Shown here one piece after another: positions 1 to 64,000 of a stretch of 64,000 nucleotides of DNA. The number at the start of each line of letters is the position of its first letter. Within the stretch, counting starts at the first letter, position 1. The DNA is from Betaproteobacteria bacterium. Its GTDB lineage: Bacteria > Pseudomonadota > Gammaproteobacteria > Burkholderiales > Casimicrobiaceae. The notes beneath the pieces were generated by a model. It was not told the origin of the DNA and ran no database searches. It worked only from the letters and a program-made list of their open reading frames with translations. Where the stretch lies: positions 248,001 to 312,000 of the forward strand of contig JAAFIS010000001.1 of NCBI GenBank assembly GCA_013298695.1, given 5' to 3'. The position numbers were made by a program, and so were the translations under genes.

Positions 1-53
1 TGGTAAATTTTAGCGTCGCCGTAAGCCTCTCTTTTGACGCAGATTTATTTCGA

Positions 54-800
54 TTACTTTTTTCGGAGTGGGCGAAAGACTTGAAGGTCGTCATAGCAGC
101 TTTCGCTTTTGTTTTCATCGAACCAGCCCGGAACTCCAAGCAGCGGGAGTGGAACTCTTCTTTCGTTATCCGTAAGCAATGTGTCGCGTTGGATTTGCGA
201 TGCAAGATGATCGTCGAGTGCATCCAAAGAAGTTTCGCTTGATAATTCAATCCACATCGCTTTTACGGTGAGTCCGCGATGGAACTGAGTGACAAGTTGT
301 TCCATCGCGCCGTGCCCGAAGAGGATCGGTTTGACTTGAGTAACGAATTCGTCGCGATGTTCAACGAACAGCTTTCGCCATTGATGATGCTCATTCATCT
401 CGCGAAAATCGCTGCGCTCGCTCACCATCAACATCCCTGATTCGTCGAATAGCGTGAGCACGTCCCGTCGGCGCGGGCGTTGATTGTTCTCACCGCTCCC
501 TAAAGACACATGCAAATCGGAAATCGTGCGCTTCGTTTTTGGGAATGTTAGCCAGATACACGCATTAAAAATATCGTGCCAGTTGTCGTTCACGATTAAC
601 TCGCGTTGATGAACGATACGCGTTTCGTATTCGACAGCACTGAGCTTTTGCGATGGTGAGGGAATAAATGAAAGCGCAATCTCGCGCTCGCGACCTAGCG
701 CGTTGAGCGATTGAATTAGCTCAGAGCGGTCGATGCGTTCCAGCAGTGAACCAACGAAATCAAGCGCGGGATGCACCGAGTAAATTTCGTCGTTCTTCAT
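54..800 (-). CDS. DUF3025 family protein
   Basis: 248-aa soluble protein with no signal peptide or membrane segment. The C-terminal motif LPLLGVPGW...CYDDLQVFRP (about residues 217-244) and the central block beginning NDNWHDIFNACIWLTFPKTK are what I know as DUF3025, a family of unknown function common in beta- and gammaproteobacteria. The start at 800 gives a normal family length. It is followed 33 bp upstream by a zinc-ribbon gene on the same strand, so co-transcription is possible. No catalytic residues can be named. Family assignment is fairly sure, function unknown. Confidence 0.75.
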   Translation of the reverse strand: MKNDEIYSVHPALDFVGSLLERIDRSELIQSLNALGREREIALSFIPSPSQKLSAVEYETRIVHQRELIVNDNWHDIFNACIWLTFPKTKRTISDLHVSLGSGENNQRPRRRDVLTLFDESGMLMVSERSDFREMNEHHQWRKLFVEHRDEFVTQVKPILFGHGAMEQLVTQFHRGLTVKAMWIELSSETSLDALDDHLASQIQRDTLLTDNERRVPLPLLGVPGWFDENKSESCYDDLQVFRPLRKK

Positions 801-833
801 TCGTCATTCGTCACGCGCAGGAACGCCGCGCAA

Positions 834-2000
834 TCAACGCTTGCCGCTTGCACCGAAAATGATGAGCACCACGATGATGACTATGAGTACGGCGAACGTG
901 ATCTTCACCCAGCTCTTTGGATACTCGCCATCAATTTTTCCGGTGACAGCGTTGATGATGACTTGAAAATCTTTCGCGCCGTAGGTGTAGGTCATGAGCC
1001 ATATCGGTGCGAGGATATGTTTAAACGTTTGCCGGGAAAAGTCTGCGTTCACTTTGAGATTGCGATACGTGTCGCCCGGCACTTGATTGCCGCAAAGTTG
1101 CTCGGTTGCGCCCAACATTCGTTCGCGCGACGTTTTTGCAGCGCCGATTAAATCGATTTGATAGCGCTCGACCGTCCAGCCGCTCACGTACGCCGGGTCG
1201 TAAGGTTTCAGGGCACCGACGCCTTTGTCAGTGGTGGGAAACGGCTCCACCGAGCGCAGCAACGTCTGATGAACGCCCTTGGATCCACACACGAGCGTGT
1301 CGTCAAAAAAGTGATTGAGCGCGCCGCTCGTCCATTCCCAGCGCGTGCGCTGCACTTGGCGAGTGCGCTGCTGACCGTTGTCCCAATACGACTCGGTTTC
1401 GTAATAATGATAGCCAGCCTCGGCCTGCCACTGCGCGTCGACAAACGCGTCGAAAGTCCAGTAGGGGAGATAAATTCCCTTGGCGGTGTCGGTCATTGCG
1501 CGCTTCTTAAGCGCGTTCGGAGCCCACCATAACTTGCCGTACCACGCGCGGATCACGTCGCGAGCTTTCGGTTCACTCACCTGAATTGGCAAAATGCCTT
1601 CAGGTCGGATCACGTCGTCCGTTTCATCGTATTCAACAATTGCCGATGCGCCGCAAAACTCGCAGCCCTTGGCCTGTTTCGCCGCATCGAACACGCTGAT
1701 CGCTTGACACTGTTTGCACTTGATCATGCGCGAGGTGCGTGCCCAGCCGCGTTGCTCGCCTTGTAGATTCTTGATCGCCGCAACCAAATCATGCTCGATG
1801 ATGTCGGTGGACTGCAAACCCGCGGGTACGTCCTTCCCGACTGGCATCGGCGCTTCAGTGCCGCAAAACGCACAGACAAGTTTCTGCTTCGTTGGATTCC
1901 ACACCGCTTCGCCGCCGCAAGCGACGCAGGAATATTTGCTGCGCGCGGCTTTCTCAGGCGCAGTGGCTGAAGTGTGGGTTGCGGTTTCTTTATTCATCAC
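834..2000 (-). CDS. Zinc-ribbon protein with C-terminal membrane anchor
   Basis: 388 aa. Residues about 25-50 hold a CxxC...CxxC zinc ribbon (CVACGG and CAFCG), and residues about 95-118 hold a second pair (CKQC and CEFCG), so two TFIIB-like zinc ribbons are likely. A single hydrophobic helix rich in I, V and L lies at residues about 366-383 just before the basic C-terminus, suggesting a tail-anchored inner-membrane protein. Relatives are often annotated as helicase-like (PriA-related) because of the ribbons, but no helicase motif is present here. It sits next to an SPFH/band-7 gene on the same strand, a recurring pairing. Role unknown; perhaps membrane stress or membrane organisation, by inference. 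Confidence 0.7.
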   Translation of the reverse strand: MMNKETATHTSATAPEKAARSKYSCVACGGEAVWNPTKQKLVCAFCGTEAPMPVGKDVPAGLQSTDIIEHDLVAAIKNLQGEQRGWARTSRMIKCKQCQAISVFDAAKQAKGCEFCGASAIVEYDETDDVIRPEGILPIQVSEPKARDVIRAWYGKLWWAPNALKKRAMTDTAKGIYLPYWTFDAFVDAQWQAEAGYHYYETESYWDNGQQRTRQVQRTRWEWTSGALNHFFDDTLVCGSKGVHQTLLRSVEPFPTTDKGVGALKPYDPAYVSGWTVERYQIDLIGAAKTSRERMLGATEQLCGNQVPGDTYRNLKVNADFSRQTFKHILAPIWLMTYTYGAKDFQVIINAVTGKIDGEYPKSWVKITFAVLIVIIVVLIIFGASGKR

Positions 2001-2049
2001 GAGTGAGTCGAATCAAAACTGCAATGGGTTTAGTTAGGGTGATACATCG

Positions 2050-2262
2050 CTACCGAGCAGCGCGTTCGTAGTGCATTCGAATCACGATGTACACGCCGAT
2101 CATGCCTTGTGCGATGGCGCAGATTAGTCGCGATTCGGGCCATGTGAGCGGCAACAACGCAGCGATTCCGATCAACAGAGTAAGCACCAATTTCTCAACA
2201 ATGCTCACTTCAAATCGGATCACATAAAACGCGAGCACGAGCAAAATGAACATCGTTGCCAT
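2050..2262 (-). CDS. Small membrane protein
   Basis: 70 aa with two or three predicted hydrophobic segments (residues about 3-18, 25-42 and 46-62) and a short basic tail. It lies 49 bp upstream of the zinc-ribbon gene on the same strand and downstream of the SPFH gene, so it may belong to the same membrane-associated group. I recognise no family. The hydrophobic periodicity and conserved strand support it being real, but its shortness keeps confidence moderate. Confidence 0.5.
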   Translation of the reverse strand: MATMFILLVLAFYVIRFEVSIVEKLVLTLLIGIAALLPLTWPESRLICAIAQGMIGVYIVIRMHYERAAR

Positions 2263-2313
2263 ACGTGTTTCGCTTAAAAATCAGGCAAATGAATTGATAC
2301 TAACTTCTCTAGC

Positions 2314-2339
2314 TATCGCCCAATTTACGCGGGCGAATA
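2314..2339. repeat. CGCCC/GGGCG palindrome (family P)
   Basis: TATCGCCC and GGGCGAATA flank a short AT-rich loop containing CAATTTACGC. It resembles the perfect copies at 6252-6270 and 44889-44913 and lies in the 185-bp gap upstream of the small membrane gene. The gap otherwise holds AT-rich sequence (2341-2375) and a second weaker palindrome near 2384-2404. Confidence 0.5.
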
Positions 2340-2447
2340 CGGCAATTTTAAGTATTAGTAATAATTATTAAAAACTTCCGAGTCGCCCAGCTGAATTAGG
2401 CGATTCGGATAGAAGTTCATTTCAGGTTTGCTGCGGATTGTCCGGTG

Positions 2448-3545
2448 TTAGCCTTTCAAAAAGGCATCAACCGCGTCCTTGGTGACGCGCCATTGCGAAC
2501 CGATTTTGCGACCTTTGAGATTGCCTGAGTCGAGCTCTGCCATCACGTCGGCTTCGGTGACGCCAAGCAATTGCGCCACTTGCGCAGGGTTCATTAATTC
2601 CATCACGGGTGCCGCGGCTGCAACCGTTGCTGCTGCTACGGGCGCTGCTGCGCCGGGCACCATGCCCTTCGGCGCATTCGGATTTGCGCCGACGACACCG
2701 CCCGGTTGGTTGATCATTTGCTGACCCATGCCCATCGCCATCGCGAATTCCGCGCCCATGCCCATGCTGCCTGCTTTGCCTTCGGCAACCGCGTTGGCCA
2801 TGTTGTAGCGAACGTATTCGCCCATATCGCCGATGGTGGTCATCGCGCCACGCTTGTCGATAGCTTGTTCGACTTCTGGTGGCAACGACACGTTTTCAAT
2901 GTTGAACGACGTAATTTCAATGCCGTATTTCGACGTTGTGAGCGGATTGATCGCAGGCAACAGCGCTTCGCCGATTTCGGTGTAGCGCGTCGCCACATCG
3001 AGCGCTGGCACTTTTGCCGACGCAATCGCTTCGGTGAACACCGTAACGATTTTTGAGCGCATCACATCCGCGAACTCATCGAGGCGGAAATGATTGTCGG
3101 TGCCGGCAACTTCTTTGAGGAACAGCGACGGATTGACGATCTTGAAATCGTATTGGCCGAACGCGCGCATCCGCACCACGCCGAAATCCGCGTCGCGCAT
3201 CATGATCGGGTTTGCCGTGCCCCATTTGTTGCCTGCAAAGACCCGCGTGGTGACGTAGTAAACGTCTGCTTTGAACGGCGATTCGAAGCCGTATTTCCAA
3301 CCAAGAATCGTCGACAGAACGGGGATGTTCTGCGTAGTCAGATTGTGTTTGCCAGGGCCTAACGCATCGGCGTATTTGCCCAAGTAGACAAACTGCGCAA
3401 CCTGGCTCTCGCGCACGATCAACTGCGCGTTGTTTTTGATCTCTTTGTCTTGATCGGGCCAGCGATACGACAGCGTATCGCGTGAATCATCCTGCCATTC
3501 GATGATTTCGATCAGTTGTTTTTTGATGAAGTCCATGAGGGCCAT
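2448..3545 (-). CDS. SPFH/band-7 protein with C-terminal HTH-like domain
   Basis: 365 aa. Residues about 20-245 form an SPFH domain of the YdjI / virion-core-like type (RESQVAQFVYLGKYADALGPGKH and later VEQAIDKRGAMTTIGDMGEY). A Gly/Met/Ala/Pro-rich linker follows (about 250-315), then residues about 318-365 read as an excisionase/MerR-like HTH_17 module (NPAQVAQLLGVTEADV ... GRKIGSQWRVTKDAVDAFL). Many relatives carry a zinc ribbon at this end instead. There is no N-terminal membrane anchor, so membrane contact would be peripheral. The neighbouring zinc-ribbon and small membrane genes suggest a joint function at the membrane. What the HTH-like domain binds is unknown; it could be protein rather than DNA. 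Confidence 0.8.
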   Translation of the reverse strand: MALMDFIKKQLIEIIEWQDDSRDTLSYRWPDQDKEIKNNAQLIVRESQVAQFVYLGKYADALGPGKHNLTTQNIPVLSTILGWKYGFESPFKADVYYVTTRVFAGNKWGTANPIMMRDADFGVVRMRAFGQYDFKIVNPSLFLKEVAGTDNHFRLDEFADVMRSKIVTVFTEAIASAKVPALDVATRYTEIGEALLPAINPLTTSKYGIEITSFNIENVSLPPEVEQAIDKRGAMTTIGDMGEYVRYNMANAVAEGKAGSMGMGAEFAMAMGMGQQMINQPGGVVGANPNAPKGMVPGAAAPVAAATVAAAAPVMELMNPAQVAQLLGVTEADVMAELDSGNLKGRKIGSQWRVTKDAVDAFLKG

Positions 3546-3619
3546 GTTTTTCTCCTAAGTTCGAAAACGACGAATGGTGATAACGAAGATGAAACGGGAA
3601 CGAGTTGTGAGCGAGCTCT

Positions 3620-4429
3620 TTACTTTGCTGCGACTTTGGCTTGCGCTGAGTTGAGTCGCGCTTCGAGCTGCTCTTTGGGAATCGCGCCTGCGACCATGCG
3701 ACCGTCAGCTAAGAAAAATGTCGGCGTTGCGCGCACGCCGAGCTTTGCGCCCAGTGCTTTTGTTTCGTCAACCGGGTTTTTGCAATCGGTCGGCGCGTTG
3801 GCAACGTGTTGCTGGCGCAGCACCGCGTTTTGCCAAGCGGCAACGCGATCTTTGGCACACCAAATCGCCATTTGCTTCTTCGCGGCTTGCGGATGCAGCG
3901 AATCAATGGGGTACATAAAGTTGTATACCGTTACGTTATCCATGGACTGGATTGTTTGTTCAAGCCGCGTGCAAAAAGGGCAGTCAACGTCGGTGAATAC
4001 ATACATCACGCGCTCGCCTTTGCCGCGTACGAACTTAATCGCGTAATCGAGCGGCAACACTTTCACGTCGATGGCTTTAAGCTCTGCGCTACGGGCTTCG
4101 CTCAAGTTCGTCATGGTGGCGGCTTCGACCAAATTGCCCACGATGAAGTGGTTAATTTTTGGGTCGAAATAAATCATGTCTTCGCCGATCATGGCTTCAA
4201 ACATTCCCGGGAACACGCTCGCGCGCAGCCCCTGGATCGGCGCACCTTTAAAGCGCTCTTCAAGCGCCTTTTGCACTGGCGCGAGTTCGCCCGCAGTGGC
4301 TGCCGGGGCTGCAGCGGCATTGGCCGTAGCCGCGCTCGGTGCTTTTGCAGCACCGCCCGTTGCGGGCTGTTGCGCGTTACATGCGACGACGCAAGACGAC
4401 GCGATGAGAGCGATAAAAAATTGTTTCAT
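3620..4429 (-). CDS. dsbC: DsbC-like thiol:disulfide isomerase, probable lipoprotein
   Basis: 269 aa. The N-terminus has a signal sequence ending in a lipobox-like VVAC (Cys about 17), followed by an Ala/Pro-rich linker to about residue 48. This suggests a membrane-tethered rather than free periplasmic enzyme. The dimerisation domain covers about 50-120. The thioredoxin-fold domain has active site CPFC (in FTDVDCPFC) instead of the usual CGYC, cis-proline ATPTFF near the end, and a second Cys pair (IWC...TDC) matching the structural disulfide of DsbC. Expected role: isomerising wrong disulfides in secreted proteins, kept reduced by DsbD. It follows the UbiH-type gene by 33 bp on the same strand. 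Confidence 0.85.
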   Translation of the reverse strand: MKQFFIALIASSCVVACNAQQPATGGAAKAPSAATANAAAAPAATAGELAPVQKALEERFKGAPIQGLRASVFPGMFEAMIGEDMIYFDPKINHFIVGNLVEAATMTNLSEARSAELKAIDVKVLPLDYAIKFVRGKGERVMYVFTDVDCPFCTRLEQTIQSMDNVTVYNFMYPIDSLHPQAAKKQMAIWCAKDRVAAWQNAVLRQQHVANAPTDCKNPVDETKALGAKLGVRATPTFFLADGRMVAGAIPKEQLEARLNSAQAKVAAK

Positions 4430-4462
4430 TGAGGGTTCCTTGAAGCGGGCTTTTAATGCGAA

Positions 4463-5713
4463 TCAGCTTGCTGCGGAAGACAGCATGCGACGAAATGCGG
4501 GCAGCCTACCCAAAACACGCATTCCAGCGTCACCAACCGTTGCCGAGATCGCAATCGGCGAGGGCTTTTCAGCGAACGCCCCATTGTAGATTCGCGCTAG
4601 AGCATCGGTTGCCGTTTGCATGGCGAGCGTCGCCGCGTAGCGGATTCTTCGATATTTGCCGAGCAACAGCGCGTGTCCGTAGTCGCCATTAACAGATTCT
4701 GCGTGTGATAGCGCTGCCGCTAGCGCGCGAGCGTCTTGCAGACCAAGATTCACGCCCTGACCTGCGAGCGGATGAATCGCATGCGCGGCGTCGCCCACTA
4801 CAAGCGAGCGTGCTGCGACTGGGTTTGCAACCCGCGAAAGTGTGAGTGGAAAACGCTTGGGAGTGTTCAGCAATGCGTGCGGGCGAATGAGATGTTGCGT
4901 GGCTTCGGCCACTGCCTCACAAAGCGCTTCCCGCGTTGATTCCATTAGATCGTTGCCAGCATCGACACGTGTTGACCACACCATCGAAACGCTCGGCTCG
5001 CCGCGCTGATGCGGAAGCGGCAGCAGCGCGAGGATAGATTGATCGGGCAGAAACCATTGCCTCGCGGTTTGGGCGTGCGCCTTGGCGATTGAGAAATTCG
5101 CAACAACGCCAACCCGATCATAATTTCGCTCAAGCGCTGAAATCCCGAGCTCGTTGAGCAGCGCGCGGTCGCCGCCCTGAGCGAGCACGACGAGATTCGC
5201 GTTGAAAATCTGTCCGTCCCCAAGTTCAACGTAGCGCAGATTGTCGAGCTGCCCGGTGTGTTTCACCTCGGCAGCGATAAATTGAACACCTAAAGCTTCA
5301 CATCGCCTATGCAATTGGGCGGCAAGCGCGTTGTGTTCAACAATCGAAGCTAGCGTGGGTTTACGTGCTTCCCCAGCACTTACGTTGATTGCTAATTTAT
5401 GTTGTTGATCAAAAACATGAATTTTTTCAACGACGGCGCTGCGCGTTTTGTCGAGAGCGACGCCAAGACTGTCGAGCCAACCTAAATTGTCAGCACTCAC
5501 CGTGTAAATACGCGACTCAATGTCGCCTGTGGGCGCAACGGGAACGCCCCCGCGATCGATCACGCAAACCCGCGGGCGGAGCGCCGCGCTGGTGGCAGAA
5601 ATCGCTGCCAGCGCGCAGGCCCAGCCCACTGGGCCGCCGCCCACGACGATCACGTCAAACGTAGTGTTCACACCGGAGCTCATCGCAAAAAGGCTACCAA
5701 TCGAGCGTTTCAA
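4463..5713 (-). CDS. UbiH/UbiF/COQ6-family FAD hydroxylase
   Basis: 416 aa flavoprotein monooxygenase. It has the N-terminal FAD dinucleotide motif [14 protein letters not shown] (about residues 22-36), a middle DG-type motif, and the C-terminal FAD ribityl motif [22 protein letters not shown] (about 318-338) diagnostic of ubiquinone-ring hydroxylases. It likely hydroxylates a ring position during ubiquinone synthesis at the inner membrane. Which position (UbiH, UbiI or UbiF) cannot be told from sequence alone. Its start overlaps the hslV stop by 20 bp and dsbC follows it, so the three are probably co-transcribed. Confidence 0.85.
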
Positions 5714-6242
5714 TCACGTGGTTTTGGTTGGTATAGATACAAATCTCCCCAGCGACTTTTAGCGATTCCGACACGATCTCGCGGGCGGAGAGTTCGCTGT
5801 GCTGCGTCAAAGCACGCGCTGCCGCCTGTGCGAAACCACCGCCGGAGCCGATGGCGACGATGCCGTGCTCGGGTTCGAGCACGTCGCCGTTGCCGGTGAT
5901 GACTAGCGATGCGGTGTGATCTGCGACCGCGAGCATCGCTTCAAGGCGACGCAAAATGCGATCTTGTCGCCAGTCTTTGGCAAGCTCAACGGCCGCGCGG
6001 GTCAGATGCCCCGAGTGCTTTTCGAGCTTGCCTTCGAAGCGCTCGAAAAGTGTGAACGCGTCCGCCGTTGCACCGGCGAACCCAGCGAGGATCTTGTCGT
6101 GATGCAGTCGGCGAATTTTGCGCGCTGTGGATTTCATCACCATGTTGCCGAGCGTGACTTGTCCGTCGCCACCTATTGCGACGGAATTGCCTCTGCGCAC
6201 GGAGACAATCGTAGTTCCGTGAAATTCGATACTTGATTCCAT
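5694..6242 (-). CDS. hslV: ATP-dependent protease proteolytic subunit HslV
   Basis: 182 aa, normal length. The sequence GTTIVSVRR begins after a nine-residue propeptide, so the mature protein would start with the catalytic Thr10, the arrangement seen in betaproteobacteria. Further family marks are [50 protein letters not shown] and ICIYTNQNH. HslV forms a double hexamer that degrades unfolded proteins when capped by the HslU ATPase. hslU normally follows directly, but here the next gene is a UbiH-type hydroxylase overlapping the hslV end. HslU must be elsewhere or absent. Confidence 0.95.
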
Positions 6243-6251
6243 TAACGATAT

Positions 6252-6270
6252 CGCCCGATTAAATCGGGCG
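6252..6270. repeat. 19-bp perfect palindrome (family P)
   Basis: CGCCCGATT-A-AATCGGGCG, a perfect inverted repeat between the STAS gene and hslV (both minus strand). It has no T-run on either side, so it is not a classical terminator. The sequence differs from the CAATT version elsewhere by a paired change (GATT/AATC), which keeps the palindrome intact. Confidence 0.65.
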
Positions 6271-6294
6271 TTCCCGCGAAAAGTTGGTAAACGA

Positions 6295-7479
6295 TCAGGC
6301 CTTGACGAACAAGGCGGCGGGTGATCCCGTGAGTTGCATCAGCGCCTGAATAATCGGCGACGCACCGACGACGCGAACATCAATCGCGTTTGCCATGAGC
6401 CGATTAAATGCGTTTGACAGCGCTCCGCCGCACACAAAATCAACGCGTGCTACGTTTTTCATGTCAATCACGACGGGATTTGTTGTTGCGCTTGAAGGCG
6501 CGATCGACTTCAAGCAAGGATCGGTCGGGCCTTTCAGCTCGCCGCTCCAAATCACCCGATCTGCGGCCGATCCGATATCTACACTTGACTCTGATTTCGC
6601 TGCGTCAGCCAAAATACTTCGCTGTTGCACGGTAATTGACTCCCACGACGGCGGTGAGATTTCAAAAGTCACCGCAAAATCGACCGCGCGGTCTTCAAAT
6701 TTTTCGTGATAGCCGGACCACTGCAACAGTTCGAGCACCAAATACCACTGACCTTTGTTTTCGCGAACCATTGGCTGCAGCGGCACGCTCAAACGATTGA
6801 TCGCGGCATCAAGACCGCGAAACGAGGCGAATACGCCGCGTCGCCGGATTGCGGCCAGCGCGCCTGCAACCAATACGCCGCAAGTATCGTCAACTCCGTT
6901 GAGCTCATTGATGTCAACGTCCATCCGTTGCATCGTTGAATTTTTCTGCTTTGAGGTTTCGAGCAGCAGCGCGATCGGCGGCAAGGTTGGGTCGGCGAGC
7001 GTGCCGCGAAGCAACACGCGCGCTTTGCCGGTCGCGTTTGCCGCAGCGGTTTTCGCAGGGGTGGCCGGACGGCTCGTCATCTCATCCCAAGCCGGCGCCG
7101 AGCGCTCAAACTCAACCACGAACTTCAGCGCAAGATCATCAAACGAAACGCGATCGCCCGCGCGAGCGTATAAATCAAACAAACACATCCAAGACAGCGT
7201 TTGCTTGCGTTCAGGCGTATCGAGTGCATGAACCAAGGCCGCCGTCGCGGCGTTCGGATTTCCGTGCGCAAACATCAGCGCCGCGTTTTCTAACGAAGGC
7301 CCCAGCCCGCCATCTTCGCTCACCTCAATCTCAGTACCAATCGGCGCGAGCGCGCTGGCTTGTGCGGATTCGGTGTTCGGCCGATGAGTGACCCGATCTA
7401 CGGGTTCGAGCGCTAAATCCTGAGCGCGTTGAGCTGCCGCTTTTGCCTTGGCCGCTTTCGGGAAAATTGTGAAGCCCAT
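6295..7479 (-). CDS. STAS-domain protein
   Basis: 394 aa. The last 100 residues ([27 protein letters not shown] ... [18 protein letters not shown]) have the beta-alpha pattern of a STAS/anti-anti-sigma or MlaB domain, without an obvious phosphorylatable Ser at the usual site. The upstream part (about 60-280) appears to hold two related alpha/beta segments. The N-terminus is Lys/Ala-rich with no signal peptide. Proteins of this build sit next to hslV in other betaproteobacteria as far as I recall. Partner unknown. Confidence 0.65.
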
Positions 7480-7555
7480 ACAGCTAAGGTAGCGCGAATT
7501 CGCGCGGCGTGCAACTGATGTTTATACGGTTTGACGAATGCACGATTTGTCTATC

Positions 7556-8086
7556 TCATTTCTCGATCGAGGCCGCGTCTGTCAAACGATAGTAGAGCCC
7601 GGCGGGGTCGTCGTTGAGCACTTGGAATTTGCCCGACAACGAGACCGCTTCAAAACGATACTTCACGCCTTTGGGCGCACGAATCTCAATCATCGAATCC
7701 GGCCCGGCAGGCAAGCAAAACGAGCAATGTGGCGGCGCAGCAACCAACAAAAAGCGTTTCTGGTTGTCGCCGATATCGAGCGGGATCATAAAGCCCTCAA
7801 CCCGAATTTGCTTGCCATCGAGTGCAGTGATGATGTTGTCAAACGAGGGTTGAAGCTTGTTGTTTTTCTTGGTGAGTTCGACGCGCGCGAGGGTTCGCCA
7901 TGAGGTGAACCCCGCCCGTTCAGCCAGAAATTGCGAAGGCGGCAGCAGCGAGCCGGGTGTGGGGCTCGCGCCGCTCGGGGCAACCGGCGTCACTGCGTTT
8001 GCGGGGTTCATCAGTGTCAGCAGGAACGCGACGGCACCAGCCAGCGCGGCGCTGTGATTGAACAAACGGAAGGACAATTGATTCAT
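7556..8086 (-). CDS. DUF3299 exported protein of an ABC transporter cluster
   Basis: 176 aa with an N-terminal signal sequence (hydrophobic about 10-30, ending near ANA). The core LDGKQIRVEGFMIPLD...FLLVAAPPHCSFCLPAGPDSMIEI is the DUF3299 signature, with two close cysteines that could bind metal or form a disulfide. It is the third gene of a tight operon with an ABC ATPase and an FtsX/MacB-type permease. Similar clusters include zinc-regulated loci in other bacteria (recalled, not checked), so a periplasmic metal or lipoprotein-handling role is possible. Function is not established. Confidence 0.7.
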   Translation of the reverse strand: MNQLSFRLFNHSAALAGAVAFLLTLMNPANAVTPVAPSGASPTPGSLLPPSQFLAERAGFTSWRTLARVELTKKNNKLQPSFDNIITALDGKQIRVEGFMIPLDIGDNQKRFLLVAAPPHCSFCLPAGPDSMIEIRAPKGVKYRFEAVSLSGKFQVLNDDPAGLYYRLTDAASIEK

Positions 8087-8103
8087 GGGTTCGATTGGAT
8101 CGA

Positions 8104-9267
8104 TTAGCTTCTAGAAAGTTGCGCCGCCACATCAATTCGGTAAGCGCGCCATAGTGCAGGCAATGATGCTACTAAAGCCAGCCCGCAGGCCGCGATCGCA
8201 CACGCTGCAATCACGATTACGCCAAACGATCCATCGACGTAGAGACCCGGAAGCGCGGCAGTTTTTAGCCACAGTGCACCCGCGCTTACCATCACGCACG
8301 CCACAACGAGCGCGGCGAGGACGATATATAGCGCCTCACCCACCAGAAGTTGTGCCACGCGGCGGCGACTCACGCCCATTGCTCGCAGCACCGCGAGATC
8401 GGTTTCGCGCCGCTCGAGCGCTTGCGAAATAGCCGCGAAGGTTGCAAGCATCGCGCTCACGATTAGCGCTGCCGCAAACGCTTTCACAATGAGCGCGACC
8501 CAGCCGAAATTGGCAAGCAGGCGGGCTGATTCAATGGCGGGTGCGCTCGCCTGCAAATTGGTTTGCGAATTGATTTGTCGCGGCAGAGTCGCCATCGCAA
8601 CCGGCGAGCGCAGGGCTATCAGGGCGAAGGTCACCTCCGGCTCAGTGCTTGCGCTATGGCCTTCGTGAGCAATCCAAACGCTCTCCAGCGGCGTCACCAC
8701 CAGCTCATCAATCACGCGCCCGGTGGGTGCAAGGATTCCGACCACGGAATAAGGATGCGAATCGTGAGCTTCGCCGCCTTCGGCCATGCCATGATTACCA
8801 ACGAATCGGTCACCCAGCGAGAGTTTTAAGCGACGCGCTGCAGTTGCGCCGAGCACCGCATCCATCGGCTGCATTTCGATGGTGCCCCTTGCTATTTTCG
8901 CGTCGTAGAGTGCGAAAAATGTTGGGCGCGCACCGACAATGCGCGCTCCGCCGACCGAATCCCCGAGCGAAATAGGATTCACCTTTGATATTTGCGGATT
9001 TTTTTCCAAGACTTCAACTGCGGCGAGGGGGATGTTTCCGTTCGGCACATCCGCGTGATACACCGCCGCGAGCGTGTTCTGCAGGCCTGATCCTTTCGCG
9101 CCGATCACCAGATCAATGCCGCTGGCCTGACGAGCAGCATGCGCTTCAAGCGTTTCTTGCAACCAAATAACACTAACCACAGACGCTAAGCCCAGAGAGC
9201 ATAGGGCGACAGCAAGGAAAAACTGCCAAGGTGACTCGGCAATGTATTTTCGCGCTAAGCCAAGCAT
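8104..9267 (-). CDS. FtsX/MacB-type ABC transporter permease
   Basis: 387 aa. One transmembrane helix lies at about 15-35 (FFLAVALCSLGLASVVSVIW), then a large periplasmic MacB-like domain (about 45-245), then three helices (about 262-285, 313-335 and 350-375). This is the topology of the type VII ABC family (LolCE, MacB, FtsX). The loop ALERRETDLAVLRAMGVSRRRV is the conserved cytoplasmic segment that meets the ATPase. The gene shares its start codon region with the end of the ATPase gene (one-base overlap at 9267), so translation is probably coupled. Substrate unknown; such systems move lipoproteins or use force across the envelope rather than pump small molecules. Confidence 0.8.
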   Translation of the reverse strand: MLGLARKYIAESPWQFFLAVALCSLGLASVVSVIWLQETLEAHAARQASGIDLVIGAKGSGLQNTLAAVYHADVPNGNIPLAAVEVLEKNPQISKVNPISLGDSVGGARIVGARPTFFALYDAKIARGTIEMQPMDAVLGATAARRLKLSLGDRFVGNHGMAEGGEAHDSHPYSVVGILAPTGRVIDELVVTPLESVWIAHEGHSASTEPEVTFALIALRSPVAMATLPRQINSQTNLQASAPAIESARLLANFGWVALIVKAFAAALIVSAMLATFAAISQALERRETDLAVLRAMGVSRRRVAQLLVGEALYIVLAALVVACVMVSAGALWLKTAALPGLYVDGSFGVIVIAACAIAACGLALVASLPALWRAYRIDVAAQLSRS

Positions 9268-9971
9268 TATTGGCTCTTCAGTACGATTTCTCGTACTGAT
9301 TCCGATTCGTGCTTTAGTCGCTCAACAAACGCAAAATCGTGCGACGCGATGAGCGCAGTGCCGCCCTCGCGAACGTAGCTCGCAATGAGTTTTGCAAGCG
9401 CAGTCGAGTTTTCGCGATCAAGCGCAGCGCTCGGCTCGTCGGCACAGAGCAGTTTCGGTTTTGCCAACAGTGCGCGCACCGCGCAGGCGCGAGAGGCTTG
9501 ACCGACGGAAATTGCGTTGGGCATCTTATCTGCAATCGTCGCGATACCGGCCGCGTCGAGCAGGGTGTGAGCGCGCACTCGGGCGTCAACCATCGTATTT
9601 CTAGTCGTGCGCATGGCCATAGAAATCGGCACCAGCACGTTCTCAAGCACCGAAAGCGGATGCAGCAGATGCACGCGCTGCGGCATCCAACCTACGATGC
9701 ACGGCCGAAGCGCATCGCGCTCTTTTTGTGAAACATCAGCAAGGTCGACGCCCGCTACACCCAATGAACCTTGCTCGCGGCGAAGCGCCAGCACACCGGT
9801 CGTGAGATGTAGCAGCGTCGATTTCCCTGACCCGGAGCGACCCGAAACAATCACGATTTCACCGGCCTCAATTGCGATGTCCGGCAGCGCGATGGTTGCA
9901 CCCGACGCGTAGCGAAACGCAGCGACGCGAATATCAGCGATCAGGCTTTCTGATGCGGTGTTAGGTTGCAC
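9267..9971 (-). CDS. LolD/MacB-like ABC ATPase
   Basis: 234 aa. Walker A GRSGSGKST (about residues 38-46), Q-loop WMPQRVHLLHPLSVLENV, a degenerate signature ISVGQASRACAVRALL in place of LSGGQ, Walker B KLLCADEPSAALD, and H-loop ASHD. The altered signature is common in divergent LolD-like ATPases. First gene of an operon with the FtsX/MacB permease and the DUF3299 protein. Confidence 0.85.
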   Translation of the reverse strand: MQPNTASESLIADIRVAAFRYASGATIALPDIAIEAGEIVIVSGRSGSGKSTLLHLTTGVLALRREQGSLGVAGVDLADVSQKERDALRPCIVGWMPQRVHLLHPLSVLENVLVPISMAMRTTRNTMVDARVRAHTLLDAAGIATIADKMPNAISVGQASRACAVRALLAKPKLLCADEPSAALDRENSTALAKLIASYVREGGTALIASHDFAFVERLKHESESVREIVLKSQ

Positions 9972-10002
9972 GTGAAAATGGAAGCGGGGTTATTGAAAGT
10001 AA

Positions 10003-10026
10003 AAAGGGTCGGCAAACCGACCCTTT
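10003..10026 (-). terminator. Rho-independent terminator of sodB
   Basis: Inverted repeat AAAGGGTCGG-CAAA-CCGACCCTTT beginning 23 bp past the sodB stop. On the minus strand the stem is followed by a run of five T. On the plus strand there is no proper T-run, so it most likely serves sodB. Confidence 0.8.
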
Positions 10027-10048
10027 GTCCGTAACAATCTGACCGCGT

Positions 10049-10651
10049 TTACGCAGACAAGTTCTTCTCGGCGAATTCCCAGTTCATCAACTTGTCGATG
10101 AGGGTTTCAACATATTTTGCGCGCAGGTTGCGATAGTCGACGTAGTAGGCGTGTTCCCACACATCGATCGTGAGCAGCGGCTTTTGACCCTTGGTGAAAG
10201 GCACCTCCGCGTTGCTCGTCTTCACGATCTTGAGGGTGTCGCCTTCTTGCACAAGCCATGCCCAGCCAGAGCCAAATTGGGTAACCGCAGCGTTGGCAAA
10301 TTCAGTTTTGAACTTGTCGTAATCACCAAACGCTTTGTCGATCATCGCCGCGATTTTGCCAGTCGGTTTGCCGCCGCCATTGGGCTTCAAGCTGTTCCAA
10401 TAAAACGTGTGATTCCAGATTTGCGCCGCGTTATTGAACACACCGGCCATATCCGCTTTGCCTGCGGAATGATTGATGATTTGCTCAAGCGACATTTGCG
10501 CGAGATCTTTGCCGTCGACCAACTTGTTCAAGTTGTCGACATAGGTCTTGTGATGCTTGCCGTAGTGAAAACCAATCGTCTCCGCAGAGATCATTGGCTC
10601 TAACGCATTGTCAGCGTAGGGCAGGGCGGGAAGGGAGAAGGGTGCGCTCAT
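10049..10651 (-). CDS. sodB: Superoxide dismutase [Fe]
   Basis: 200 aa cytoplasmic Fe/Mn-SOD. The N-terminal ETIGFHYGKHHKTYVDNLN carries the first metal His, AAQIWNHTFYWNSL the second His and the Gln typical of the Fe type, and DVWEHAYYVDYRN the last Asp and His ligands. Length matches SodB. It dismutates superoxide to oxygen and hydrogen peroxide. The start at 10651 has a Shine-Dalgarno-like AAGGAT upstream. It lies downstream of dksA on the same strand, separated by a 127-bp repeat element, with its own terminator after it. Confidence 0.95.
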   Translation of the reverse strand: MSAPFSLPALPYADNALEPMISAETIGFHYGKHHKTYVDNLNKLVDGKDLAQMSLEQIINHSAGKADMAGVFNNAAQIWNHTFYWNSLKPNGGGKPTGKIAAMIDKAFGDYDKFKTEFANAAVTQFGSGWAWLVQEGDTLKIVKTSNAEVPFTKGQKPLLTIDVWEHAYYVDYRNLRAKYVETLIDKLMNWEFAEKNLSA

Positions 10652-10691
10652 TATTCAATCCTTATTTTCAACAACAAAAAGTATGAGAAAT

Positions 10692-10818
10692 ATTTTCTGC
10701 GTCAGTGCGCGTAGCGAGCGGGAAGAGATTGCCCGGGAGAAGCACAGCCGTACGAATAGTACGGCGAGCATCGCAGCGGGCAAGCTCGCCCGCGCAGTAG
10801 CGCAATGACGCAGAAAAT
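10692..10818. repeat. 127-bp large palindromic repeat element
   Basis: The ends ATTTTCTGCGTCA (10692-10704) and TGACGCAGAAAAT (10806-10818) are perfect 13-bp inverted repeats. The interior is also self-complementary: TGCGCGTAGCGAGCGGG matches CCCGC...GTAGCGCA, and the centre is CCGTAC-GAATA-GTACGG. The whole could fold into one long imperfect hairpin. It fills the gap between sodB and dksA, and its right end overlaps the dksA stop codon. No coding signal. Best read as a REP/BIME-like intergenic repeat. Confidence 0.75.
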
Positions 10819-11663
10819 CAGTCGCCGAAGAGCTTTTGCATCCGCTCCCGCCGCTCCTGCGCCTCAATAGAAAGTGTGGCCGTTGGCCGCGCAATCAAGC
10901 GACCCAAACCAATGGGTTCACCTGTTTCTTCACACCAGCCAAAACTGCCGTCGTCGATCATGCGAATGACTTTGTCGACTTTCTTCAGCAGCTTTCGTTC
11001 ACGATCACGAGTTCGCAGCTCAAGGGTGTATTCCTCTTCCTGCGTTGCGCGGTCTGACGGATCAGTGGCCACTTCTACGTCGCGCAAATGCTCGCCCGTG
11101 TCGGTTGCGTTATGGATGATCTGGCTGCGCAGCTCGGTGAGTTTTTCTTTGAAAAACGCAAGCTGAGCTTTGCTCATGTATTCAGATTCGGGTTGTTTCA
11201 TGATCTCAGCTTCGGTGAGACCAGCATATTTTTTGTGTGCGTCGAGAGAGAGGACTACAGCTTTCGGCGCAGCTGCGGGGGCAGCGGATTGAACGGTATT
11301 AGTTTTTGCCACGTTGTTTTGTGAGGAGGAACGATCAATAAAGGTCACAGCTGGATCCAGTTTGCTGGATCTTGCTGAAACGGGTGGAGTCACGGACGCT
11401 GCGGCCTTTGCAGGCGGCTTGAGCGCCACGGGCGCCGGTTTTGCGGCGACCTTTGTTTTAGCAGCGGCAGCTTGCGTTTTTGTTACGGGCGCCGGTCGCG
11501 CCGCAACGGCTGGTTTTGCCTTAACGACTGTGGGCGCGGGCTTTGCGGACGCTTTCGGCGCTGGCTTCGTTGCAACTTTCGCTTTCGCGGCAGGTGCGGG
11601 TCGCTTCACGGTTGCAACCGCTTTTTTGACCGAGACCGGTTTTTTCTTCGCAGTAGTTGCCAT
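10818..11663 (-). CDS. dksA: RNA polymerase-binding factor DksA (one-Cys type)
   Basis: 281 aa from the ATG at 11663, which has AGGGAAGG upstream. The first 120 or so residues are Lys/Ala/Pro-rich and low complexity. The conserved DksA part starts around residue 145 with GLTEAEIMKQPESEYMSKAQL, followed by the coiled coil with its acidic tip (DPSDRATQEEEY), then the C-terminal finger. Of the four zinc cysteines only the first remains (FGWCEETGEPIGLGR...ATLSIEAQERRER; the others are T, S and A). This variant is normal in alpha- and betaproteobacteria and still works with ppGpp in tested cases. It modulates rRNA and amino-acid promoters through the RNAP secondary channel. Confidence 0.92.
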   Translation of the reverse strand: MATTAKKKPVSVKKAVATVKRPAPAAKAKVATKPAPKASAKPAPTVVKAKPAVAARPAPVTKTQAAAAKTKVAAKPAPVALKPPAKAAASVTPPVSARSSKLDPAVTFIDRSSSQNNVAKTNTVQSAAPAAAPKAVVLSLDAHKKYAGLTEAEIMKQPESEYMSKAQLAFFKEKLTELRSQIIHNATDTGEHLRDVEVATDPSDRATQEEEYTLELRTRDRERKLLKKVDKVIRMIDDGSFGWCEETGEPIGLGRLIARPTATLSIEAQERRERMQKLFGD

Positions 11664-11955
11664 TTCGAACCGAACGCCTTCCCTGAGAATCTTGTTGTAG
11701 CCCCGGCGGGGCGCGCTGAAACCAGAATCTTGACCGACTTTACCCAACATTTCGAAGGGCGGCGGATTATATCCATACGGCATCTGCAATGACACTTTGA
11801 AACGGTCAGCACAGACAACCGCCGAGTGTAACCACTTTCGGTTCAACGAAAATGGTGGGTTAATACACACTTTCCAGCGCGGCGTTTGCGGCGAGGTCTG
11901 CATCTTCAGGCGCCGCGCAAGCCGCGCAAACCTGTTTCAAGTCGTCATCCAACCC

Positions 11956-12990
11956 ATGTCAGAAAACATCACACTCACCCGCCCCGACGATTTTCATGTG
12001 CATTTGCGAGACGGTGTGGGCTTGAATGCGGTGGTGCCGCTCACCGCAGCACAATTTGAGCGTGCGCTAGTCATGCCGAATCTAAAGCCGCCGGTTACCA
12101 CCGTTGCTCAGGCAAAACCGTACTTTGATCGCATTAAAGCCGCGCTGAATCCGGATCAAACCTTCACGCCCTTGATGACGCTCTATCTCACCGATAACAC
12201 GAAAGCCGATGAAATCGAGCGTGTGAAAGAAAGTGATTTTGTTCATGCGCTCAAGTATTACCCGGCGGGCGCAACAACGAATTCCGATTCCGGTGTAACG
12301 GATCTGTCGAAGGTTTACGGTGCGCTTGAGGCCATGCAGCAACACGGCGTAGTGCTTTGCTTGCACGGGGAAGTCACGCATGCGGAGGTCGACGTTTTTG
12401 ATCGTGAAGCGCGCTTTGTGGATTCGCTATTGCAGCAAATCGTGCGCGATTTCCCGGCGCTCAAAGTAGTCGTCGAACACATCACCACCTCCGAGGCGAC
12501 CGACTTCGTGCGCGCCGCCGGAGACAACATTGCGGCGACCATCACGCCGCAACATCTGCTCTACAACCGCAACGCAATTTTCACGGGCGGCATTCGCCCC
12601 CATTTCTACTGCTTACCAATCCTGAAACGTGAGTCGCATCGCCAATCGTTGATTGCCGCAGCCACCTCGGGTTCAGCAAAGTTTTTCTTGGGCACCGACA
12701 GCGCGCCGCACGCCAAAGGCACCAAGGAAAACGCTTGCGGTTGCGCGGGCTGTTTCACCGCGCACGCTGCAATGGAGCTGTATGCGGAAGCCTTCGAAGA
12801 CGCGAATTCGCTCGACAAACTCGACGATTTCGCAAGCCGATTTGGCGCCGAGTTCTATGGCTTACCACGCAACACGCAAACGGTCACGCTCACCAAAACC
12901 GAATGGACACCGCCTGCTGAGTTTGCGTTTGGCAATGACACGGTCGTCGCGCTCACCGCAGGGCAAACGCTGCGCTGGAAGCTCAACTAG
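11956..12990 (+). CDS. pyrC: Dihydroorotase PyrC
   Basis: 344 aa, the length of the class II (E. coli PyrC type) enzyme. The ATG at 11956 is chosen because the conserved N-terminus follows at once: RPDDFHVHLRDG with the two metal His. Other marks are the carbamylated-Lys region ALKYYPAGATTNSDSGV, LHGE and H in VVEHITT, and LGTDSAPH with the catalytic Asp. It closes carbamoyl-aspartate to dihydroorotate in pyrimidine synthesis, with zinc. It is divergent from dksA with 292 bp between starts; that gap shows no other gene. pyrE lies 9 kb further on. Confidence 0.95.
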   Translation: MSENITLTRPDDFHVHLRDGVGLNAVVPLTAAQFERALVMPNLKPPVTTVAQAKPYFDRIKAALNPDQTFTPLMTLYLTDNTKADEIERVKESDFVHALKYYPAGATTNSDSGVTDLSKVYGALEAMQQHGVVLCLHGEVTHAEVDVFDREARFVDSLLQQIVRDFPALKVVVEHITTSEATDFVRAAGDNIAATITPQHLLYNRNAIFTGGIRPHFYCLPILKRESHRQSLIAAATSGSAKFFLGTDSAPHAKGTKENACGCAGCFTAHAAMELYAEAFEDANSLDKLDDFASRFGAEFYGLPRNTQTVTLTKTEWTPPAEFAFGNDTVVALTAGQTLRWKLN

Positions 12991-13244
12991 TTGGCAATAG
13001 CTATCCAAGCGATTGACCGGTTTAAATGGGCCATAAGCGTAATAAATGAAATTAATGTGAATCTAATTTATCTGCATTTACGCCCAAGAAAACAGCGGCT
13101 TAATCTTGAAAGTTAAATCGACATTCTTACTCACTTTAGCCTGACAAAACTGCGTGAGGTGCAACACACTTTTGCGACAGATTTCGCTGGTCTCGCAAAT
13201 TCGCGCAGGTTTACTTCAGCGAACCGCGCGTCGATGCCTGGCGG

Positions 13245-14225
13245 TCAGTTCAGCCTGCCCGTGTATCGAGAAAACGTTCTCACACCAACCAGAACGCCGA
13301 TCACCAACAGCGCGATGCCGGCCGCTTCGAGCAAGCTTGGCGCACGCCAGTACACGAGGTACGCGTAGCCGAGCGCTGCGAGCGTTTCGAACACAATCAG
13401 CTGCCCGGTTAACGCGGTTGGCGTGTTCTTGCTCGCGATGTTCCACAGTAACGTGCCAAGCCACGACGCGCTGAACCCAATAGCAAACATCAGCCACCAA
13501 AACTTTGTTGATGCGTCGCCCAGCTTGGAGAAACCGAACGAAGCGTTTCCGGTGAATTCAAAGTACGCCAGTGTTATCGCGAAGCCAACCGCCGCAATCG
13601 GCAAGGTCGCGATGCCCTGCGCGCTCGCCCAGGTCAAGGACGAATGCTTAGGATGCGCATTTAACCAACGCGCGTTGAAGATCGGATACCAAGTCCACGC
13701 CGCCACTGCGATGAATGCGAGCACTGCACCGACTAAATAGTTCGTTAAGTTTGCCGTCGAATCACCTGCACCGATCCGCTGCAGCTGGTCGGTGTTCACA
13801 AAAAGAAGTCCTGCAACAATCAACACAAGCGATGGCGCAAGCGCAAGCCACGGAAATTTCTTCTCTTGCGCATCAAGCAAGTTCGAAGCAATCGCAATTA
13901 CCACTGGCAACGTGCCGATAATGAGCGTTGGCAAGGGCGCACCCGCCAATTGAATTGCGGCGGAAAGTGTGACGTAGTAAATGAAATTGCCGATCAACGA
14001 TAACTTCGTCGCGATCCACCAATCATTGCGCGTGAGCGCGCGCAGCTCTGCGCGAAACCACCAGGCGATCGGCAGTGTGACCAGTCCGAACGCGAGGTAG
14101 CGCCCAAAGGTTAAAAGTGTCGCCGGATAGTTGGGCAAAAGCAGAGGCGCTACGAAAACGAGCCCCCAAAGTAATCCCGCACCCAGTGCGGCAGCGATAC
14201 CAACGGCAAGCTTATTTTCATTCAT
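13245..14225 (-). CDS. EamA/DMT-family transporter
   Basis: 326 aa with about ten hydrophobic helices in two halves (drug/metabolite transporter fold). The N-terminal GAGLLWGLVFVAPLLL and second-half WYPIFNARWL...SLTWASAQG segments match EamA repeats. It sits at the inner membrane and probably exports a metabolite or amino acid; the substrate cannot be inferred. The 254 bp between it and pyrC are AT-rich and I see no gene there. Divergently transcribed from the hydroxyacyl-CoA dehydrogenase gene. Confidence 0.8.
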   Translation of the reverse strand: MNENKLAVGIAAALGAGLLWGLVFVAPLLLPNYPATLLTFGRYLAFGLVTLPIAWWFRAELRALTRNDWWIATKLSLIGNFIYYVTLSAAIQLAGAPLPTLIIGTLPVVIAIASNLLDAQEKKFPWLALAPSLVLIVAGLLFVNTDQLQRIGAGDSTANLTNYLVGAVLAFIAVAAWTWYPIFNARWLNAHPKHSSLTWASAQGIATLPIAAVGFAITLAYFEFTGNASFGFSKLGDASTKFWWLMFAIGFSASWLGTLLWNIASKNTPTALTGQLIVFETLAALGYAYLVYWRAPSLLEAAGIALLVIGVLVGVRTFSRYTGRLN

Positions 14226-14381
14226 GCAAACATTGTTTCATGTCGCCTTGATCGACGTTTTTGAAGATTCGTAGAATTGAGTGCTTACTCGCGGGCGGCT
14301 CCCTCTCATGCAGCGCCGGAGAGACAGCCAGTTCGCGCAACGCAAACGAATTTTCATTACTAATTTAAACAAGTCACCATC

Positions 14382-15233
14382 ATGAACATTAAACACGTAG
14401 GCATCATCGGCGCAGGCACCATGGGCAACGGCATCGCACAGGCATGCGCGGTCGTTGGCATTCAGGTCACCATGATGGATGTCAACGCCGCAGCGCTTGA
14501 AAAGGGCGTCGCAGCTGTGAGCGGCAGCCTGGATCGGTTACTCAAAAAAGAAAAAATCACCGCAGAGCAAAAAACTGCCGCGATGGCAAAGATCAAAACG
14601 ACATCGAACCTCGCCGATCTCGTCGCCTGCGATTACGTGATCGAAGCCGCGACTGAAAGCGAGGCGCTCAAAATCAAAATCCTTAAAGACCTCGATGCGA
14701 TTTTGAAACCAGAAACGATCATCGCAACGAACACCTCATCGATTTCGATCACTCAACTTGCCGCCGCAACGAAGCGCGCAGATCGTTTCATTGGCATGCA
14801 CTTTTTCAATCCAGTGCCGATGATGGCGTTGGTTGAATTAATTCGCGGACTTGCTACTAGCAACGAAACGCTCGTTACGGCACACGCATTCTCCGTCGCA
14901 CTCGGTAAAACGCCGATCACCGTGAAAAATTCGCCCGGCTTCGTGGTCAATCGCATTTTGTGCCCGATGATTAACGAAGCGATTTTCTGCCTACAAGAAG
15001 GTCTCGCCACCGCCGAAGACATTGATAACGGCATGAAGCTCGGCACCAATCATCCGATTGGTCCGCTCGCGCTCGCCGACATGATCGGCCTCGATGTGAT
15101 GATCGCGGTGATGAATGTGTTCTATGAAGGCTTCAATGATCCGAAATATCGTCCTGCGCCGCTCCTGAAAGAAATGGTGGCAGCGGGATATTTAGGACGC
15201 AAAACCGGGCGTGGTTTTTACACGTACGCATAA
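14382..15233 (+). CDS. hbd: 3-hydroxybutyryl-CoA dehydrogenase
   Basis: 283 aa, the single-domain short form. The Rossmann motif IIGAGTMGNGIAQACA (about residues 8-23) binds NAD(H). The active-site block DRFIGMHFFNPVPMMALVELI holds the catalytic His, followed by KTPITVKNSPGFVVNRI and the C-terminal domain ending GRKTGRGFYTYA. It oxidises 3-hydroxyacyl-CoA to 3-oxoacyl-CoA in short-chain fatty acid or PHB-related metabolism, or a phenylacetate-type pathway (PaaH). Its TAA stop overlaps the next ATG (TAATG), coupling it to the DUF4440 gene. Confidence 0.9.
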   Translation: MNIKHVGIIGAGTMGNGIAQACAVVGIQVTMMDVNAAALEKGVAAVSGSLDRLLKKEKITAEQKTAAMAKIKTTSNLADLVACDYVIEAATESEALKIKILKDLDAILKPETIIATNTSSISITQLAAATKRADRFIGMHFFNPVPMMALVELIRGLATSNETLVTAHAFSVALGKTPITVKNSPGFVVNRILCPMINEAIFCLQEGLATAEDIDNGMKLGTNHPIGPLALADMIGLDVMIAVMNVFYEGFNDPKYRPAPLLKEMVAAGYLGRKTGRGFYTYA

Positions 15234-15628
15234 TGCTTTCCAACCGCGATATCGCGACGCTGCAGCGCCTCGAGGAAGAACTGTGGGTTGCGCAAACGCG
15301 CTTTGACCAGTCTTACATGAACGAGATTTTCGCGCCAGATTTTCTTGAGTTCGGGCGTTCAGGAAATGTGTGGTCTCGCGCGGAATTGCTGTCGAAAAGT
15401 GCACCATCGATTGCGGCGGTGTTGCCGTTGCCCGAATTTGCAGTTCGCGAAATCACTTCGGACGTGATTCAGGCAACTTACAACAGCATCGTTACTTACG
15501 ACGGCGTCGTTGAGTACGGTCGTCGGTCTTCAATTTGGTCTCGTGCTAGTACGCCCGCTGGCTGGCAACTGCGTTTTCATCAGGGCACGCCGTTTGTTCC
15601 TGCTTCGCCCAGAGGGCGGGCACTTTGA
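15233..15628 (+). CDS. DUF4440 / SnoaL-like protein
   Basis: 131 aa with a SnoaL/NTF2-like pattern: LQRLEEELWVAQTRFDQSYMNEIFAPDFLEFGRSG at the N-terminus and the strand IVTYDGVVEYGRRSSIWSR later. Such cone-fold proteins bind or isomerise small hydrophobic molecules, but no catalytic residues are assigned here. Both ends overlap neighbours by one to four bases (TAATG at 15231-15235 and TTGA at 15625-15628), so the three genes form a translationally coupled operon. Confidence 0.75.
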   Translation: MLSNRDIATLQRLEEELWVAQTRFDQSYMNEIFAPDFLEFGRSGNVWSRAELLSKSAPSIAAVLPLPEFAVREITSDVIQATYNSIVTYDGVVEYGRRSSIWSRASTPAGWQLRFHQGTPFVPASPRGRAL

Positions 15629-16806
15629 CGACGAATCGCTACGAGGCGATTGATCTCGCGCGCGGCGCCGCGCTGTTGGGCGTCGCGCTCGTGAATGTGC
15701 ATGCCGCTGCGCGCGGTTGGTCGAGCCATTACGCGCTCGACCTAGCCTCGCACTGGGGTGACGTTGTCGTGGAATACATCGTTGCGCTGATGTTCTCGCA
15801 TCGCTCATTCCCGATGCTCGCTTTTTTGTTTGGTGCTGGCATCGTGATGCAGTGGCAGCGTTCGGTATCGGCCGACGTCGGCGTCGACAACGCGCGAGCG
15901 ATCTCGCTGCGCACGCTTCGGTCGCGCTACGGCGCGCTCTTCGTGTTCGGCATTGTGCTTGGGTTGCTTCTGTGGCCCGGCGATATCGTTTCTACCTATT
16001 CTTTGATCGCCTTGGTTGCGCTTTGGCGGTGGCCGAAAAGCGACGCGCGGTTGCGGCTTTGGGCCATTGTGGCAAGCGTGCTAGCGTTGTCAACTTATTC
16101 TCTAATCGCGATTGCGCTGTTGACGGATTCGGGCAGTTCATCGTTTCCGATGTCTGAGGCTTCATCGTTTGCACAAGTGAGTATTGTTCGGGCACTCGCA
16201 ATGCACCCGTTCGAATTCCTAACGTCCGGTCTTGCACAAGTTGCGCTGGCAGAGGTCTGGTGTGCGGTGCTCGTCGGGATGTGGTGCGCGCAGACCGGGA
16301 GGTTTACGCGTTGGCTAAATTCCGAACGGCGCGTCACTCCTTGGTTTGTTTTCGGATTCGCGTTGCTCGCGATCGGCACTTTGCTTGAACTCTACGGATC
16401 GACGCAGGGCGGCTGGCGGTATTTCAACGGTGGTGCATACGGCGATTTGTGGATGTTGGTCGCGCTTCCTTTCACGATGATCGGCAGCGTTTTTGCTTGG
16501 CTAGCGCTGATGAAAAGCTGGCGAACCGGCCTATTTCCTGCGCTGCGCTCATTGGTGTCCGCTGCTGGGAAAACACCACTCACTCAATTCTTCGGCCAAT
16601 CACTGGTGTTTGCGATTGTTTTTAACAACAGTCTGATTGGTTGGCACGGTGACATGGGCCGCGCGGCGTACTCTGGCGTCGCTGTGCTCACCTTTGTGTT
16701 GTGGGCAGGCTTTGCGCGAGCGTGGCTTGCGGCGGGCCACCCGCGCGGCCCCGTTGAGGGCGCGTGGCTCGCGGTCGCGGCGCGATTTGGAAAGCGCCGG
16801 GTTTAG
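15625..16806 (+). CDS. DUF418 (YeiB-like) membrane protein
   Basis: 393 aa, about eight to ten membrane helices. The N-terminal RYEAIDLARGAALLGVALVN and C-terminal GKTPLTQFFGQSLV (about residues 313-326) segments are the DUF418 hallmarks. It uses a TTG start inside the stop of the DUF4440 gene (TTGA overlap). No closer ATG gives the conserved start. The function of YeiB-type proteins is not settled; acyltransferase-like membrane folds have been proposed. Last gene of the operon with hbd. Confidence 0.75.
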   Translation: MTTNRYEAIDLARGAALLGVALVNVHAAARGWSSHYALDLASHWGDVVVEYIVALMFSHRSFPMLAFLFGAGIVMQWQRSVSADVGVDNARAISLRTLRSRYGALFVFGIVLGLLLWPGDIVSTYSLIALVALWRWPKSDARLRLWAIVASVLALSTYSLIAIALLTDSGSSSFPMSEASSFAQVSIVRALAMHPFEFLTSGLAQVALAEVWCAVLVGMWCAQTGRFTRWLNSERRVTPWFVFGFALLAIGTLLELYGSTQGGWRYFNGGAYGDLWMLVALPFTMIGSVFAWLALMKSWRTGLFPALRSLVSAAGKTPLTQFFGQSLVFAIVFNNSLIGWHGDMGRAAYSGVAVLTFVLWAGFARAWLAAGHPRGPVEGAWLAVAARFGKRRV

Positions 16807-16867
16807 TGCTTCCCGCGCGCCGCAGTCGGTGGCACAATCACCAGTCCCGATCTGGATTGGAGCTGTT

Positions 16868-17242
16868 ATGAAGTTTGCACGTTGTTTGTCACAGTCGCTG
16901 ATCGTGGCGACGATTACGCTGGCGGCCTCTGCTCAAGCCAACATTTGTTACGTTGTCTACGACCGCAATGATCAGGTCGTCTATCGCGACATTCGCTCTC
17001 CGATTGACCTGTCACAACAAATCGGTCCACAGGTCAATGCCAAATGGCGTGGTGGCGCGCTGGTGATCGTCGGCGAAGCATTGAAATGCATTCCGCTTGA
17101 GGGCGTTGATAGCGTTGCAAACGCCGCGAGCGCAACTGCAGCGACCACTGAAGCAGGTGCGACAAGTTCGAGCGGCGACGCTTCGAAGGCGCCCGCAAAA
17201 GGTAAGCGAGGCGGTAAAAAGGCAGCGGCAACTGGCGCGTAG
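16868..17242 (+). CDS. Small exported protein, unknown function
   Basis: 124 aa from the ATG at 16868. Signal peptide about 1-24 (hydrophobic SLIVATITLAASAQA), then NICYVVYDRNDQVVYRDIRSPIDLS and a two-cysteine core (C26 and the Cys in EALKCIPLE) that could form one disulfide. The last 45 residues are a low-complexity Ala/Ser/Lys tail. I recall similar small secreted proteins in Burkholderiales but no function. It stands alone between the DUF418 gene and a convergent ABC-F gene. Confidence 0.65.
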   Translation: MKFARCLSQSLIVATITLAASAQANICYVVYDRNDQVVYRDIRSPIDLSQQIGPQVNAKWRGGALVIVGEALKCIPLEGVDSVANAASATAATTEAGATSSSGDASKAPAKGKRGGKKAAATGA

Positions 17243-17280
17243 CGAATTGCGATATTTTCAGGTCACAAATTTAATCCGCT

Positions 17281-17302
17281 AGCGCCTATTCGCTTGGGCG
17301 CT
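17281..17302. repeat. Short palindrome AGCGCC/GGCGCT
   Basis: AGCGCC and GGCGCT flank a 10-base loop containing CGCTTGG. It lies in the 177-bp gap after the exported-protein gene, facing the convergent ABC-F gene. It may be a weak bidirectional terminator or another member of the CGCCC palindrome family. No T-run. Confidence 0.35.
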
Positions 17303-17419
17303 GTGCGTGTTTAGCGGCGTTATCGAAATAGTGGCGTAATTTCGTTTTCGCCCATTACGAATGCCGCAGTGACGAAATAGCTGAAACCTGACTGGACTTT
17401 GCGCCCCAAAAGCGTTGCC

Positions 17420-19402
17420 CTAACGCACCCACTGCATTTCCTCTTGCTTTGCCATCCATTCCGATTCGAGCGCGTCGATCTTTGACGCCAGCTCGCCGCG
17501 CTCCCGGGTTTTGTCGCCTAGGCTTGCAGCGTTCGCCTCTGAGTACGCGTTCTCCGACGATAGCCACGCATCGAGCGCGTCACGGGTCGTCGTGAGTTTT
17601 GCGAGTTCTTTCTCGATCACATCAATGCGCTTTTGTAGTGGCTTTCGCAAGTTTGCGAGGCGCTGCCGCTCTTCGGCATCCTCACGTTTTTCATCTTTGA
17701 CGGAAAGCGCTGGCGCAGCTTCCATCTTTGCTGGTTTGTCTTTAGCTGGTTTATCTTTGGTGGGTTTAGCGCGCTGCATGCGCAACCAATCGCGGTAATC
17801 ATCAAGATCGCCATCGAACGGTTTCACAGTGCTGTCCGCGACCAGCCACAACTCATCACAACACGCGCGCAGAATGTGTCGATCATGGGCAACGACGACG
17901 AGCGCGCCTTCGTAATCTTGTAGCGCAAGCGTTAACGCTTGCCGCATTTCCATATCAAGATGATTGGTAGGCTCGTCGAGCAACAGCAAATTCGGACGCT
18001 CATACACCAGCATCGCGAGCACCAATCGCGCGCGTTCACCACCCGAAAAAACGCCCACGGGTTCGCTCACACGATCACCGCGAAAATCAAAGCCGCCTAG
18101 AAAATTTCGTTGCTCTTGCTCGCGCGCTCGCGTGTAACCGCGTGTTTCCGAGAGCATTTTGTCGAGCTGATCGATGTGCCACATCGCGGATTCATCGTTA
18201 CGCAATTGTTCTAGCTGATGCTGCGCGAAATACGCAATTTTCAAATGCTGGCCTTCGATGCGCTCGCCCGTTCGCTCCTTGAGCGCACCCGCAATTGCCT
18301 TCACCAGCGTTGATTTCCCCGCACCGTTTTTTCCGAGCAAACCAATGCGCGAGCTCGGAAGCAGGGAAAACTTCACCTTCTCCAAAATATTCGTTTCGCC
18401 GTAACCGAGCGATACGTTGTCGAATTTCAACAACTGTCGCGGCTCGCCTTCAGGCTTACGAAACGAAAACGAAAATGGTGAATCCACATGCGCCGCCGAA
18501 ATCCGCTCCAGTTTTTCAAGCGCCTTCACGCGGCTCTGCGCTTGCGCCGCTTTCGTTGCTTTCGCTTTGAATCGCGTGATGAACGATTCCAGATGTTTGA
18601 TCGTGCGCTGCTGCTTTTCATACGCACCTTGTTGGACTTCTAACTCAACAGTGCGTTGCGTCTCAAAACTTTCGTAATTGCCGGTGTAGAGCTTTAATTT
18701 CGCGGGCGCTTTCGGATCGCTCGTATCGAAAAATAAAATCTGATCGGACACGCGATCAATGAAATCGCGATCATGGGTGATGACAAGGAGCGTGCCTGCA
18801 TAACGCGACAACCAATCCTCGATCCACAACACTGCATCAAGATCCAAGTGATTGGTTGGCTCGTCAAGCAACAACAAATCACTGCGACACATTAGCGCTT
18901 GCGCCAGGTTGAGTCGCATCCGCCAACCCCCCGAAAACTCAGCCACTGCGCGGCTTTGCATCTCATGCTCAAAGCCCAACCCTGCGAGCAATTCCGCAGC
19001 GCGCGCGGGCGCTGCGTAGCCGCCAATCGTGTCTAAATGCGAATACAAATGCGCAAGGATTTCGCCGTGTTTCAACGCGTCTGCGTTCGGGTGTTCGTTT
19101 TCAGCGGCGAGCTGCGCCTCCACTTCGCGCAACTCGACATCGCCATCCAGCGCGTATTCCAGCGCCGTTTTGTCACTCGGTGGCGTCTCCTGCGCCACGT
19201 GCGCTGTGACCCACCCGTTAGGCATCGAAATATCGCCTTTTTCTGGATGCAACAAACCGCGCAGCGCGGCGAACAGGGTCGACTTCCCAGCGCCGTTCGC
19301 CCCGACAATCCCGACGTGACGCCCTGGGTTAATGGTGATATTGGCGCGGTCGATGAGAACGGTCGTGGAGCGGGCAAGAGTGAGGTCGGTGAGACGGAGC
19401 AT
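17420..19402 (-). CDS. ABC-F family ATPase (YheS-like)
   Basis: 660 aa from the ATG at 19402, where the conserved MLRLTDLTLARS begins; an upstream in-frame ATG at 19465 would add 21 unrelated residues. Two ABC domains have no membrane part: Walker A GANGAGKST and GKNGAGKST, signatures FSGGWRMR and FSGGERAR, Walker B LLLLDEPTNHLD in both. The linker between them (EVQQGAYEKQQRTIKHLESFITRFKAK) is the P-site tRNA interaction motif region. The C-terminal 80 residues form a coiled coil (RKPLQKRIDVIEKELAK). ABC-F proteins act on the ribosome rather than in transport; length and tail resemble YheS. Confidence 0.88.
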   Translation of the reverse strand: MLRLTDLTLARSTTVLIDRANITINPGRHVGIVGANGAGKSTLFAALRGLLHPEKGDISMPNGWVTAHVAQETPPSDKTALEYALDGDVELREVEAQLAAENEHPNADALKHGEILAHLYSHLDTIGGYAAPARAAELLAGLGFEHEMQSRAVAEFSGGWRMRLNLAQALMCRSDLLLLDEPTNHLDLDAVLWIEDWLSRYAGTLLVITHDRDFIDRVSDQILFFDTSDPKAPAKLKLYTGNYESFETQRTVELEVQQGAYEKQQRTIKHLESFITRFKAKATKAAQAQSRVKALEKLERISAAHVDSPFSFSFRKPEGEPRQLLKFDNVSLGYGETNILEKVKFSLLPSSRIGLLGKNGAGKSTLVKAIAGALKERTGERIEGQHLKIAYFAQHQLEQLRNDESAMWHIDQLDKMLSETRGYTRAREQEQRNFLGGFDFRGDRVSEPVGVFSGGERARLVLAMLVYERPNLLLLDEPTNHLDMEMRQALTLALQDYEGALVVVAHDRHILRACCDELWLVADSTVKPFDGDLDDYRDWLRMQRAKPTKDKPAKDKPAKMEAAPALSVKDEKREDAEERQRLANLRKPLQKRIDVIEKELAKLTTTRDALDAWLSSENAYSEANAASLGDKTRERGELASKIDALESEWMAKQEEMQWVR

Positions 19403-19494
19403 GAATGAATTTTGCCTTGAAGTGCGAACGCACCAATAAATGCAACTTACGCATGACTCGCGCAATCGCGCGCATCCGCCACTAAGATCACATC

Positions 19495-20091
19495 ATGCAT
19501 CTAGCCATTCTTACCTTCGACGGCTTCAACGAACTCGATTCATTCGTTGCGCTGGGCGTGCTCAATCGCGTGAAAAAACCCGATTGGCGCGTCTCCATCT
19601 GCTGCCCTACCGAGACCGTCACCTCGATGAACGGTGTCACGATTAGCGCGCAGTCCCGTATCGATTCCGTCGAAACAGCCGATGCCGTACTCGTCGGCAG
19701 TGGCATCAAAACGCGCGATGTCGCCAATGATGCTTCGATCATGAGCCGACTAAAGCTCGATCCATCCCGGCAACTCATCGGAGCGCAATGCTCAGGCACC
19801 TTGCTCCTCGCGAAGCTGGGTTTACTCAGCGGTGTTCCGGCATGCACCGACTTAACCACGAAACCCTGGGTGCAAGAAGCGGGGCTTGAGGTGTTGAATC
19901 AACCGTTCTTCGCCAAAGGCAACGTCGCAACCGCCGGTGGCTGTTTTTCCGCGCCGTATCTTGCCGCGTGGTTCATTGCGCGATTACACGGCTTCGAAGC
20001 TGCGCGCGACGCGCTTCACTACGTTGCGCCGGTTGGTGATAAGGAAAGTTATGTTGAGCGGGCGATGGGGAATGTTGAGCTGTATTTGTGA
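19495..20091 (+). CDS. DJ-1/PfpI family protein
   Basis: 198 aa. The N-terminal AILTFDGFNELDSFVALGVLNRV and nucleophile-elbow IGAQCSGTLLLAKLGLL (Cys about 101) are typical of the DJ-1/PfpI superfamily; the later segment TAGGCFSAPYLAAWFIARLHG completes the fold. Members include deglycase-like, isonitrile hydratase-like and regulatory proteins. This one lacks an attached AraC HTH domain. Divergent from the ABC-F gene with 92 bp between starts. Substrate unknown. Confidence 0.75.
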   Translation: MHLAILTFDGFNELDSFVALGVLNRVKKPDWRVSICCPTETVTSMNGVTISAQSRIDSVETADAVLVGSGIKTRDVANDASIMSRLKLDPSRQLIGAQCSGTLLLAKLGLLSGVPACTDLTTKPWVQEAGLEVLNQPFFAKGNVATAGGCFSAPYLAAWFIARLHGFEAARDALHYVAPVGDKESYVERAMGNVELYL

Positions 20092-20096
20092 GGTAT

Positions 20097-20212
20097 GTAG
20101 CCCGGATGCTCGCATCCGGGTTTCGGTAAACGTATCGCGAAGCGATCAAGTTCTCTCTCGGCATAGCCGCTTCCACAGTTTTGAGAGACCCGGATGCGAG
20201 CATCCGGGCTAC
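20097..20212. repeat. Inverted pair of GTAGCCCGGATG repeats
   Basis: The 25-bp arm at 20097-20121 (GTAGCCCGGATGCTCGCATC...) is repeated in exact reverse complement at 20188-20212. Each arm is itself a hairpin (CCCGGATG-CT-CGCATCCGGG). The spacer is 66 bp. This is a widespread REP-type extragenic element. It starts just after the PfpI stop and ends at the broken LRV gene. Confidence 0.75.
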
Positions 20213-20227
20213 GCACAGAGTTTGTAA

Positions 20228-20776
20228 GAATTAAGTACGTTCAACGATCCAAAACGCCAAAGCGATCTCGCGCGAGATCCGACGACGTCTTCCGAAAATC
20301 TTTGTTGGCTGGCAAAGTCTGAGCACGTTTTTGTTCGCGAACTCGTCGCGGCGCATCCGAACTCAGATGCGGACGTCTTGCAAAGCATGATTCAGACCGA
20401 ACTACGCACCTAAACTGATTTGCGAATCGCTCTCGCCATGTTGGGAAACAGATCGCTGCCGCTGGAAATCGGCGATCAACTGGCCTCGACAATTTGTGAT
20501 GCGGCCTCGCAACTGAATCCACGGGACAGTTTTTATGGCATGGCTGCCGTTGACGCATTGTTCTCTAGTAGATGCGTACCGATTAACTCGCTGATTCGCG
20601 TCGTGAAAACAAGTATTTTTCCCAAGCACCTCAGATCGCGAGTTGCAACTCCAAATACTCCGAACGAGGTTCTTCAGGAATTGCTCAACGATGTGAGCGA
20701 AGCTGTTCGAAAGCGCGCGAAAAAAGCGATCGATTCCTGTGCTGTCGCAGGCAATACTCAAACGTCAAACTCATAG
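20228..20776 (+). pseudogene. Broken LRV-repeat protein gene
   Basis: The plus frame is open from 20228 with no plausible start. It encodes LARDPTTSSENLCWLAKSE / HPNSDADVLQSM, meets TAA at 20411, then continues in the same frame (RIALAMLGNRSLPLEIGDQ ... ATPNTPNEVLQELLND ... VRKRAKKAID) to a stop at 20776. The recurring pattern xNPxTPxExLxxLAxDxxxxVR is that of leucine-rich-repeat-variant or HEAT-like repeats. The missing 5' end lies exactly where the GTAGCCCGGATG repeat pair sits, and one in-frame stop interrupts the rest, so I call it a decayed gene. Its 3' end overlaps the exoA stop by 19 bp. A short functional protein starting at the TTG at 20420 cannot be fully excluded. Confidence 0.55.
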
Positions 20777-21531
20777 TCGATGATAAGCGGCGCATGATCC
20801 GAAAACTTCTCTTCCAAATAAATCGTCGCCTTCTTCGCGGTCGCCGCAATCCCCGGCGTCGCAATCTGATAATCCAATCGCCATCCTACGTTGTTGGCGT
20901 AGGCGTTGCCGCGATTGCTCCACCAGGTGTATTGCTCGGGGCGCGGATCAAGCGCGCGATGCACGTCGACGAATCCGATTTCATCGAACACATGCGTGAG
21001 CCACGCGCGCTCATGCGGGAGGAACCCTGAATTTTTTTGGTTTGACCGCCAATTTTTGAGATCAATTTCTTTGTGCGCGATGTTGAAGTCACCGCAGATG
21101 ACGACTTCTTTGCCGCGTTTGCGCAGCGCTTTTAGATGGTTTGGGAACGCGCTTAAAAATCGATCCTTGCTGGCTTGACGCTCCGGGCCTGCAGCCCCGG
21201 AAGGCAGATACAACGAGATCACCGCGACGCTGCCGAAGTCCGCCTCCAAGTACCTGCCTTCGCGATCAAATTCTTCGACACCGATGCCACGCGTAATTTT
21301 CGCGGTGTGAGGCGTCCATAAACCCGTGCCTGCGTAGCCTTTTTTCTCGGCCGCATAAAAATGGCCGGTCGCTTTTTTTACTTTTCTCAGCTCTTCAGGT
21401 ATGTCGTCGACGTTTGCCTTAAGTTCCTGCAGGCAGAATACGTCCCATGAACGTAGCTTCTTCATCCAGTCGGCTAGACCTTTGCTGTGCGCCGATCGCA
21501 CTCCATTCGCGTTAAGCGTCACAATACGCAT
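20758..21531 (-). CDS. xth: Exodeoxyribonuclease III
   Basis: 257 aa from the ATG at 21531, where the family start RIVTLNANGVRSA begins. The catalytic Glu lies in LQELKA, the Asp/Asn pair in VICGDFNIAHKEID, and the C-terminal catalytic set in WRLDYQIAT and FSDHAPLIIDY. These are the AP-endonuclease/exonuclease III family motifs with a magnesium site. It cleaves at abasic sites and degrades 3' ends in base excision repair. It is divergent from pyrE (70 bp between starts), a pairing common in this group. Confidence 0.93.
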   Translation of the reverse strand: MRIVTLNANGVRSAHSKGLADWMKKLRSWDVFCLQELKANVDDIPEELRKVKKATGHFYAAEKKGYAGTGLWTPHTAKITRGIGVEEFDREGRYLEADFGSVAVISLYLPSGAAGPERQASKDRFLSAFPNHLKALRKRGKEVVICGDFNIAHKEIDLKNWRSNQKNSGFLPHERAWLTHVFDEIGFVDVHRALDPRPEQYTWWSNRGNAYANNVGWRLDYQIATPGIAATAKKATIYLEEKFSDHAPLIIDYEFDV

Positions 21532-21601
21532 GGGATTGTCCTGTGCAACCGGATAATCCTCCATTTTCCACGACAGGCGCATTTTTTGCGTATTTCGCCG
21601 A

Positions 21602-22252
21602 ATGACCTCCGATACTGACTTCCGCCAACAGTTTTTGAACTTCGCGCTTTCCTGCGAAGCGCTCCGTTTTGGCGAGTTCAAAACTAAATCGGGGCGACTG
21701 TCTCCGTACTTTTTCAATAGCGGCCAATTCAACACGGGCGAGGCGCTGGGAGCGCTTGGCGGCTATTTCGCACAGGCGCTGCTTGCTGCGAAGGTGCCGT
21801 TCGATATGGTGTTTGGGCCAGCGTACAAAGGGATCACGTTGGTGTCTGCGCTTGCCATCGCACTTGCCGAAAAAGGGCACAACACGCCTTTTTCGCACGA
21901 CCGAAAAGAGGCAAAAGATCACGGCGAAGGCGGTTTGATTGTGGGCGCGCCGCTCAAAGGCCGGGTGGTGATTGTTGATGACGTAATCACCGATGGCGCG
22001 GCAAAACGTGCTTCGATTGAGTTGATTCGATCGCATGGCGCTACGCCCGCCGCCGTGCTCATCATGGTCGACCGCATGGAACGCGGCACCGGCAGCAAAT
22101 CGGCCGTGCAAGAACTCGAAGCCGATTACGGCATTCCTGTGATTGCGATTGCGACGCTTAACGACGTAATGAAGCTAGTGGCGGACAACGCAGCGCTGTC
22201 GCAGTATCAATCAAAAATTGATGCGTACCGAGGTCAATATGGCGTTCAGTAA
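21602..22252 (+). CDS. pyrE: Orotate phosphoribosyltransferase
   Basis: 216 aa. N-terminal FALSCEALRFGEFKTKSGRLSPYFFNSGQF, substrate loop region FGPAYKGITL, PRPP-binding motif VVIVDDVITDGAA (about residues 121-133), and the flexible loop with SHDRKEAKDHGEGG. It joins orotate to PRPP to form orotidylate in pyrimidine synthesis. The DUF4124 gene begins inside its last codons. Confidence 0.95.
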   Translation: MTSDTDFRQQFLNFALSCEALRFGEFKTKSGRLSPYFFNSGQFNTGEALGALGGYFAQALLAAKVPFDMVFGPAYKGITLVSALAIALAEKGHNTPFSHDRKEAKDHGEGGLIVGAPLKGRVVIVDDVITDGAAKRASIELIRSHGATPAAVLIMVDRMERGTGSKSAVQELEADYGIPVIAIATLNDVMKLVADNAALSQYQSKIDAYRGQYGVQ

Positions 22253-22928
22253 TTCACCTTGGTGCCTCGCGATGAGCGTGTCGTTTGCATTTGCCACAGC
22301 GGCCGCTATTTCGTCGTCATCGCACGCGCAACTGTACAAATGGACTGACGAAAACGGCAAAGTTCATTACAGCGATTCGGTACCGCCGTCAGCGGTGGAT
22401 CGTGCGCGAAAAGAAATGAGCGAATCTGGGACCGTTCGCAAACAGATTGACCGCGCCCTCACCCCGGAGGAGCGCCGCGTTGCAGCGGAAAAAGCGGCCG
22501 AGGCCGATCGGGCGCGCATCGCGCGCGAGGATGCAGAGCGCAAAGACAAAGCGTTGCTGGCGTCGTTCACTTCGATTGAGGAATATGATCGAGTGCGGGC
22601 GCGTGAAGTCGCTCAATTGCAAGCCGAGAGTACTTCATTCGAGAACCGAATTTATGTGATGCAAACTCAGCGTTCGGAGCTCAACAAAGTCGCGCCGGAG
22701 AAAGCGAAACCCGGCGTTAAGGCTCGTGCCGATGCCGAAAAAGAAGAACTCAACACGCGCATTTCTGACATGACACGCGATCGAGACATAGCGCTTAAGA
22801 ATCTGATCGCCACGAAAGAGCGTTTGCGGCTTGAACGCGAACTCATCGTGCGCTTGTTCGCCGAGCAAGCGGCAAGCAACGCGAAAGCAACAGAAAAGCC
22901 GGTGACACTCAAAAAAAACGCCAAATAA
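22239..22928 (+). CDS. DUF4124 exported coiled-coil protein
   Basis: 229 aa from the ATG at 22239, which has GAGGT upstream and overlaps pyrE by 14 bp. A signal peptide ends near SSSHA (about 31), followed by the DUF4124 motif QLYKWTDENGKVHYSDSVPP (about 32-51). The remainder is charged and helical, with EERRVAAEKAAEADRARIAREDAER and a second coiled coil to the C-terminus. Periplasmic by prediction. DUF4124 modules are widespread in proteobacteria without assigned function. Confidence 0.75.
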   Translation: MAFSNSPWCLAMSVSFAFATAAAISSSSHAQLYKWTDENGKVHYSDSVPPSAVDRARKEMSESGTVRKQIDRALTPEERRVAAEKAAEADRARIAREDAERKDKALLASFTSIEEYDRVRAREVAQLQAESTSFENRIYVMQTQRSELNKVAPEKAKPGVKARADAEKEELNTRISDMTRDRDIALKNLIATKERLRLERELIVRLFAEQAASNAKATEKPVTLKKNAK

Positions 22929-22970
22929 AACGGCTTTTTCTCCATTTTCAACTTACGCCTAATTTCGTGT

Positions 22971-22995
22971 TGCCGCCTAAGCTAATTGGGCGGTA
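22971..22995. repeat. Family P palindrome
   Basis: TGCCGCCTAA-GC-TAATTGGGCGGTA, an imperfect palindrome of the CGCCCAATT type, in the 218-bp gap before gshB. The gap otherwise shows no gene. It may also help end transcription from the DUF4124 gene. Confidence 0.45.
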
Positions 22996-23146
22996 AATGC
23001 GCGAGCCAAACTTGGTTTCGCAAGAACCCGTCGTAGACGTATCGATAAATTTCAGCCGTTCGCCGTGCTCACCCATTATTCCCGGCCGCCAACGGATTGA
23101 GCCGTATCGAGAGACGACGTAGGTCTGCGCGCGTTATTCTTCGCTC

Positions 23147-24112
23147 ATGGATATCGCATTTCACGTCGATCCGCTCGACAAACTCAAAGCTTACAAAGAC
23201 TCTTCAGTGGCCATGATGCGTGCTGCCGCGCAGCGTGGGCATTCGGTTTACGCCATTGAGCCCGGAAACGTGTTTTCGCGTGGCGGCGTAGTGCAAGCCT
23301 TCGCGAAACGATTAACGCTTTCCATCACCGACGATGATCGCGACCAGACGCCAGGTTGGTACACCGGCAGTGACGTGGAATTGCGACCTCTGAAGTCGTT
23401 TGCCGCCGTGATTGAGCGCAAAGATCCGCCGTTCAACATGGAATACGTCTATCACACGTATTTGTTCGAACGCGCTTGCGACGAGGGCGCTCGCGTATTC
23501 AATTCGCCGCGCGCCATTCGCGATAACAACGAAAAAATGGCGATCTTGAAACACGCCGACATGATTACACCGACGATCGTTACGCGATCGACCGCCGTGT
23601 TGAGAGCCTTCGTTGAGGAGCATAAAGACGCCATTTTCAAACCGCTGGACGGGATGGGCGGGAGCGGCATTTTCCGCGTGCGCGAAGGTGACCCGAATGT
23701 GAACGTGATCATCGAAACGCTGACTTCGCTCAACACCCAATCGATCATGGCGCAACGCTACTTGCCAGAAATTCTCGACGGTGACAAACGCATATTGTTG
23801 ATTGGCGGTGAAGTGGTCCCATACGCGCTGGCTCGAATCCCGATGATCGGCGAAACGCGCGGCAATATGGCAGCGGGCGGAAAACCGGTCGCGCGACCGC
23901 TTTCAGATTCAGACAAGAAAATCGCTGAAACGATGGCGGCGCGGGTGTGGAAAGAAGGCTTGTTTCTCGTTGGGCTAGACGTGATCGGCGATAAAGTCAC
24001 CGAGATCAACGTCACCAGCCCGACTGGCTTCGTTGAGATCACCCAGCAAACCGGATTGGACGTCGCGGCGTTGTTTATTCGGAAACTTGAACAAGTGCTC
24101 CACACGCATTGA
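23147..24112 (+). CDS. gshB: Glutathione synthetase
   Basis: 321 aa ATP-grasp enzyme. The N-terminal AFHVDPLDKLKAYKDSSVAMMRAAAQRGH is the typical GshB start; the ATP-grasp core holds FKPLDGMGGSGIFRV (about residues 162-176), DKRILLIGGEVV, and the metal-binding VTEINVTSPTGFVEI near the end. It adds glycine to gamma-glutamylcysteine in the cytoplasm. The order gshB, PTS EIIA, HPr is conserved in betaproteobacteria. gshA is not in the window. Confidence 0.95.
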   Translation: MDIAFHVDPLDKLKAYKDSSVAMMRAAAQRGHSVYAIEPGNVFSRGGVVQAFAKRLTLSITDDDRDQTPGWYTGSDVELRPLKSFAAVIERKDPPFNMEYVYHTYLFERACDEGARVFNSPRAIRDNNEKMAILKHADMITPTIVTRSTAVLRAFVEEHKDAIFKPLDGMGGSGIFRVREGDPNVNVIIETLTSLNTQSIMAQRYLPEILDGDKRILLIGGEVVPYALARIPMIGETRGNMAAGGKPVARPLSDSDKKIAETMAARVWKEGLFLVGLDVIGDKVTEINVTSPTGFVEITQQTGLDVAALFIRKLEQVLHTH

Positions 24113-24227
24113 ACCATTTGTTGCGCACCGCAACATTGACTTTGCTACTATCTCGCACCAGTTTGACGCGGCGTAAGATCGTGCAACGCTCACTAGGGAG
24201 TGAGTCGGCGAGGGAAAGGTCAATCTT

Positions 24228-24683
24228 GTGATCGGTGTTTTGATCATTGCGCACGGCAATTTAGGCGACGCACTCATCGGGTGCATGACGCACGTTCTCG
24301 GTCGCCGTCCGGAATCTATTGCTTCGCTCGCGGTGGCGGCTGGCGATTCGCCACGCGACCTCGTACCCGTGGCCAAACGGATGATTGAGTCGCTCGACGA
24401 TGGTGATGGCGTTTTGCTGATTACCGATATTTTCGGCGCATCTCCCGCCAACCTTGCCGCTAAGCTCATCTCGCCAGGCCGCATTGAAGCGGTGGCAGGC
24501 GGCAATGTGCCGATGCTGGTGCGGGCGATGACCTATCGAGGCAAAGGTATGGAAATGCTGCTGAAACGCGTGGTCGCGGGCGGCTGCGAAGGCGTATTTC
24601 ACATGGAAGCTGATCCGATCATCGGGCCTTGCGTTGCGAAGTCGAGCGCGAACGAGGGCATTCCGGCAATGAATCGTCATTGA
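24228..24683 (+). CDS. PTS EIIA component, mannose/sorbose type
   Basis: 151 aa. GVLIIAHGNLGDALI places the phosphorylated His at about residue 9, and DGDGVLLITDIFGASPANLA is the second family motif. There are no IIB, IIC or IID domains, so it is a stand-alone regulatory EIIA as in the PTS-Ntr-like branch of betaproteobacteria rather than a sugar importer part. It would receive phosphate from the HPr encoded next (51 bp downstream). Confidence 0.85.
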   Translation: MIGVLIIAHGNLGDALIGCMTHVLGRRPESIASLAVAAGDSPRDLVPVAKRMIESLDDGDGVLLITDIFGASPANLAAKLISPGRIEAVAGGNVPMLVRAMTYRGKGMEMLLKRVVAGGCEGVFHMEADPIIGPCVAKSSANEGIPAMNRH

Positions 24684-24734
24684 GGTTAGCGACGCAACTA
24701 TTACTCACAATTTCACTCGGGGCGAGAACAGAGC

Positions 24735-25004
24735 ATGCAGCGGCGAGACATCGAAATCATCAACAAGCTCGGACTGCACGCGCGCGCCTCCGCGAAGCTC
24801 ACGCAGCTCGCCACCAGTTTTAAGTGCGAAGTCAATCTCGAGCGCAATGGTCGCCGTGTAAACGCGAAAAGCATCATGGGCGTGATGATGCTCGCCGCGG
24901 GCAAAGGCACGACGATTGCCATTGAAACTGACGGCGATGACGAAAGCGCCGCAATGGACGGCGTCGTTTCGCTCATCAACGACAAGTTTGGCGAAGGCGA
25001 ATAA
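24735..25004 (+). CDS. ptsH: Phosphocarrier protein HPr
   Basis: 89 aa. The site NKLGLHARASAKL contains the His phosphorylated by enzyme I (about residue 16), and NAKSIMGVMMLAAGKG contains the regulatory Ser segment. It normally passes phosphate from enzyme I to the EIIA encoded just upstream. The expected ptsI gene does not follow; the next gene is yajC. Confidence 0.93.
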   Translation: MQRRDIEIINKLGLHARASAKLTQLATSFKCEVNLERNGRRVNAKSIMGVMMLAAGKGTTIAIETDGDDESAAMDGVVSLINDKFGEGE

Positions 25005-25084
25005 ACGAGTCGTAATTTTTCGTGGAGCGAGGTGACTTCAGCCCGCTGAATCACCAACAGCTTCGCCCGCAGACGCTCTGTCTT

Positions 25085-25148
25085 ATTGGGCGATACGATG
25101 TTTTTGTAAGAATATCGAATTGGTATCCAGATTGTTGGATCACCCAAT
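25085..25148. repeat. Inverted repeat between ptsH and yajC (family P-like ends)
   Basis: ATTGGGCGAT (25085-25094) and ATCACCCAAT (25139-25148) are inverted with one mismatch across a 44-bp spacer. The left end continues ACGATG, like the GATACGACG seen beside other family members. The 252-bp gap has no coding signal and no trace of ptsI. Confidence 0.45.
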
Positions 25149-25256
25149 CTTTTCGAAGCGCCGCACCCTAAGTTTAATCGCGGAAAACCCGCTAGCCGCC
25201 TCTGTCGAAACCGATAGAATTGCGGGTTAACTTTATGACTTGTTTGGGAAATTTCC

Positions 25257-25577
25257 ATGATTGGAACGGCGCACGCGCAATCCTTCGGTAGTGGTTCTGG
25301 CAGCGAATTTTTGTCTTTGTTGCCGATGATCGGCATCTTTGTTGTTTTCTACTTTCTGCTAATCCGCCCACAGCAAAAGCGCGCGAAAGAGCAAAAAGCC
25401 ATGCTTGAAGCGCTGCAAAAGGGCGACGAATGCGTCACCGCAGGCGGCATCGTCGGCAAAGTAACCAAGCTCGACGAAAACTACGTCACCTTGCAAGTTT
25501 CAGGCGGTACGGAAATCAATTTCCAGCGTAACGCAATCACGGCACTTCTACCCAAGGGCTCGCTCAAAGCTATCTAG
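25257..25577 (+). CDS. yajC: Sec translocon accessory subunit YajC
   Basis: 106 aa single-pass inner-membrane protein. The helix MIGIFVVFYFLLIRPQQKRAKEQ (about 23-45) carries the characteristic RPQQKR boundary, followed by GDECVTAGGIVGKV and a soluble tail. YajC associates with SecDF. secD follows after a 171-bp gap filled mostly by a REP-type inverted repeat. Confidence 0.93.
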   Translation: MIGTAHAQSFGSGSGSEFLSLLPMIGIFVVFYFLLIRPQQKRAKEQKAMLEALQKGDECVTAGGIVGKVTKLDENYVTLQVSGGTEINFQRNAITALLPKGSLKAI

Positions 25578-25582
25578 CGAGC

Positions 25583-25654
25583 TGTAGGAGCGGCTGTGCC
25601 GCGATAAATCTTTGCCGCCGCGTAGCGGATGATCGCGGTAAAGCCGCTCCTACA
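25583..25654. repeat. GTAGGAGCGGC REP-type inverted repeat
   Basis: TGTAGGAGCGGCTGTGCCGCGAT (25583 onward, about 23 bp) faces ATCGCGGTAAAGCCGCTCCTACA (25632-25654), with an internal small hairpin between. This is a repeat type common in several proteobacteria. It starts six bases after the yajC stop, inside a predicted operon. A second, degenerate copy lies at 62123-62186. Confidence 0.75.
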
Positions 25655-25748
25655 AACTCATTCATTTTCAACCGGCTTCGAAACTCGAAGCATTGAAATC
25701 TCCAAATGACATCCCACGTCGATTGAGAGTTTCGTTTTAGGATTCGCT

Positions 25749-27659
25749 ATGAATCGTTACCCGCTCTGGAAATACGCCATCATGATCGTCGCACTGGCGA
25801 TCGGATTGCTCTACACCGTCCCTAACTTTTTCCCGCAGGTGCCCGCAGTTCAGGTATCGACCAACAAAGCGGCGGTGAAGCTCGACAACGCGCTACTTGG
25901 GCGTGTCGAGGCGACGCTAAAAGGCGCGGGCCTGCCCGTTGGCTATTCGGCATTGGACGCAAACGGAGTTCACGTGCGCTTCCAAGGCGGCGATACCGTC
26001 ACCCAGCTCAAAGCAAAAGACGCGTTGCTCAAAGACTTGAACAACGGCGTGGCCGACGGCACTGGCAACTACATCATTGCGCTCACCAACGAGTCAACGG
26101 TTCCAAAATGGATGCAATCGATGAATGCGCTGCCCATGTTCTTAGGGCTCGATTTGCGCGGCGGCGTTCACTTCTTGATGCAAGTGGACATGAAGGGCGC
26201 AGTCGACCGCGCTGCTGAACGCAACATGGCTGACATCCGCTCGTTGTTGCGCGAGAAAAAAGTGTCGTTCGGCGGAGCCTCACGTAGCGGCGAAACGGTC
26301 GTCGTTCGATTCACCGACGCTGCGGAGCGCGAGAAAGCCTCCGCAGCAATCAGCACCAATAACGCCGACTTGGTGATCCGGGAAGAGGGCACCGCGCCCG
26401 AACTGCGCCTCGTTGTAACGCTCAAAGAGCAAGCCAAGCTCAAACTCGCAGACTCTGCAATCGAGCAAAACCAAAAGGTGCTCAACAACCGCATTAACGC
26501 ACTCGGTTTGACTGAGCCAATCATTCAACGCCAGGGCGCAGATCGCATTGTGATTCAAGTGCCGGGCGCCTCAGATCCAGCGCGTTTGAAAGACGTGATT
26601 GGCCGCACCGGAACGCTTGAATTCCGTCACGTGGAAGCGCACAGTGGCAAAAACGCATCGACCCTCGAAGCCGCTAAAAACGGCAACGTGCCGTTCGGCA
26701 TGGAGCTTCTGGTTGATCGTCAAGGTGAACAAATCGTTGTGCGCAAGCAACCGATCATCACTGGCGAGCGGATCTCGAGCGCGGAGCCTGCCTTCGATTC
26801 ACAAAACAATCAGCCCATTGTGCGCGTAAGCACCGATTCGCAAGGCGCGCGCGTGTTGCGCGAGCACACCAGTCAAAACATCAAAGAGCGCATGGCGATC
26901 GTGCTTATTGAAAAGGGTAAAGCGGAAGTCATCACCGCGCCAACCACGCAAAGCGAACTTGGATCGCAGTTTCAAATCAGCGGCAGCATGACGACGCGCG
27001 AAACCAGCGACATTGCGCTGTTGATTCGCTCGGGCTCGATTGCAGCACCAATGGAAATCATCGAAGAGCGGACGGTTGGCCCGAGCCTCGGCGCAGAAAA
27101 CATTGAGCGCGGTTTCAAATCAGTGCAATGGGGTTTCATCGCGCTGGCAGCGTTTATCGTCGTCTACTACATGCTGATGGGCTTAATTTCTGCCATCGCT
27201 CTTTCGGTCAATTTATTGTTGCTGGTCGCAATCTTGTCGATGCTGCAAGCGACGTTAACGCTGCCGGGTATCGCCGCCATCGCACTCACACTGGGTATGG
27301 CAATCGACGCCAACGTGCTCATCATGGAGCGGATTCGCGAAGAGCTTCGCGCCGGCGTGAAGCCACAAGAAGCGATCTCTGCTGGCTTTGATCGCGCATG
27401 GGCGACGATCCTTGACTCCAACATCACGACGTTGATCGCGGGGATTGCGCTCTTTGCGTTTGGCACCGGACCGATTAAAGGTTTCGCTGTGGTGCATTGC
27501 TTAGGTATTTTGACGTCGATGTTTTCGGCGGTGTTCTTCGCGCGCGGCATCGTGAATCTCGTTTACGGCGCACGCAAGAAACTCGAGAAAATTTCAATCG
27601 GCACGATTTGGCGGCCTGATAGCGTGGTGACTCAACCCGCGATCAGCGACGCGAAATAA
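25749..27659 (+). CDS. secD: Protein translocase subunit SecD
   Basis: 636 aa. TM1 lies near the N-terminus (YAIMIVALAIGLLYTVPNFF), followed by the DLRGGVHFLMQVD motif (about residues 134-146), the large periplasmic P1 region, and five C-terminal helices with GLISAIALSVNLLLLVAIL and AIDANVLIMERIREELR (RND-type motif D4). It uses the proton motive force to pull secreted proteins through SecYEG. secF follows 36 bp later. Confidence 0.96.
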   Translation: MNRYPLWKYAIMIVALAIGLLYTVPNFFPQVPAVQVSTNKAAVKLDNALLGRVEATLKGAGLPVGYSALDANGVHVRFQGGDTVTQLKAKDALLKDLNNGVADGTGNYIIALTNESTVPKWMQSMNALPMFLGLDLRGGVHFLMQVDMKGAVDRAAERNMADIRSLLREKKVSFGGASRSGETVVVRFTDAAEREKASAAISTNNADLVIREEGTAPELRLVVTLKEQAKLKLADSAIEQNQKVLNNRINALGLTEPIIQRQGADRIVIQVPGASDPARLKDVIGRTGTLEFRHVEAHSGKNASTLEAAKNGNVPFGMELLVDRQGEQIVVRKQPIITGERISSAEPAFDSQNNQPIVRVSTDSQGARVLREHTSQNIKERMAIVLIEKGKAEVITAPTTQSELGSQFQISGSMTTRETSDIALLIRSGSIAAPMEIIEERTVGPSLGAENIERGFKSVQWGFIALAAFIVVYYMLMGLISAIALSVNLLLLVAILSMLQATLTLPGIAAIALTLGMAIDANVLIMERIREELRAGVKPQEAISAGFDRAWATILDSNITTLIAGIALFAFGTGPIKGFAVVHCLGILTSMFSAVFFARGIVNLVYGARKKLEKISIGTIWRPDSVVTQPAISDAK

Positions 27660-27695
27660 GGCTACGGCAGCACCTGAGGACTAAGGAACACGATC

Positions 27696-28685
27696 ATGGA
27701 ATTTTTCCGCTTCAAGAGCGACCTGCCGTTCATGAAATATGCGTTGATCTTCAACGTAATTTCTGCACTTACATTTTTGATTGCGGTCGGCGCGCTAGCC
27801 TACAAAGGCTTGCATTTCGGCATCGATTTCAAGGGCGGTACTGTCGCCGAACTTCATTTCGCGAAAACCGCCGACGTGGCGCAGGTGCGCACTTCGGTCG
27901 AAGCGCTGAACACGGGTGAAGCGTTCGTTCAAAACTTTGGCTCTCCGACCGAGGTTTTGGTCCGTTTGCCAATCGTGCAAAACGTATCAAACGCGCAGAT
28001 GGGCGAGAACTTGTTTAAGGCGATCTGCGGCCCGACCCGTACGATGAACGATGCGAAAACCGCGTGCGGCGACGGCGCCGAAAAAATTGAACTCAAGCGC
28101 GTTGAATTCGTCGGTGGTCAAGTTGGCAAAGAACTCTTCGAGAGCGGTGCGCTCGCGTTGCTCCTCGTGATTGCAGGCATCATGGCTTATCTGGCGATTC
28201 GCTTTGAGTGGCGCTTCGCTGTTGCCGCGATCATCGCGAACTTGCATGATGTGGTGATTATTCTTGGTCTCTTTGCGATCTTCGGGTGGGAATTTAATCT
28301 GCCCGTGCTCGCTGCGTGTTTGGCGATCTTGGGCTACTCGGTGAATGAATCCGTCGTGATCGCAGATCGGGTGCGTGAGAACTTCCGCAAGATGCGTAAA
28401 GCAAGTGTGGATGAAGTGATTGATAACGCGATTACGTCAACGATCTCGCGCACCATCATCACGCATGGATCTACGCAAATCATGGTGCTTGCGATGCTTT
28501 TCTTTGGCGGCGAAACGCTGCATTATTTCGCCCTCGCGCTCACCATCGGGATTTGCTTCGGCATTTACTCATCGGTGTTGGTGATGGCGCCGCTCATTCG
28601 TTGGCTCGGTGTATCGCGCGAAAACCTAGTGAAACCGGAAGGCCCGCCGAAAGATCCGCTCGAAGCGGAAAAGATTTTGGCGTAA
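27696..28685 (+). CDS. secF: Protein translocase subunit SecF
   Basis: 329 aa. TM1 is followed by GLHFGIDFKGGTVAELHF, then a periplasmic domain and the five-helix bundle containing ILGYSVNESVVIADRVRENFRK and the TISRTIITHGSTQIMVLAM motif. Forms a complex with SecD and YajC. The C-terminal tail is Pro/Lys/Glu-rich. An intrinsic terminator follows 13 bp after the stop and ends the yajC-secD-secF unit. Confidence 0.96.
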   Translation: MEFFRFKSDLPFMKYALIFNVISALTFLIAVGALAYKGLHFGIDFKGGTVAELHFAKTADVAQVRTSVEALNTGEAFVQNFGSPTEVLVRLPIVQNVSNAQMGENLFKAICGPTRTMNDAKTACGDGAEKIELKRVEFVGGQVGKELFESGALALLLVIAGIMAYLAIRFEWRFAVAAIIANLHDVVIILGLFAIFGWEFNLPVLAACLAILGYSVNESVVIADRVRENFRKMRKASVDEVIDNAITSTISRTIITHGSTQIMVLAMLFFGGETLHYFALALTIGICFGIYSSVLVMAPLIRWLGVSRENLVKPEGPPKDPLEAEKILA

Positions 28686-28697
28686 CGCCGTCAATAG

Positions 28698-28725
28698 AAA
28701 AAACGCGGCAAAGTTCGCGTTTTTT
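28698..28725 (+). terminator. Rho-independent terminator of secF
   Basis: AAAAAACGCG-GCAAAGTT-CGCGTTTTTT, stem of ten with an A-run before and a T-run after. Placed directly after the secF stop and before dedA. The symmetrical A and T runs would allow weak bidirectional action, but no minus-strand gene ends here. Confidence 0.85.
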
Positions 28726-28761
28726 CTTATCCGACACCTTAAACGCAAAGGCGGCTGCCCC

Positions 28762-29418
28762 ATGGAATGGCTTACCGAACTGTTCCAGTTTTTCTCTCAA
28801 CTCGATGATCGATTGTTGGCCATTGCACAGGCCAACGTTTGGACTTTTGTGGGGATCGTAACGCTGATCATTTTTGTTGAAACGGGCGTCGTCATCATGC
28901 CCTTTCTGCCGGGTGACTCGCTACTATTTGTCGCGGGTGCGGTTGCCGCAATTACTGATGTAAACGTGCATCTCTTCGTTGCAATCTTGATCGGAGCGGC
29001 CGTGCTCGGCGATTCGGTCAATTACACGATCGGCAGAAAAGTGGGCACCAAACTCTTCGCTAACAAAAATTCAAAAATCTTCCGTCAAGATTACCTCACC
29101 AAAACGCAGACGTTCTACGACAAGTACGGCGCGTTTTCAATCGTTATGGGCCGCTTCGTTCCGATCGTGCGCACGTTCGTCCCGTTCCTCGCGGGTGTCG
29201 CGCGCATGCCATATTCAAAGTTCCTCGCGTACAACATTTTCGGTGCGATTCTCTGGATCACGTCGCTCACTTATGCGGGCTACATTTTCGGTAACTTGCC
29301 GTGGGTGAAAGCTAATCTCTCGATCATCGTCGTTGGAATCGTGATCGTGTCGGTGTTGCCCATGGTGATTAAGTATTGGCAAGAGCGACGTGCGTTGCGC
29401 TCGGCTACCGCGAAATAG
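28762..29418 (+). CDS. DedA family membrane protein
   Basis: 218 aa with re-entrant loops and about four helices. Family motifs are FVETGVVIMPFLPGDSLLFVAGA (about residues 34-56), TIGRKVG, and GRFVPIVRTFVPFLAGVARMPYSKFLAYN (about 130-158) with the essential acidic and Arg residues. DedA proteins are inner-membrane transporters or flippases tied to membrane potential and, in some cases, undecaprenyl-phosphate recycling. Its 3' end overlaps the convergent hydrolase stop by 14 bp. Confidence 0.88.
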   Translation: MEWLTELFQFFSQLDDRLLAIAQANVWTFVGIVTLIIFVETGVVIMPFLPGDSLLFVAGAVAAITDVNVHLFVAILIGAAVLGDSVNYTIGRKVGTKLFANKNSKIFRQDYLTKTQTFYDKYGAFSIVMGRFVPIVRTFVPFLAGVARMPYSKFLAYNIFGAILWITSLTYAGYIFGNLPWVKANLSIIVVGIVIVSVLPMVIKYWQERRALRSATAK

Positions 29419-30214
29419 ATTCTGCCTTGATGATTTGCGCGACCTCGATCGCGCACCGCTCAGGCGCCTCCATTGGAATCAAATGACCGACATCGTCCAA
29501 CTCAACATAGTTAGGCGCGAATAGCGCGCGATTGCCGTTGCGCCCCGCCAAACGCAATTCGTCTGACATTGCCCCTGCGATGAAGTAAACCGGCGTGCCT
29601 TGCGCGCGTAGCTCCGCGAGCGCAGCGAAGGCAGCCTCGTGAACGATCGTTGCGTAAATTTGAGCCTCTGTGTTGCGCGCAATGGTCAGCGTCACGCCGT
29701 CACCGTCGTCAACCATAGCGTGCGCAATGAAATCATCGAGCACCCCATGCGCCCAGCGCTTCACGAAGTGCTTGCTTGCAAAGTGTGCATGTGCCGCATC
29801 ACGATCCGGCCATCTATCTCTTCTCCCGTACGCTATGGGCGATGGTCCGAATTTATACGAAAGTCCAGTTAATTTAGAAAACGACAGTAGCCCCGATCTC
29901 CATTGACGAGGAATCGGAGAGTCAATCAGAATCACTGCAGCAATTTCACCCGGCCGGGACGCCGCAACTTGTAGCGCGAGATAACCACCCATCGAATGTC
30001 CGATCAGTACATTCGCCCGCGCCGTCGCCACATGCTGCTGCGCAACCCCGAGCATCGTGGGCCACCGCCGCTGCGGTTTGCAATTGACTGCAGTCTCTAG
30101 AAACGGCGCAGCGACCAACACCGCTTCGCCCGCGAGCGAGTGTTTGAGCGCATCGAAGAATTGTTGATAAACGCCTGGCGGATAGCCGTTGGCGTGCAGA
30201 AACGCGAATCGCAT
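29405..30214 (-). CDS. Alpha/beta hydrolase
   Basis: 269 aa. Nucleophile elbow IGHSMGGYLAL (Ser about 94), oxyanion-hole region FLHANGYPPGVY at the start, and a C-terminal DDVGHLIPMEAPE with the catalytic His. This is the general alpha/beta hydrolase (haloalkane dehalogenase/esterase-like) fold, with no signal peptide. Substrate unknown. Convergent with dedA and divergent from the IorA-like gene. Confidence 0.8.
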   Translation of the reverse strand: MRFAFLHANGYPPGVYQQFFDALKHSLAGEAVLVAAPFLETAVNCKPQRRWPTMLGVAQQHVATARANVLIGHSMGGYLALQVAASRPGEIAAVILIDSPIPRQWRSGLLSFSKLTGLSYKFGPSPIAYGRRDRWPDRDAAHAHFASKHFVKRWAHGVLDDFIAHAMVDDGDGVTLTIARNTEAQIYATIVHEAAFAALAELRAQGTPVYFIAGAMSDELRLAGRNGNRALFAPNYVELDDVGHLIPMEAPERCAIEVAQIIKAESISR

Positions 30215-30330
30215 ATTCGAATCCTAGCGCAGTGCAGCGTGCGAACGCAGCGCTACGTTTGGCGCGCATATTCAAGACATGACGCGCATCTGAGTGAAAA
30301 ATTCATGCTCAACAGTGCAAAAGGAAACTC

Positions 30331-30792
30331 ATGGAGCTTCGGATCAACGAACAGATGCATCGCATCGATCAGGAATGGAAGGCCGAGTCGCTCTTGTTTT
30401 TTATGCGAGAAGCTCTAGGGCTCTGCGGCGCGAAGTATGGTTGCGGCGTTGGTCTCTGCGGCGCATGCACCGTACTCGTTGACGGTGAAGCGACACGCAG
30501 TTGTATGACACCGGTGGCCAGCATGATCGGTAAAGCGATCACGACGATCGAAGGCTTGTCGAAGCCCGATGCTCGTTTGCATCCTGTTCAGCAAGCCTGG
30601 CTTGATGAATCGGTCGCGCAATGCGGTTATTGCCAGTCTGGTCAAATCATGGCGACTGTAGCGCTGCTGCGAAAAACACCCAATCCAAGCGATGCAGACA
30701 TTACCCAAGCGCTTGACGGTCAACTTTGCAGGTGTGGAACCTACGACCGCATCCGTCGCGCAGTTCGTCGCGCCAGCGAGGCTACGCGATGA
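30331..30792 (+). CDS. [2Fe-2S] subunit of a molybdenum hydroxylase (IorA-like)
   Basis: 153 aa. The ferredoxin-type cluster CGAKYGCGVGLCGACTVLVDG (about residues 31-51) and the second cluster in the helical domain (CGYCQSG ... LCRCGTYDRI, about 93-140) match the small subunit of xanthine dehydrogenase family enzymes, closest in size to isoquinoline 1-oxidoreductase alpha. It passes electrons from the Mo cofactor. The stop overlaps the large-subunit ATG (ATGA). Confidence 0.9.
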   Translation: MELRINEQMHRIDQEWKAESLLFFMREALGLCGAKYGCGVGLCGACTVLVDGEATRSCMTPVASMIGKAITTIEGLSKPDARLHPVQQAWLDESVAQCGYCQSGQIMATVALLRKTPNPSDADITQALDGQLCRCGTYDRIRRAVRRASEATR

Positions 30793-32858
30793 AGCGCCGC
30801 GGTTTTCTTGCTGCGTCGGGCGCACTCACAGTGAGCTTTCTCGCAGGGTGTGGCAGCTTGCCGGTCATTCCAAAACGGCCAAAGCCAAACGCGGCCGATG
30901 CGCTGTCTTGGATTCGATTTGAGAACACACGATACACCCTGTTTGTTCCGCGTGTAGAAATGGGGCAGAACATCGCGACCGCGCTCAAGCAAATCGCCGG
31001 TGACGAGTTAGGTGTCGATTGGGCGCTTCTCGATGTCAAATTACACGACACGCGCTCAATCGGGCGCGTGCGCGCAACGGTGGGTAGCGAATCAATCAAG
31101 GATTTCGCAGTGCCGCTCGCACAAGCGTGTGCGACGTTGCGCGACGCGCTTGCGCGTCGCGAACGCACTGGAAACTTAACAGTGATCGAAAGACCCTTCA
31201 GCGAGCTTCGCGCATTCGCGCCACGAACACGCTATGTCGGCCAGCGCACGGATATCGAGCAATCGATGGCAATCGTTCGCGGCCTGCCGCTGTACGCCTC
31301 GGACGTAAGGCGCGAAAGTATGCTCTACGGTCGCGTACTTCGTGCGCCCGTATCTCCGGAGCTTGTGTCGAGGCCGGTCACTTGGAATAGCGAAGCGGCG
31401 AAAAAACTACCCGGCTTTGTCGCGATCGTCGAACATGTCCTCTTGCAACAAGGCGCGAGCCTCGGCCTCGGCATCGTCGCGTCAACTCCCGGAGCGCTTG
31501 ATCGTATCGAGGCGGCACTTGCGATTAAGTGGCACACCGAGGGCACATTTAGCCAGCAAACCATTGACGCTGGCATTGATGTGGATCGCCGCATTTCAGG
31601 CGGCGCGTTGTCGCATCATGTCATCAACAATGCTATTGAGCCACCCACTCAATGGGACGTTGATCTGCGCATCGATGTGCCGCTAGCGGCGCATGCCCCG
31701 ATTGAGCCAAGAGCTGCCGTCGCGGAGATGGATCAAACTGGCGCGCTCCACATGTGGGTTGGTTCACAGGATGTTTTTTATCAGCGCGACGTCATTGCAA
31801 AACGTCTCTCGATAGCCATTGAAAAAGTGATTGTGCACGGCCAACGCGTTGGCGGAGCGTTTGGCGGCAAGACCATCTGCACCGTTGAATTGGAAGCTGC
31901 CGTGCTTGCAACTCAAATCAAACGAGCCGTGAAAGTGCAATGGACGCGAGCCCAAGAATTTGGATTTGCGTTTCATCGACCGCCCTCGAGCCATCGCATC
32001 CGAGCGAACGTAGTTGACGGCAAGATTGATCAATGGTGGCATAGTTTTGTAAGCAGCCACATTTTGTTTACCAACGCGGTGCTTCCGCAATGGATTCAAC
32101 GCTTCACTGACTACATTGGAGACGACGGTGTCGCGCGCGGCGCCACGCTCGCGTACAACGCAAGAAAAAAGCGGACGGAGTTTGATCTTCAACGGGTCCC
32201 GGTTTTCACCGGGCCGTGGCGGGGGCTGGGTGCGGGCCCAAATCTGCTCGCGATTGAATCAGCCATCGATGAGTGCGCACGGGCTGCGAAAATCGATCCC
32301 GTCACCTTCAGGATTAACAATGTGTCGGATGCTCGACTCGCGCGCGCAGTCGCGAAGGTGGCTGAGGCGTCCAGAAAGCAACCGATGGCGCGTGCGAGTG
32401 ATGCGCGGTTCAAACGAGGTCGTGGCGTCGCGTGCGGTATCTACAAATCGATGAGCTACGCTGCAGTGATCGCTGAGGTAGAGACTGAAGTAACTAGCGG
32501 GAAGACCCGCCTTGTGAAGCTATGGTGTTCCCATGATTGCGGCAAAATTGTGAATCCGGATCAGGTGCGCGCCCAGTGTGAGGGCAATATTGTTTGGGGG
32601 ATCGGCATGGTGTTTAGTGATCGACTGCCCATTGAAAACTCGCACGTGGCCGCGCGCACGTTCCTTGATGCGCCGATTCCAAAAATGAGCGACATGCCCG
32701 CACTGGAAATTCTGCTCATTGATGAAGGCGAGCCGCCCACGGGTGCGGGAGAAACCGTGATCGTCGCCGCAGCGGGTGCAATCGCGAATGCGATACGCGA
32801 AGCCACTGGTGTGCGAATCAATCGCTTTCCACTTGACCCGCAATTGCTGCGAGCGTAG
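30789..32858 (+). CDS. Mo-cofactor subunit of xanthine dehydrogenase family (IorB-like), exported
   Basis: 689 aa from the ATG at 30789, which overlaps the IorA-like stop. The N-terminus MKRRGFLAASGALTVSFLAGCGS combines a twin-arginine motif with a lipobox-like LAGC, suggesting a Tat-exported, membrane-anchored enzyme. Cofactor motifs are GGAFGGK (about residue 360), the MCD-binding segment FTGPWRGLGAGPNLLAIES, and the catalytic Glu in GAGETV near the C-terminus. Substrate may be an aldehyde or an N-heterocycle; it cannot be decided. No cytochrome c or FAD subunit is next to it, so the electron acceptor is unclear. Confidence 0.88.
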   Translation: MKRRGFLAASGALTVSFLAGCGSLPVIPKRPKPNAADALSWIRFENTRYTLFVPRVEMGQNIATALKQIAGDELGVDWALLDVKLHDTRSIGRVRATVGSESIKDFAVPLAQACATLRDALARRERTGNLTVIERPFSELRAFAPRTRYVGQRTDIEQSMAIVRGLPLYASDVRRESMLYGRVLRAPVSPELVSRPVTWNSEAAKKLPGFVAIVEHVLLQQGASLGLGIVASTPGALDRIEAALAIKWHTEGTFSQQTIDAGIDVDRRISGGALSHHVINNAIEPPTQWDVDLRIDVPLAAHAPIEPRAAVAEMDQTGALHMWVGSQDVFYQRDVIAKRLSIAIEKVIVHGQRVGGAFGGKTICTVELEAAVLATQIKRAVKVQWTRAQEFGFAFHRPPSSHRIRANVVDGKIDQWWHSFVSSHILFTNAVLPQWIQRFTDYIGDDGVARGATLAYNARKKRTEFDLQRVPVFTGPWRGLGAGPNLLAIESAIDECARAAKIDPVTFRINNVSDARLARAVAKVAEASRKQPMARASDARFKRGRGVACGIYKSMSYAAVIAEVETEVTSGKTRLVKLWCSHDCGKIVNPDQVRAQCEGNIVWGIGMVFSDRLPIENSHVAARTFLDAPIPKMSDMPALEILLIDEGEPPTGAGETVIVAAAGAIANAIREATGVRINRFPLDPQLLRA

Positions 32859-32867
32859 GCACGGGGC

Positions 32868-33761
32868 GTGGAAGACTTTGCTTCTTCAGCGATGATGCGC
32901 GTTATTGCACAAGGGCTAAAGAGGCAAGGTATCGCCATCCCAGTTAGCCCGCCCGACCGAGCACACGTGCCGTTGCACGAAAAACAAGACGTACTCGACG
33001 CGATCTTGCGTCACCATGGCGAAACCGCGCTGTTGAAACTCGGGCAAGGTGTGTTTGAGTTGCCTGACGAACCGCTGCTAATCGCACTGAAGCTAGCGCG
33101 TGATCCCATCGATTTAATCGAGCGTTGGCAGCGCCTCGAGCGGTTCGCGCATTCGCGGCATCGAATTGAATTGATGGAGTCTGCGAGTGATCGAATGCGC
33201 TTGCGACATGTGTCGTTGAACCCGCATACGATACCCTCGCGCGCCGAAGATTGCCTGGTCTACGGACTCATCCTTGCATTGCTTCAGGGCATGCGCGTCA
33301 ACGGGCTCGCGTTTCGATTCGTCAGCGACGATGACTGGAATGGTGATTTAGACGGGGAACTCAGTCCGCCATCGACCGCTGAAATAGAGATTTGCTGGAG
33401 CGCGGCGCTACCGTCTTTGCTTCCGCCGAAAAACAGCGAAAAGAGCATCATGCTGCAAGCACGCGCTGCTCTTGATGGCGATCCATGCAGACGGTGGACG
33501 GTTGATTCACTGGCTTCCGCACTCTCTTTTTCGAGACGCACGCTGCAGCGAAGATTAGCCTCTGAGGGATCATCTTTCAAAAATTTGCTTCGCACTTCCC
33601 GATTGGCACACGCGAGCGTGTTGCTCGCCTCTTCGCGGCAATCAAACGCTGAAATCGGATACTTGAGTGGTTTTGCAGATCAAGCGCATTTCACGCGTCA
33701 GATGAAGGACTACACGGCGATGACGCCTCGTCAATTTCGCGAAACTACGTCGCGTGCGTAG
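32868..33761 (+). CDS. AraC-family transcriptional regulator
   Basis: 297 aa from a GTG start nine bases after the IorB-like stop. The C-terminal 85 residues hold two HTH motifs: CRRWTVDSLASALSFSRRTLQRRLASEGSSF and SNAEIGYLSGFADQAHFTRQMKDYTAMTPRQFR, the AraC/XylS signature. The N-terminal domain has the arabinose-binding-like (AraC_binding_2) pattern. Probably regulates the iorAB-like genes, with which it appears co-transcribed. Confidence 0.85.
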   Translation: MEDFASSAMMRVIAQGLKRQGIAIPVSPPDRAHVPLHEKQDVLDAILRHHGETALLKLGQGVFELPDEPLLIALKLARDPIDLIERWQRLERFAHSRHRIELMESASDRMRLRHVSLNPHTIPSRAEDCLVYGLILALLQGMRVNGLAFRFVSDDDWNGDLDGELSPPSTAEIEICWSAALPSLLPPKNSEKSIMLQARAALDGDPCRRWTVDSLASALSFSRRTLQRRLASEGSSFKNLLRTSRLAHASVLLASSRQSNAEIGYLSGFADQAHFTRQMKDYTAMTPRQFRETTSRA

Positions 33762-33796
33762 CGCGCTTTATGCCGTTTTCTGACTCCTTAGCCAGA

Positions 33797-34492
33797 CTAA
33801 CTTTTTGCATTTGGCAAAGCGAAAAGCGGCAACAATTCGCGCTGCCCTCGAAGTGTCACCGTCAACGCACGGCTGTCTTTTTCGATCCGTAGCCAATCGC
33901 TTTCAACATAGTGTGCGAGCAGTGCTTTCGCGAAGCTGCCTGCGAGGTGGTCGCGACGCTCCGACCAGTCCATGCACGGGTATGCGAATCGCGTGGTATT
34001 TTTCACCTGCAAGGTCATTCCAAGCTCAGCAACCCATTTTTGGCCAGCTTCAGTGAGTTGATGACCATTTTCAGTCGCACACAAATACTTGCGCTGCATG
34101 AGCATTTGAAACTGCGCGACGCCCAATTCACCGGCCATGTGGCCATAGCATCGTCGCGCGCATTTGAGCGGTTTGTAGTTAAGCTTTTCCCATCGCGCGC
34201 TCACGTTGTCACGCTCGGCGACCATCGACAGCGCTTCAAGCGCGTGGGCAACGTCAGCATCGGCGAGTGCGAAATATTTGTGGCGACCTTGTTGGCGAAC
34301 GACGACGAGGTTGTTGTCAACGAGTTGCGCGAGTTGTGTGCTCGCCGCTTGTGGCGTGATGCCCGCAGATTTTGCAAGTTCACCCGCGCTTCTGAACTCG
34401 CCCGCGAGCAGTACAACGAGCATGCGCGTCCTCGTGGGATCGGCGATGAGCGCGGCGACGCGCGAGAAGCGTGGTTCTGCAGTTCGCATCAC
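33797..34492 (-). CDS. ArsR-type HTH regulator
   Basis: 231 aa. Winged HTH at about 10-80: ADPTRTRMLVVLLAGEFRSAGELAKSAGITPQAASTQLAQLVDNNLV. The C-terminal half contains ARRCYGHMAGELGV and CMDWSERRDHLAGS, a cysteine-bearing pattern seen in a subfamily of large ArsR regulators. The cysteines (CARRC and YPCMDW) could sense redox or an electrophile. Third gene of the ABM-NIPSNAP-ArsR operon; it starts four bases after the NIPSNAP stop and probably represses it. Confidence 0.85.
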   Translation of the reverse strand: MMRTAEPRFSRVAALIADPTRTRMLVVLLAGEFRSAGELAKSAGITPQAASTQLAQLVDNNLVVVRQQGRHKYFALADADVAHALEALSMVAERDNVSARWEKLNYKPLKCARRCYGHMAGELGVAQFQMLMQRKYLCATENGHQLTEAGQKWVAELGMTLQVKNTTRFAYPCMDWSERRDHLAGSFAKALLAHYVESDWLRIEKDSRALTVTLRGQRELLPLFALPNAKS

Positions 34493-34496
34493 ACAG

Positions 34497-34832
34497 CTAT
34501 GCGAGCACCGCGGGTCGATTAAGCGTGCTGGAAACGGCCTGAGTAAACGTACGCTCTTCTTTTAGGATGAATCGTTTTTCCTGTGCCCACGCGAAATTTT
34601 TTGTGCCTTCCTCATCTGCACGCAACCGATCACGATACGCTTCGTAGTCCGCCAGACTCGCAAATGAAATCAAACCCCAAGCCTCGTAGTTTGTGCCTTC
34701 GTGCGGCAGAAAGTATCCAAGCAAATGACCGCCGCAACGTGGAATGATGCGGCTCCAATTTTCAGCATAAGTTTTGAACGCTTCCTTTTGAAACGGATCA
34801 ATTTCGTACCGGATGAAACAGGTGATGGACAT
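34497..34832 (-). CDS. NIPSNAP-family protein
   Basis: 111 aa from the ATG at 34832; an ATG at 34868 would only add 12 non-conserved residues. Reads [68 protein letters not shown], a dimeric ferredoxin-like alpha/beta barrel of the NIPSNAP/EthD class. Such proteins often bind or oxidise small reactive metabolites. In operon with an ABM-domain protein and an ArsR regulator. Confidence 0.8.
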
Positions 34833-34868
34833 GTTTTCTTTCGTCTGTTGACTCAATAAATTGCACAA

Positions 34869-35216
34869 TCAGGCGCGGTGATGTGCTCGCGAATCTAGCG
34901 GTGCTTGGTCGCGTTCACTAAGTCCGTAATCGCGCATCACTTGTGCGACCCGCAAGCGGTAGCCTGCGAGCACACCCGCGCGCCCCTGCGCCTGCGCGTC
35001 ACGATGCATCTCGTGATTGCGCCAAGTCGTTACGGCCACTTCATCTCGCCAAAACGAGAGTGATAAGTACTTTCCAGGCATCGCCAAGCTCTCAAATCGT
35101 TCTATGGAGATAAAGCCTTCAATCTTTTCGAGTTCGGTTTTCAGTTCGGCGGCGAGATCAAAGTAAATTGATGTCTTTGCAGCGCTTGGCCAGAGTTCGA
35201 AGATGACGGCAATCAT
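34869..35216 (-). CDS. Antibiotic biosynthesis monooxygenase (ABM) domain protein
   Basis: 115 aa dimeric alpha/beta barrel protein: MIAVIFELWPSAAKTSIYFDLAAELKTELEKIEGFISIERFESLAMPGKYLSLSFWRDEVAVTTWRNHEMHRDAQAQGR. The E...S/W...H pattern is typical of YgiN/ABM proteins (heme or quinone oxidation, or stress response). First gene of a three-gene operon ending with an ArsR regulator. Confidence 0.8.
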   Translation of the reverse strand: MIAVIFELWPSAAKTSIYFDLAAELKTELEKIEGFISIERFESLAMPGKYLSLSFWRDEVAVTTWRNHEMHRDAQAQGRAGVLAGYRLRVAQVMRDYGLSERDQAPLDSRAHHRA

Positions 35217-35316
35217 TTTGTTACCTGCATGATTTGATACGGAAGGTTACTTCGCGATTCGAATGATATGTTTCGACGTAGGCAGAAATATGCCGACCTG
35301 CTGAGTCCAAGCAATA

Positions 35317-35350
35317 AAAAACCCGCCGAAGTTTCCTTGGGCGGGTTTTT
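35317..35350 (-). terminator. Rho-independent terminator of the rpsF operon
   Basis: AAAAACCCGCC and GGCGGGTTTTT form an 11-bp stem with loop GAAGTTTCCTTG, 16 bp past the rplI stop. On the minus strand the T-run follows the stem. Ends the S6-S18-L9 transcript. Confidence 0.88.
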
Positions 35351-35365
35351 GTGCGACGAGAAAGA

Positions 35366-35818
35366 TTACTCTTTTTCTGCGATCACAACCACTTTGATCT
35401 CTGCGTCCACGTCAGTATGTAGCGCGAGCTTCACTGGCGTTTCGCCGATCATCTTGATCGGGCCGGTTGGCATGAGTACCATCGCTTTGGTCACGTCATA
35501 GCCTTGAGCTTTGAGTGCATCAGCGATGTCGTTATTGGTAACGGAGCCGAACAGACGTCCGTCAACGCCAGCCTTTTGCGTCATCTTGAGTTCGATGCCG
35601 TTTAACTTTTCGCCGAGCTTCTGTTGCTCGCCGAGTTTGTCAGCAGCGACTTTTTCGAGTTCTGCGCGGCGCTTGCCGAGATCATCGATGTTGGCCTGCG
35701 TAGCTCGCTTCGCTTTTCCTTGCGGAATGAGGAAGTTGCGCGCATAGCCGTCTTTGACTTTAACGACGTCGCCCAAAAGGCCGACGTTCTTTACTTTTTC
35801 GAGAAGAATGATTTGCAT
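35366..35818 (-). CDS. rplI: 50S ribosomal protein L9
   Basis: 150 aa. N-terminal domain [36 protein letters not shown] is invariant family sequence; the long helix (about 41-75) connects to the C-terminal RNA-binding domain [19 protein letters not shown]. Standard length. Last gene of the ribosomal protein operon, 18 bp after rpsR. Confidence 0.97.
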
Positions 35819-35836
35819 GATGTGTCTCCTTCCCGA

Positions 35837-36121
35837 TTATTCGTGCAGATCGCAGTATGGGAGCAATGCGAGGAAGCGCGCGCGCTTGATCGCGATCGTC
35901 AACTGGCGTTGGTAGCGAGCTTTGGTGCCCGAAACGCGTGCTGGTTGGATCTTGCCGTTTTCTTGGACGAAATCTTTGAGTGTGTCGACGTCTTTGTAGT
36001 CGATCTCTTTCACGCCTGCTGCAGTGAAGCGGCAGAATTTCTTGCGCTTGAACAAGCTCGCTTCGCGCGGCTTGCGATTGTTGTTGCGGAGGTTGCCCTT
36101 GCCACGTGGTGAAAATGCCAT
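35837..36121 (-). CDS. rpsR: 30S ribosomal protein S18
   Basis: 94 aa. The S18 core [66 protein letters not shown] is complete, preceded by a basic 22-residue extension. It follows rpsF by 11 bp, without the priB gene usually placed between them. Confidence 0.97.
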
Positions 36122-36132
36122 GGTGCTGCTCC

Positions 36133-36495
36133 TTATTCGGCTTCGACCGCTTCTGGAGCGTTCAGGTTTTTGGCTTTTTCGCCAGCCATCATCGGCGACG
36201 GTGCGAGCTCGGCGCCGTCCTTTTTCACGGTGAGGTGGCGAAGCACCGCATCGTTGAATTTGAATGCTGTTTCGAGCTCAACGAGCGTTTCCGCATCGCA
36301 CTCGATGTTCATGCACACGTAATGCGCTTTGTAGACCTTATCGATTGGATACGCCAGTTGACGACGACCCCAATCTTCGAGGCGGTGGATTTTCCCGGCT
36401 TTACCGGTGACGAGGGAGCGATAGCGCTCAACCATCGTCGGGACTTGTTCGCTTTGGTCCGGATGGACGATAAAGACGATCTCATAATGACGCAT
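36133..36495 (-). CDS. rpsF: 30S ribosomal protein S6
   Basis: 120 aa. [25 protein letters not shown] ... [35 protein letters not shown] is the full S6 fold, ending in a Glu/Ala-rich tail. First gene of rpsF-rpsR-rplI. The 180 bp upstream to the repeat element should hold its promoter, but I cannot point to convincing -35 and -10 boxes. Confidence 0.97.
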
Positions 36496-36675
36496 AGGTC
36501 ACTGCCTTTCGTTTCTATGGACAGAAAATTGTTTGCCGAAATCGGCAAACGCCTTAACTGACTCCCGACGTTTTGAGTTAGCCGCTGCTTGACCGAATCC
36601 GGATTCGCAGGGTGTGTGCCGTGGAGCAGAACCCGCGATTGTAGCGTGTTGGCTTCGCTCACGGAAGGGGCAATC

Positions 36676-36925
36676 GCAGGACGACGGCCTCACGGCCTAA
36701 GACGACGCTGCGCTAGGACGTCGCCGCTTCGCGGCTATGACGCAAAGCTACGTCAGCATTTTCGTGCTTTCCTCTATTTTCTCATGGAAAGGCTCTAATT
36801 TGACTAGTAAGAGGATTTTTGCAAATCTTGCGTCTTAAGCGCAAGGCGGCGTCGTCCTAGCTGCGCAGCAGCGACGTCCTAGGCCGTAAGGCCGTCGTCT
36901 TGCTTCTGTAGCTTCGCTACAGAAG
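36676..36925. repeat. Long inverted-repeat element, copy 1 (CTANGACGNCG units)
   Basis: Two arms of about 75 bp are inverted: left 36676-36750, right 36828-36903. Each arm is a chain of CTA(G/A)GACG(A/T)CG units separated by small hairpins (GGCC-TCAC-GGCC, CCGC-TTC-GCGG, CTGC-GCAG, GCC-GTAA-GGC). A less GC-rich middle of about 75 bp joins them. The right end runs into a 10-bp-stem hairpin, CTTCTGTAGC-TTC-GCTACAGAAG (36903-36925), which contains the stop codon of the GntR gene. The same layout recurs at 42064-42279. It fills most of the 421-bp gap between rpsF and gntR. No protein-coding signal. Confidence 0.7.
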
Positions 36926-37639
36926 CTCCGCAAAATATTCATGTCGCGACGTATTCACCGTGGAAATACGAAGCTCAACAGGCTCTCCGCGCATGTCTAG
37001 GGCGACGCGGCGGATCACAAGAACGGGCGTTCCTGTCTTGATCTTGAGTTGCTTCGCGTGTTCTTCGTGTGCGGCTTCAGCGCGCAGGCGTTCTTCGGTT
37101 TTAACGACGGTAATCCCGAACGATTCCTGATAGAGGTTGTAGATCGTGTTCGGGCGTTCGCGAAACTGCGGGGACGAGAGCGAGGCAAATCGTTCGTGGT
37201 CAAGCACGATGTCGTCAACAGAGACGATCTGATCGTCGAGCGACATGCGATTTCGGATGTGAAACACCGGGGCACCCACCGCAATTTTGAGCCGCATCGC
37301 GACTTCTTCGCTGGCGATGGCTTTGTGAAAAAAAACGAATTCGACGAGCGGGTAGCTCTTCAACCCCGATTGCGGAACGATGTGAAAGAAGTAGAAGAGT
37401 AGGCGTTCACGGTCATGAGTGGCGACGTAGGTGCCTTTGCCTTGTTGGCGGATCAAAATGCGTTGTTCAACGAGATCGTCGATCGCTTTGCGCAACGTGC
37501 CGATCGAGACGTTGAATTCGGTGGCGAGCTGGCGCTCCGACGGAATCAATTGCCCAGGCTTTAAATCACCGTTTGCGAGGCGCTCCATCAATGCGCGCTG
37601 CACGCTGCGATATAGCGGCCCCGACTCTTGCGTACTCAT
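36917..37639 (-). CDS. GntR/HutC-family transcriptional regulator
   Basis: 240 aa from the ATG at 37639. The N-terminal winged HTH is LYRSVQRALMERLANGDLKPGQLIPSERQLATEFNVSIGTLRKAIDDLVEQRILIRQQGKGTYVA. The C-terminal UTRA effector domain contains FHIRNRMSLDDQIVSVDDIVLDHERF and VLVIRRVALDMRGEPVELRISTVN. It likely responds to a small organic acid. Lying at the edge of the sulfolactate island it is a candidate regulator of it, by position only. Its stop codon lies inside a strong hairpin of the repeat element downstream. Confidence 0.85.
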   Translation of the reverse strand: MSTQESGPLYRSVQRALMERLANGDLKPGQLIPSERQLATEFNVSIGTLRKAIDDLVEQRILIRQQGKGTYVATHDRERLLFYFFHIVPQSGLKSYPLVEFVFFHKAIASEEVAMRLKIAVGAPVFHIRNRMSLDDQIVSVDDIVLDHERFASLSSPQFRERPNTIYNLYQESFGITVVKTEERLRAEAAHEEHAKQLKIKTGTPVLVIRRVALDMRGEPVELRISTVNTSRHEYFAELL

Positions 37640-37712
37640 GATCTCGTTCCGTCTTCTTATCTTGGCGAATGGGTCTTGGCTGCGCATCGCACGGATGCTG
37701 CGCATCGCACAT

Positions 37713-37750
37713 TGTCTGCGAAGACAGAATAAAAACAACTTAGCAGTTGT
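37713..37750. promoter_or_regulatory. Two palindromes upstream of gntR (candidate operators)
   Basis: TGTCT-GCGA-AGACA (37713-37726) and ACAACT-TAGC-AGTTGT (37735-37750), 74 and 96 bp upstream of the GntR start. Sizes fit dimeric GntR sites, so autoregulation is plausible. The sequences differ from the 22-bp palindrome at 42619, so a shared regulon is not shown. Confidence 0.35.
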
Positions 37751-37865
37751 AAGTCAATTTTAATTGGGCGCTAGTGCAATTCAATTAAGATATTGAGAAA
37801 ACACATTTATTGCCTTTAAGCCCAGCATAATTGGCTTATTTTCGTAAAAACTGTTGTGCTACAAA

Positions 37866-38654
37866 TCATTTTGCGCTGTAGCCGCCGTCAACAAAAAGCG
37901 TGGTTCCAGAAACATATGCGCTCGCGTTAGAACACAGAAATAGCGCTGCGCCGTAGAAGTCCTCTGGTGTGCCGTTGCGTCCGATGAAACTCGCTGCTGC
38001 GTGACGCGCTGCCAACTCCGGTTGCGCGGCGACCAGCTTCTCGGTGAGCTGCGTCACGACGAAGCCCGGAGCGATCATGTTGCAGGTCACACCAAATTTT
38101 GTGTAGTGCTCAGCGGTGCTTCGGGTGAGCGACGTCATCGCGCCCTTCGAAACACCGTACGCGCCGCTGTTGTTAAACGCGCGAAACGATTGCTGCGAAC
38201 CGAGGTTCACGATGCGCCCCCAACCGCGCTCGGCCATCGCGGGCGCGAAGGCGCGGATGAGTGCGATAGGCGCTTCGAGATTTAATGCAAGCGACGAGCG
38301 AATGTCCTCTGCGGAGAGTTCTGGAAAGGGTTTACGAATATTGTTCGCGGCGTTGTTGATGAGAATGTCCGGCTGCGCGTTCCACGCAGACTCAGAAAGC
38401 GATTTGCATTCCTCAATCGCGCGCGTACGCGCCTCTGCGTCGCTCAAATCAACAGCAATTGCTCGCGCATCGATGCCGTCTTTTGCGAACGCAATGATCG
38501 TTTCGTTCAACACGTTTGCTGAACGCGCCATTAACAAAAGCCTCGCGCCTTGCATGCCCAGCGCCCACGCCATCGCACGCCCGATGCCAGTTGAGCCCCC
38601 AGTAACGATGGCGATTTTGTTGTCGAGGCGGAAAAGGTGTTGCAGCGAATTCAT
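37866..38654 (-). CDS. SDR-family oxidoreductase
   Basis: 262 aa from the ATG at 38654, which overlaps the LysR stop (ATGA). Rossmann motif VTGGSTGIGRAMA, NNAA motif, catalytic Ser in NLGSQQSF, and YGVSK with the catalytic Tyr and Lys; a classical SDR of the gluconate 5-dehydrogenase-like group. Substrate unknown; it may act on a polyol, sugar acid or sulfonate intermediate given the neighbouring genes. Confidence 0.85.
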   Translation of the reverse strand: MNSLQHLFRLDNKIAIVTGGSTGIGRAMAWALGMQGARLLLMARSANVLNETIIAFAKDGIDARAIAVDLSDAEARTRAIEECKSLSESAWNAQPDILINNAANNIRKPFPELSAEDIRSSLALNLEAPIALIRAFAPAMAERGWGRIVNLGSQQSFRAFNNSGAYGVSKGAMTSLTRSTAEHYTKFGVTCNMIAPGFVVTQLTEKLVAAQPELAARHAAASFIGRNGTPEDFYGAALFLCSNASAYVSGTTLFVDGGYSAK

Positions 38655-39589
38655 GATTTTTGTCGAATGGCTTTGTGTGAAGCGTTGCCCTGCGTAGCGT
38701 ATAGCGCCACCGCCCAATCGACAAACGCGCGCACGCGCGCAGAGAGATGGCGATTGCGCGGATACATGATGAAGAGCGGTAGCGTGCCCGCGCGCCATTG
38801 CGGCAAGATCGGTTTGAGTAAACCTTGTTTGAGCAACGATGTCACGTAATCGGTGCGCGGCAGTTGTAATACGCCGAGCCCTGCAATCCCCATTGCAACG
38901 TGCGTGTCAGCATCATTCGCGGCGACTGCATGTTTTCCTTGCATTGAAATTTTCTCCTCACTGCGCTCAAAGTCGAGTGCAAAGACGCGTCCAGTTTTTG
39001 CTGAGAAAAAATTCACAAATGTGTGCTCAGCGAGATCATTCGGATGCTTCGGTGTGCCCGCTCGCTTCAGGTAAGCGGGTGATGCGCAGGTCACCATATC
39101 GAATTCACACAACGGTTTCGCAACCAGCATTTCATCAAACAACGTGCCGCCGCGAATAACGCAATCCACACCCTCCAAAATCAAATCGACTGGTCGATCA
39201 CTACTGCCGAGTTCAACTTGCACATCGGGATAGCGTTTAAAGAAGTCAGGCAACGCGGGTGCGAGCACGTGTCGCCCCGCAGATGCAGGCACGTCTACGC
39301 GCAAGCGTCCCTTCGGGCTCATGCGCGCGCGGCGCACGTTCGCATCAAGCTCGGCCAATTGATCGACAACCGCACGCGCGCCTTCGAGATACGCAACGCC
39401 GTCATCGGTCACGCTTAATCGCCGCGTCGTGCGCTGGAGTAGGCGTACGCCGAGATGCTCTTCGAGCGCTTTCACCCATTGCGTGACCGACGCTTTCGGG
39501 AGATGTAGCGATTCTGCGGCGCGCGTGAAACTGCCTAGTTCCACAACGCGGGTGAACACGCTGATTGCGCGCATTTGATCGAATGACAT
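38651..39589 (-). CDS. LysR-family transcriptional regulator
   Basis: 312 aa. N-terminal HTH: AISVFTRVVELGSFTRAAESLHLPKASVTQWVKALEEHLGVRLLQRTTRRLSVTDDG, then a LysR substrate-binding domain. It is divergent from a second SDR gene (start 39750) and overlaps the first SDR gene by four bases. The usual arrangement predicts control of the divergent SDR. Confidence 0.9.
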   Translation of the reverse strand: MSFDQMRAISVFTRVVELGSFTRAAESLHLPKASVTQWVKALEEHLGVRLLQRTTRRLSVTDDGVAYLEGARAVVDQLAELDANVRRARMSPKGRLRVDVPASAGRHVLAPALPDFFKRYPDVQVELGSSDRPVDLILEGVDCVIRGGTLFDEMLVAKPLCEFDMVTCASPAYLKRAGTPKHPNDLAEHTFVNFFSAKTGRVFALDFERSEEKISMQGKHAVAANDADTHVAMGIAGLGVLQLPRTDYVTSLLKQGLLKPILPQWRAGTLPLFIMYPRNRHLSARVRAFVDWAVALYATQGNASHKAIRQKS

Positions 39590-39593
39590 AGCG

Positions 39594-39616
39594 ATTGTTC
39601 GTTATGAATAAACAAT
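39594..39616. promoter_or_regulatory. LysR-type T-N11-A operator candidate
   Basis: ATTGTT-N11-AACAAT, a 23-bp palindrome with the T-N11-A core of LysR sites, five bases from the lysR start and about 135 bp before the divergent SDR ATG. It suits autoregulation together with control of the SDR. Confidence 0.5.
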
Positions 39617-39749
39617 GTTTTCAATATTAGCGTGTTTATCTTTATTTCGACGAACATTAACGTTACACCTGTCCGCAGTCAGTGATGTGAGTCCATCGCT
39701 AAACGGCTTAACCATCCAAATTCAGTCAATCAACTTTCAGGAGTCAGCC

Positions 39750-40517
39750 ATGAGCAAAGCACTATCAGGAAAAATCGCACTCGTTACCGGCGGCAGCCGC
39801 AATATCGGTCGCAACACCGCGCTCGAACTTGCTGACAAAGGCGCAAACGTTGTTGTCACCTACGTTAGCAATAGAGCCGCCGCGGAACAAACGGTCACCG
39901 ATCTGAAAGCCAAAGGCGTGCAAGCGGCGAGCATTCAAGTGAACTTGACGGGTACTGGCGAGCTGGATCGATTGGTTTCGGAATTCAAAACGATCATCAA
40001 ATCATGGGGCAGCGATACGTTTGACATCCTCATCAACAACGCGGGGGTGTTGCGCCTTGCGACGTTTGACAAAGTTACCGAAGACGATCTTGATGCAAAC
40101 TTCATGACCAACTACAAGAGCGTGTTTTTTCTCACGCAGAAATTGATGAGCGTGCTTGCGGATAACGGTCGCGTAGTGAACCTGGGTTCTGGCACGGCGC
40201 GCATCGCGTTCGCGCCGCTAGTGTCGTACGGGCCTATTAAAGCCGCGCTGCAAAGCCTCACGTTGTATCTGGCAAGTTTCCTTGGCAAACGTGGCATTAC
40301 AGTAAACGCCGTTGCGCCCGGTGGGCTCGATGATGATTTCAACGCACCGCTCTTCAATGCGATGCCACCCGCGCGCGATTACATCAAATCAAACACTGCG
40401 GTGGCGCGCATTGGCATGCCGACGGATGTGTCAGGGGTAATCGCGTTTTTGTGTATGCCAGAGGCGAGCTTCATTAGTGGCGCGATCATCAATATCGATG
40501 GTGGTTACCATCTGTAA
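39750..40517 (+). CDS. SDR-family oxidoreductase
   Basis: 255 aa from the ATG at 39750, preceded by AGGAG at good spacing. VTGGSRNIGRNTALELADKGANVVVTY binds NAD(P); NNAG, NLGSGTAR and a catalytic site YGPIK (Tyr and Lys of YxxxK) follow. The catalytic motif VSYGPIKAALQ is intact. Divergent from a LysR regulator, an arrangement common for SDRs of unknown physiological substrate. Followed 33 bp later by a small membrane gene. Confidence 0.88.
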   Translation: MSKALSGKIALVTGGSRNIGRNTALELADKGANVVVTYVSNRAAAEQTVTDLKAKGVQAASIQVNLTGTGELDRLVSEFKTIIKSWGSDTFDILINNAGVLRLATFDKVTEDDLDANFMTNYKSVFFLTQKLMSVLADNGRVVNLGSGTARIAFAPLVSYGPIKAALQSLTLYLASFLGKRGITVNAVAPGGLDDDFNAPLFNAMPPARDYIKSNTAVARIGMPTDVSGVIAFLCMPEASFISGAIINIDGGYHL

Positions 40518-40550
40518 TCGCCGCTGAAATCGCGAATAAGGAGCAATTTC

Positions 40551-40808
40551 ATGCGTACCGCTTATTTTGTTTTGATTGGTCTTGTGATCGCTGGCGTTTG
40601 TTTCGCACTTGCGAAGCTGTTCAGCATGGAAACCACGAACGCGTTCAAAGCGTTTCTCGGCATATGGTTCGTGGTGTCCGCGTTTAACCTCTGGCTTGGC
40701 GTTTCGAGGGCGGGTTATCCGCTTAGCGTGGAGCTGCCTGTGTTTGCCGTGGTATTCGTCGTGCCCGTTGCACTTGCGTATGCGGCTAAGCTTTGGTGGC
40801 CGATCTAA
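40551..40808 (+). CDS. Small three-helix membrane protein
   Basis: 85 aa: helices at about 4-24 (YFVLIGLVIAGVCFALAKLF), 33-50 (FLGIWFVVSAFNLWLGV) and 59-83. Preceded by AAGGAG. Probably co-transcribed with the SDR gene upstream. No family recognised. Confidence 0.65.
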   Translation: MRTAYFVLIGLVIAGVCFALAKLFSMETTNAFKAFLGIWFVVSAFNLWLGVSRAGYPLSVELPVFAVVFVVPVALAYAAKLWWPI

Positions 40809-40859
40809 TTGGCGTTGCGTGAATTACGGTCCGCGTGGTGATGCGGACCGCTTTTCTCG

Positions 40860-42029
40860 CTATGCCGATTCGTACAAGCGCGTCAACACAAACTCACGGT
40901 GACCGAGTGCCTCGGCCGAGGTGAGGCGTCCATTGGCCGTTCGCATCATATTGTCGAGCAGCGCGTCCCCGGCTTGATCCATCGTCATTTCACGGCGCAA
41001 CAAACCTGAGGTGTCAACGTCGATGTGTTCACTCATCAATCGCACGGTTTTCGGATTTGCGCAGATTTTGATCACCGGCAGAATCGGATTGCCAATCACG
41101 TTGCCTTGGCCCGTGGGGAAGAAGTGAACGACGTAGCCCGCTGCGGCGCAGAGTGTGACCATTTCCGCCGCCGCGCTCGATGAATCCATGAACCACAAAC
41201 CGGGCGACGAAGGTGTTTCTGCTTTGTCGAGAACGCCGTCAATCTTGCACTTGCGGCCAATCTTTTGAATGTTGCCAAGCGCTTTTTCTTCGATCGTTGT
41301 CAGGCCGCCAGCGATATTGCCTTTGGTCGGCTGCGAGTCGGAAAGATCGCTTGTTTTGTGGCGCTCGATCATCGCTTGATAGCGATCAAACATACCCATA
41401 AATTCTTTCCACACTTGCGGCGTGCGGCAGCGAGCTTCAAGCAATTTCTCGCCACCGGTGATTTCACTGGTTTCACCGAACACGAGCGTGGTTTTCAGCG
41501 GATAGAGTTTGTCGAACGCGTTACCGACGGTTGGGTTCGCGCCGCAGCCGGACGTCGTGTCTGATTCGCCGCATTTGGTTGAAATCCAAAGATCGCTTAT
41601 TGGGCATTCGACTCGGTGGAGCTCGCTCGCGGCTTGCAGGAATTTTTTCGCCGCAGCGGAGGCATGCATGATCGTTTGATGATCGCCGTGGCCTTCGATG
41701 CCAAAGCCGATTACAGGCTTGCCGGTTGCGGCAATGCCGTCCACCACTTTCTTTGTCCAGCCGCCCTCGATACCGATCACTACGACCGCCGCGACGTTTG
41801 GATTTGAACCGGTGCCGATCAATGTGCGGAAATGCAAATCTAAATCCGCGCCAAATTGCAAGCGCCCATACGGATGCGGGATCGCCATCGTGCCTTTGAT
41901 GTTGTTGGCTACCGCCTCGCATGCTGCGTTCGACAAATCATCGACCGGAAGAATGATGACGTGATTGCGAATACCGACGCGACCATTCTCGCGTTTGTAG
42001 CCCCAGAATTTTGTTTTTTTGCTGATCAT
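40860..42029 (-). CDS. suyB: (2R)-sulfolactate sulfo-lyase, large subunit
   Basis: 389 aa, UxaA/GarD C-terminal-type lyase. Key block [28 protein letters not shown] (about residues 148-175), preceded by [17 protein letters not shown], with [12 protein letters not shown] and [11 protein letters not shown] later. It could be called altronate dehydratase from family alone. Three points favour SuyB: a separate small SAF-domain subunit next to it, divergent genes for two sulfolactate-type dehydrogenases, and the [10 protein letters not shown] variant I associate with SuyB. It would cleave sulfolactate to pyruvate and sulfite with iron. A 216-bp repeat element separates it from suyA. Confidence 0.75.
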
Positions 42030-42063
42030 GATCGTTGTCTCGCAAGAATTGGATAAGGCAAAA

Positions 42064-42279
42064 AAGGACGACGCGCTTTGCGCTAGGACGACGACCGATT
42101 GGTCTATGACGTCGCTTCGCTATGACGCAAAGCTACGCGAACAGTGTCGTGCTATTCGGTCTACTTTTTTCTTGTTTGCCTTTGTTTCCTGATTAATAAA
42201 AGAAATTTGTTTGCATCCCTTGCGTCTTAGCGACCAACGGGAGCGACGTCCTGCCCGCTACGCTGGCAAGCTACCAGCG
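42064..42279. repeat. Long inverted-repeat element, copy 2 (CTANGACGNCG units)
   Basis: Left arm: AGGACGACG, hairpin CGC-TTT-GCG, CTAGGACGACG, hairpin ACC-GATT-GGT, CTATGACGTCG, then CTATGACGCAAAGCTACG. Right arm: CTTGCGTCTTAGCG, CGACGTCCTG and the end hairpin CGCTGG-CAAGCTA-CCAGCG. The segment GCTATGACGCAAAGCTACG is identical to copy 1 (36676-36925), and the middle shares GTCGTGCT/TCGTGCT and TTTGCA...CTTGCGTCTTA. The mini-hairpins differ in sequence between copies but stay paired. The right end contains the suyA stop codon. It lies between suyA and suyB, so it would be transcribed in their mRNA. Confidence 0.7.
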
Positions 42280-42552
42280 TTTTGTCTTCACGTTATGAAC
42301 ATGAAGGTGCTCACCCTTCTTGATGGGTGCAACCACTTTGCCGATGTCAACGCCGTACTTGATCACGGTTTCGCCGACTTTGAAATCTTTGAGCGCTACT
42401 TTGTGGCCAATCGGGATATCGCTTTTCAGTTCGACTTTGACGGTCGAATCGGGCTCCATGATCCAGCCGGTCGCTTTGCTGCCTTTGCTGCAACCTTCGA
42501 CGACAACAACGCCGACGCCGTCGGCCTTTTCATGCACTACGAAATGAATCAT
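42271..42552 (-). CDS. suyA: (2R)-sulfolactate sulfo-lyase, small subunit
   Basis: 93 aa from the ATG at 42552, which has AGGAA upstream. SAF-domain protein of the UxaA N-terminal type: IHFVVHEKADGVGVVVVEG ... IPIGHKVALKDFKVGETVIKYGVDIGKVVAPIKKGEHLHVHNV. A stand-alone small subunit of this size beside a large UxaA-type subunit matches SuyAB (about 8 plus 42 kDa). The last residues and stop codon (RW, then TAG) are encoded inside the terminal hairpin of the repeat element. Confidence 0.75.
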   Translation of the reverse strand: MIHFVVHEKADGVGVVVVEGCSKGSKATGWIMEPDSTVKVELKSDIPIGHKVALKDFKVGETVIKYGVDIGKVVAPIKKGEHLHVHNVKTKRW

Positions 42553-42618
42553 TCGTGGGTTCCTGTGAATGGAGTTAAACACTTCAAACCGCCACAATCG
42601 TGAGGATTTATGCGGCTT

Positions 42619-42640
42619 GCAACTCATATAGATGACTTGC
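42619..42640. promoter_or_regulatory. 22-bp palindrome in the suyA-slcC divergent promoter region
   Basis: GCAA-C-TCAT-A-TA-G-ATGA-C-TTGC: nine of eleven base pairs symmetrical. It sits 67 bp from the suyA start and 45 bp from slcC, at the only place able to control both directions. Likely an operator for a dimeric regulator; GntR at 36917 or an unseen regulator could bind. Confidence 0.5.
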
Positions 42641-42684
42641 TGTAACCCGTACAATACCAAAAATTTCAACCGCGCGAGGTTTTT

Positions 42685-43617
42685 TTGAAAATTGTTATCT
42701 CTGAGTTCATGGACGAAACTGCGGTCGACGCGCTACGCAAAGGATTTGGCGCAGATTCGGTGGTGTACGACGCGGCGCTTGTTGACAAGCCCGATGAGCT
42801 TGCGATCGCTGCGGCTGATTGCGATGCGCTGATCGTTCGCAACCGCACGCAGGTGCGCGGCGCGCTGCTCGATGCGCTCACGAAGGCGCGCGTCATCGGG
42901 CGCTTAGGGGTGGGCCTTGACAACATTGATGTACCCGCATGCGAAGCGAGGAAGATGAAAGTGATTCCAGCGACGGGCGCGAACGCGCTCGCGGTGGCGG
43001 AGTACGTCATTGGCACCGCGATGATGCTGCGTCGCGCGAGTTATCTTTCAACGAACGCGGTGATCGAAGGCAAATGGCCGCGCAATGCGCTCTCGAACGG
43101 GCGCGAAACGGCGGGTTCGACGCTCGGTTTAATTGGATTCGGTTCGATTGGACAACTCACGGCGCAGCTCGCTCGCGCCGTCGGCATGACCGTGATTGCC
43201 TTTGACCCAGTGATTGCAGACTCGCATCCCGCGTGGATGGATACAGGGGCGATTCGTGTGTCGCTCGCAGACGTGATCGCTGATGCCGACGTCGTGAGCT
43301 TGCACGTGCCGCTGGTCGACGCGACGCGCAACATGATGAACGCTGAGCGCATCGCTGCAATGAAACGCGGCGCGATTTTGATTAACACCGCGCGCGGCGG
43401 TATCGTCGATGACGCGGCGGTAGCGGCGGCACTGAAGAGTGGTCACCTTGGCGGCGCAGCGATCGATGTGTTTGAGAAAGAACCGTTGCCTGCGAGCGAC
43501 GTGTTCGCGGGTTGTCCGAATTTGATTTTGACGCCGCATATCGCAGGCGTTTCAGCAGAGGCGAATGTTCGGGTGTCGTCGATGATTGCCGACGCCGTGA
43601 TTCGCGAATTGGCGTAG
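42685..43617 (+). CDS. slcC: (S)-sulfolactate dehydrogenase-like 2-hydroxyacid dehydrogenase
   Basis: 310 aa D-isomer-specific 2-hydroxyacid dehydrogenase, starting at TTG with GAGGT upstream. The N-terminal KIVISEFMDETAVDAL, NAD motif GLIGFGSIGQLTAQLA (about residues 148-163), Arg in NTARGGIVDD, Glu in DVFEKEPLP and His in TPHIAG make up the catalytic set. SerA-like in fold, but the start ISEFMDE and the company of suyAB and comC point to SlcC, which oxidises (S)-sulfolactate to sulfopyruvate. If the cluster reading is wrong it is a D-2-hydroxyacid or phosphoglycerate dehydrogenase. Confidence 0.72.
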   Translation: MKIVISEFMDETAVDALRKGFGADSVVYDAALVDKPDELAIAAADCDALIVRNRTQVRGALLDALTKARVIGRLGVGLDNIDVPACEARKMKVIPATGANALAVAEYVIGTAMMLRRASYLSTNAVIEGKWPRNALSNGRETAGSTLGLIGFGSIGQLTAQLARAVGMTVIAFDPVIADSHPAWMDTGAIRVSLADVIADADVVSLHVPLVDATRNMMNAERIAAMKRGAILINTARGGIVDDAAVAAALKSGHLGGAAIDVFEKEPLPASDVFAGCPNLILTPHIAGVSAEANVRVSSMIADAVIRELA

Positions 43618-43744
43618 CCTCTTCCTTCGGGAGAGATCGGCCGAAGGCCGGGTGAGCGAAAATCCTTCGCACACATCGCACCTAGTAAACCGAAAAAACC
43701 TCCCTCACCCAGCGCTGCGCGCTGACCTCTCCCGACGGGAGAGG
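43618..43744. repeat. CCTCTCCC/GGGTGAG inverted-repeat element
   Basis: Left arm 43618-43656 and right arm 43704-43744 are inverted: CCTCTTCCTTCGGGAGAG...GGGTGAG against its complement CTCACCC...CTCTCCCGACGGGAGAGG. Each arm carries an internal mini-hairpin of different sequence (GGCC-GAA-GGCC against GCGCTGCGCGC). It starts right after the slcC stop and fills the gap to comC. A widespread REP-like type. Confidence 0.7.
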
Positions 43745-43789
43745 TAACACCCCGGCGTAAGCACGCCACGTGCTCAGGACGATTTACCT

Positions 43790-44806
43790 ATGGCAACTAT
43801 TGCAACCACAGAACTTCTCTCTCTCGCTACCCGCGCGCTGATGAACGCGGGCGCATCGGAGCCCAATGCCGCTTCTACCGCACGCGGTCTCGTGTATGCA
43901 GACGAACAAGGCACCGCGTCACATGGCGTGTCGCGAGTACCGCAATACGCGGGGCACATGAAAGCGGCGCGCGTTGATGGCAAAGCGAGTCCGACCATCG
44001 CAAAACAGCACGGCGCGTGCGCGATCGTCGACGCGCACGACGGCCTCGCGTTTCCTGCGTGTGATCTAGCCATTGCGACTGCGATGCAGATCGCCGCAAA
44101 GCAAGGCGTCGCGTTTGTTGCAGTGAAAAACAGCTATCACTTCGGCGCAGCGATTTATCACCTTGAGGCCATCGCGAAAGCGGGCATGGTCGGACTTGCG
44201 TTCACTAACTCACCAGCAGCGATGGCGGCGGCGGGAGGCAAGAAGCCGCTGTTCGGAACGAATCCCATGGCCGCGATTTTTCCTCGCATGAATGCTGATC
44301 CGTTGGCAATTGATTTAGCACTTTCCGAAGTGGCACGCGGCAAATTGATGGTTGCAGCGAAAGAGGGCAAAGCGATCCCGCTCGGCTGGGCGCTGGATGA
44401 TGAAGGCAATCCGACGACCGATCCCGCAAAAGGCTTGAAGGGCAGTATGGCTCCGCTGGGTGCTGCAACCGGCAGCGCGAAGGGCGCGATGCTTGCGCTA
44501 ACGATAGAGCTATTCGTCACTGCGTTCACCGGCGCACATTTCGGCTTCGAAGCGGATTCTTTTTTCGACGTCGACGGCAACAAACCGAAAATCGGTCACG
44601 CGTTTTTGGTGATCAATCCGGACGCGATGGGCGGCGCTGCGGTGTTCGCGGAACGTATTGAAACCTTAATCGCAGCGATGACTGAATCGACGGACGTTCG
44701 TCTACCCGGCGCGCGTCGCTATGCGTTGCAACGACAGGCGCAGCGCGACGGCGTAAACGTGCCCGATGCGCTCCTGAATCAGCTTAAAACTATGGCGGCA
44801 ACCTGA
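43790..44806 (+). CDS. comC: (R)-sulfolactate dehydrogenase-like (Ldh2/ComC family)
   Basis: 338 aa malate/L-lactate dehydrogenase (YlbC/Ldh2) fold: DEQGTASHGVSRVPQYAGHM, KNSYHFGAAIYHLEAIAKAGMVGLAFTNSPAAMA (NAD(P) site), GTNPMAAIFP and the catalytic His/Asp region. In organisms that degrade sulfolactate, ComC reduces sulfopyruvate to (R)-sulfolactate with NADPH, and SlcC with ComC thereby epimerises (S) to (R) for SuyAB. AGGA precedes the ATG. Alternative: a malate or ureidoglycolate-type dehydrogenase. Confidence 0.72.
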   Translation: MATIATTELLSLATRALMNAGASEPNAASTARGLVYADEQGTASHGVSRVPQYAGHMKAARVDGKASPTIAKQHGACAIVDAHDGLAFPACDLAIATAMQIAAKQGVAFVAVKNSYHFGAAIYHLEAIAKAGMVGLAFTNSPAAMAAAGGKKPLFGTNPMAAIFPRMNADPLAIDLALSEVARGKLMVAAKEGKAIPLGWALDDEGNPTTDPAKGLKGSMAPLGAATGSAKGAMLALTIELFVTAFTGAHFGFEADSFFDVDGNKPKIGHAFLVINPDAMGGAAVFAERIETLIAAMTESTDVRLPGARRYALQRQAQRDGVNVPDALLNQLKTMAAT

Positions 44807-44888
44807 TTTAACCTAAGCGCTGAAAGCCCAATTTAAACAGGCTGAAATCTAATAAATACTATCTGTTGATAAATTAACTTTTACGTAC

Positions 44889-44913
44889 TATCGCCCAATT
44901 CAATTGGGCGATA
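44889..44913. repeat. 25-bp perfect palindrome (family P, reference copy)
   Basis: TATCGCCCAATT-C-AATTGGGCGATA, perfect over 25 bp and continuing ACGACG. It lies 82 bp after comC and 25 bp before the DUF1501 stop, in an AT-rich gap. The symmetry would allow termination from both sides only weakly, since no T-run adjoins it. A near-identical copy is inside tsaB (50158-50182). Confidence 0.75.
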
Positions 44914-44937
44914 CGACGCGGAGCTAATACAGCAACT

Positions 44938-46290
44938 CTAAACAAATCCGAGATTCTTGGTAGCGAACGCGACGATGTTCGGAACGACTTTCGAGAGATC
45001 CGCAGCGCTCACACCAAACCAGGTTGCGAGCGTCGCTGCGTATTGATCCACGGAGGTCGTCGGCAACCAACGTCCTTCGCCCAAATCGTCTGGCCCACCC
45101 AGTGTTTGATTCGGGAATGCGCCGTACATCGCGCCGCCTTTCACCGCGCCGCCCAAGATCAGATGATGATTGCCCCAAGCGTGATCGGAGCCGCCACCTG
45201 CGGCGGGTTTGAACGTGCGACCGAAGTCAGACATGGTGAAGGACGTGACTTGATCGGCGACGCCGAGCGCAACCGTCGATTCATAAAACGATGCCAGCGC
45301 AGAATCGACTTGTGTGAGCAAGTTTTGCTGTGTGGTGAGTTGATTGGCATGGGTATCGAAGCCGCCAATCGAGACAAAAAACACCTGTCGCTTCACGCCG
45401 AAATCGCCACGCTTCGCGATGAGCCGTGCGACACGTTGCAATTGCGCCGCGAGGCCGTTACCGTTGGTGTCGAACAGCGGATCAACTGTTGCGTTTGCGC
45501 TGCTGATGACTGGATTGACGCTGCCCGACAAATTGATCGCGGTTTTGAGACCACTCGCGGTTTGATCGACCAAGGTGTGATCGCGACCCTCATCGAGCAG
45601 CGCCATCAGCGCGTCACGACGTGCCGTCGTTACCGCGTCCGTGCCGGTGGTTCCGGATAATCCAAACGTACCTGCAGACGGCACCGTGAGCATACTGGTG
45701 GTGTTGCCCTGTCCCCAGATCACCGATCCTGCGACCGACGTGGTGACCGGCATCACGGCCGCTCCGTTCATCGGAGCAATCACGTCCGACAGACGACCGC
45801 CCCAGCCGATGCGCGAAAAGTCTGTGGAGTCCGCGTTTTGCCACTGCGCTTGTTGATCAGAATGTGAGAAGAGTTGATACGGGCGATCTTGGTTCGCGGC
45901 GTAGTCGGTTTTCGTGAGCAACTTGTTGAGTGGGCCCACGTTGGCGAGCGCGGCGAGTTTCCCGCTTTGCATGAGCGGGTGCAGGCGCTTCAGCGCAGGA
46001 TGGAACCCGAACGTGCGCGTGCTGCCTTTGGGCTGAAATTGCAACAGCTCGGCTTGCGTGAGTTGAATATTGCTGGCAGCCGTGCGCACAGCGCTGTATG
46101 CCGAATAGTTGCTATCGGCGGGAACGATCAAATTGTTGCCATCGTTGCCACCGAACATAAACACGCAAACGAGCGCTTTGTAGTCGGTTGCATTTTGTGC
46201 GAAAGCAGAATTGATGCCGAATTGCGAAAGTGACGCAATCGTTGCGCCAGCGGAAATGCCTTGCAGAAGATGGCGGCGAGTGTGATTCAT
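44938..46290 (-). CDS. DUF1501 exported protein
   Basis: 450 aa from the ATG at 46290. Tat-type start (HTRRHLLQGISAGATIASLSQ), then the DUF1501 pattern LVCVFMFGGNDGNNLIVP (about residues 37-54), FFVSIGGFDTHANQL, and the C-terminal FTMSDFGRTFKPAAGGGSDHAWGNHHLILGGAV with the conserved Ser/Asp/His. This is a sulfatase-like alkaline-phosphatase superfamily relative. It is almost always paired with a DUF1800 gene, as here. Proposed roles in envelope or extracellular polymer handling are not proven. Confidence 0.82.
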   Translation of the reverse strand: MNHTRRHLLQGISAGATIASLSQFGINSAFAQNATDYKALVCVFMFGGNDGNNLIVPADSNYSAYSAVRTAASNIQLTQAELLQFQPKGSTRTFGFHPALKRLHPLMQSGKLAALANVGPLNKLLTKTDYAANQDRPYQLFSHSDQQAQWQNADSTDFSRIGWGGRLSDVIAPMNGAAVMPVTTSVAGSVIWGQGNTTSMLTVPSAGTFGLSGTTGTDAVTTARRDALMALLDEGRDHTLVDQTASGLKTAINLSGSVNPVISSANATVDPLFDTNGNGLAAQLQRVARLIAKRGDFGVKRQVFFVSIGGFDTHANQLTTQQNLLTQVDSALASFYESTVALGVADQVTSFTMSDFGRTFKPAAGGGSDHAWGNHHLILGGAVKGGAMYGAFPNQTLGGPDDLGEGRWLPTTSVDQYAATLATWFGVSAADLSKVVPNIVAFATKNLGFV

Positions 46291-46312
46291 GGTGTTTTCC
46301 TTCAGCGCTGGA

Positions 46313-48439
46313 TTAACGAAGCACTTGCGCTTCAGGCGCAGCAACGGATAAGTAAAGTGCCATGCGCGCGCGACCGGTCGCGTCGCTTGCGGAAACTGCG
46401 TCAACGGCTTTTTTGATGATCGCGCGCGTGCTTGCCGTCATGCGATTAGCGAAGAGCACTTCGTTGATTCGATCCAGTAGCGCATTGGAATCGCTAGCAA
46501 GCGCGGCGTAAGACGACAAGTCAAACTGCGTGCCGGTCGCACCGATCACCGTCGCGTCGGGTGTAATCGTGCCGTAGACCGTGTTGTATGCGGTGTTCAC
46601 CCGCGAGAGCGCGGTGGAGGTGTTGTAGATCGCAAACTCGGGTGCCAACACGCCGCTTTTGCTCAACTCATAGTCAGGAGGGTAATAGTTAAACACCGAA
46701 GGCGAATAGAAAACGCTCTGTGCTGCGCCTGCAGTTGCGCCGCGGAAATACAGCCCGTCTGTCGTTGCGTTCATGGCGCGGGCGAGTCGCGTGAGCTTGA
46801 GCACGGGCTCACTCAGATGCCCGTAACTGGGCTCCCATTTGCCTGCCCCGCGCGCTTCAACATCAGTAAGAATCGCGCGAACCACTGCTTTCATGTCGCC
46901 GCGTATCCCACTTCCGTTGTTCTGGAATACTTTAGCGACGCGATCAACATAGCTCGGCGACGGGTCTCCGGTCACGAGTTGTTGAATCAGTGCGCGCGAA
47001 ACAAACGGCGGTACGTTTGGATGGGCGAAGATCGCATCTAGCGCGGATTCGAGGCGTTGTGACTGCGTCAAGTTGCTAGTGATTTTTTTACCGAGCACCG
47101 TTTTCTCGGCATATTCATGAAACTGCGGGCGCTCTTCCATGTAGCCCTTGTTGTTGTTCGGATTGCGTGTTGCCGTGCTCTGGCCGGGTACGGTCGGATA
47201 GACCCAACCCGTCATCACATGCGCCAAGTCTTCAACATCTTCTTGCGTGTAGGCGTCCATCGCGACGCCTTTAGCATCGCGCTTATACGTTCCGTCGTTA
47301 TTGAGCTGATACAGACCGAGCGAGAAGAGTTGCATCAATTCGCGCGAGTAGTTTTCGTTGGGCTCGATTCCGCGCGCCGCATCTGGCTTTTGGTTGTTTG
47401 CCATGTCAAGGAAGCGGCCCATCGCCGCGTGCAGCGTTACTTTGGAGAGCAGCGTCCTGAAGTTAGCGAACGCTTGATCACGCAGCAGTTGCTGATAATC
47501 AATCATGCCGTAGGCTTGGCCGACATCAACGCCAGAGGTGACAAAAAATTGTGACCAAGCCCAAGCGACGCGTTGACGCAGCTGATCGGAGTTGTTAATC
47601 GCCTGTTGGAAAAATTCTTTTTGTAACAAGAACAGCGAATAGTTATCGCGGGAGCAGTAGCTATTTACAGTGAGCGGCGGGGTCGCGCTATTGGTGCAGG
47701 TATCCGGGCGAGTGATCGAAACCCAGTCGCGCGGTGTGTACTGTGAAGCCGGCTTATTGAGTTGCTCGTCGATCCAAGCGGTGCTGCCTTTGCTGACTAC
47801 AACATCGATATCGGCAGGTCGTGCGCCAAAGGTTGCTTGAAAAAGTAAGCGCGATGCGTCAGCGCGTTTCTCTGCGCTCGATTGCGGCAAACACATCGCC
47901 AAACCTTCAAGGTTGTAGCCCTTGGCGGCATAGGTTTGGTAGAACGTGTAGTCGCTGAAATAGCGGTGGTTTGCGGGGCCGTTGTTTGCGTTTGTGCCGT
48001 TGTTGAAAGTTCGGTATAGCGGCGCTGTGTTGGCAGGACAACTTCCATTGCTCGGCGCGTACGCGTACCAAGAAATGCCCTCGTTGATGAACTCCTTGAG
48101 CCCGGCGAGAAGGCTGCATTCGGCAGGATCAATGGAGTAGAAATGGGTGGCGACACCGGGGTGGAAGAACCGACACGTCGGTTTCGCGGCGGCGTCTTGC
48201 CCGGCGGTGTTTGCGGAATAGCTAATACCGGTGCGCTTCCATCCGCTCGCAGCAAGAGAATCGAGAAGCGCCCATTCAGCTGGCATTGCGGTCAGGTAAT
48301 ACTTATTAAACGGTTGTAAGTAATACTCGACGATGGTGTTGCCAGGAGCGCTTTGCGCGAAACTTGGCGAGAAGCTTTGAGCGATGAGCGTCGCTGCAAG
48401 CGTTGCCAGCGTTCGCTGAGTGAAAGTTTTGATCTGCAT
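46313..48439 (-). CDS. DUF1800 protein with N-terminal DUF5648 domain
   Basis: 708 aa. Signal peptide about 1-28. Residues about 35-185 read as a DUF5648 beta-propeller-like repeat region (VEYYLQPFNKYYLTAMPAEWALLDS...CRFFHPGVATHFYSIDPAECSLL...PLYRTFNNG...NHRYFSDYTFYQTYAAKGY). DUF1800 starts about 195 (ASRLLFQATFGARPADI) and continues with RVAWAWSQFFVTSG, PNENYSRELMQLFSLGL and PPFVSRALIQQLVTGDPS. Exported, and encoded 22 bp upstream of the DUF1501 gene. Domain joining of this kind is less common than DUF1800 alone. Confidence 0.82.
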   Translation of the reverse strand: MQIKTFTQRTLATLAATLIAQSFSPSFAQSAPGNTIVEYYLQPFNKYYLTAMPAEWALLDSLAASGWKRTGISYSANTAGQDAAAKPTCRFFHPGVATHFYSIDPAECSLLAGLKEFINEGISWYAYAPSNGSCPANTAPLYRTFNNGTNANNGPANHRYFSDYTFYQTYAAKGYNLEGLAMCLPQSSAEKRADASRLLFQATFGARPADIDVVVSKGSTAWIDEQLNKPASQYTPRDWVSITRPDTCTNSATPPLTVNSYCSRDNYSLFLLQKEFFQQAINNSDQLRQRVAWAWSQFFVTSGVDVGQAYGMIDYQQLLRDQAFANFRTLLSKVTLHAAMGRFLDMANNQKPDAARGIEPNENYSRELMQLFSLGLYQLNNDGTYKRDAKGVAMDAYTQEDVEDLAHVMTGWVYPTVPGQSTATRNPNNNKGYMEERPQFHEYAEKTVLGKKITSNLTQSQRLESALDAIFAHPNVPPFVSRALIQQLVTGDPSPSYVDRVAKVFQNNGSGIRGDMKAVVRAILTDVEARGAGKWEPSYGHLSEPVLKLTRLARAMNATTDGLYFRGATAGAAQSVFYSPSVFNYYPPDYELSKSGVLAPEFAIYNTSTALSRVNTAYNTVYGTITPDATVIGATGTQFDLSSYAALASDSNALLDRINEVLFANRMTASTRAIIKKAVDAVSASDATGRARMALYLSVAAPEAQVLR

Positions 48440-48547
48440 GTACGGCTCCCTGGCAATATTGCCACGGTGTAACTATGTACCTAGGGAAACCTTGGCGCAA
48501 GTTCTAAAACGTAACAGCCGGTAACAGATCGGCGCGGTTCGGTCAGA

Positions 48548-49270
48548 TCAGTCCCGCGCGGTTTCTGAAAGTCGATGCGCGGTCAGTAGATCATCCCACG
48601 CTTTCGCCTTCTCCAAGGGCGCCCGAAGCAGATACGATGGATGGTAGGTCACCACCACCGGGATGTCCCCACGCTTCCCCGGCGTCGCGCGCATGGCACC
48701 GACGGTGGCATCGGTGGCCAACAATTTCTGTCCCGCGAACTTGCCGAGTGCCAATAAAAGCTTGGGCTGCGCAAGCGCAACTTGGCGCTCAAGGTATGGC
48801 GCACAGGCGAAGATTTCGTCGGACTCAGGATCGCGATTGCCCGGTGGGCGGCACTTAACGACGTTGGTGATAAACACCGATTCCTTGCGCGACTTCCCCG
48901 CTGCCGCGAGCATGTTGTCGAGCAGTTGTCCTGCTCGACCCACAAACGGCACACCTTGCCGATCTTCGTTTTCTCCAGGGCCTTCACCAATCACCATCCA
49001 ATCCGGCGATCGGTTACCAACCCCAGGAACGGTTTTGATACGCGTTTGGCAGAGCTTGCAGGCCTCGCACTGAGCGATATCGGCGTTTAGCTCGTCCCAC
49101 TGCAATGTGGCGATTCGCGCAGCACGTGCCTCGTGCGATTCGGTCGGCGCTGAGTGATCAGTTTCAGTTTGAAGGGGCGGCGGGATGTCGACGTCGATTG
49201 AAGTCGCGGTGCGAGTTCGCCACACGGGTGTGAGCCCGATTTCGCGCAACACAACGTCGCGGTCAAACAT
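48548..49270 (-). CDS. Uracil-DNA glycosylase, family 4
   Basis: 240 aa from the ATG at 49270. Iron-sulfur cysteines in CEACKLC (about residues 68-74), VVKCRPPGNRDP and FACAPYLERQ; motif A GEGPGENEDRQGVPFVGRAGQLLDNML; motif B TYHPSYLLR. It removes uracil from DNA in base excision repair. The first 50 residues are variable. It overlaps the rimI stop by eight bases, completing a tsaB-rimI-udg operon. Confidence 0.9.
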   Translation of the reverse strand: MFDRDVVLREIGLTPVWRTRTATSIDVDIPPPLQTETDHSAPTESHEARAARIATLQWDELNADIAQCEACKLCQTRIKTVPGVGNRSPDWMVIGEGPGENEDRQGVPFVGRAGQLLDNMLAAAGKSRKESVFITNVVKCRPPGNRDPESDEIFACAPYLERQVALAQPKLLLALGKFAGQKLLATDATVGAMRATPGKRGDIPVVVTYHPSYLLRAPLEKAKAWDDLLTAHRLSETARD

Positions 49271-49742
49271 TGATTGCTCGCTGCATGAGGACCGCGTCTT
49301 CGCGCTCGTTGCCGAGCACGCCGTTGGGGTAATAATTTTTTCTGCGACCGCAGGCAAGAAATTCACGCGCTTCATAAAAACGAATGGCCGGAAGATTGCT
49401 TGCTCGCACTTCCAGATGCAGTGGCGACTTGCCGAGTTCTCGAAGTCGTAGCAACACTTCATTAAGCAGCAGCGTTGCGCAGCCGCTACGACGACGATCT
49501 GGTGAAACGGCAATCAGCAAAAGTTCGGCGTCGTCGACGAGGATCCGAACGATGGCAAATCCCGAAATTTCTGCGCCCTCACGTGCGACAAAACACAGAT
49601 AGCCGCTGCGAAGCGCATTTTCAAAATGCTCGCGCGTCCACGGGTGTGGATTGCCTCGACGTTCAATCTCAAGCACGACGTCAATGTCGTGCTCGCTCAT
49701 CAACGCGACGTCTGCCGTAGCGAACGAGAGGCTTGGCATCAA
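49263..49742 (-). CDS. rimI: Ribosomal-protein-alanine N-acetyltransferase RimI
   Basis: 159 aa GNAT protein: MSEHDIDVVLEIERRGNPHPWTREHFENAL, AELLLIAVSPDRRRSGCATLLLNEVL (acetyl-CoA site) and HLEVRASNLPAIRFYEAREF. It acetylates the N-terminus of S18, whose gene is also in this window. Two adjacent ATG codons (49742 and 49739) are possible starts; the gene overlaps the tsaB stop by four bases. Confidence 0.88.
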   Translation of the reverse strand: MMPSLSFATADVALMSEHDIDVVLEIERRGNPHPWTREHFENALRSGYLCFVAREGAEISGFAIVRILVDDAELLLIAVSPDRRRSGCATLLLNEVLLRLRELGKSPLHLEVRASNLPAIRFYEAREFLACGRRKNYYPNGVLGNEREDAVLMQRAINV

Positions 49743-50509
49743 ACGGTACTCTCTTCACTGCGCACGAACGTATCGCGACGCGCCTCTTCAGCCCGCTCTG
49801 CTTCTGTTTTCGCGACGTTGTTGCGAACGTAGGTAGGCTCCGCGGTAAGTGGATCAATGCCCGCATCGCCCTGCGCAACTAGGATTGCAGCGATACGCGC
49901 GATTGACTCTGCCCACACGTTCTCTGCGGTGTAAGTAAGTTCAGTGATGGCGTTGACCACCGCTTCTGGAAGCTTCATCCGTCGCGCAACGATGACGGCG
50001 CCAGATCCGAGTACCGCAGCGTTTTCGGAAAAAGTGATCTGATCAATCGGCTGCAGTGCCGTGTCAGAAACCATGCGTAGACTTTTGTCTGAGGCACGAA
50101 TAAAACCGGCGGTAAACGCTTCGCTCATCCTAGCATCGAGAATTACCTTAATTTCCTCTTTCGCCCAATTAAATTGGGGATACGACGAATAAGCCGTTGA
50201 GAAAACACTGGCCAGTGCAGTCAACGAATTCACTGCCTGAAGCGGTTTGTTTACGGCGTATGCGATTGCTTGGGCAGTTGCGCAGGCGGTTCGAACGCCA
50301 GTGAACGCGCCTGGGCCGGTGCCGTAGGCAATTGCGTCGAGCGCTTTCGCCGATAGGCCCGCAGAGCGGAGCACTCGGTCGATTGCAGGGACGACCCACG
50401 CCGAAAGTTTCGTGTTGTCTCGCACGATTTCTTTAAAAGCGACGCCGTCACGCAGCAAGCAGACAGCGCCAACGTGGGATGAAGTTTCAATGGCAAGAAC
50501 GGCGGACAT
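49739..50509 (-). CDS. tsaB: tRNA threonylcarbamoyladenosine synthesis protein TsaB
   Basis: 256 aa ASKHA-fold protein: VLAIETSSHVGAVCLL at the start, LSAWVVPAIDRVL, AYGTGPGAFTGVRTACATAQAIAYAVNKPL, and the DARMSEAF segment. It is the scaffold of the TsaB-TsaD-TsaE complex making t6A37 in tRNAs decoding ANN codons. Residues about 109-118 (SYPQFNWAKE) between the first lobe and VILDARM are encoded by a palindromic repeat also found between genes, so a small in-frame insertion is likely. First gene of tsaB-rimI-udg. Confidence 0.9.
   Translation of the reverse strand: MSAVLAIETSSHVGAVCLLRDGVAFKEIVRDNTKLSAWVVPAIDRVLRSAGLSAKALDAIAYGTGPGAFTGVRTACATAQAIAYAVNKPLQAVNSLTALASVFSTAYSSYPQFNWAKEEIKVILDARMSEAFTAGFIRASDKSLRMVSDTALQPIDQITFSENAAVLGSGAVIVARRMKLPEAVVNAITELTYTAENVWAESIARIAAILVAQGDAGIDPLTAEPTYVRNNVAKTEAERAEEARRDTFVRSEESTV
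50158..50182. repeat. Family P palindrome inside tsaB
   Basis: TTTCGCCCAATT-A-AATTGGGGATA followed by CGACG, almost the same as the intergenic 44889-44913 element (TATCGCCCAATT-C-AATTGGGCGATA, then CGACG), with one base lost from the right arm. Read on the minus strand it encodes SYPQFNWAKE in frame. Confidence 0.65.
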
Positions 50510-50654
50510 TTTCCGATTTTAGAGGGGCAACCTCGCAAACGCGCGGGAAGACGTGATGAATGCGGGGAACTGAGGTGGCGCAAAACGACGAGTGCCCGAT
50601 GCAGCGCGTCCGCGTCCCTAAAATCACCTGCAACATAACGCTATCGCTCTGACC

Positions 50655-51980
50655 ATGCCCCAACTCACTATCGAATCCGTTGACTACGAAGGCCAAGGCA
50701 TTGCACGTGACGCAGAGGGAAAAACGGTTTTCGTTGAGGGTGGACTCACCGGCGAAATAGTCAATGTTCGTATCACGCGGAAAAAGCCGAATTTCGATAA
50801 GGCGGTGGTTGAAGAGGTCGTGGTTGCCAGCCCCAATCGGGTGACGCCGCGCTGCCCGCACTTTGGTGTGTGCGGCGGTTGCAGCATGCAACATTTGGAG
50901 CCGCGTGCTCAGGTTGCGGTGAAACAGCGCGTGCTCGAAGACAATTTGGAGCGTATCGGCAACGTGAAACCAGACACGGTGTTTCCTGCGATAGAAGGGC
51001 CGTATTGGGGCTATCGTCATCGTGCGCGGATCTCGGTGCGTCATGTGGTGAAAAAAGGCGGCGTACTCGTCGGTTTTCACGAAAAGAAATCGAGCTACGT
51101 CGCGGACATGACCGAATGCCACGTGTTGCCGCCGCATGTTTCTGTGTTGCTGCCGAAACTTCGAGTGCTGATTGGTGCGCTAACCATTCGAGATCGCGCG
51201 CCACAAATCGAATATGCCGAGGGCGACGGTGTGCCTGTGGTCGTGCTGCGTAATTTAGAGCCATTGCCGGAGTCTGATCTGGAAAAACTTCGCGAATTTG
51301 CAGCGGAAAACAATGTGCAGTGGTATCTGCAACCGAAGGGCCCCGAGACCGCTGCGCCGCTCGCGGGCGAATCGCATCGATTAGGCTATCGACTCGACGA
51401 ATTTGGGTTGCGCTACCCATTCTCGCCGACTGAATTCACGCAGGTTAATCCGCACATCAATGAAATGCTCGTGCGGCGCGCCGTTCGTTGGCTAAATTTG
51501 AGCGCGGAAGATCGCGTTGGCGATTTCTTTTGTGGCCTCGGTAACTTCACGTTGCCGATTGCGCAACGCGCTGGATTTACCTACGGCGTGGAAGGCTCCC
51601 ATGGGCTCGTTACGCGTGCAAAGGAAAACGCTGCGCTCAATGATCTCGCAGAGAAAACGAGCTTTGCGGTGGCGAATTTGTTTGAAATCGACGAAGGCTG
51701 GTTCGGGCGCTTACCGCAGCTCAACAAGTGGCTGGTCGATCCACCGCGCGACGGTGCGCTTGAACTAGTGAAGGCGCTGCCAGACAAAGATGAGGCGGGT
51801 CGCGCTTCTCGCATGGCACCTGAGCGCATCGTCTACGTGAGCTGTAGTCCGGGAACTCTCGCGCGAGACGCCGGCATCCTGGTGCATCAGAAGGGCTACC
51901 GGCTGCTTGGCGCGGGCGTCGCCAATATGTTCCCGCACACCGCGCATGTGGAGTCGCTGGCGGTGTTTTTGCGCGATTAA
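50655..51980 (+). CDS. rlmD: 23S rRNA (uracil-1939-C5)-methyltransferase RlmD
   Basis: 441 aa. N-terminal TRAM domain (LTIESVDYEGQGIARDAEGKTVFVEGGLTGEIV, about 4-36), iron-sulfur cysteines in CPHFGVCGGCSMQHL (about 73-87), SAM-binding DFFCGLGNFTLPIAQRA, and the catalytic motif VDPPRDGA with SCSPGTLARD. Length typical. It uses SAM to methylate U1939 (E. coli numbering). Divergent from tsaB with a 145-bp gap. A ten-pair AT-rich hairpin follows its stop. Confidence 0.93.
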   Translation: MPQLTIESVDYEGQGIARDAEGKTVFVEGGLTGEIVNVRITRKKPNFDKAVVEEVVVASPNRVTPRCPHFGVCGGCSMQHLEPRAQVAVKQRVLEDNLERIGNVKPDTVFPAIEGPYWGYRHRARISVRHVVKKGGVLVGFHEKKSSYVADMTECHVLPPHVSVLLPKLRVLIGALTIRDRAPQIEYAEGDGVPVVVLRNLEPLPESDLEKLREFAAENNVQWYLQPKGPETAAPLAGESHRLGYRLDEFGLRYPFSPTEFTQVNPHINEMLVRRAVRWLNLSAEDRVGDFFCGLGNFTLPIAQRAGFTYGVEGSHGLVTRAKENAALNDLAEKTSFAVANLFEIDEGWFGRLPQLNKWLVDPPRDGALELVKALPDKDEAGRASRMAPERIVYVSCSPGTLARDAGILVHQKGYRLLGAGVANMFPHTAHVESLAVFLRD

Positions 51981-51981
51981 A

Positions 51982-52008
51982 GCGCAAAAAACTGCCCATT
52001 TTTTGTGC
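51982..52008 (+). terminator. Weak terminator-like hairpin after rlmD
   Basis: GCGCAAAAAA-CTGCCCA-TTTTTTGTGC pairs over ten positions (one G-T) right after the rlmD stop. The 3' T-stretch is inside the stem rather than after it, so termination would be inefficient. Confidence 0.35.
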
Positions 52009-52117
52009 AAATAGCACATGAAAAGCGGTACTAAAGTGGTCGTTTTTCAGGCCATAAAAAGACGCGAAAATGCCCAACTAGCAAGACGCTAACTCATTGA
52101 TTACAAAGAAAAAAGGC

Positions 52118-52144
52118 AAAAAAAAGCCGGGGTTTTGCCCCGGC
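52118..52144 (-). terminator. Rho-independent terminator of the candidate small RNA
   Basis: GCCGGGG and CCCCGGC pair with a five-base loop; on the minus strand eight T follow. No T-run on the plus side, so direction is clear. Nearest plus gene (rlmD) ends 140 bp away. Confidence 0.8.
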
Positions 52145-52229
52145 CTCAAATTGCTGTTGATTCTAACTAAAGTCACCGCAAGACCTAGTGCGGCCAAGGT
52201 ACCTCGAACACCTTAAGTCTTGTATTGAC
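52118..52229 (-). ncRNA. Candidate small RNA beside nasT
   Basis: On the minus strand a TATAAT box (52236-52241) is followed by about 112 nt without a convincing reading frame, ending at a strong terminator (52118-52144). Predicted folds by eye: GTCA...TGAC closing two hairpins, AAGGT-GTTCGAGGT-ACCTT and CCGCA-CTAGGTCT-TGCGG, then an unpaired stretch TTTAGTTAGAATCAACAGC before the terminator. The -35 region (TTTTTC at 17-bp spacing) is weak. No gene on this strand ends nearby, so the terminator needs a transcript of its own. I do not recognise the RNA family. Confidence 0.45.
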
Positions 52230-52235
52230 GAAATG

Positions 52236-52241
52236 ATTATA
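52236..52241 (-). promoter_or_regulatory. -10 box (TATAAT) for the candidate small RNA
   Basis: Perfect TATAAT on the minus strand, about 7 bp upstream of the proposed RNA start at 52229. The -35 hexamer at 17 bp is TTTTTC, far from TTGACA, so an activator may be needed. Confidence 0.45.
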
Positions 52242-52396
52242 GCCACAGGTTTTTGCTCGAAAAACGCTCTACGCTCAGGCGCATAGGTAGGTTTTCCACC
52301 TGTTGCGAGACGGTCACAGCAGAGTCGTTGAATTGCGACACAAAAAATAGAAAATACGCTGTAGCCCCTATGTAATTGAGGCTTATTTCGATTTTA

Positions 52397-53107
52397 ATGG
52401 TATATCGAAAACAAAAATATATACCTCGATACCCAGTTAAAAAGGCGTCTACAGTAGATACCCAAGATCTACTGGATGAGGATCGCCGCTGCGCACGGGT
52501 TTTGCATACGCGAAGCATCGATATTGACTTCCCCATTTGTTTGCGCGTCCTTCTGCTCCACGAAACCCAACACAATGTCGCCGAACTCGAAGAGGTGCTT
52601 TCGAGAACAGGTGACACTGTGCGCTCGATCCGCGCAAACGCAATCACTATGGCTGCTGAGATCGACGCCTGGCCGGCCGACGTGTTGCTCATTGCTGCAG
52701 ACGATCCAACCCGGGACATGATTGAACAAATTTGCGTCGCGTCGAGTGGTCGCGAGCGCGCAATAGTGATGTTTACCGAAGCGAACGACGCCGCCACGAT
52801 GCGCACGCTAGTAAAAGCGGGCGTTTCGGCCTACGTGGTCGCAGGCTGTTCGCCCGAGCGACTACGCCCTGTCATGGATGTTGCCGTAGAGCGTTTTGCT
52901 CATGAGCAAACGCAATTTGCAGAACTGCGCGCGGCGCAACAGCGTGAGGCAGACGCGCGCCAGATTGCTCGTGCGAAATCGCTCTTGCAGCGTCGCGGAC
53001 TGACTGAGGCCGAGGCGCATGCGACGTTGCGCACGCAAGCCATGCGTGAGCGACGCACAATCGCTGAGACAGCGAGTGCAATTCTTGGTGCAGATTCAGG
53101 TGTGTAG
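52397..53107 (+). CDS. nasT: NasT-like ANTAR antitermination regulator
   Basis: 236 aa from the only upstream ATG; TTG codons at 52502 or 52541 would give 201 or 188 aa and fit the family length better, so the start is uncertain. Pseudo-receiver domain LRVLLLHETQHNVAELEEVLSRTGD ... VLLIAADDPTRDMIEQIC ... AIVMFTEANDAATMRTLVKAGVSAYVV; the usual phosphoacceptor Asp is replaced (LLIAAD). C-terminal ANTAR domain EADARQIARAKSLLQRRGLTEAEAHATLRTQAMRERRTIAETASAIL. It would bind the leader RNA at 53199-53294 and allow read-through into the nitrate genes. A palindrome CAGTAGAT-ACCCAAG-ATCTACTG (52452-52474) falls in the doubtful N-terminal part. No NasS partner gene is adjacent. Confidence 0.8.
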   Translation: MVYRKQKYIPRYPVKKASTVDTQDLLDEDRRCARVLHTRSIDIDFPICLRVLLLHETQHNVAELEEVLSRTGDTVRSIRANAITMAAEIDAWPADVLLIAADDPTRDMIEQICVASSGRERAIVMFTEANDAATMRTLVKAGVSAYVVAGCSPERLRPVMDVAVERFAHEQTQFAELRAAQQREADARQIARAKSLLQRRGLTEAEAHATLRTQAMRERRTIAETASAILGADSGV

Positions 53108-53171
53108 CGCGCTTTACGGTCTGAATTGGTGCATCGCAGCACGCTCAACGCTTCCGGAGTCAAAAAACAGC

Positions 53172-53188
53172 TTGGCATGAATTTCGCA
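53172..53188 (+). promoter_or_regulatory. Sigma-54 (-24/-12) promoter of the nitrate operon
   Basis: TTGGCATGAATTTCGCA: GG (53174-53175), ten bases, then GC (53186-53187), close to the consensus TTGGCACG-N4-TTGCA. Transcription would start near 53199, exactly at the first ANTAR hairpin. A GGTGCA half-site (53128-53133) lies about 45 bp upstream and could be part of an NtrC site. This predicts expression under nitrogen limitation. Confidence 0.65.
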
Positions 53189-53198
53189 ACAGGGGCTT

Positions 53199-53294
53199 GT
53201 CTGTATCAACGGCGATGCGGACGATGTCTCTCTAATTTGGTTCACAGTGTTTGAGCAAAGAGGCTCCGGTCGTCAGACCGTGAGCCTTTTTTTT
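53199..53294 (+). promoter_or_regulatory. ANTAR-target leader RNA with attenuator
   Basis: First hairpin: GTCTGTATC (53199-53207), loop AACGGC, GATGCGGAC (53214-53222); nine pairs with a hexaloop having A1 and G4, the ANTAR recognition signature. Second hairpin candidates: GAGC-AAAGAG-GCTC (53253-53266; loop A1/G4), which uses the 5' strand of the terminator and so excludes it, or TTTGGTTCA-CAGTGTT-TGAGCAAA (53236-53259). The terminator follows at 53261-53294. This matches NasR/NasT-type antitermination leaders upstream of nitrate assimilation genes. Confidence 0.7.
53261..53294 (+). terminator. Attenuator terminator before nrtA
   Basis: AGGCTC-CGGTC-GTCA-GACCG-T-GAGCCT followed by eight T, ending 20 bp before the nrtA ATG. 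Because it stands inside the leader, it must be bypassed for the operon to be expressed; NasT is the likely antiterminator. Confidence 0.85.
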
Positions 53295-53314
53295 ATTTCC
53301 TTGGAGCACTCAGT

Positions 53315-54649
53315 ATGTCGGAACGCGATCTCACGTCACCTCACTCAACCTCTACGCAAGCCGACGCGGCGACGCCTAGCGCACCGTCGGTAGTCGTTGC
53401 GAATTCGCCAGCATCGCTTGCCAAGCGATCCACGCTCAAAGCGGCCAGCGCTGCCGGGATCATGACTTTGGTTTCGCCGCTGGTGCGTCAAGGTGCCTGG
53501 GCGCAGGGCTCCGACGCGCCCGAGAAAAAGGAGGTGAAGGTTGGCTTTATTCCGCTTACTGACTGCGCAAGCGTGGTCATGGCATCGGTGCTCAAGCTCG
53601 ACGAAAAGTACGGGATCAAGATTATCCCAACGAAAGAGGCCAGCTGGGCATCAGTTCGCGACAAACTGGTCAACGGCGAGCTCGATGCTGCACACGTGTT
53701 GTATGGCCTGATTTACGGCGTGCAACTGGGCATCGGTGGCCCCAAGAAAGATATGGCGGTATTGATGACGCTTAATCAAAACGGCCAGGGCATCACGCTC
53801 TCCAATCAGTTGAAAGACAAAGGCGTCACCAATGGCGAGCAGCTCGCTGCGCTTATGAAAAAGGAAAAGCGCGAATACACCTTTGCGCAGACTTTCCCGA
53901 CGGGCACGCACGCCATGTGGCTCTATTACTGGCTCGCGGCTAACGGCATCAACCCAATGACGGACGCGAAGGTCATCACCGTACCACCGCCGCAAATGGT
54001 CGCCAACATGCGCGTGGGCAACATGGACGGTTACTGCGTAGGTGAACCGTGGAACGCGCGCGCGGTGTTCGACAAAATTGGATTTTCTGCTGCGACAACG
54101 CAAGACATATGGACGGGGCATCCGGAAAAGGTGCTCGGCACGTCGGATGAGTGGGTCAAGAAGAACCCGAACACGGCGCGTGCCTTAGTTGCCGCGATTC
54201 TTGAGGCTTCGCGGTTCATCGATCAAGAAGTTGACAAGAAAAAAACCGCAACGATTCTTGCTGACAAAGCTTACGTGAATACTGCGATGGAAGTGATTGA
54301 AGATCGCTGGGAAGGCAAATACGACAACGGCATCGGCAAGAAATGGACGGACGCTAACGCGATGAAATTCCATCTCGACGGCGCGGTGAATTTCCCGTAT
54401 CTCTCCGACGGCATGTGGTTCTTAACGCAACACAAACGTTGGGGCTTGCTGAAAGAGCATCCTGATTACCTGAGCGTTGCAAAATCGATCAACAAAATCG
54501 ATTTGTACAAGCAGGCAGCTGCAGCGGCGAAGGTGACTGTGCCAAAAGGCGAGATGCGCACGAGCAAATTGATCGACGGCATCACTTGGGACGGCAGCAA
54601 TCCGCGCGCCTATGCTGATGCGTTCAAGATCAAAGGCGGAGTCGCGTAA
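53315..54649 (+). CDS. nrtA: Nitrate ABC transporter substrate-binding protein
   Basis: 444 aa from the ATG at 53315 with TTGGAG upstream. A long N-terminal region with a Tat-like signal (AKRSTLKAASAAGIMTLVSPLVRQGAWA, about 29-56) precedes the CmpA/NrtA-type domain: VKVGFIPLTDCASVVMASVLKLDEKYGIKI, FPTGTHAMWLYYWLAANGINP, DGYCVGEPWNARAVFDKIGF. Captures nitrate or nitrite in the periplasm for NrtBD. The stop overlaps the nrtB start. Confidence 0.92.
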   Translation: MSERDLTSPHSTSTQADAATPSAPSVVVANSPASLAKRSTLKAASAAGIMTLVSPLVRQGAWAQGSDAPEKKEVKVGFIPLTDCASVVMASVLKLDEKYGIKIIPTKEASWASVRDKLVNGELDAAHVLYGLIYGVQLGIGGPKKDMAVLMTLNQNGQGITLSNQLKDKGVTNGEQLAALMKKEKREYTFAQTFPTGTHAMWLYYWLAANGINPMTDAKVITVPPPQMVANMRVGNMDGYCVGEPWNARAVFDKIGFSAATTQDIWTGHPEKVLGTSDEWVKKNPNTARALVAAILEASRFIDQEVDKKKTATILADKAYVNTAMEVIEDRWEGKYDNGIGKKWTDANAMKFHLDGAVNFPYLSDGMWFLTQHKRWGLLKEHPDYLSVAKSINKIDLYKQAAAAAKVTVPKGEMRTSKLIDGITWDGSNPRAYADAFKIKGGVA

Positions 54650-55602
54650 TGACCAACGCGATCACGATGCCGCTCGCGGTAGGTGCAAGCCTGCAGGAGA
54701 AGGAAACGAAACGATCAGCGCACGAGATGTTTGTAGAAACTGCAAAGAAAACGTCGGAAGACACCGCCGAATCTCGCGCTGCCCGAGAAGCCGAACTAGC
54801 GATGAAAATACGTCGGCGCCGCGAGCAGATCACGGGACTTGTACAAACCACCGTACCCGCATTTCTTGGTTTTGCGCTGTTCATTCTTGCGTGGCAATTT
54901 CTATCGCAAATAAATTCGCAAATACCAAGTCCGGCAAAAGTGTGGATGGCTGCGGTGAAATTGTTCAGCGATCCCTTCTACAGCAAAGGGCCGAATGATC
55001 AAGGCATCGGCTGGAACATTTTGTCGTCGCTTAAGCGCGTGGGCATTGGTTTCGGCCTCGCTGCGCTCGTTGGTATTCCGCTGGGATTCATGATTGGGCG
55101 CTTCACGTTTCTAGATCGCATGACTGCACCAATCATTGCGATTCTGCGCCCGGTGTCGCCGCTCGCATGGTTGCCGATTGGGCTACTCGTTTTCAAAGCG
55201 GCTAATCCCGCTGCGATTTGGGTGATTTTTATTTGCTCAATTTGGCCAATGATTATTAACACGGCCGTCGGTGTGCAGCGTATTCCGCAAGATTACTTAA
55301 ACGTTGCGCGGGTACTTAATCTATCTGAATGGAAAGTGTTCACCAAGATTTTGTTTCCCGCCGTGCTGCCGTACATGCTCACGGGTGTAAAGCTCTCTAT
55401 TGGCGTAGCTTGGCTTGTGATCGTTGCAGCGGAGATGTTGACCGGTGGCGTTGGAATCGGATTCTGGTTGTGGGACGAGTGGAACAACTTGGTTGTTGAG
55501 CACATCATTGTTGCAATCTTCGTGATCGGTATTGTGGGACTGTTGCTTGAGCAATTGCTCACGCGCATCGCTGCACGTTTCGAATTCAACGAAAAAGCAT
55601 AG
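54649..55602 (+). CDS. nrtB: Nitrate ABC transporter permease
   Basis: 317 aa. About six helices after a charged 60-residue N-terminus; EAA-type loop near LNVARVLNLSEWKVFTKILFPAVLPYMLTGVKLSIGVAW contacts the ATPase. Matches NrtB/SsuC/TauC-type permeases. Starts within the nrtA stop (TAATG). Confidence 0.92.
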   Translation: MTNAITMPLAVGASLQEKETKRSAHEMFVETAKKTSEDTAESRAAREAELAMKIRRRREQITGLVQTTVPAFLGFALFILAWQFLSQINSQIPSPAKVWMAAVKLFSDPFYSKGPNDQGIGWNILSSLKRVGIGFGLAALVGIPLGFMIGRFTFLDRMTAPIIAILRPVSPLAWLPIGLLVFKAANPAAIWVIFICSIWPMIINTAVGVQRIPQDYLNVARVLNLSEWKVFTKILFPAVLPYMLTGVKLSIGVAWLVIVAAEMLTGGVGIGFWLWDEWNNLVVEHIIVAIFVIGIVGLLLEQLLTRIAARFEFNEKA

Positions 55603-55615
55603 ATTGGAGCGCACT

Positions 55616-56410
55616 ATGAACCACAGTTTTCATCTGGTTGTTGACAACGTCGAAAAGCGGTTCGACACCAAGCAAGGCGAGTTCCTCGCGATTCGTGATG
55701 TGAATCTTCGCGTCAATCGTGGCGAGTTTGTGGCATTGATTGGTCATTCCGGCTGCGGCAAATCCACGCTACTGAATCTACTCGCAGGACTGTCGACACC
55801 GACTGGCGGCGTGTTGGTATGCGCAGGGCGCGAGGTTAAAGGTCCAGGTCCTGATCGCGGTGTCGTATTTCAAAACCATTCGCTGTTGCCGTGGCTCACT
55901 TGCTTCCAAAACGTTCATCTCGCGGTCGAACGCGTGTTCGCAGGCAAGGAATCAAAGGCTCAACTTAAAGAGCGCACCGAAAACGCATTGAAGCTCGTCG
56001 GACTTTCGCACGCAATTCATAAGCATCCGAATGAGATTTCGGGCGGCATGAAACAGCGGGTCGGTATCGCCCGAGCGCTCGCAATCGAGCCCGCAGTGCT
56101 CTTGCTCGACGAGCCGTTCGGTGCGCTGGATGCGCTCACTCGTGCGCATTTGCAAGATGAGCTGCTGCGAATAGTTGCGGAAACGAAATCGACGGTGGTA
56201 ATGGTCACCCACGACGTGGATGAGGCGGTGCTGCTGTCTGATCGGATTGTCATGATGACGAATGGCCCAGCCGCGACGATTGGCGAAATTCTCGAAGTTA
56301 AGCTCGCGCGTCCGCGTGATCGCTTGGCGCTTGCGGAAGACGTGGAGTATCACCACTACCGCAAAGCCGTCGTTGAATTTCTCTACAGCAAACATAAAAA
56401 AGCTGCGTGA
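55616..56410 (+). CDS. nrtD: Nitrate ABC transporter ATP-binding protein
   Basis: 264 aa from the ATG at 55616 (TTGGAG upstream). Walker A GHSGCGKST, Q-loop FQNHSLLPWLT, signature ISGGMKQRVGIARAL, Walker B VLLLDEPFGALD, H-loop VTHDVDEAV. The NrtD type, without the extra NrtA-like domain of NrtC. 30 bp before nirB. Confidence 0.92.
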   Translation: MNHSFHLVVDNVEKRFDTKQGEFLAIRDVNLRVNRGEFVALIGHSGCGKSTLLNLLAGLSTPTGGVLVCAGREVKGPGPDRGVVFQNHSLLPWLTCFQNVHLAVERVFAGKESKAQLKERTENALKLVGLSHAIHKHPNEISGGMKQRVGIARALAIEPAVLLLDEPFGALDALTRAHLQDELLRIVAETKSTVVMVTHDVDEAVLLSDRIVMMTNGPAATIGEILEVKLARPRDRLALAEDVEYHHYRKAVVEFLYSKHKKAA

Positions 56411-56439
56411 GCGAATCTCGTATCGCCTGGGGAGAAACA

Positions 56440-58914
56440 ATGAACAAACCAAAGCTTGCAGTCATCGGCAACGGCATGGCCGGCATCCGCGCCATCGAAG
56501 AATTGCTCAAGATTGCGCCTGATAAATACGATATCACTGTGTTTGGCGCAGAGCCGCATCCGAACTACAACCGCATTCTGCTCTCGCCGGTGCTCGCAGG
56601 TGAACAAACGATGCAAGACATCGTGCTGAACGACTGGGATTGGTATCGCGATAACGGCATCAAGCTGGTAACAAACAAAAAAATCGTCAACATTCATCGC
56701 ACGAAGCGCGAGCTGACTGCCGAGAGCGGTGAAACCTACTCGTATGATCGTTTGCTGATCGCGACTGGCTCGAATCCGTTCATTTTGCCGATTCCGGGCG
56801 CGAATTTGCCGGGAGTAATTTCATATCGCGACATCGCTGATACCGAGGCAATGATTGATGCGGCGAAGCACCACAAGAAAGCGGTGGTCATCGGCGGTGG
56901 CTTGCTCGGACTTGAAGCAGCGAACGGCCTAAAACTTCGCGGCATGGACGTGACAGTTGTTCACGTGATGCCGTGGCTCATGGAGCGGCAACTCGATGAA
57001 CGCGCAGGCAAATTATTGCAAGCGTCTCTTGAAGCAAAAGGCATCGCATTCAAGATTCAAGCGAACACCGAAGCGCTAATCGCAGGCGAATCCGGTCGTG
57101 TAGCCGCATTGAAATTCAAATCGGGTGAACAAATTCCAGCCGAGCTTGTGGTGATGGCAGTCGGCATTCGCCCGAATGCAGCTCTTGCAGAAAGATCGGG
57201 TATCGCGGTGAGCGCGCGGCCCGGCGGTATCATCGTGAACGATACGATGCAAACGCTTACCGATCCTCGCATTTACGCGGTCGGCGAATGTGTAAATCAC
57301 CGTGGCATCGCCTACGGCTTGGTTGCGCCGCTGTTCGAAATGGCGAAGGTGTGCGCAAATCATCTCGCAGAGTACGGTATCGGCCGCTACGTCGGTTCGG
57401 TCACATCCACAAAACTCAAAGTGACTGGCGTTGATCTCTTCAGCGCAGGCAACTTTCAGGGCGACGAGGCCACTGAAGATATCGTTCTTTCAGACCCGAT
57501 TGGCGGTGTCTACAAACGCTTGGTCATCAAAGACGATAAGCTCGTCGGCGCGTGTTTGTACGGCGACACCGTGGACGGAAGCTGGTACTTTAAGTTACTG
57601 CGCGAAGGAAAAAACATCGCGGAAATTCGCGATCAATTGATGTTTGGCGAATCTAACATTGGCGACGTTGGACACGAGGGCAACACCCGCGCCGCCGCAA
57701 TGAAAGACAGCGACGAAGTTTGTGGTTGTAACGGCGTGTGCAAAGGCGCGATCACAAAAGCGATTAAAGAAAAGGGCTTGTTCACGCTCGACGAAGTGCG
57801 TAAACACACAAAAGCGTCTTCATCGTGCGGTTCCTGTACGGGGTTAGTCGAGCAAATCTTGATGTTCACTGCGGGTGGCGATTACAGCGCAACGCCGAAG
57901 ATGAAGCCGATGTGTGGCTGCACGGATCACACGCATCAAGACGCGCGCGATGCGATCAAAGCAAGCAAGTTGCTTTCGGTCCCCGATGTCATGAAGTTTC
58001 TCGATTGGCGCACGCCGAATGGTTGTGCAACTTGCCGTCCCGCGCTCAACTACTACTTACTGTCCACCTGGCCGAAGGAATGCATTGATGATCCGCAATC
58101 GCGCTTTATCAACGAACGCGCGCACGCAAACATTCAAAAAGACGGCACCTTCAGCGTGATCCCACGGATGTGGGGCGGCGAAACAACTGCTGATGAACTG
58201 CGCAGAATTGCCAACGCAGTCGACAAATACAAGATTCCCACCGTGAAAGTCACGGGTGGACAACGTATCGATTTGCTCGGTGTGAAAAAGGAAGATCTGC
58301 CGAATGTGTGGAAAGACATTGGTATGCCCTCGGGTCACGCCTATGCAAAGGCGCTACGCACGGTGAAAACTTGCGTCGGCTCCGAATGGTGTCGTTTCGG
58401 TACACAAGATTCCACGCAAATGGGAAAAGACTTGGAGCAAGCGATGTGGCGGATGTATGCGCCGCACAAAGTGAAGTTTGCGGTGAGCGGCTGCCCGCGC
58501 AATTGTGCGGAGGCTGGCATCAAAGATGTCGGAGTGATCGGCGTCGATTCCGGGTGGGAGCTCTACGTTGCGGGCAACGGCGGCATCAAAACCGAAGTCG
58601 CGCAGTTTTTTGTGAAAGTGAAAACCTCTGAAGAAGTGCTTGAATACACCGGTGCGTTTATGCAGCTCTATCGCGAAGAGGGTTGGTATTTAGAACGCAC
58701 GGTGCATTATGTGTCGCGTGTCGGTCTCGATTATGTGAAAAAGCGCGTGCTTGAAGACGCAGAGAACCGCAAAGCGCTGTGGGAGCGCTTGCAGTTTTCG
58801 CTCGATGGTGAACCCGATCCGTGGTTTGAGTTTGATAAAGCGCGTGTTGATACGAGGCAATTCATTCCGATCAAGCCTTCCGCGGCGATGGCTGATGCCG
58901 TGCCCGCAGAATAG
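56440..58914 (+). CDS. nirB: Assimilatory nitrite reductase, large subunit
   Basis: 824 aa from the ATG at 56440, chosen over a GTG at 56407 because GGGGAGAA precedes it and KLAVIGNGMAGIRAIEELL follows. Domains in order: FAD/NAD(P)H-binding pyridine-nucleotide oxidoreductase (about 1-390), two BFD-like [2Fe-2S] segments (CGCNGVCKGAI...CGSCTGLV and CGCTDHT...CATCRPALNYY), and the siroheme/[4Fe-4S] domain with TCVGSEWCRFG and SGCPRNCAEAG near residues 640-690. Reduces nitrite to ammonium with NADH and siroheme. Confidence 0.95.
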   Translation: MNKPKLAVIGNGMAGIRAIEELLKIAPDKYDITVFGAEPHPNYNRILLSPVLAGEQTMQDIVLNDWDWYRDNGIKLVTNKKIVNIHRTKRELTAESGETYSYDRLLIATGSNPFILPIPGANLPGVISYRDIADTEAMIDAAKHHKKAVVIGGGLLGLEAANGLKLRGMDVTVVHVMPWLMERQLDERAGKLLQASLEAKGIAFKIQANTEALIAGESGRVAALKFKSGEQIPAELVVMAVGIRPNAALAERSGIAVSARPGGIIVNDTMQTLTDPRIYAVGECVNHRGIAYGLVAPLFEMAKVCANHLAEYGIGRYVGSVTSTKLKVTGVDLFSAGNFQGDEATEDIVLSDPIGGVYKRLVIKDDKLVGACLYGDTVDGSWYFKLLREGKNIAEIRDQLMFGESNIGDVGHEGNTRAAAMKDSDEVCGCNGVCKGAITKAIKEKGLFTLDEVRKHTKASSSCGSCTGLVEQILMFTAGGDYSATPKMKPMCGCTDHTHQDARDAIKASKLLSVPDVMKFLDWRTPNGCATCRPALNYYLLSTWPKECIDDPQSRFINERAHANIQKDGTFSVIPRMWGGETTADELRRIANAVDKYKIPTVKVTGGQRIDLLGVKKEDLPNVWKDIGMPSGHAYAKALRTVKTCVGSEWCRFGTQDSTQMGKDLEQAMWRMYAPHKVKFAVSGCPRNCAEAGIKDVGVIGVDSGWELYVAGNGGIKTEVAQFFVKVKTSEEVLEYTGAFMQLYREEGWYLERTVHYVSRVGLDYVKKRVLEDAENRKALWERLQFSLDGEPDPWFEFDKARVDTRQFIPIKPSAAMADAVPAE

Positions 58915-58919
58915 TCACG

Positions 58920-59279
58920 ATGCTTCTACAAACCCAGGCTACACCGATGAAGATTGAAACCCACATGAGTTGGCGATACGTTTGCAAACTAGAAGAACTA
59001 CCTGTTCTCGGCGCGCGCGTGGTTGAACGCAGCGAAGACGAAGGCGGCAACGTCGCGGTGTTTCGCAACGACAAAGACGTGGTGTTCGCGCTTCTCGATA
59101 AATGCCCGCACAAAGGTGGGCCGCTTTCACAAGGCATTGTGTTCGGTGAGCGCGTGGCGTGTCCTTTGCACAATTGGACGATTGAACTTAAGAGCGGCGA
59201 TGCTGTTGCACCGGACGTCGGTTGCACGAGGCGCTTTTCCGTGAAAGTTGACAACGGTGATGTGTTCGTTGAACTGTAA
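58920..59279 (+). CDS. nirD: Nitrite reductase small subunit NirD
   Basis: 119 aa with Rieske-type motifs CPHKGGPLSQG and CPLHNWTIEL (His and Cys present in both). The body starts at MSWRYVCKLEELPVLGARVV; in-frame ATGs at 58920, 58947 and 58965 leave the exact start open, and the last one removes 15 variable residues. Partner of NirB. Confidence 0.9.
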   Translation: MLLQTQATPMKIETHMSWRYVCKLEELPVLGARVVERSEDEGGNVAVFRNDKDVVFALLDKCPHKGGPLSQGIVFGERVACPLHNWTIELKSGDAVAPDVGCTRRFSVKVDNGDVFVEL

Positions 59280-59305
59280 GAGCGGCAGCGCCGTTCGCAG
59301 AGCGC

Positions 59306-62074
59306 ATGACCGACGTTAAAACAACCTGCCCGTATTGCGGCGTTGGCTGCGGTGTCATCGCAACGACAGATGGAAAAAACATTACCGCTGTGCGCGGCGA
59401 CCTGGATCATCCCGCGAACTTCGGTCGTCTCTGTACGAAGGGCAGCACACTGCACCTCACGACGACACCGTATGGTCGCGCGTTGTACCCAGAGATTCGC
59501 CGTGATCGCAATGAGCGACGCAAGCGTACGAGTTGGGATGAGACGCTCGACTATCTCGTTGAAAAATTTGTAACAACGATTTCGGAGCACGGCCCCGATA
59601 GCGTCGGCTTCTACATTTCGGGTCAACTCCTCACTGAAGACTATTACGTTTTCAACAAGCTCGCCAAGGGGTTGATTGGCACTAATAACGTCGATACCAA
59701 TTCACGGCTTTGCATGTCGTCAGCTGTCACGGGTTACAAATCAACGCTTGGCGCAGACGCACCGCCCGCCTGCTACGACGATTTGAATCATGCCGAGCTC
59801 ATCGTCATTGCAGGCAGCAATATGGCGTGGGCGCACCCGATTTTGTATCGACGACTTGAAGATGCGAAGGCAAAAAATCCGTCGCTTAAAGTTGTGTGCA
59901 TTGATCCGCGTCGCACCGAAACCGCGCGCGGCGCAGATTTACATCTGCCGATTTTGCCCGGCACGGACGTCGCACTCTTCAATGCGATCATGCATTGGCT
60001 TATTTGGGAAGACGTCGTCGCGAGCGACTACATCGCTGCGCACACCGAAGGATTCGCCGAGCTTCGCACGAGCGTTCGCGAATGCACGCCTGCCTGGGCG
60101 GCGCGTGTATGTGGCGTGCACGAAGAAGCGATTGTGCAGCTCGCGCAATGGTGGCGCGACTCAAAGGCGACACTCTCGCTGTATTGCCAAGGCTTGAATC
60201 AATCAACGAGTGGCACTGATAAAAACGCGGCGCTCATCAACCTGCATCTTGCAACTGCGCAGATCGGAAAACACGGTGCCGGGCCGTTTTCGTTAACCGG
60301 ACAACCCAATGCAATGGGCGGTCGCGAAGTGGGTGGGCTCGCGAACTTGTTGCCGGGTCATCGCGATATTGTGAACTCGGAACATCGCGCTGAAGTTGAA
60401 AAGCTTTGGGGCGTGCCTGCGGGTCGCATTCCCGCAGTGCCTGGGAAAACCGCGGTTGAAATGTTCGATGCGGCCAAGCGTGGGGAGATCAAATTGCTTT
60501 GGATCGCCTGCACCAATCCCGCGCAATCGATGCCGAATCTTGCAAGCGTTGCGGAGGCGTTCGCAAACGCTGAATGCGTGATCGTGCAGGAGGCTTACGC
60601 GACGACCGAGACTGCGAAGCTCGCCGATGTGTTGCTGCCTGCAAGTACCTGGGGCGAGAAGCATGGAACAGTCACCAATTCCGAGCGGCGCATTACGCGT
60701 GTGAAAAGAGTGTTGCCTCCGCCGGGTGAGGCGAAGCACGATTGGGAGATTGTGGTCGAGTTTGCGCGGCGGTTAGAGATGCGACTTGGTTCCCTCTCCA
60801 GCAACGCGATAGAGGGAGCCAATTTATTCCCCTACGACACCCCCGAATTCATCTTCAACGAACACCGCGAAACGACGCGCGGGCGAGACCTCGACATCAG
60901 CGGGATGAACTACGAAATGCTCGCCTCGCAAGGCCCGCAACAATGGCCAATGCGCGAAGGTGAATCAACAGGTAAAACGCGCCTCTACGAAGATGGCATC
61001 TTCCCAACGGTAAGCGGTAAAGCAACATTCAAAGTAACGCCGTACAAAGCGGTCGCCGACGCGGTCGACGCACGCTTTCCGCTCGCGCTCACGACAGGTC
61101 GCATGCGTGATCAATGGCATGGTATGAGCCGCACGGGGCGCGTGCCGCAGCTCTACGGACACGAACCCGAGCCGATGCTTACGCTGAACACGAACGATGC
61201 CGCGCGCCGAGGATTCGTGCCGGGTGAAGTCGTGAAAGTCGCGTCACGCCGTGGCGAATTGTTGATTCGCGTCGGATTGAGCGATGACGTTAGATCCGGT
61301 CAGTGTTATGTGCCGATGCATTGGGGCAAAGCTTCGCTCGCAAGCGCTGGCTCGCATGGCGTGAATGCGTTAACCAATGGCGCATTTGATGCCTCCTCTA
61401 AACAACCGGAGTTGAAACACGCGGCCGTGCGCGTCGAGCGTGCGCAGTTGCCGTGGCAATTGGTGGCGTTCGCGTACACATCGGATCGTGATCCGGTCGC
61501 TTTGTGTGATGACTTGCGCGAAGTCGCGGCGCAGATTCAAGGTGATTGTTTCGCAAGCACCACGTTAATCGGAAATGAGCGTCCTGGCGTCGTACTGCGT
61601 CTTGCTTGCGCAGAAGCGCCAAATCGCGAAACGCTGGAGCAGATTGATCGCGTGCTCGGCGTTACCGGTTTGTCATCGCTTGTCTACGACGATGCGCGGC
61701 GAAACATCTCACGTCGCGTTCGCGTGGAAGACGGGCGGCTAACGGGTGTGCGTCTTGCGGGCGATCTTGCTGCAGAAACGTGGATGCGCGATTTCTTTTT
61801 GTCGGGCGCATCGGTGGTTGAGCTCCGCCAACGATTGCTCGCAGGCAGCGCGACCGCGCCTGACGGCTTCAAAGCGCGCGGCAAGGTGGTGTGCAATTGC
61901 TTTAACGTGACCGAACGCGAGATCACAGAATTCTGCGCGGCGTCGAGCCGCGCCTCGATGAGCGCTTCGACGACGCTAGCCGCGCTGCAAGCTAAAAAAA
62001 AATGTGGCACAAATTGCGGATCGTGTTTGCCAGAGCTGCGCGGGCTAGTCGCCTCTGCCGCCAATGCAGCGTAA
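59306..62074 (+). CDS. nasA: Assimilatory nitrate reductase catalytic subunit
   Basis: 922 aa Mo-bisMGD oxidoreductase. N-terminal [4Fe-4S] motif CPYCGVGCGV...RLCTKGSTL (about residues 8-50), NxxCMSSAVTGYK with the Mo-ligand Cys (SRLCMSSAV), molydopterin motifs GSNMAWAHPILYRRLE, QGLNQSTSGTDKNAALINLH and PNAMGGREVGGLANLLPGHR, and the molydopterin dinucleotide-binding domain from about 560. The last 60 residues are a BFD-like [2Fe-2S] domain (CNCFNVTEREI ... CGTNCGSCLPELR) typical of NasA/NarB with this extension. Reduces nitrate to nitrite. Confidence 0.95.
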   Translation: MTDVKTTCPYCGVGCGVIATTDGKNITAVRGDLDHPANFGRLCTKGSTLHLTTTPYGRALYPEIRRDRNERRKRTSWDETLDYLVEKFVTTISEHGPDSVGFYISGQLLTEDYYVFNKLAKGLIGTNNVDTNSRLCMSSAVTGYKSTLGADAPPACYDDLNHAELIVIAGSNMAWAHPILYRRLEDAKAKNPSLKVVCIDPRRTETARGADLHLPILPGTDVALFNAIMHWLIWEDVVASDYIAAHTEGFAELRTSVRECTPAWAARVCGVHEEAIVQLAQWWRDSKATLSLYCQGLNQSTSGTDKNAALINLHLATAQIGKHGAGPFSLTGQPNAMGGREVGGLANLLPGHRDIVNSEHRAEVEKLWGVPAGRIPAVPGKTAVEMFDAAKRGEIKLLWIACTNPAQSMPNLASVAEAFANAECVIVQEAYATTETAKLADVLLPASTWGEKHGTVTNSERRITRVKRVLPPPGEAKHDWEIVVEFARRLEMRLGSLSSNAIEGANLFPYDTPEFIFNEHRETTRGRDLDISGMNYEMLASQGPQQWPMREGESTGKTRLYEDGIFPTVSGKATFKVTPYKAVADAVDARFPLALTTGRMRDQWHGMSRTGRVPQLYGHEPEPMLTLNTNDAARRGFVPGEVVKVASRRGELLIRVGLSDDVRSGQCYVPMHWGKASLASAGSHGVNALTNGAFDASSKQPELKHAAVRVERAQLPWQLVAFAYTSDRDPVALCDDLREVAAQIQGDCFASTTLIGNERPGVVLRLACAEAPNRETLEQIDRVLGVTGLSSLVYDDARRNISRRVRVEDGRLTGVRLAGDLAAETWMRDFFLSGASVVELRQRLLAGSATAPDGFKARGKVVCNCFNVTEREITEFCAASSRASMSASTTLAALQAKKKCGTNCGSCLPELRGLVASAANAA

Positions 62075-62122
62075 CGAAAAACGCAGCTTGATTCGACGCC
62101 GGTGCCCCCTCGACCATTTTTC

Positions 62123-62186
62123 GTAGGAGCGGCCTGCCGTGATCAAGCTCTTGATGGCGAAAATGGTCGCGGTAAACCGCTGCTAC
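62123..62186. repeat. Degenerate GTAGGAGCGGC REP-type repeat
   Basis: GTAGGAGCGGCCTGCCGTGAT faces TCGCGGTAAACCGCTGCTAC, matching the 25583-25654 element with several changes. It is part of the 321-bp gap after nasA, which shows no convincing gene; reading frames there run through the repeat. Confidence 0.6.
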
Positions 62187-62262
62187 AAAAAGATAGTCGG
62201 TATGCTTACATGTTTGGGTTTACAAGTCACAAACGGTATTTATCGAAATGGCATGTTCTGCG

Positions 62263-62300
62263 CTATTTCGCCCAATTTAATGAGCGCCTAAAAGAAATAG
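62263..62300. repeat. Family P-like hairpin before the YbiB-like gene
   Basis: CTATTTC (62263-62269) and GAAATAG (62294-62300) are inverted, enclosing CGCCCAATTTAA and GCGCC. A degraded relative of the CGCCCAATT family, 96 bp before the next start codon. Confidence 0.4.
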
Positions 62301-62395
62301 CGGATAAGGATAGGCCAATACAAATTGGTCTATGAACCGGAGTACACGCAGCGCTGAACAACGAGCTCGCATGCGCGGTTGGGTTAAATTGATCT

Positions 62396-63424
62396 ATGGA
62401 TTTCAAATCGATCATCAAAGAAATCGGTCGCGGTGCGCGCGGTGCGCGGGGACTTGCGCCGGAGCTTGCTTACGAGAGCTTTCGCATGCTGCTGCGCGCT
62501 GAAGTTGACGAGGTGCAGTTAGGCGCGTGGTGGCTCGCGATGCGTATTAAGGCCGAAACTGCTGAAGAGCTTGCTGCGTTTGAGCAAGCGATGCAAGACA
62601 CGCTCGCGTTTCGAGTGGATTGCACCGCACCGCTTGTGATCTTGCCCTGCTACAACGGCGCGCGACAGTTACCGAATCTCACGCCGCTGCTCGCCTGGGC
62701 ACTTGCCAAACACAACGTGCGCGTGCTGTTGCACGGTGTGCGAAGCGATCCAACGCGCGTCACTACGTTTGAACTATTCAACGCCTTGCAATTCCCGGTG
62801 GTTCGCGATGCTGACCAAGCGAACGCGGCCTTGCGCGAGAGAGGTTTCGCATTCGCGGCGATTGATTCGATCCATCCGATGTTGGCGCAGTTGCTGGCCA
62901 ATCGCTGGCGGATTGGCGTACGCTCAACGCCTCACACTGTTGCGAAGTTGTTGCAACCGACGAATGGAAATGCACTTTGCGCGAACGACGACCATGCAAT
63001 ACGCGCGAACGACGACCACGCATTACGCGCGAACGACGACCACGCATTACGCGTGGTGGCGCTCACGCATGGCGACTACATTGATCGCCTCGGTGCGCAT
63101 CTGCAATCGAAGAAGGCGAATGCGGTTGTATTTCGCGGTTGCGAAGGTGAACCGGTGTTGCATCCGAAGCGCAAGGTTGACGTGCAAATATTCCAAGACG
63201 GCGTGCAGCATATTCGAGAATGGCATGGTGTTGAAGCGCATGATTTGCCTGACACTTTCGACATTGCCACGACTGTCGCCTACACGCATGATGTGATGCA
63301 GGGACGGCGCGCGATGCCGGAATGGATCGCGTGGTTGGCACAAGAACTGCAACATGCTGCCCATGCCACACACAACTCATATCACTCGCGGAAAAGTCTT
63401 TCTCGTCGGCGCGGGTCCGGGTGA
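62396..63424 (+). CDS. YbiB-like protein (anthranilate phosphoribosyltransferase fold)
   Basis: 342 aa. FKSIIKEIGRGARGARGLAPELAYESFRMLLRAEVDEVQLGAWWLAMRIKAETAEELAAF is the N-terminal helical domain of the TrpD2/YbiB family; LVILPCYNGARQLPNLTPLLAWALAKHNVRVLLHG and AIDSIHPMLAQLLANRWRIGVRSTPHTVAKLLQP follow. YbiB proteins bind nucleic acid and lack the usual PRPP motif. Residues about 195-218 are three copies of an eight-residue repeat (ANDDHA-(I/L)-R). Its last 62 bases overlap cobA in another frame. Placement between nasA and cobA recurs in related nitrate clusters as I recall. Confidence 0.8.
   Translation: MDFKSIIKEIGRGARGARGLAPELAYESFRMLLRAEVDEVQLGAWWLAMRIKAETAEELAAFEQAMQDTLAFRVDCTAPLVILPCYNGARQLPNLTPLLAWALAKHNVRVLLHGVRSDPTRVTTFELFNALQFPVVRDADQANAALRERGFAFAAIDSIHPMLAQLLANRWRIGVRSTPHTVAKLLQPTNGNALCANDDHAIRANDDHALRANDDHALRVVALTHGDYIDRLGAHLQSKKANAVVFRGCEGEPVLHPKRKVDVQIFQDGVQHIREWHGVEAHDLPDTFDIATTVAYTHDVMQGRRAMPEWIAWLAQELQHAAHATHNSYHSRKSLSRRRGSG
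62979..63050 (+). repeat. Three tandem 24-bp repeats within the YbiB-like gene
   Basis: Units at 62979-63002, 63003-63026 and 63027-63050. Units 2 and 3 are identical and unit 1 differs by two bases. Period 24 keeps the frame and encodes the ANDDHALR octapeptide. Located between two conserved parts, in a place likely to be a surface loop. Confidence 0.9.
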
Positions 63425-64000
63425 TCCGGAACTGCTCACGCTCAAGGCGGCTCGTTTGCTCGCGAGCGCTGATGTCGTGTTGATCGACGATCTTGCGAGT
63501 AACGAAATGCTGTCTCTTTGTCCACAAGCACGTGTGGTTCACGTCGGTAAACGCGGAGGTTGCAAAAGCACGCCGCAGGCGTTTATTGAGAAACTTTTGG
63601 TGCGCGAAGCGAGCGCGGGCAACAAAGTGGTGCGCTTGAAAGGCGGCGATCCTTCGATTTTTGGTCGCGCGGGCGAAGAAATTGCGGCGTTAGAAGCGGC
63701 GAATATTGAATACGAAATTATTCCAGGTATTACGGCAGGCGTTGCGGCGGCATCGCAAGTTGCGACGTCGCTGACCCATCGCGATTACGCGCAAGGTGTT
63801 GCCTTCATTACGGCACATGGCGCGGAAGGTGCGGCGATTGATTGGAGCGCACTGGCGCAAGCAAAACTCACGCTCGTCGTGTACATGGGCGTGTCGCGTG
63901 CAGGGCAGTTGCAAACCGATATAATTGCCGGCGGGATGGCGGTAGACACTCCCGTACTCGCAGTTGAAAACGCGTCACGAAGCGATGTGCGAATTGTTGT
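63363..64000 (+). CDS. cobA: Uroporphyrinogen-III C-methyltransferase (partial)
   Basis: At least 212 residues; continues past the window end. Start ATG 63363 gives MPHTTHITRGKVFLVGAGPGDPELLTLKAARLLASADVVLIDD, the SUMT N-terminus, followed by VVHVGKRGGCKSTPQAFIEKLLV, VRLKGGDPSIFGRAGEEIAAL, IPGITAGVAAAS and VVYMGVSRAGQLQ. It methylates uroporphyrinogen III twice to precorrin-2, the first step to siroheme, the cofactor of NirB. It overlaps the YbiB-like gene by 62 bp. Whether it is fused to CysG-type domains cannot be seen. Confidence 0.9.
   Translation, partial: MPHTTHITRGKVFLVGAGPGDPELLTLKAARLLASADVVLIDDLASNEMLSLCPQARVVHVGKRGGCKSTPQAFIEKLLVREASAGNKVVRLKGGDPSIFGRAGEEIAALEAANIEYEIIPGITAGVAAASQVATSLTHRDYAQGVAFITAHGAEGAAIDWSALAQAKLTLVVYMGVSRAGQLQTDIIAGGMAVDTPVLAVENASRSDVRIV

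Follow-up and report, generated by a model that had tools for sequence, protein, structure and literature searches.

What controls the nitrate genes that follow the short stretch between a nasT-like gene and nrtA in this Casimicrobiaceae genome? In the window, that is, the whole 64,000-nucleotide (64-kb) stretch of DNA that was analysed, the order from 5′ to 3′ is rlmD, the nasT-like gene, the control region, nrtA, nrtB, nrtC, nirB, nirD, and a molybdopterin oxidoreductase gene. The initial annotation had placed a sigma-54 promoter, an ANTAR hairpin, and an attenuator in a stack before this nitrate operon, and the stacked elements are confirmed in the sequence. It is very probable that the ~140 bases before nrtA are the control region of an nrtABC-nirBD-nitrate reductase operon and that this control has two steps, sigma-54 and NasT antitermination. 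The genes concerned are listed below.

52541 to 53107, + strand: nasT-like gene, receiver-like domain and C-terminal ANTAR domain (Pfam ANTAR, 35.1 bits; cut-off 27.3)
53315 to 54649, + strand: nrtA, nitrate-binding ABC protein (Pfam NMT1_2, 4e-104)
54649 to 55602, + strand: nrtB, nitrate ABC permease (TIGR01183, above cut-off)
55532 to 56410, + strand, with a putative start codon: nrtC, nitrate ABC ATPase (TIGR01184, above cut-off)
56407 to 58914, + strand: nirB, assimilatory nitrite reductase large subunit (TIGR02374, above cut-off)
58920 to 59279, + strand: nirD, nitrite reductase small subunit (TIGR02378, above cut-off)
59306 to 62074, + strand: molybdopterin oxidoreductase (Pfam domains; C-terminal BFD-type [2Fe-2S] domain)

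The last of these genes reaches none of the cut-offs that NCBIfam sets for NasC, NasA, and formate dehydrogenase; it is most likely the assimilatory nitrate reductase, a name taken from its context. The nasT-like ORF opens at 52376, and the part common to relatives starts near 52541, the putative start. The start codon of nrtA is the ATG at 53315, and the N-terminus of NrtA, judged by eye, has a Tat-like signal (KRSTLK). The elements of the control region are as follows.

53085 to 53092, + strand: NtrC-like half-site 1, TTGGTGCA, a motif match inside the 3′ end of nasT
53126 to 53133, + strand: NtrC-like half-site 2, TTGGTGCA, a motif match 41 bases after half-site 1
53173 to 53188, + strand: sigma-54 promoter element, TGGCATGAATTTCGCA, 10 of 12 consensus positions
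53199 to 53222, + strand: hairpin P1, 9 bp, hexaloop AACGGC with A1 and G4 (-11.2 kcal/mol, z -4.5)
53253 to 53266, + strand: hairpin P2 (antiterminator), GAGC-AAAGAG-GCTC, 4 bp, with A1 and G4 (-4.7 kcal/mol, z -0.2)
53257 to 53294, + strand: intrinsic terminator, stem 53257-53291, eight T (U tract) at 53287-53294 (-23.6 kcal/mol, z -7.2)

P1 had been correctly placed and described as a 9-bp hairpin with A1 and G4 in its hexaloop. It was also found, as claimed, that a second A1/G4 hairpin shares bases with the terminator: the loop and the 3′ arm of P2 sit inside the 5′ arm of the terminator, and the two pairings are thus mutually exclusive. The eight T of the terminator are followed by nrtA, as the initial annotation had it. 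Folding upheld a part of this picture. P1 and the terminator are much more stable than their shuffled counterparts, and the entire leader has a z score of -4.4, but the stability of P2, a stem of only 4 bp, is not significant by folding alone. A simple terminator scan of the window did not pick up the terminator, in my opinion because its stem carries a one-base bulge.

The sigma-54 element consists of GG at 53174-53175, ten bases, and GC at 53186-53187. The 16-base consensus has a single match in 64 kb, where 0.30 are expected, and 26 of 100 shuffles had at least one; taken by itself, the window match is within chance. If the GC is taken as -13/-12, the predicted start (+1) is 53199, the first base of P1, which agrees with the earlier prediction. 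The 5′ end of the transcript would thus lie at or near this position.

If these elements work as those of homologous systems do, nitrogen limitation would let NtrC activate sigma-54 RNA polymerase, which would start at or near 53199, and P1 would be the first structure of the transcript. In the default state, the RNA would fold into the strong terminator, and transcription would stop ~95 bases downstream of the start. When the NasT-like protein is active, its ANTAR domains would bind both P1 and P2 at their A1/G4 loops. The bound P2 would be stabilised, its 3′ arm would be kept from the terminator, and polymerase would read into nrtA. Both the binding of the NasT-like protein to P1 and P2 and the readthrough are proposed by analogy with those systems.

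Is the stack conserved in the window's own family? I read 16 nasT loci of this family. The stack was seen in 13 of them, from 12 genomes; the other three have masked bases (L018) or truncated sequences (L019 and L021). Reading the loops by eye, I found that A1 and G4 are kept in P1 of all 13 leaders and in P2 of 12, the exception being L010 (the same locus as L023), which has G at loop position 1. Thus, the claimed hexaloop bases are conserved in relatives. The P2 stem is GAGC/GCTC in the window family and GGAC/GTCC in many other betaproteobacterial leaders, and the terminator arms change along with the P2 stem between the two groups. By eye, a linker block GTCTCTC between P1 and P2 (53226-53233 in the window) was also seen in 11 of the 13 family leaders.

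Beyond the family, the best 80 of 594 relatives from an NrtA search were kept, nearly all betaproteobacterial by title. One of them (L072) was dropped, having no upstream DNA, and 80 leaders were analysed, namely 79 related loci and the window. A sigma-54 match of at least 10/12 lies within 420 bases in 76 of the 80 nrtA leaders, against 0.9% of shuffles, and the claimed GG-N10-GC promoter is thus a conserved element. A strict script required of P1 a stem of 5 bp or more and an A1/G4 hexaloop whose A1 falls between +7 and +21, and of P2 an A1/G4 hairpin whose bases pair in the terminator too. It found P1 in 51/80 leaders (0.44% of 1600 shuffles), an A1/G4 hairpin overlapping the terminator in 60/80 (0.13% of 1600 shuffles), and P1 together with P2 and the terminator in 42/80 (0.06% of 1600 shuffles). 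In two of these 42 (L027 and L075), the script mistook P1 for P2, and a separate P2 is visible by eye. It also overlooks imperfect leaders that look real by eye, for example L068, L078, L091, and L094. When a hexaloop of any sequence was allowed in the P1 slot, 51 of the 57 leaders with such a hairpin had A1 and G4. In a wider scan that allowed A1 at +3 to +36, P1 was found in 63/80 leaders, with A1 at +7 to +15 in 50 of these 63. Since P1 starts no more than about 10 bases from the predicted start in most leaders, starting on the hairpin is a family feature. Some leaderless loci keep a sigma-54 element near nrtA (e.g., L026). It is this conservation, not the window sequence by itself, that rules out chance.

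Some leaders have more than two hairpins. Three AANG hexaloop hairpins (at least 4 bp, at least three G-C pairs) were found in 9/80 leaders (L029, L032, L041, L047, L049, L058, L080, L082, and L098); the window has two, and in 20 rounds of shuffling none had more than one. A search of the open-access literature for three-hairpin ANTAR leaders found nothing on point, which is no proof of absence in print.

Covariation and covariance models were also applied. The set used consists of 18 leaders picked for clean alignment; they come from 40 that the script rated complete, and none belongs to the window's own family of 13. An earlier alignment of 24 sequences was set aside, the 3′ arm of P1 being misplaced in several rows. 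In the 18 leaders, the covariation score of P1 and the terminator is 0.423 against 0.205 for shuffled sequences, and P2 is paired in 100%. Changes on both sides were seen in 4 of 13 pairs, which does not stand out from shuffles (3.2); two of the pairs tested are frequently unformed. At gathering scores, Rfam gave no match in the 64-kb window or over the loci of ten relatives, and at a lax threshold the leader was still without any match. Within the 64 kb, the top hit of the 18-leader model was the window leader, with 18.3 bits and an E value of 0.0043, ahead of a match at 10.2 bits. In a search of the whole own genome, the leader was absent among the matches listed (150 of 1337 candidates scored), and two other places, at 20.5 and 18.1 bits, are not leader-like. 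The model is thus insensitive to the variant of the window family. The covariance test proposed for the ANTAR element thus had a mixed outcome. Since no second convincing leader was found in the own genome, no regulon is claimed. Over 274 genomes of the class, the same model matched 33 at E <= 0.001, the own genome being unmatched; 28 of 30 fetched loci (of 40 matches listed) adjoin a NasT, NrtA, NirB, or NasA homologue.

Does the nitrogen (Ntr) system act on this region? RpoN and NtrC are both encoded in the own genome. The NtrC consensus was used for a scan of enhancer sites. The best full NtrC-like site in the window has 4 mismatches, which is not above chance alone. An NtrC-like palindrome with no more than 3 mismatches lies upstream of the sigma-54 element in 41 of 87 leaders, where ~1.3 are expected in shuffles. 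In 7 of 9 family relatives examined, TGGTGC pairs lie 30-42 bases apart; no such pair was seen in 110 bases of three further family leaders (L010, L011, and L012, also given as L023, L024, and L025). By analogy with homologous systems, NtrC may bind at the nrtA control region. Acidovorax citrulli is presumably close to Paracidovorax (L049 and L069), whose loci have the leader. An ntrC deletion leaves A. citrulli unable to use nitrate (PMC10052978). A sigma-54 survey (PMC12316311) predicts that in Pseudomonadota this factor controls genes of nitrate ABC transport and of nitrite reductase; for ANTAR genes, it predicts such control chiefly in beta- and gammaproteobacteria. The initial annotation had proposed control by both nitrogen starvation and nitrate. 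The nitrogen half is favoured by the NtrC-like sites and by the RpoN and NtrC genes; for the nitrate half, no NasS was found, as described below.

The nasT-like gene encodes the sole ANTAR protein that a search of its own genome revealed. Its AlphaFold model (pLDDT 87.5) has a receiver-like domain, a long helix, and ANTAR helices, and the best-matching structures in the PDB are those of RNA-bound EutV and of AmiR (6ww6, 6wsh, 1qo0), which share the two-part fold of the model. Sequence profiles matched Rv1626, EutV, AmiR, and NasR, and the structure of NasR was matched over the ANTAR part only. Pfam shows ANTAR only, and no NIT domain was found. In an alignment, the presumed phospho-Asp position is Asp in many relatives and Ala in the window and in L022-L025.

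A small RNA gene probably lies between rlmD and nasT, on the minus strand at 52110-52241 of the window. The candidate has a TATAAT promoter, ~110 bases, and a strong terminator. Ten genomes of the family supply 11 further loci with a nearly invariant 3′ half (L007, L009-L011, L013-L017, L020, and L021); a search for the pattern gave no hit in L008, L012, L018, L019, and L025, nor in 76 other loci (L026-L101). In Rfam, it has sub-threshold similarity only, to anti-hemB RF02837 (20.6 bits; cut-off 49.5) and SorX. An inverted repeat, GTCGTTGAATTGCGAC, at 52324-52339, upstream of the small RNA promoter, is conserved in several relatives (e.g., L009, L011, L013, and L017) and is possibly an operator.

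Does the leader go together with NasT? Of the 80 loci, 63 have both the leader and a NasT match in the DNA that was fetched, 3 have NasT only, 6 the leader only, and 8 neither (Fisher p = 1.4e-5; leader meaning P1 or P2 of the strict script, tallied by hand, with little upstream DNA in L055 and L083). ANTAR genes were then sought genome-wide in 28 of the 80 genomes. Each of the six loci with a leader only proved to have an ANTAR gene at another place in its genome, and no such gene was found in five of the eight genomes with neither, some of these assemblies being small. One of these five ANTAR-less loci (L078) has a leader-like sequence by eye. The attenuator tends to come and go with an ANTAR gene. 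At L090 (2331-3644) and L092 (2244-3626), from Variovorax and Xenophilus, an ANTAR protein is encoded beside nrtA in a frame of 438-461 aa. It matches the window NasT weakly, mainly at its end, and is perhaps a NasR-type one-component sensor. The reading of the window region as a sigma-54 promoter with two ANTAR hairpins and an attenuator is thus supported by its conservation in nrtA leaders, by the adjoining ANTAR gene, and by the RpoN and NtrC genes.

How does nitrate reach NasT here? A NasS-like cytosolic protein was not found in the own genome. Besides two weaker NMT1_2 proteins, it has two strong ones, namely NrtA and a protein encoded at a different ABC locus; both of the strong ones have export-type N-termini by eye and 28-30% identity to Sinorhizobium NasS. 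A second NMT1-like ORF was absent from the fetched DNA of the 80 nrtA loci, some of whose contigs are short (e.g., L055, L072, and L083), and in 36/36 genomes searched (of 80), the best match to Sinorhizobium NasS is NrtA, at 30-34% identity. Since NasS from an alphaproteobacterium has little power to pick up such proteins in betaproteobacteria, the search was repeated with a signal-less protein encoded beside nasT in Caballeronia. The best match was again NrtA, at 45-50% in the 36 genomes and 46% in the own genome; beyond NrtA, one of the 36 gave a partial match at 49%, and matches at 29-33% turned up in eight others and in the own genome. NasS and NrtA are readily confused (PMC3795266). Since no NasS was found, the protein is called NasT-like here, and the system is not filed as NasS-NasT. 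Nitrate may be sensed by some other protein, or the leader may not respond to nitrate at all.

It is possible, if rather unlikely, that NasT without NasS is always active or answers another signal. The leader would then gate NasT level or nitrogen status, and nitrate specificity would be weak or absent. The results of both probes, the lack of a second NMT1-like ORF at the 80 loci, and the Ala at the phospho-Asp position of the window point this way. On the other hand, the leader and its attenuator are kept across many genera, suggesting a gate in use, and some other sensor is possible. Against this reading also stand the extra matches to the second probe and a gene, a true NasS or possibly nrtA, that was measured under the name nasS in A. 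citrulli, a relative of L049 and L069 (PMC10052978).

Could NrtA itself double as the nitrate sensor of NasT? A folded, unexported form would hold NasT when nitrate-free and release it when nitrate-bound, as NasS does elsewhere. This is distinctly improbable, and an exported sensor would report the wrong compartment; contact between NrtA and NasT is hypothetical. Still, NrtA comes closest to NasS among the proteins of the own genome and of the 36 others searched. Proteins exported by the Tat route fold in the cytosol, and a crude pattern search found a twin-arginine motif in 64/80 NrtA ORFs (strict) or 72/80 (relaxed). The forms were also tallied in the 33 class genomes with a leader, by sorting N-termini by eye (40 of 48 NMT1_2 matches read). 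Signal-less NasS-like proteins were seen in 1/10 genomes with a TIGR01183 permease (G386, which also has exported forms), and one more (G198) is unclear; the other eight have exported forms only, in favour of the idea. Among the 23 genomes without the permease, 8 have a signal-less form and probably 3 more do, in 9 all forms are exported, and 3 lack any match, which makes the contrast weak. As a separate proposal, that NasS is absent exactly where the ABC permease is present was borne out in part only.

A broader version, that betaproteobacteria with ABC nitrate uptake use NasS-less NasT antitermination with NrtA as the sensor, some lineages having a third A1/G4 hairpin between P1 and P2, is likewise doubtful and speculative. 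If true, the uptake protein and the gene switch would share one nitrate detector.

It is very improbable that the terminator just ends the nasT transcript, that the sigma-54 element is a chance match, and that nrtA is expressed independently of NasT: nasT does stop at 53107 on the same strand, and the sigma-54 match by itself is within chance, but order and spacing are conserved in related leaders, and the overlap of an A1/G4 hairpin with the terminator, in 60/80 leaders, is found in 0.1% of shuffles.

How, then, does two-step control by sigma-54 and NasT antitermination at this locus compare with known systems? That NasR and NasT proteins bind such hairpins and prevent termination, as the initial annotation stated, is published. 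NasR SELEX points to two A1/G4 hairpins, with nitrate-dependent readthrough (PMC7496416); Paracoccus denitrificans NasT binds the nasA leader (PMC3795266); and a mutation of hairpin HI in the nasA leader strongly lowers expression (PMC5424462). In Klebsiella, the nas genes are under Ntr control together with nitrate-responsive antitermination (PMC5424462). The window resembles the nasF/NasR system of K. oxytoca, which is Ntr-dependent (NtrA, that is sigma-54, NtrB, and NtrC), lies before nitrate assimilation genes, and has two A1/G4 hairpins and a terminator that is passed with nitrate-bound NasR (PMC5424462, PMC7496416). In contrast to NasR, which senses nitrate by its own NIT domain, the window protein is receiver-like, and no NIT domain was found in it.

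P. denitrificans NasT, like the window protein, combines an ANTAR domain with a CheY-like one and is encoded just upstream of a nitrate-gene leader (PMC3795266, PMC5424462). There, NasS holds NasT and releases it on binding nitrate or nitrite (PMC3795266); NasS is encoded beside NasT and senses nitrate, whereas no NasS was found here. The window also differs from the account given of P. denitrificans in that its transporter is nrtABC and its leader has a sigma-54 element. As for the other proteins of the same predicted fold, EutV works via phosphorylation (PMC3369931), whereas the window protein has Ala at the phospho-Asp position, and AmiR is paired with the sensor AmiC (PMC3795266), whereas no such partner was found for the window NasT.

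Another close description is that of Ramesh et al. (2012), whose leaders have two A1/G4 stem-loops, P2 over an intrinsic terminator, and nitrogen genes downstream (PMC3369931). The window has the same features, with two A1/G4 hexaloops, the overlap of P2 and the terminator, and an ANTAR protein encoded in the genome. Their scan reports nitrate and nitrite transporters, with Burkholderia among the genera, and the bioinformatics section of the paper names no Casimicrobiaceae element (PMC3369931). NasR/NasT antitermination leaders under Ntr control are already in print, and the window leader adds a further case; the NasS-less context and the receiver Ala are parts that a specialist might not expect. 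The comparison sharpens the question of how NasT learns of nitrate in betaproteobacteria that have nasT and the leader and, as searched, no NasS. Loci of cultivated strains, such as those of Cupriavidus necator (L029 and L032), are at hand for the questions of the sensor and the third hairpin. The window gives a compact, testable map of two-input control, and its element extends the known mechanism to a little-studied family.
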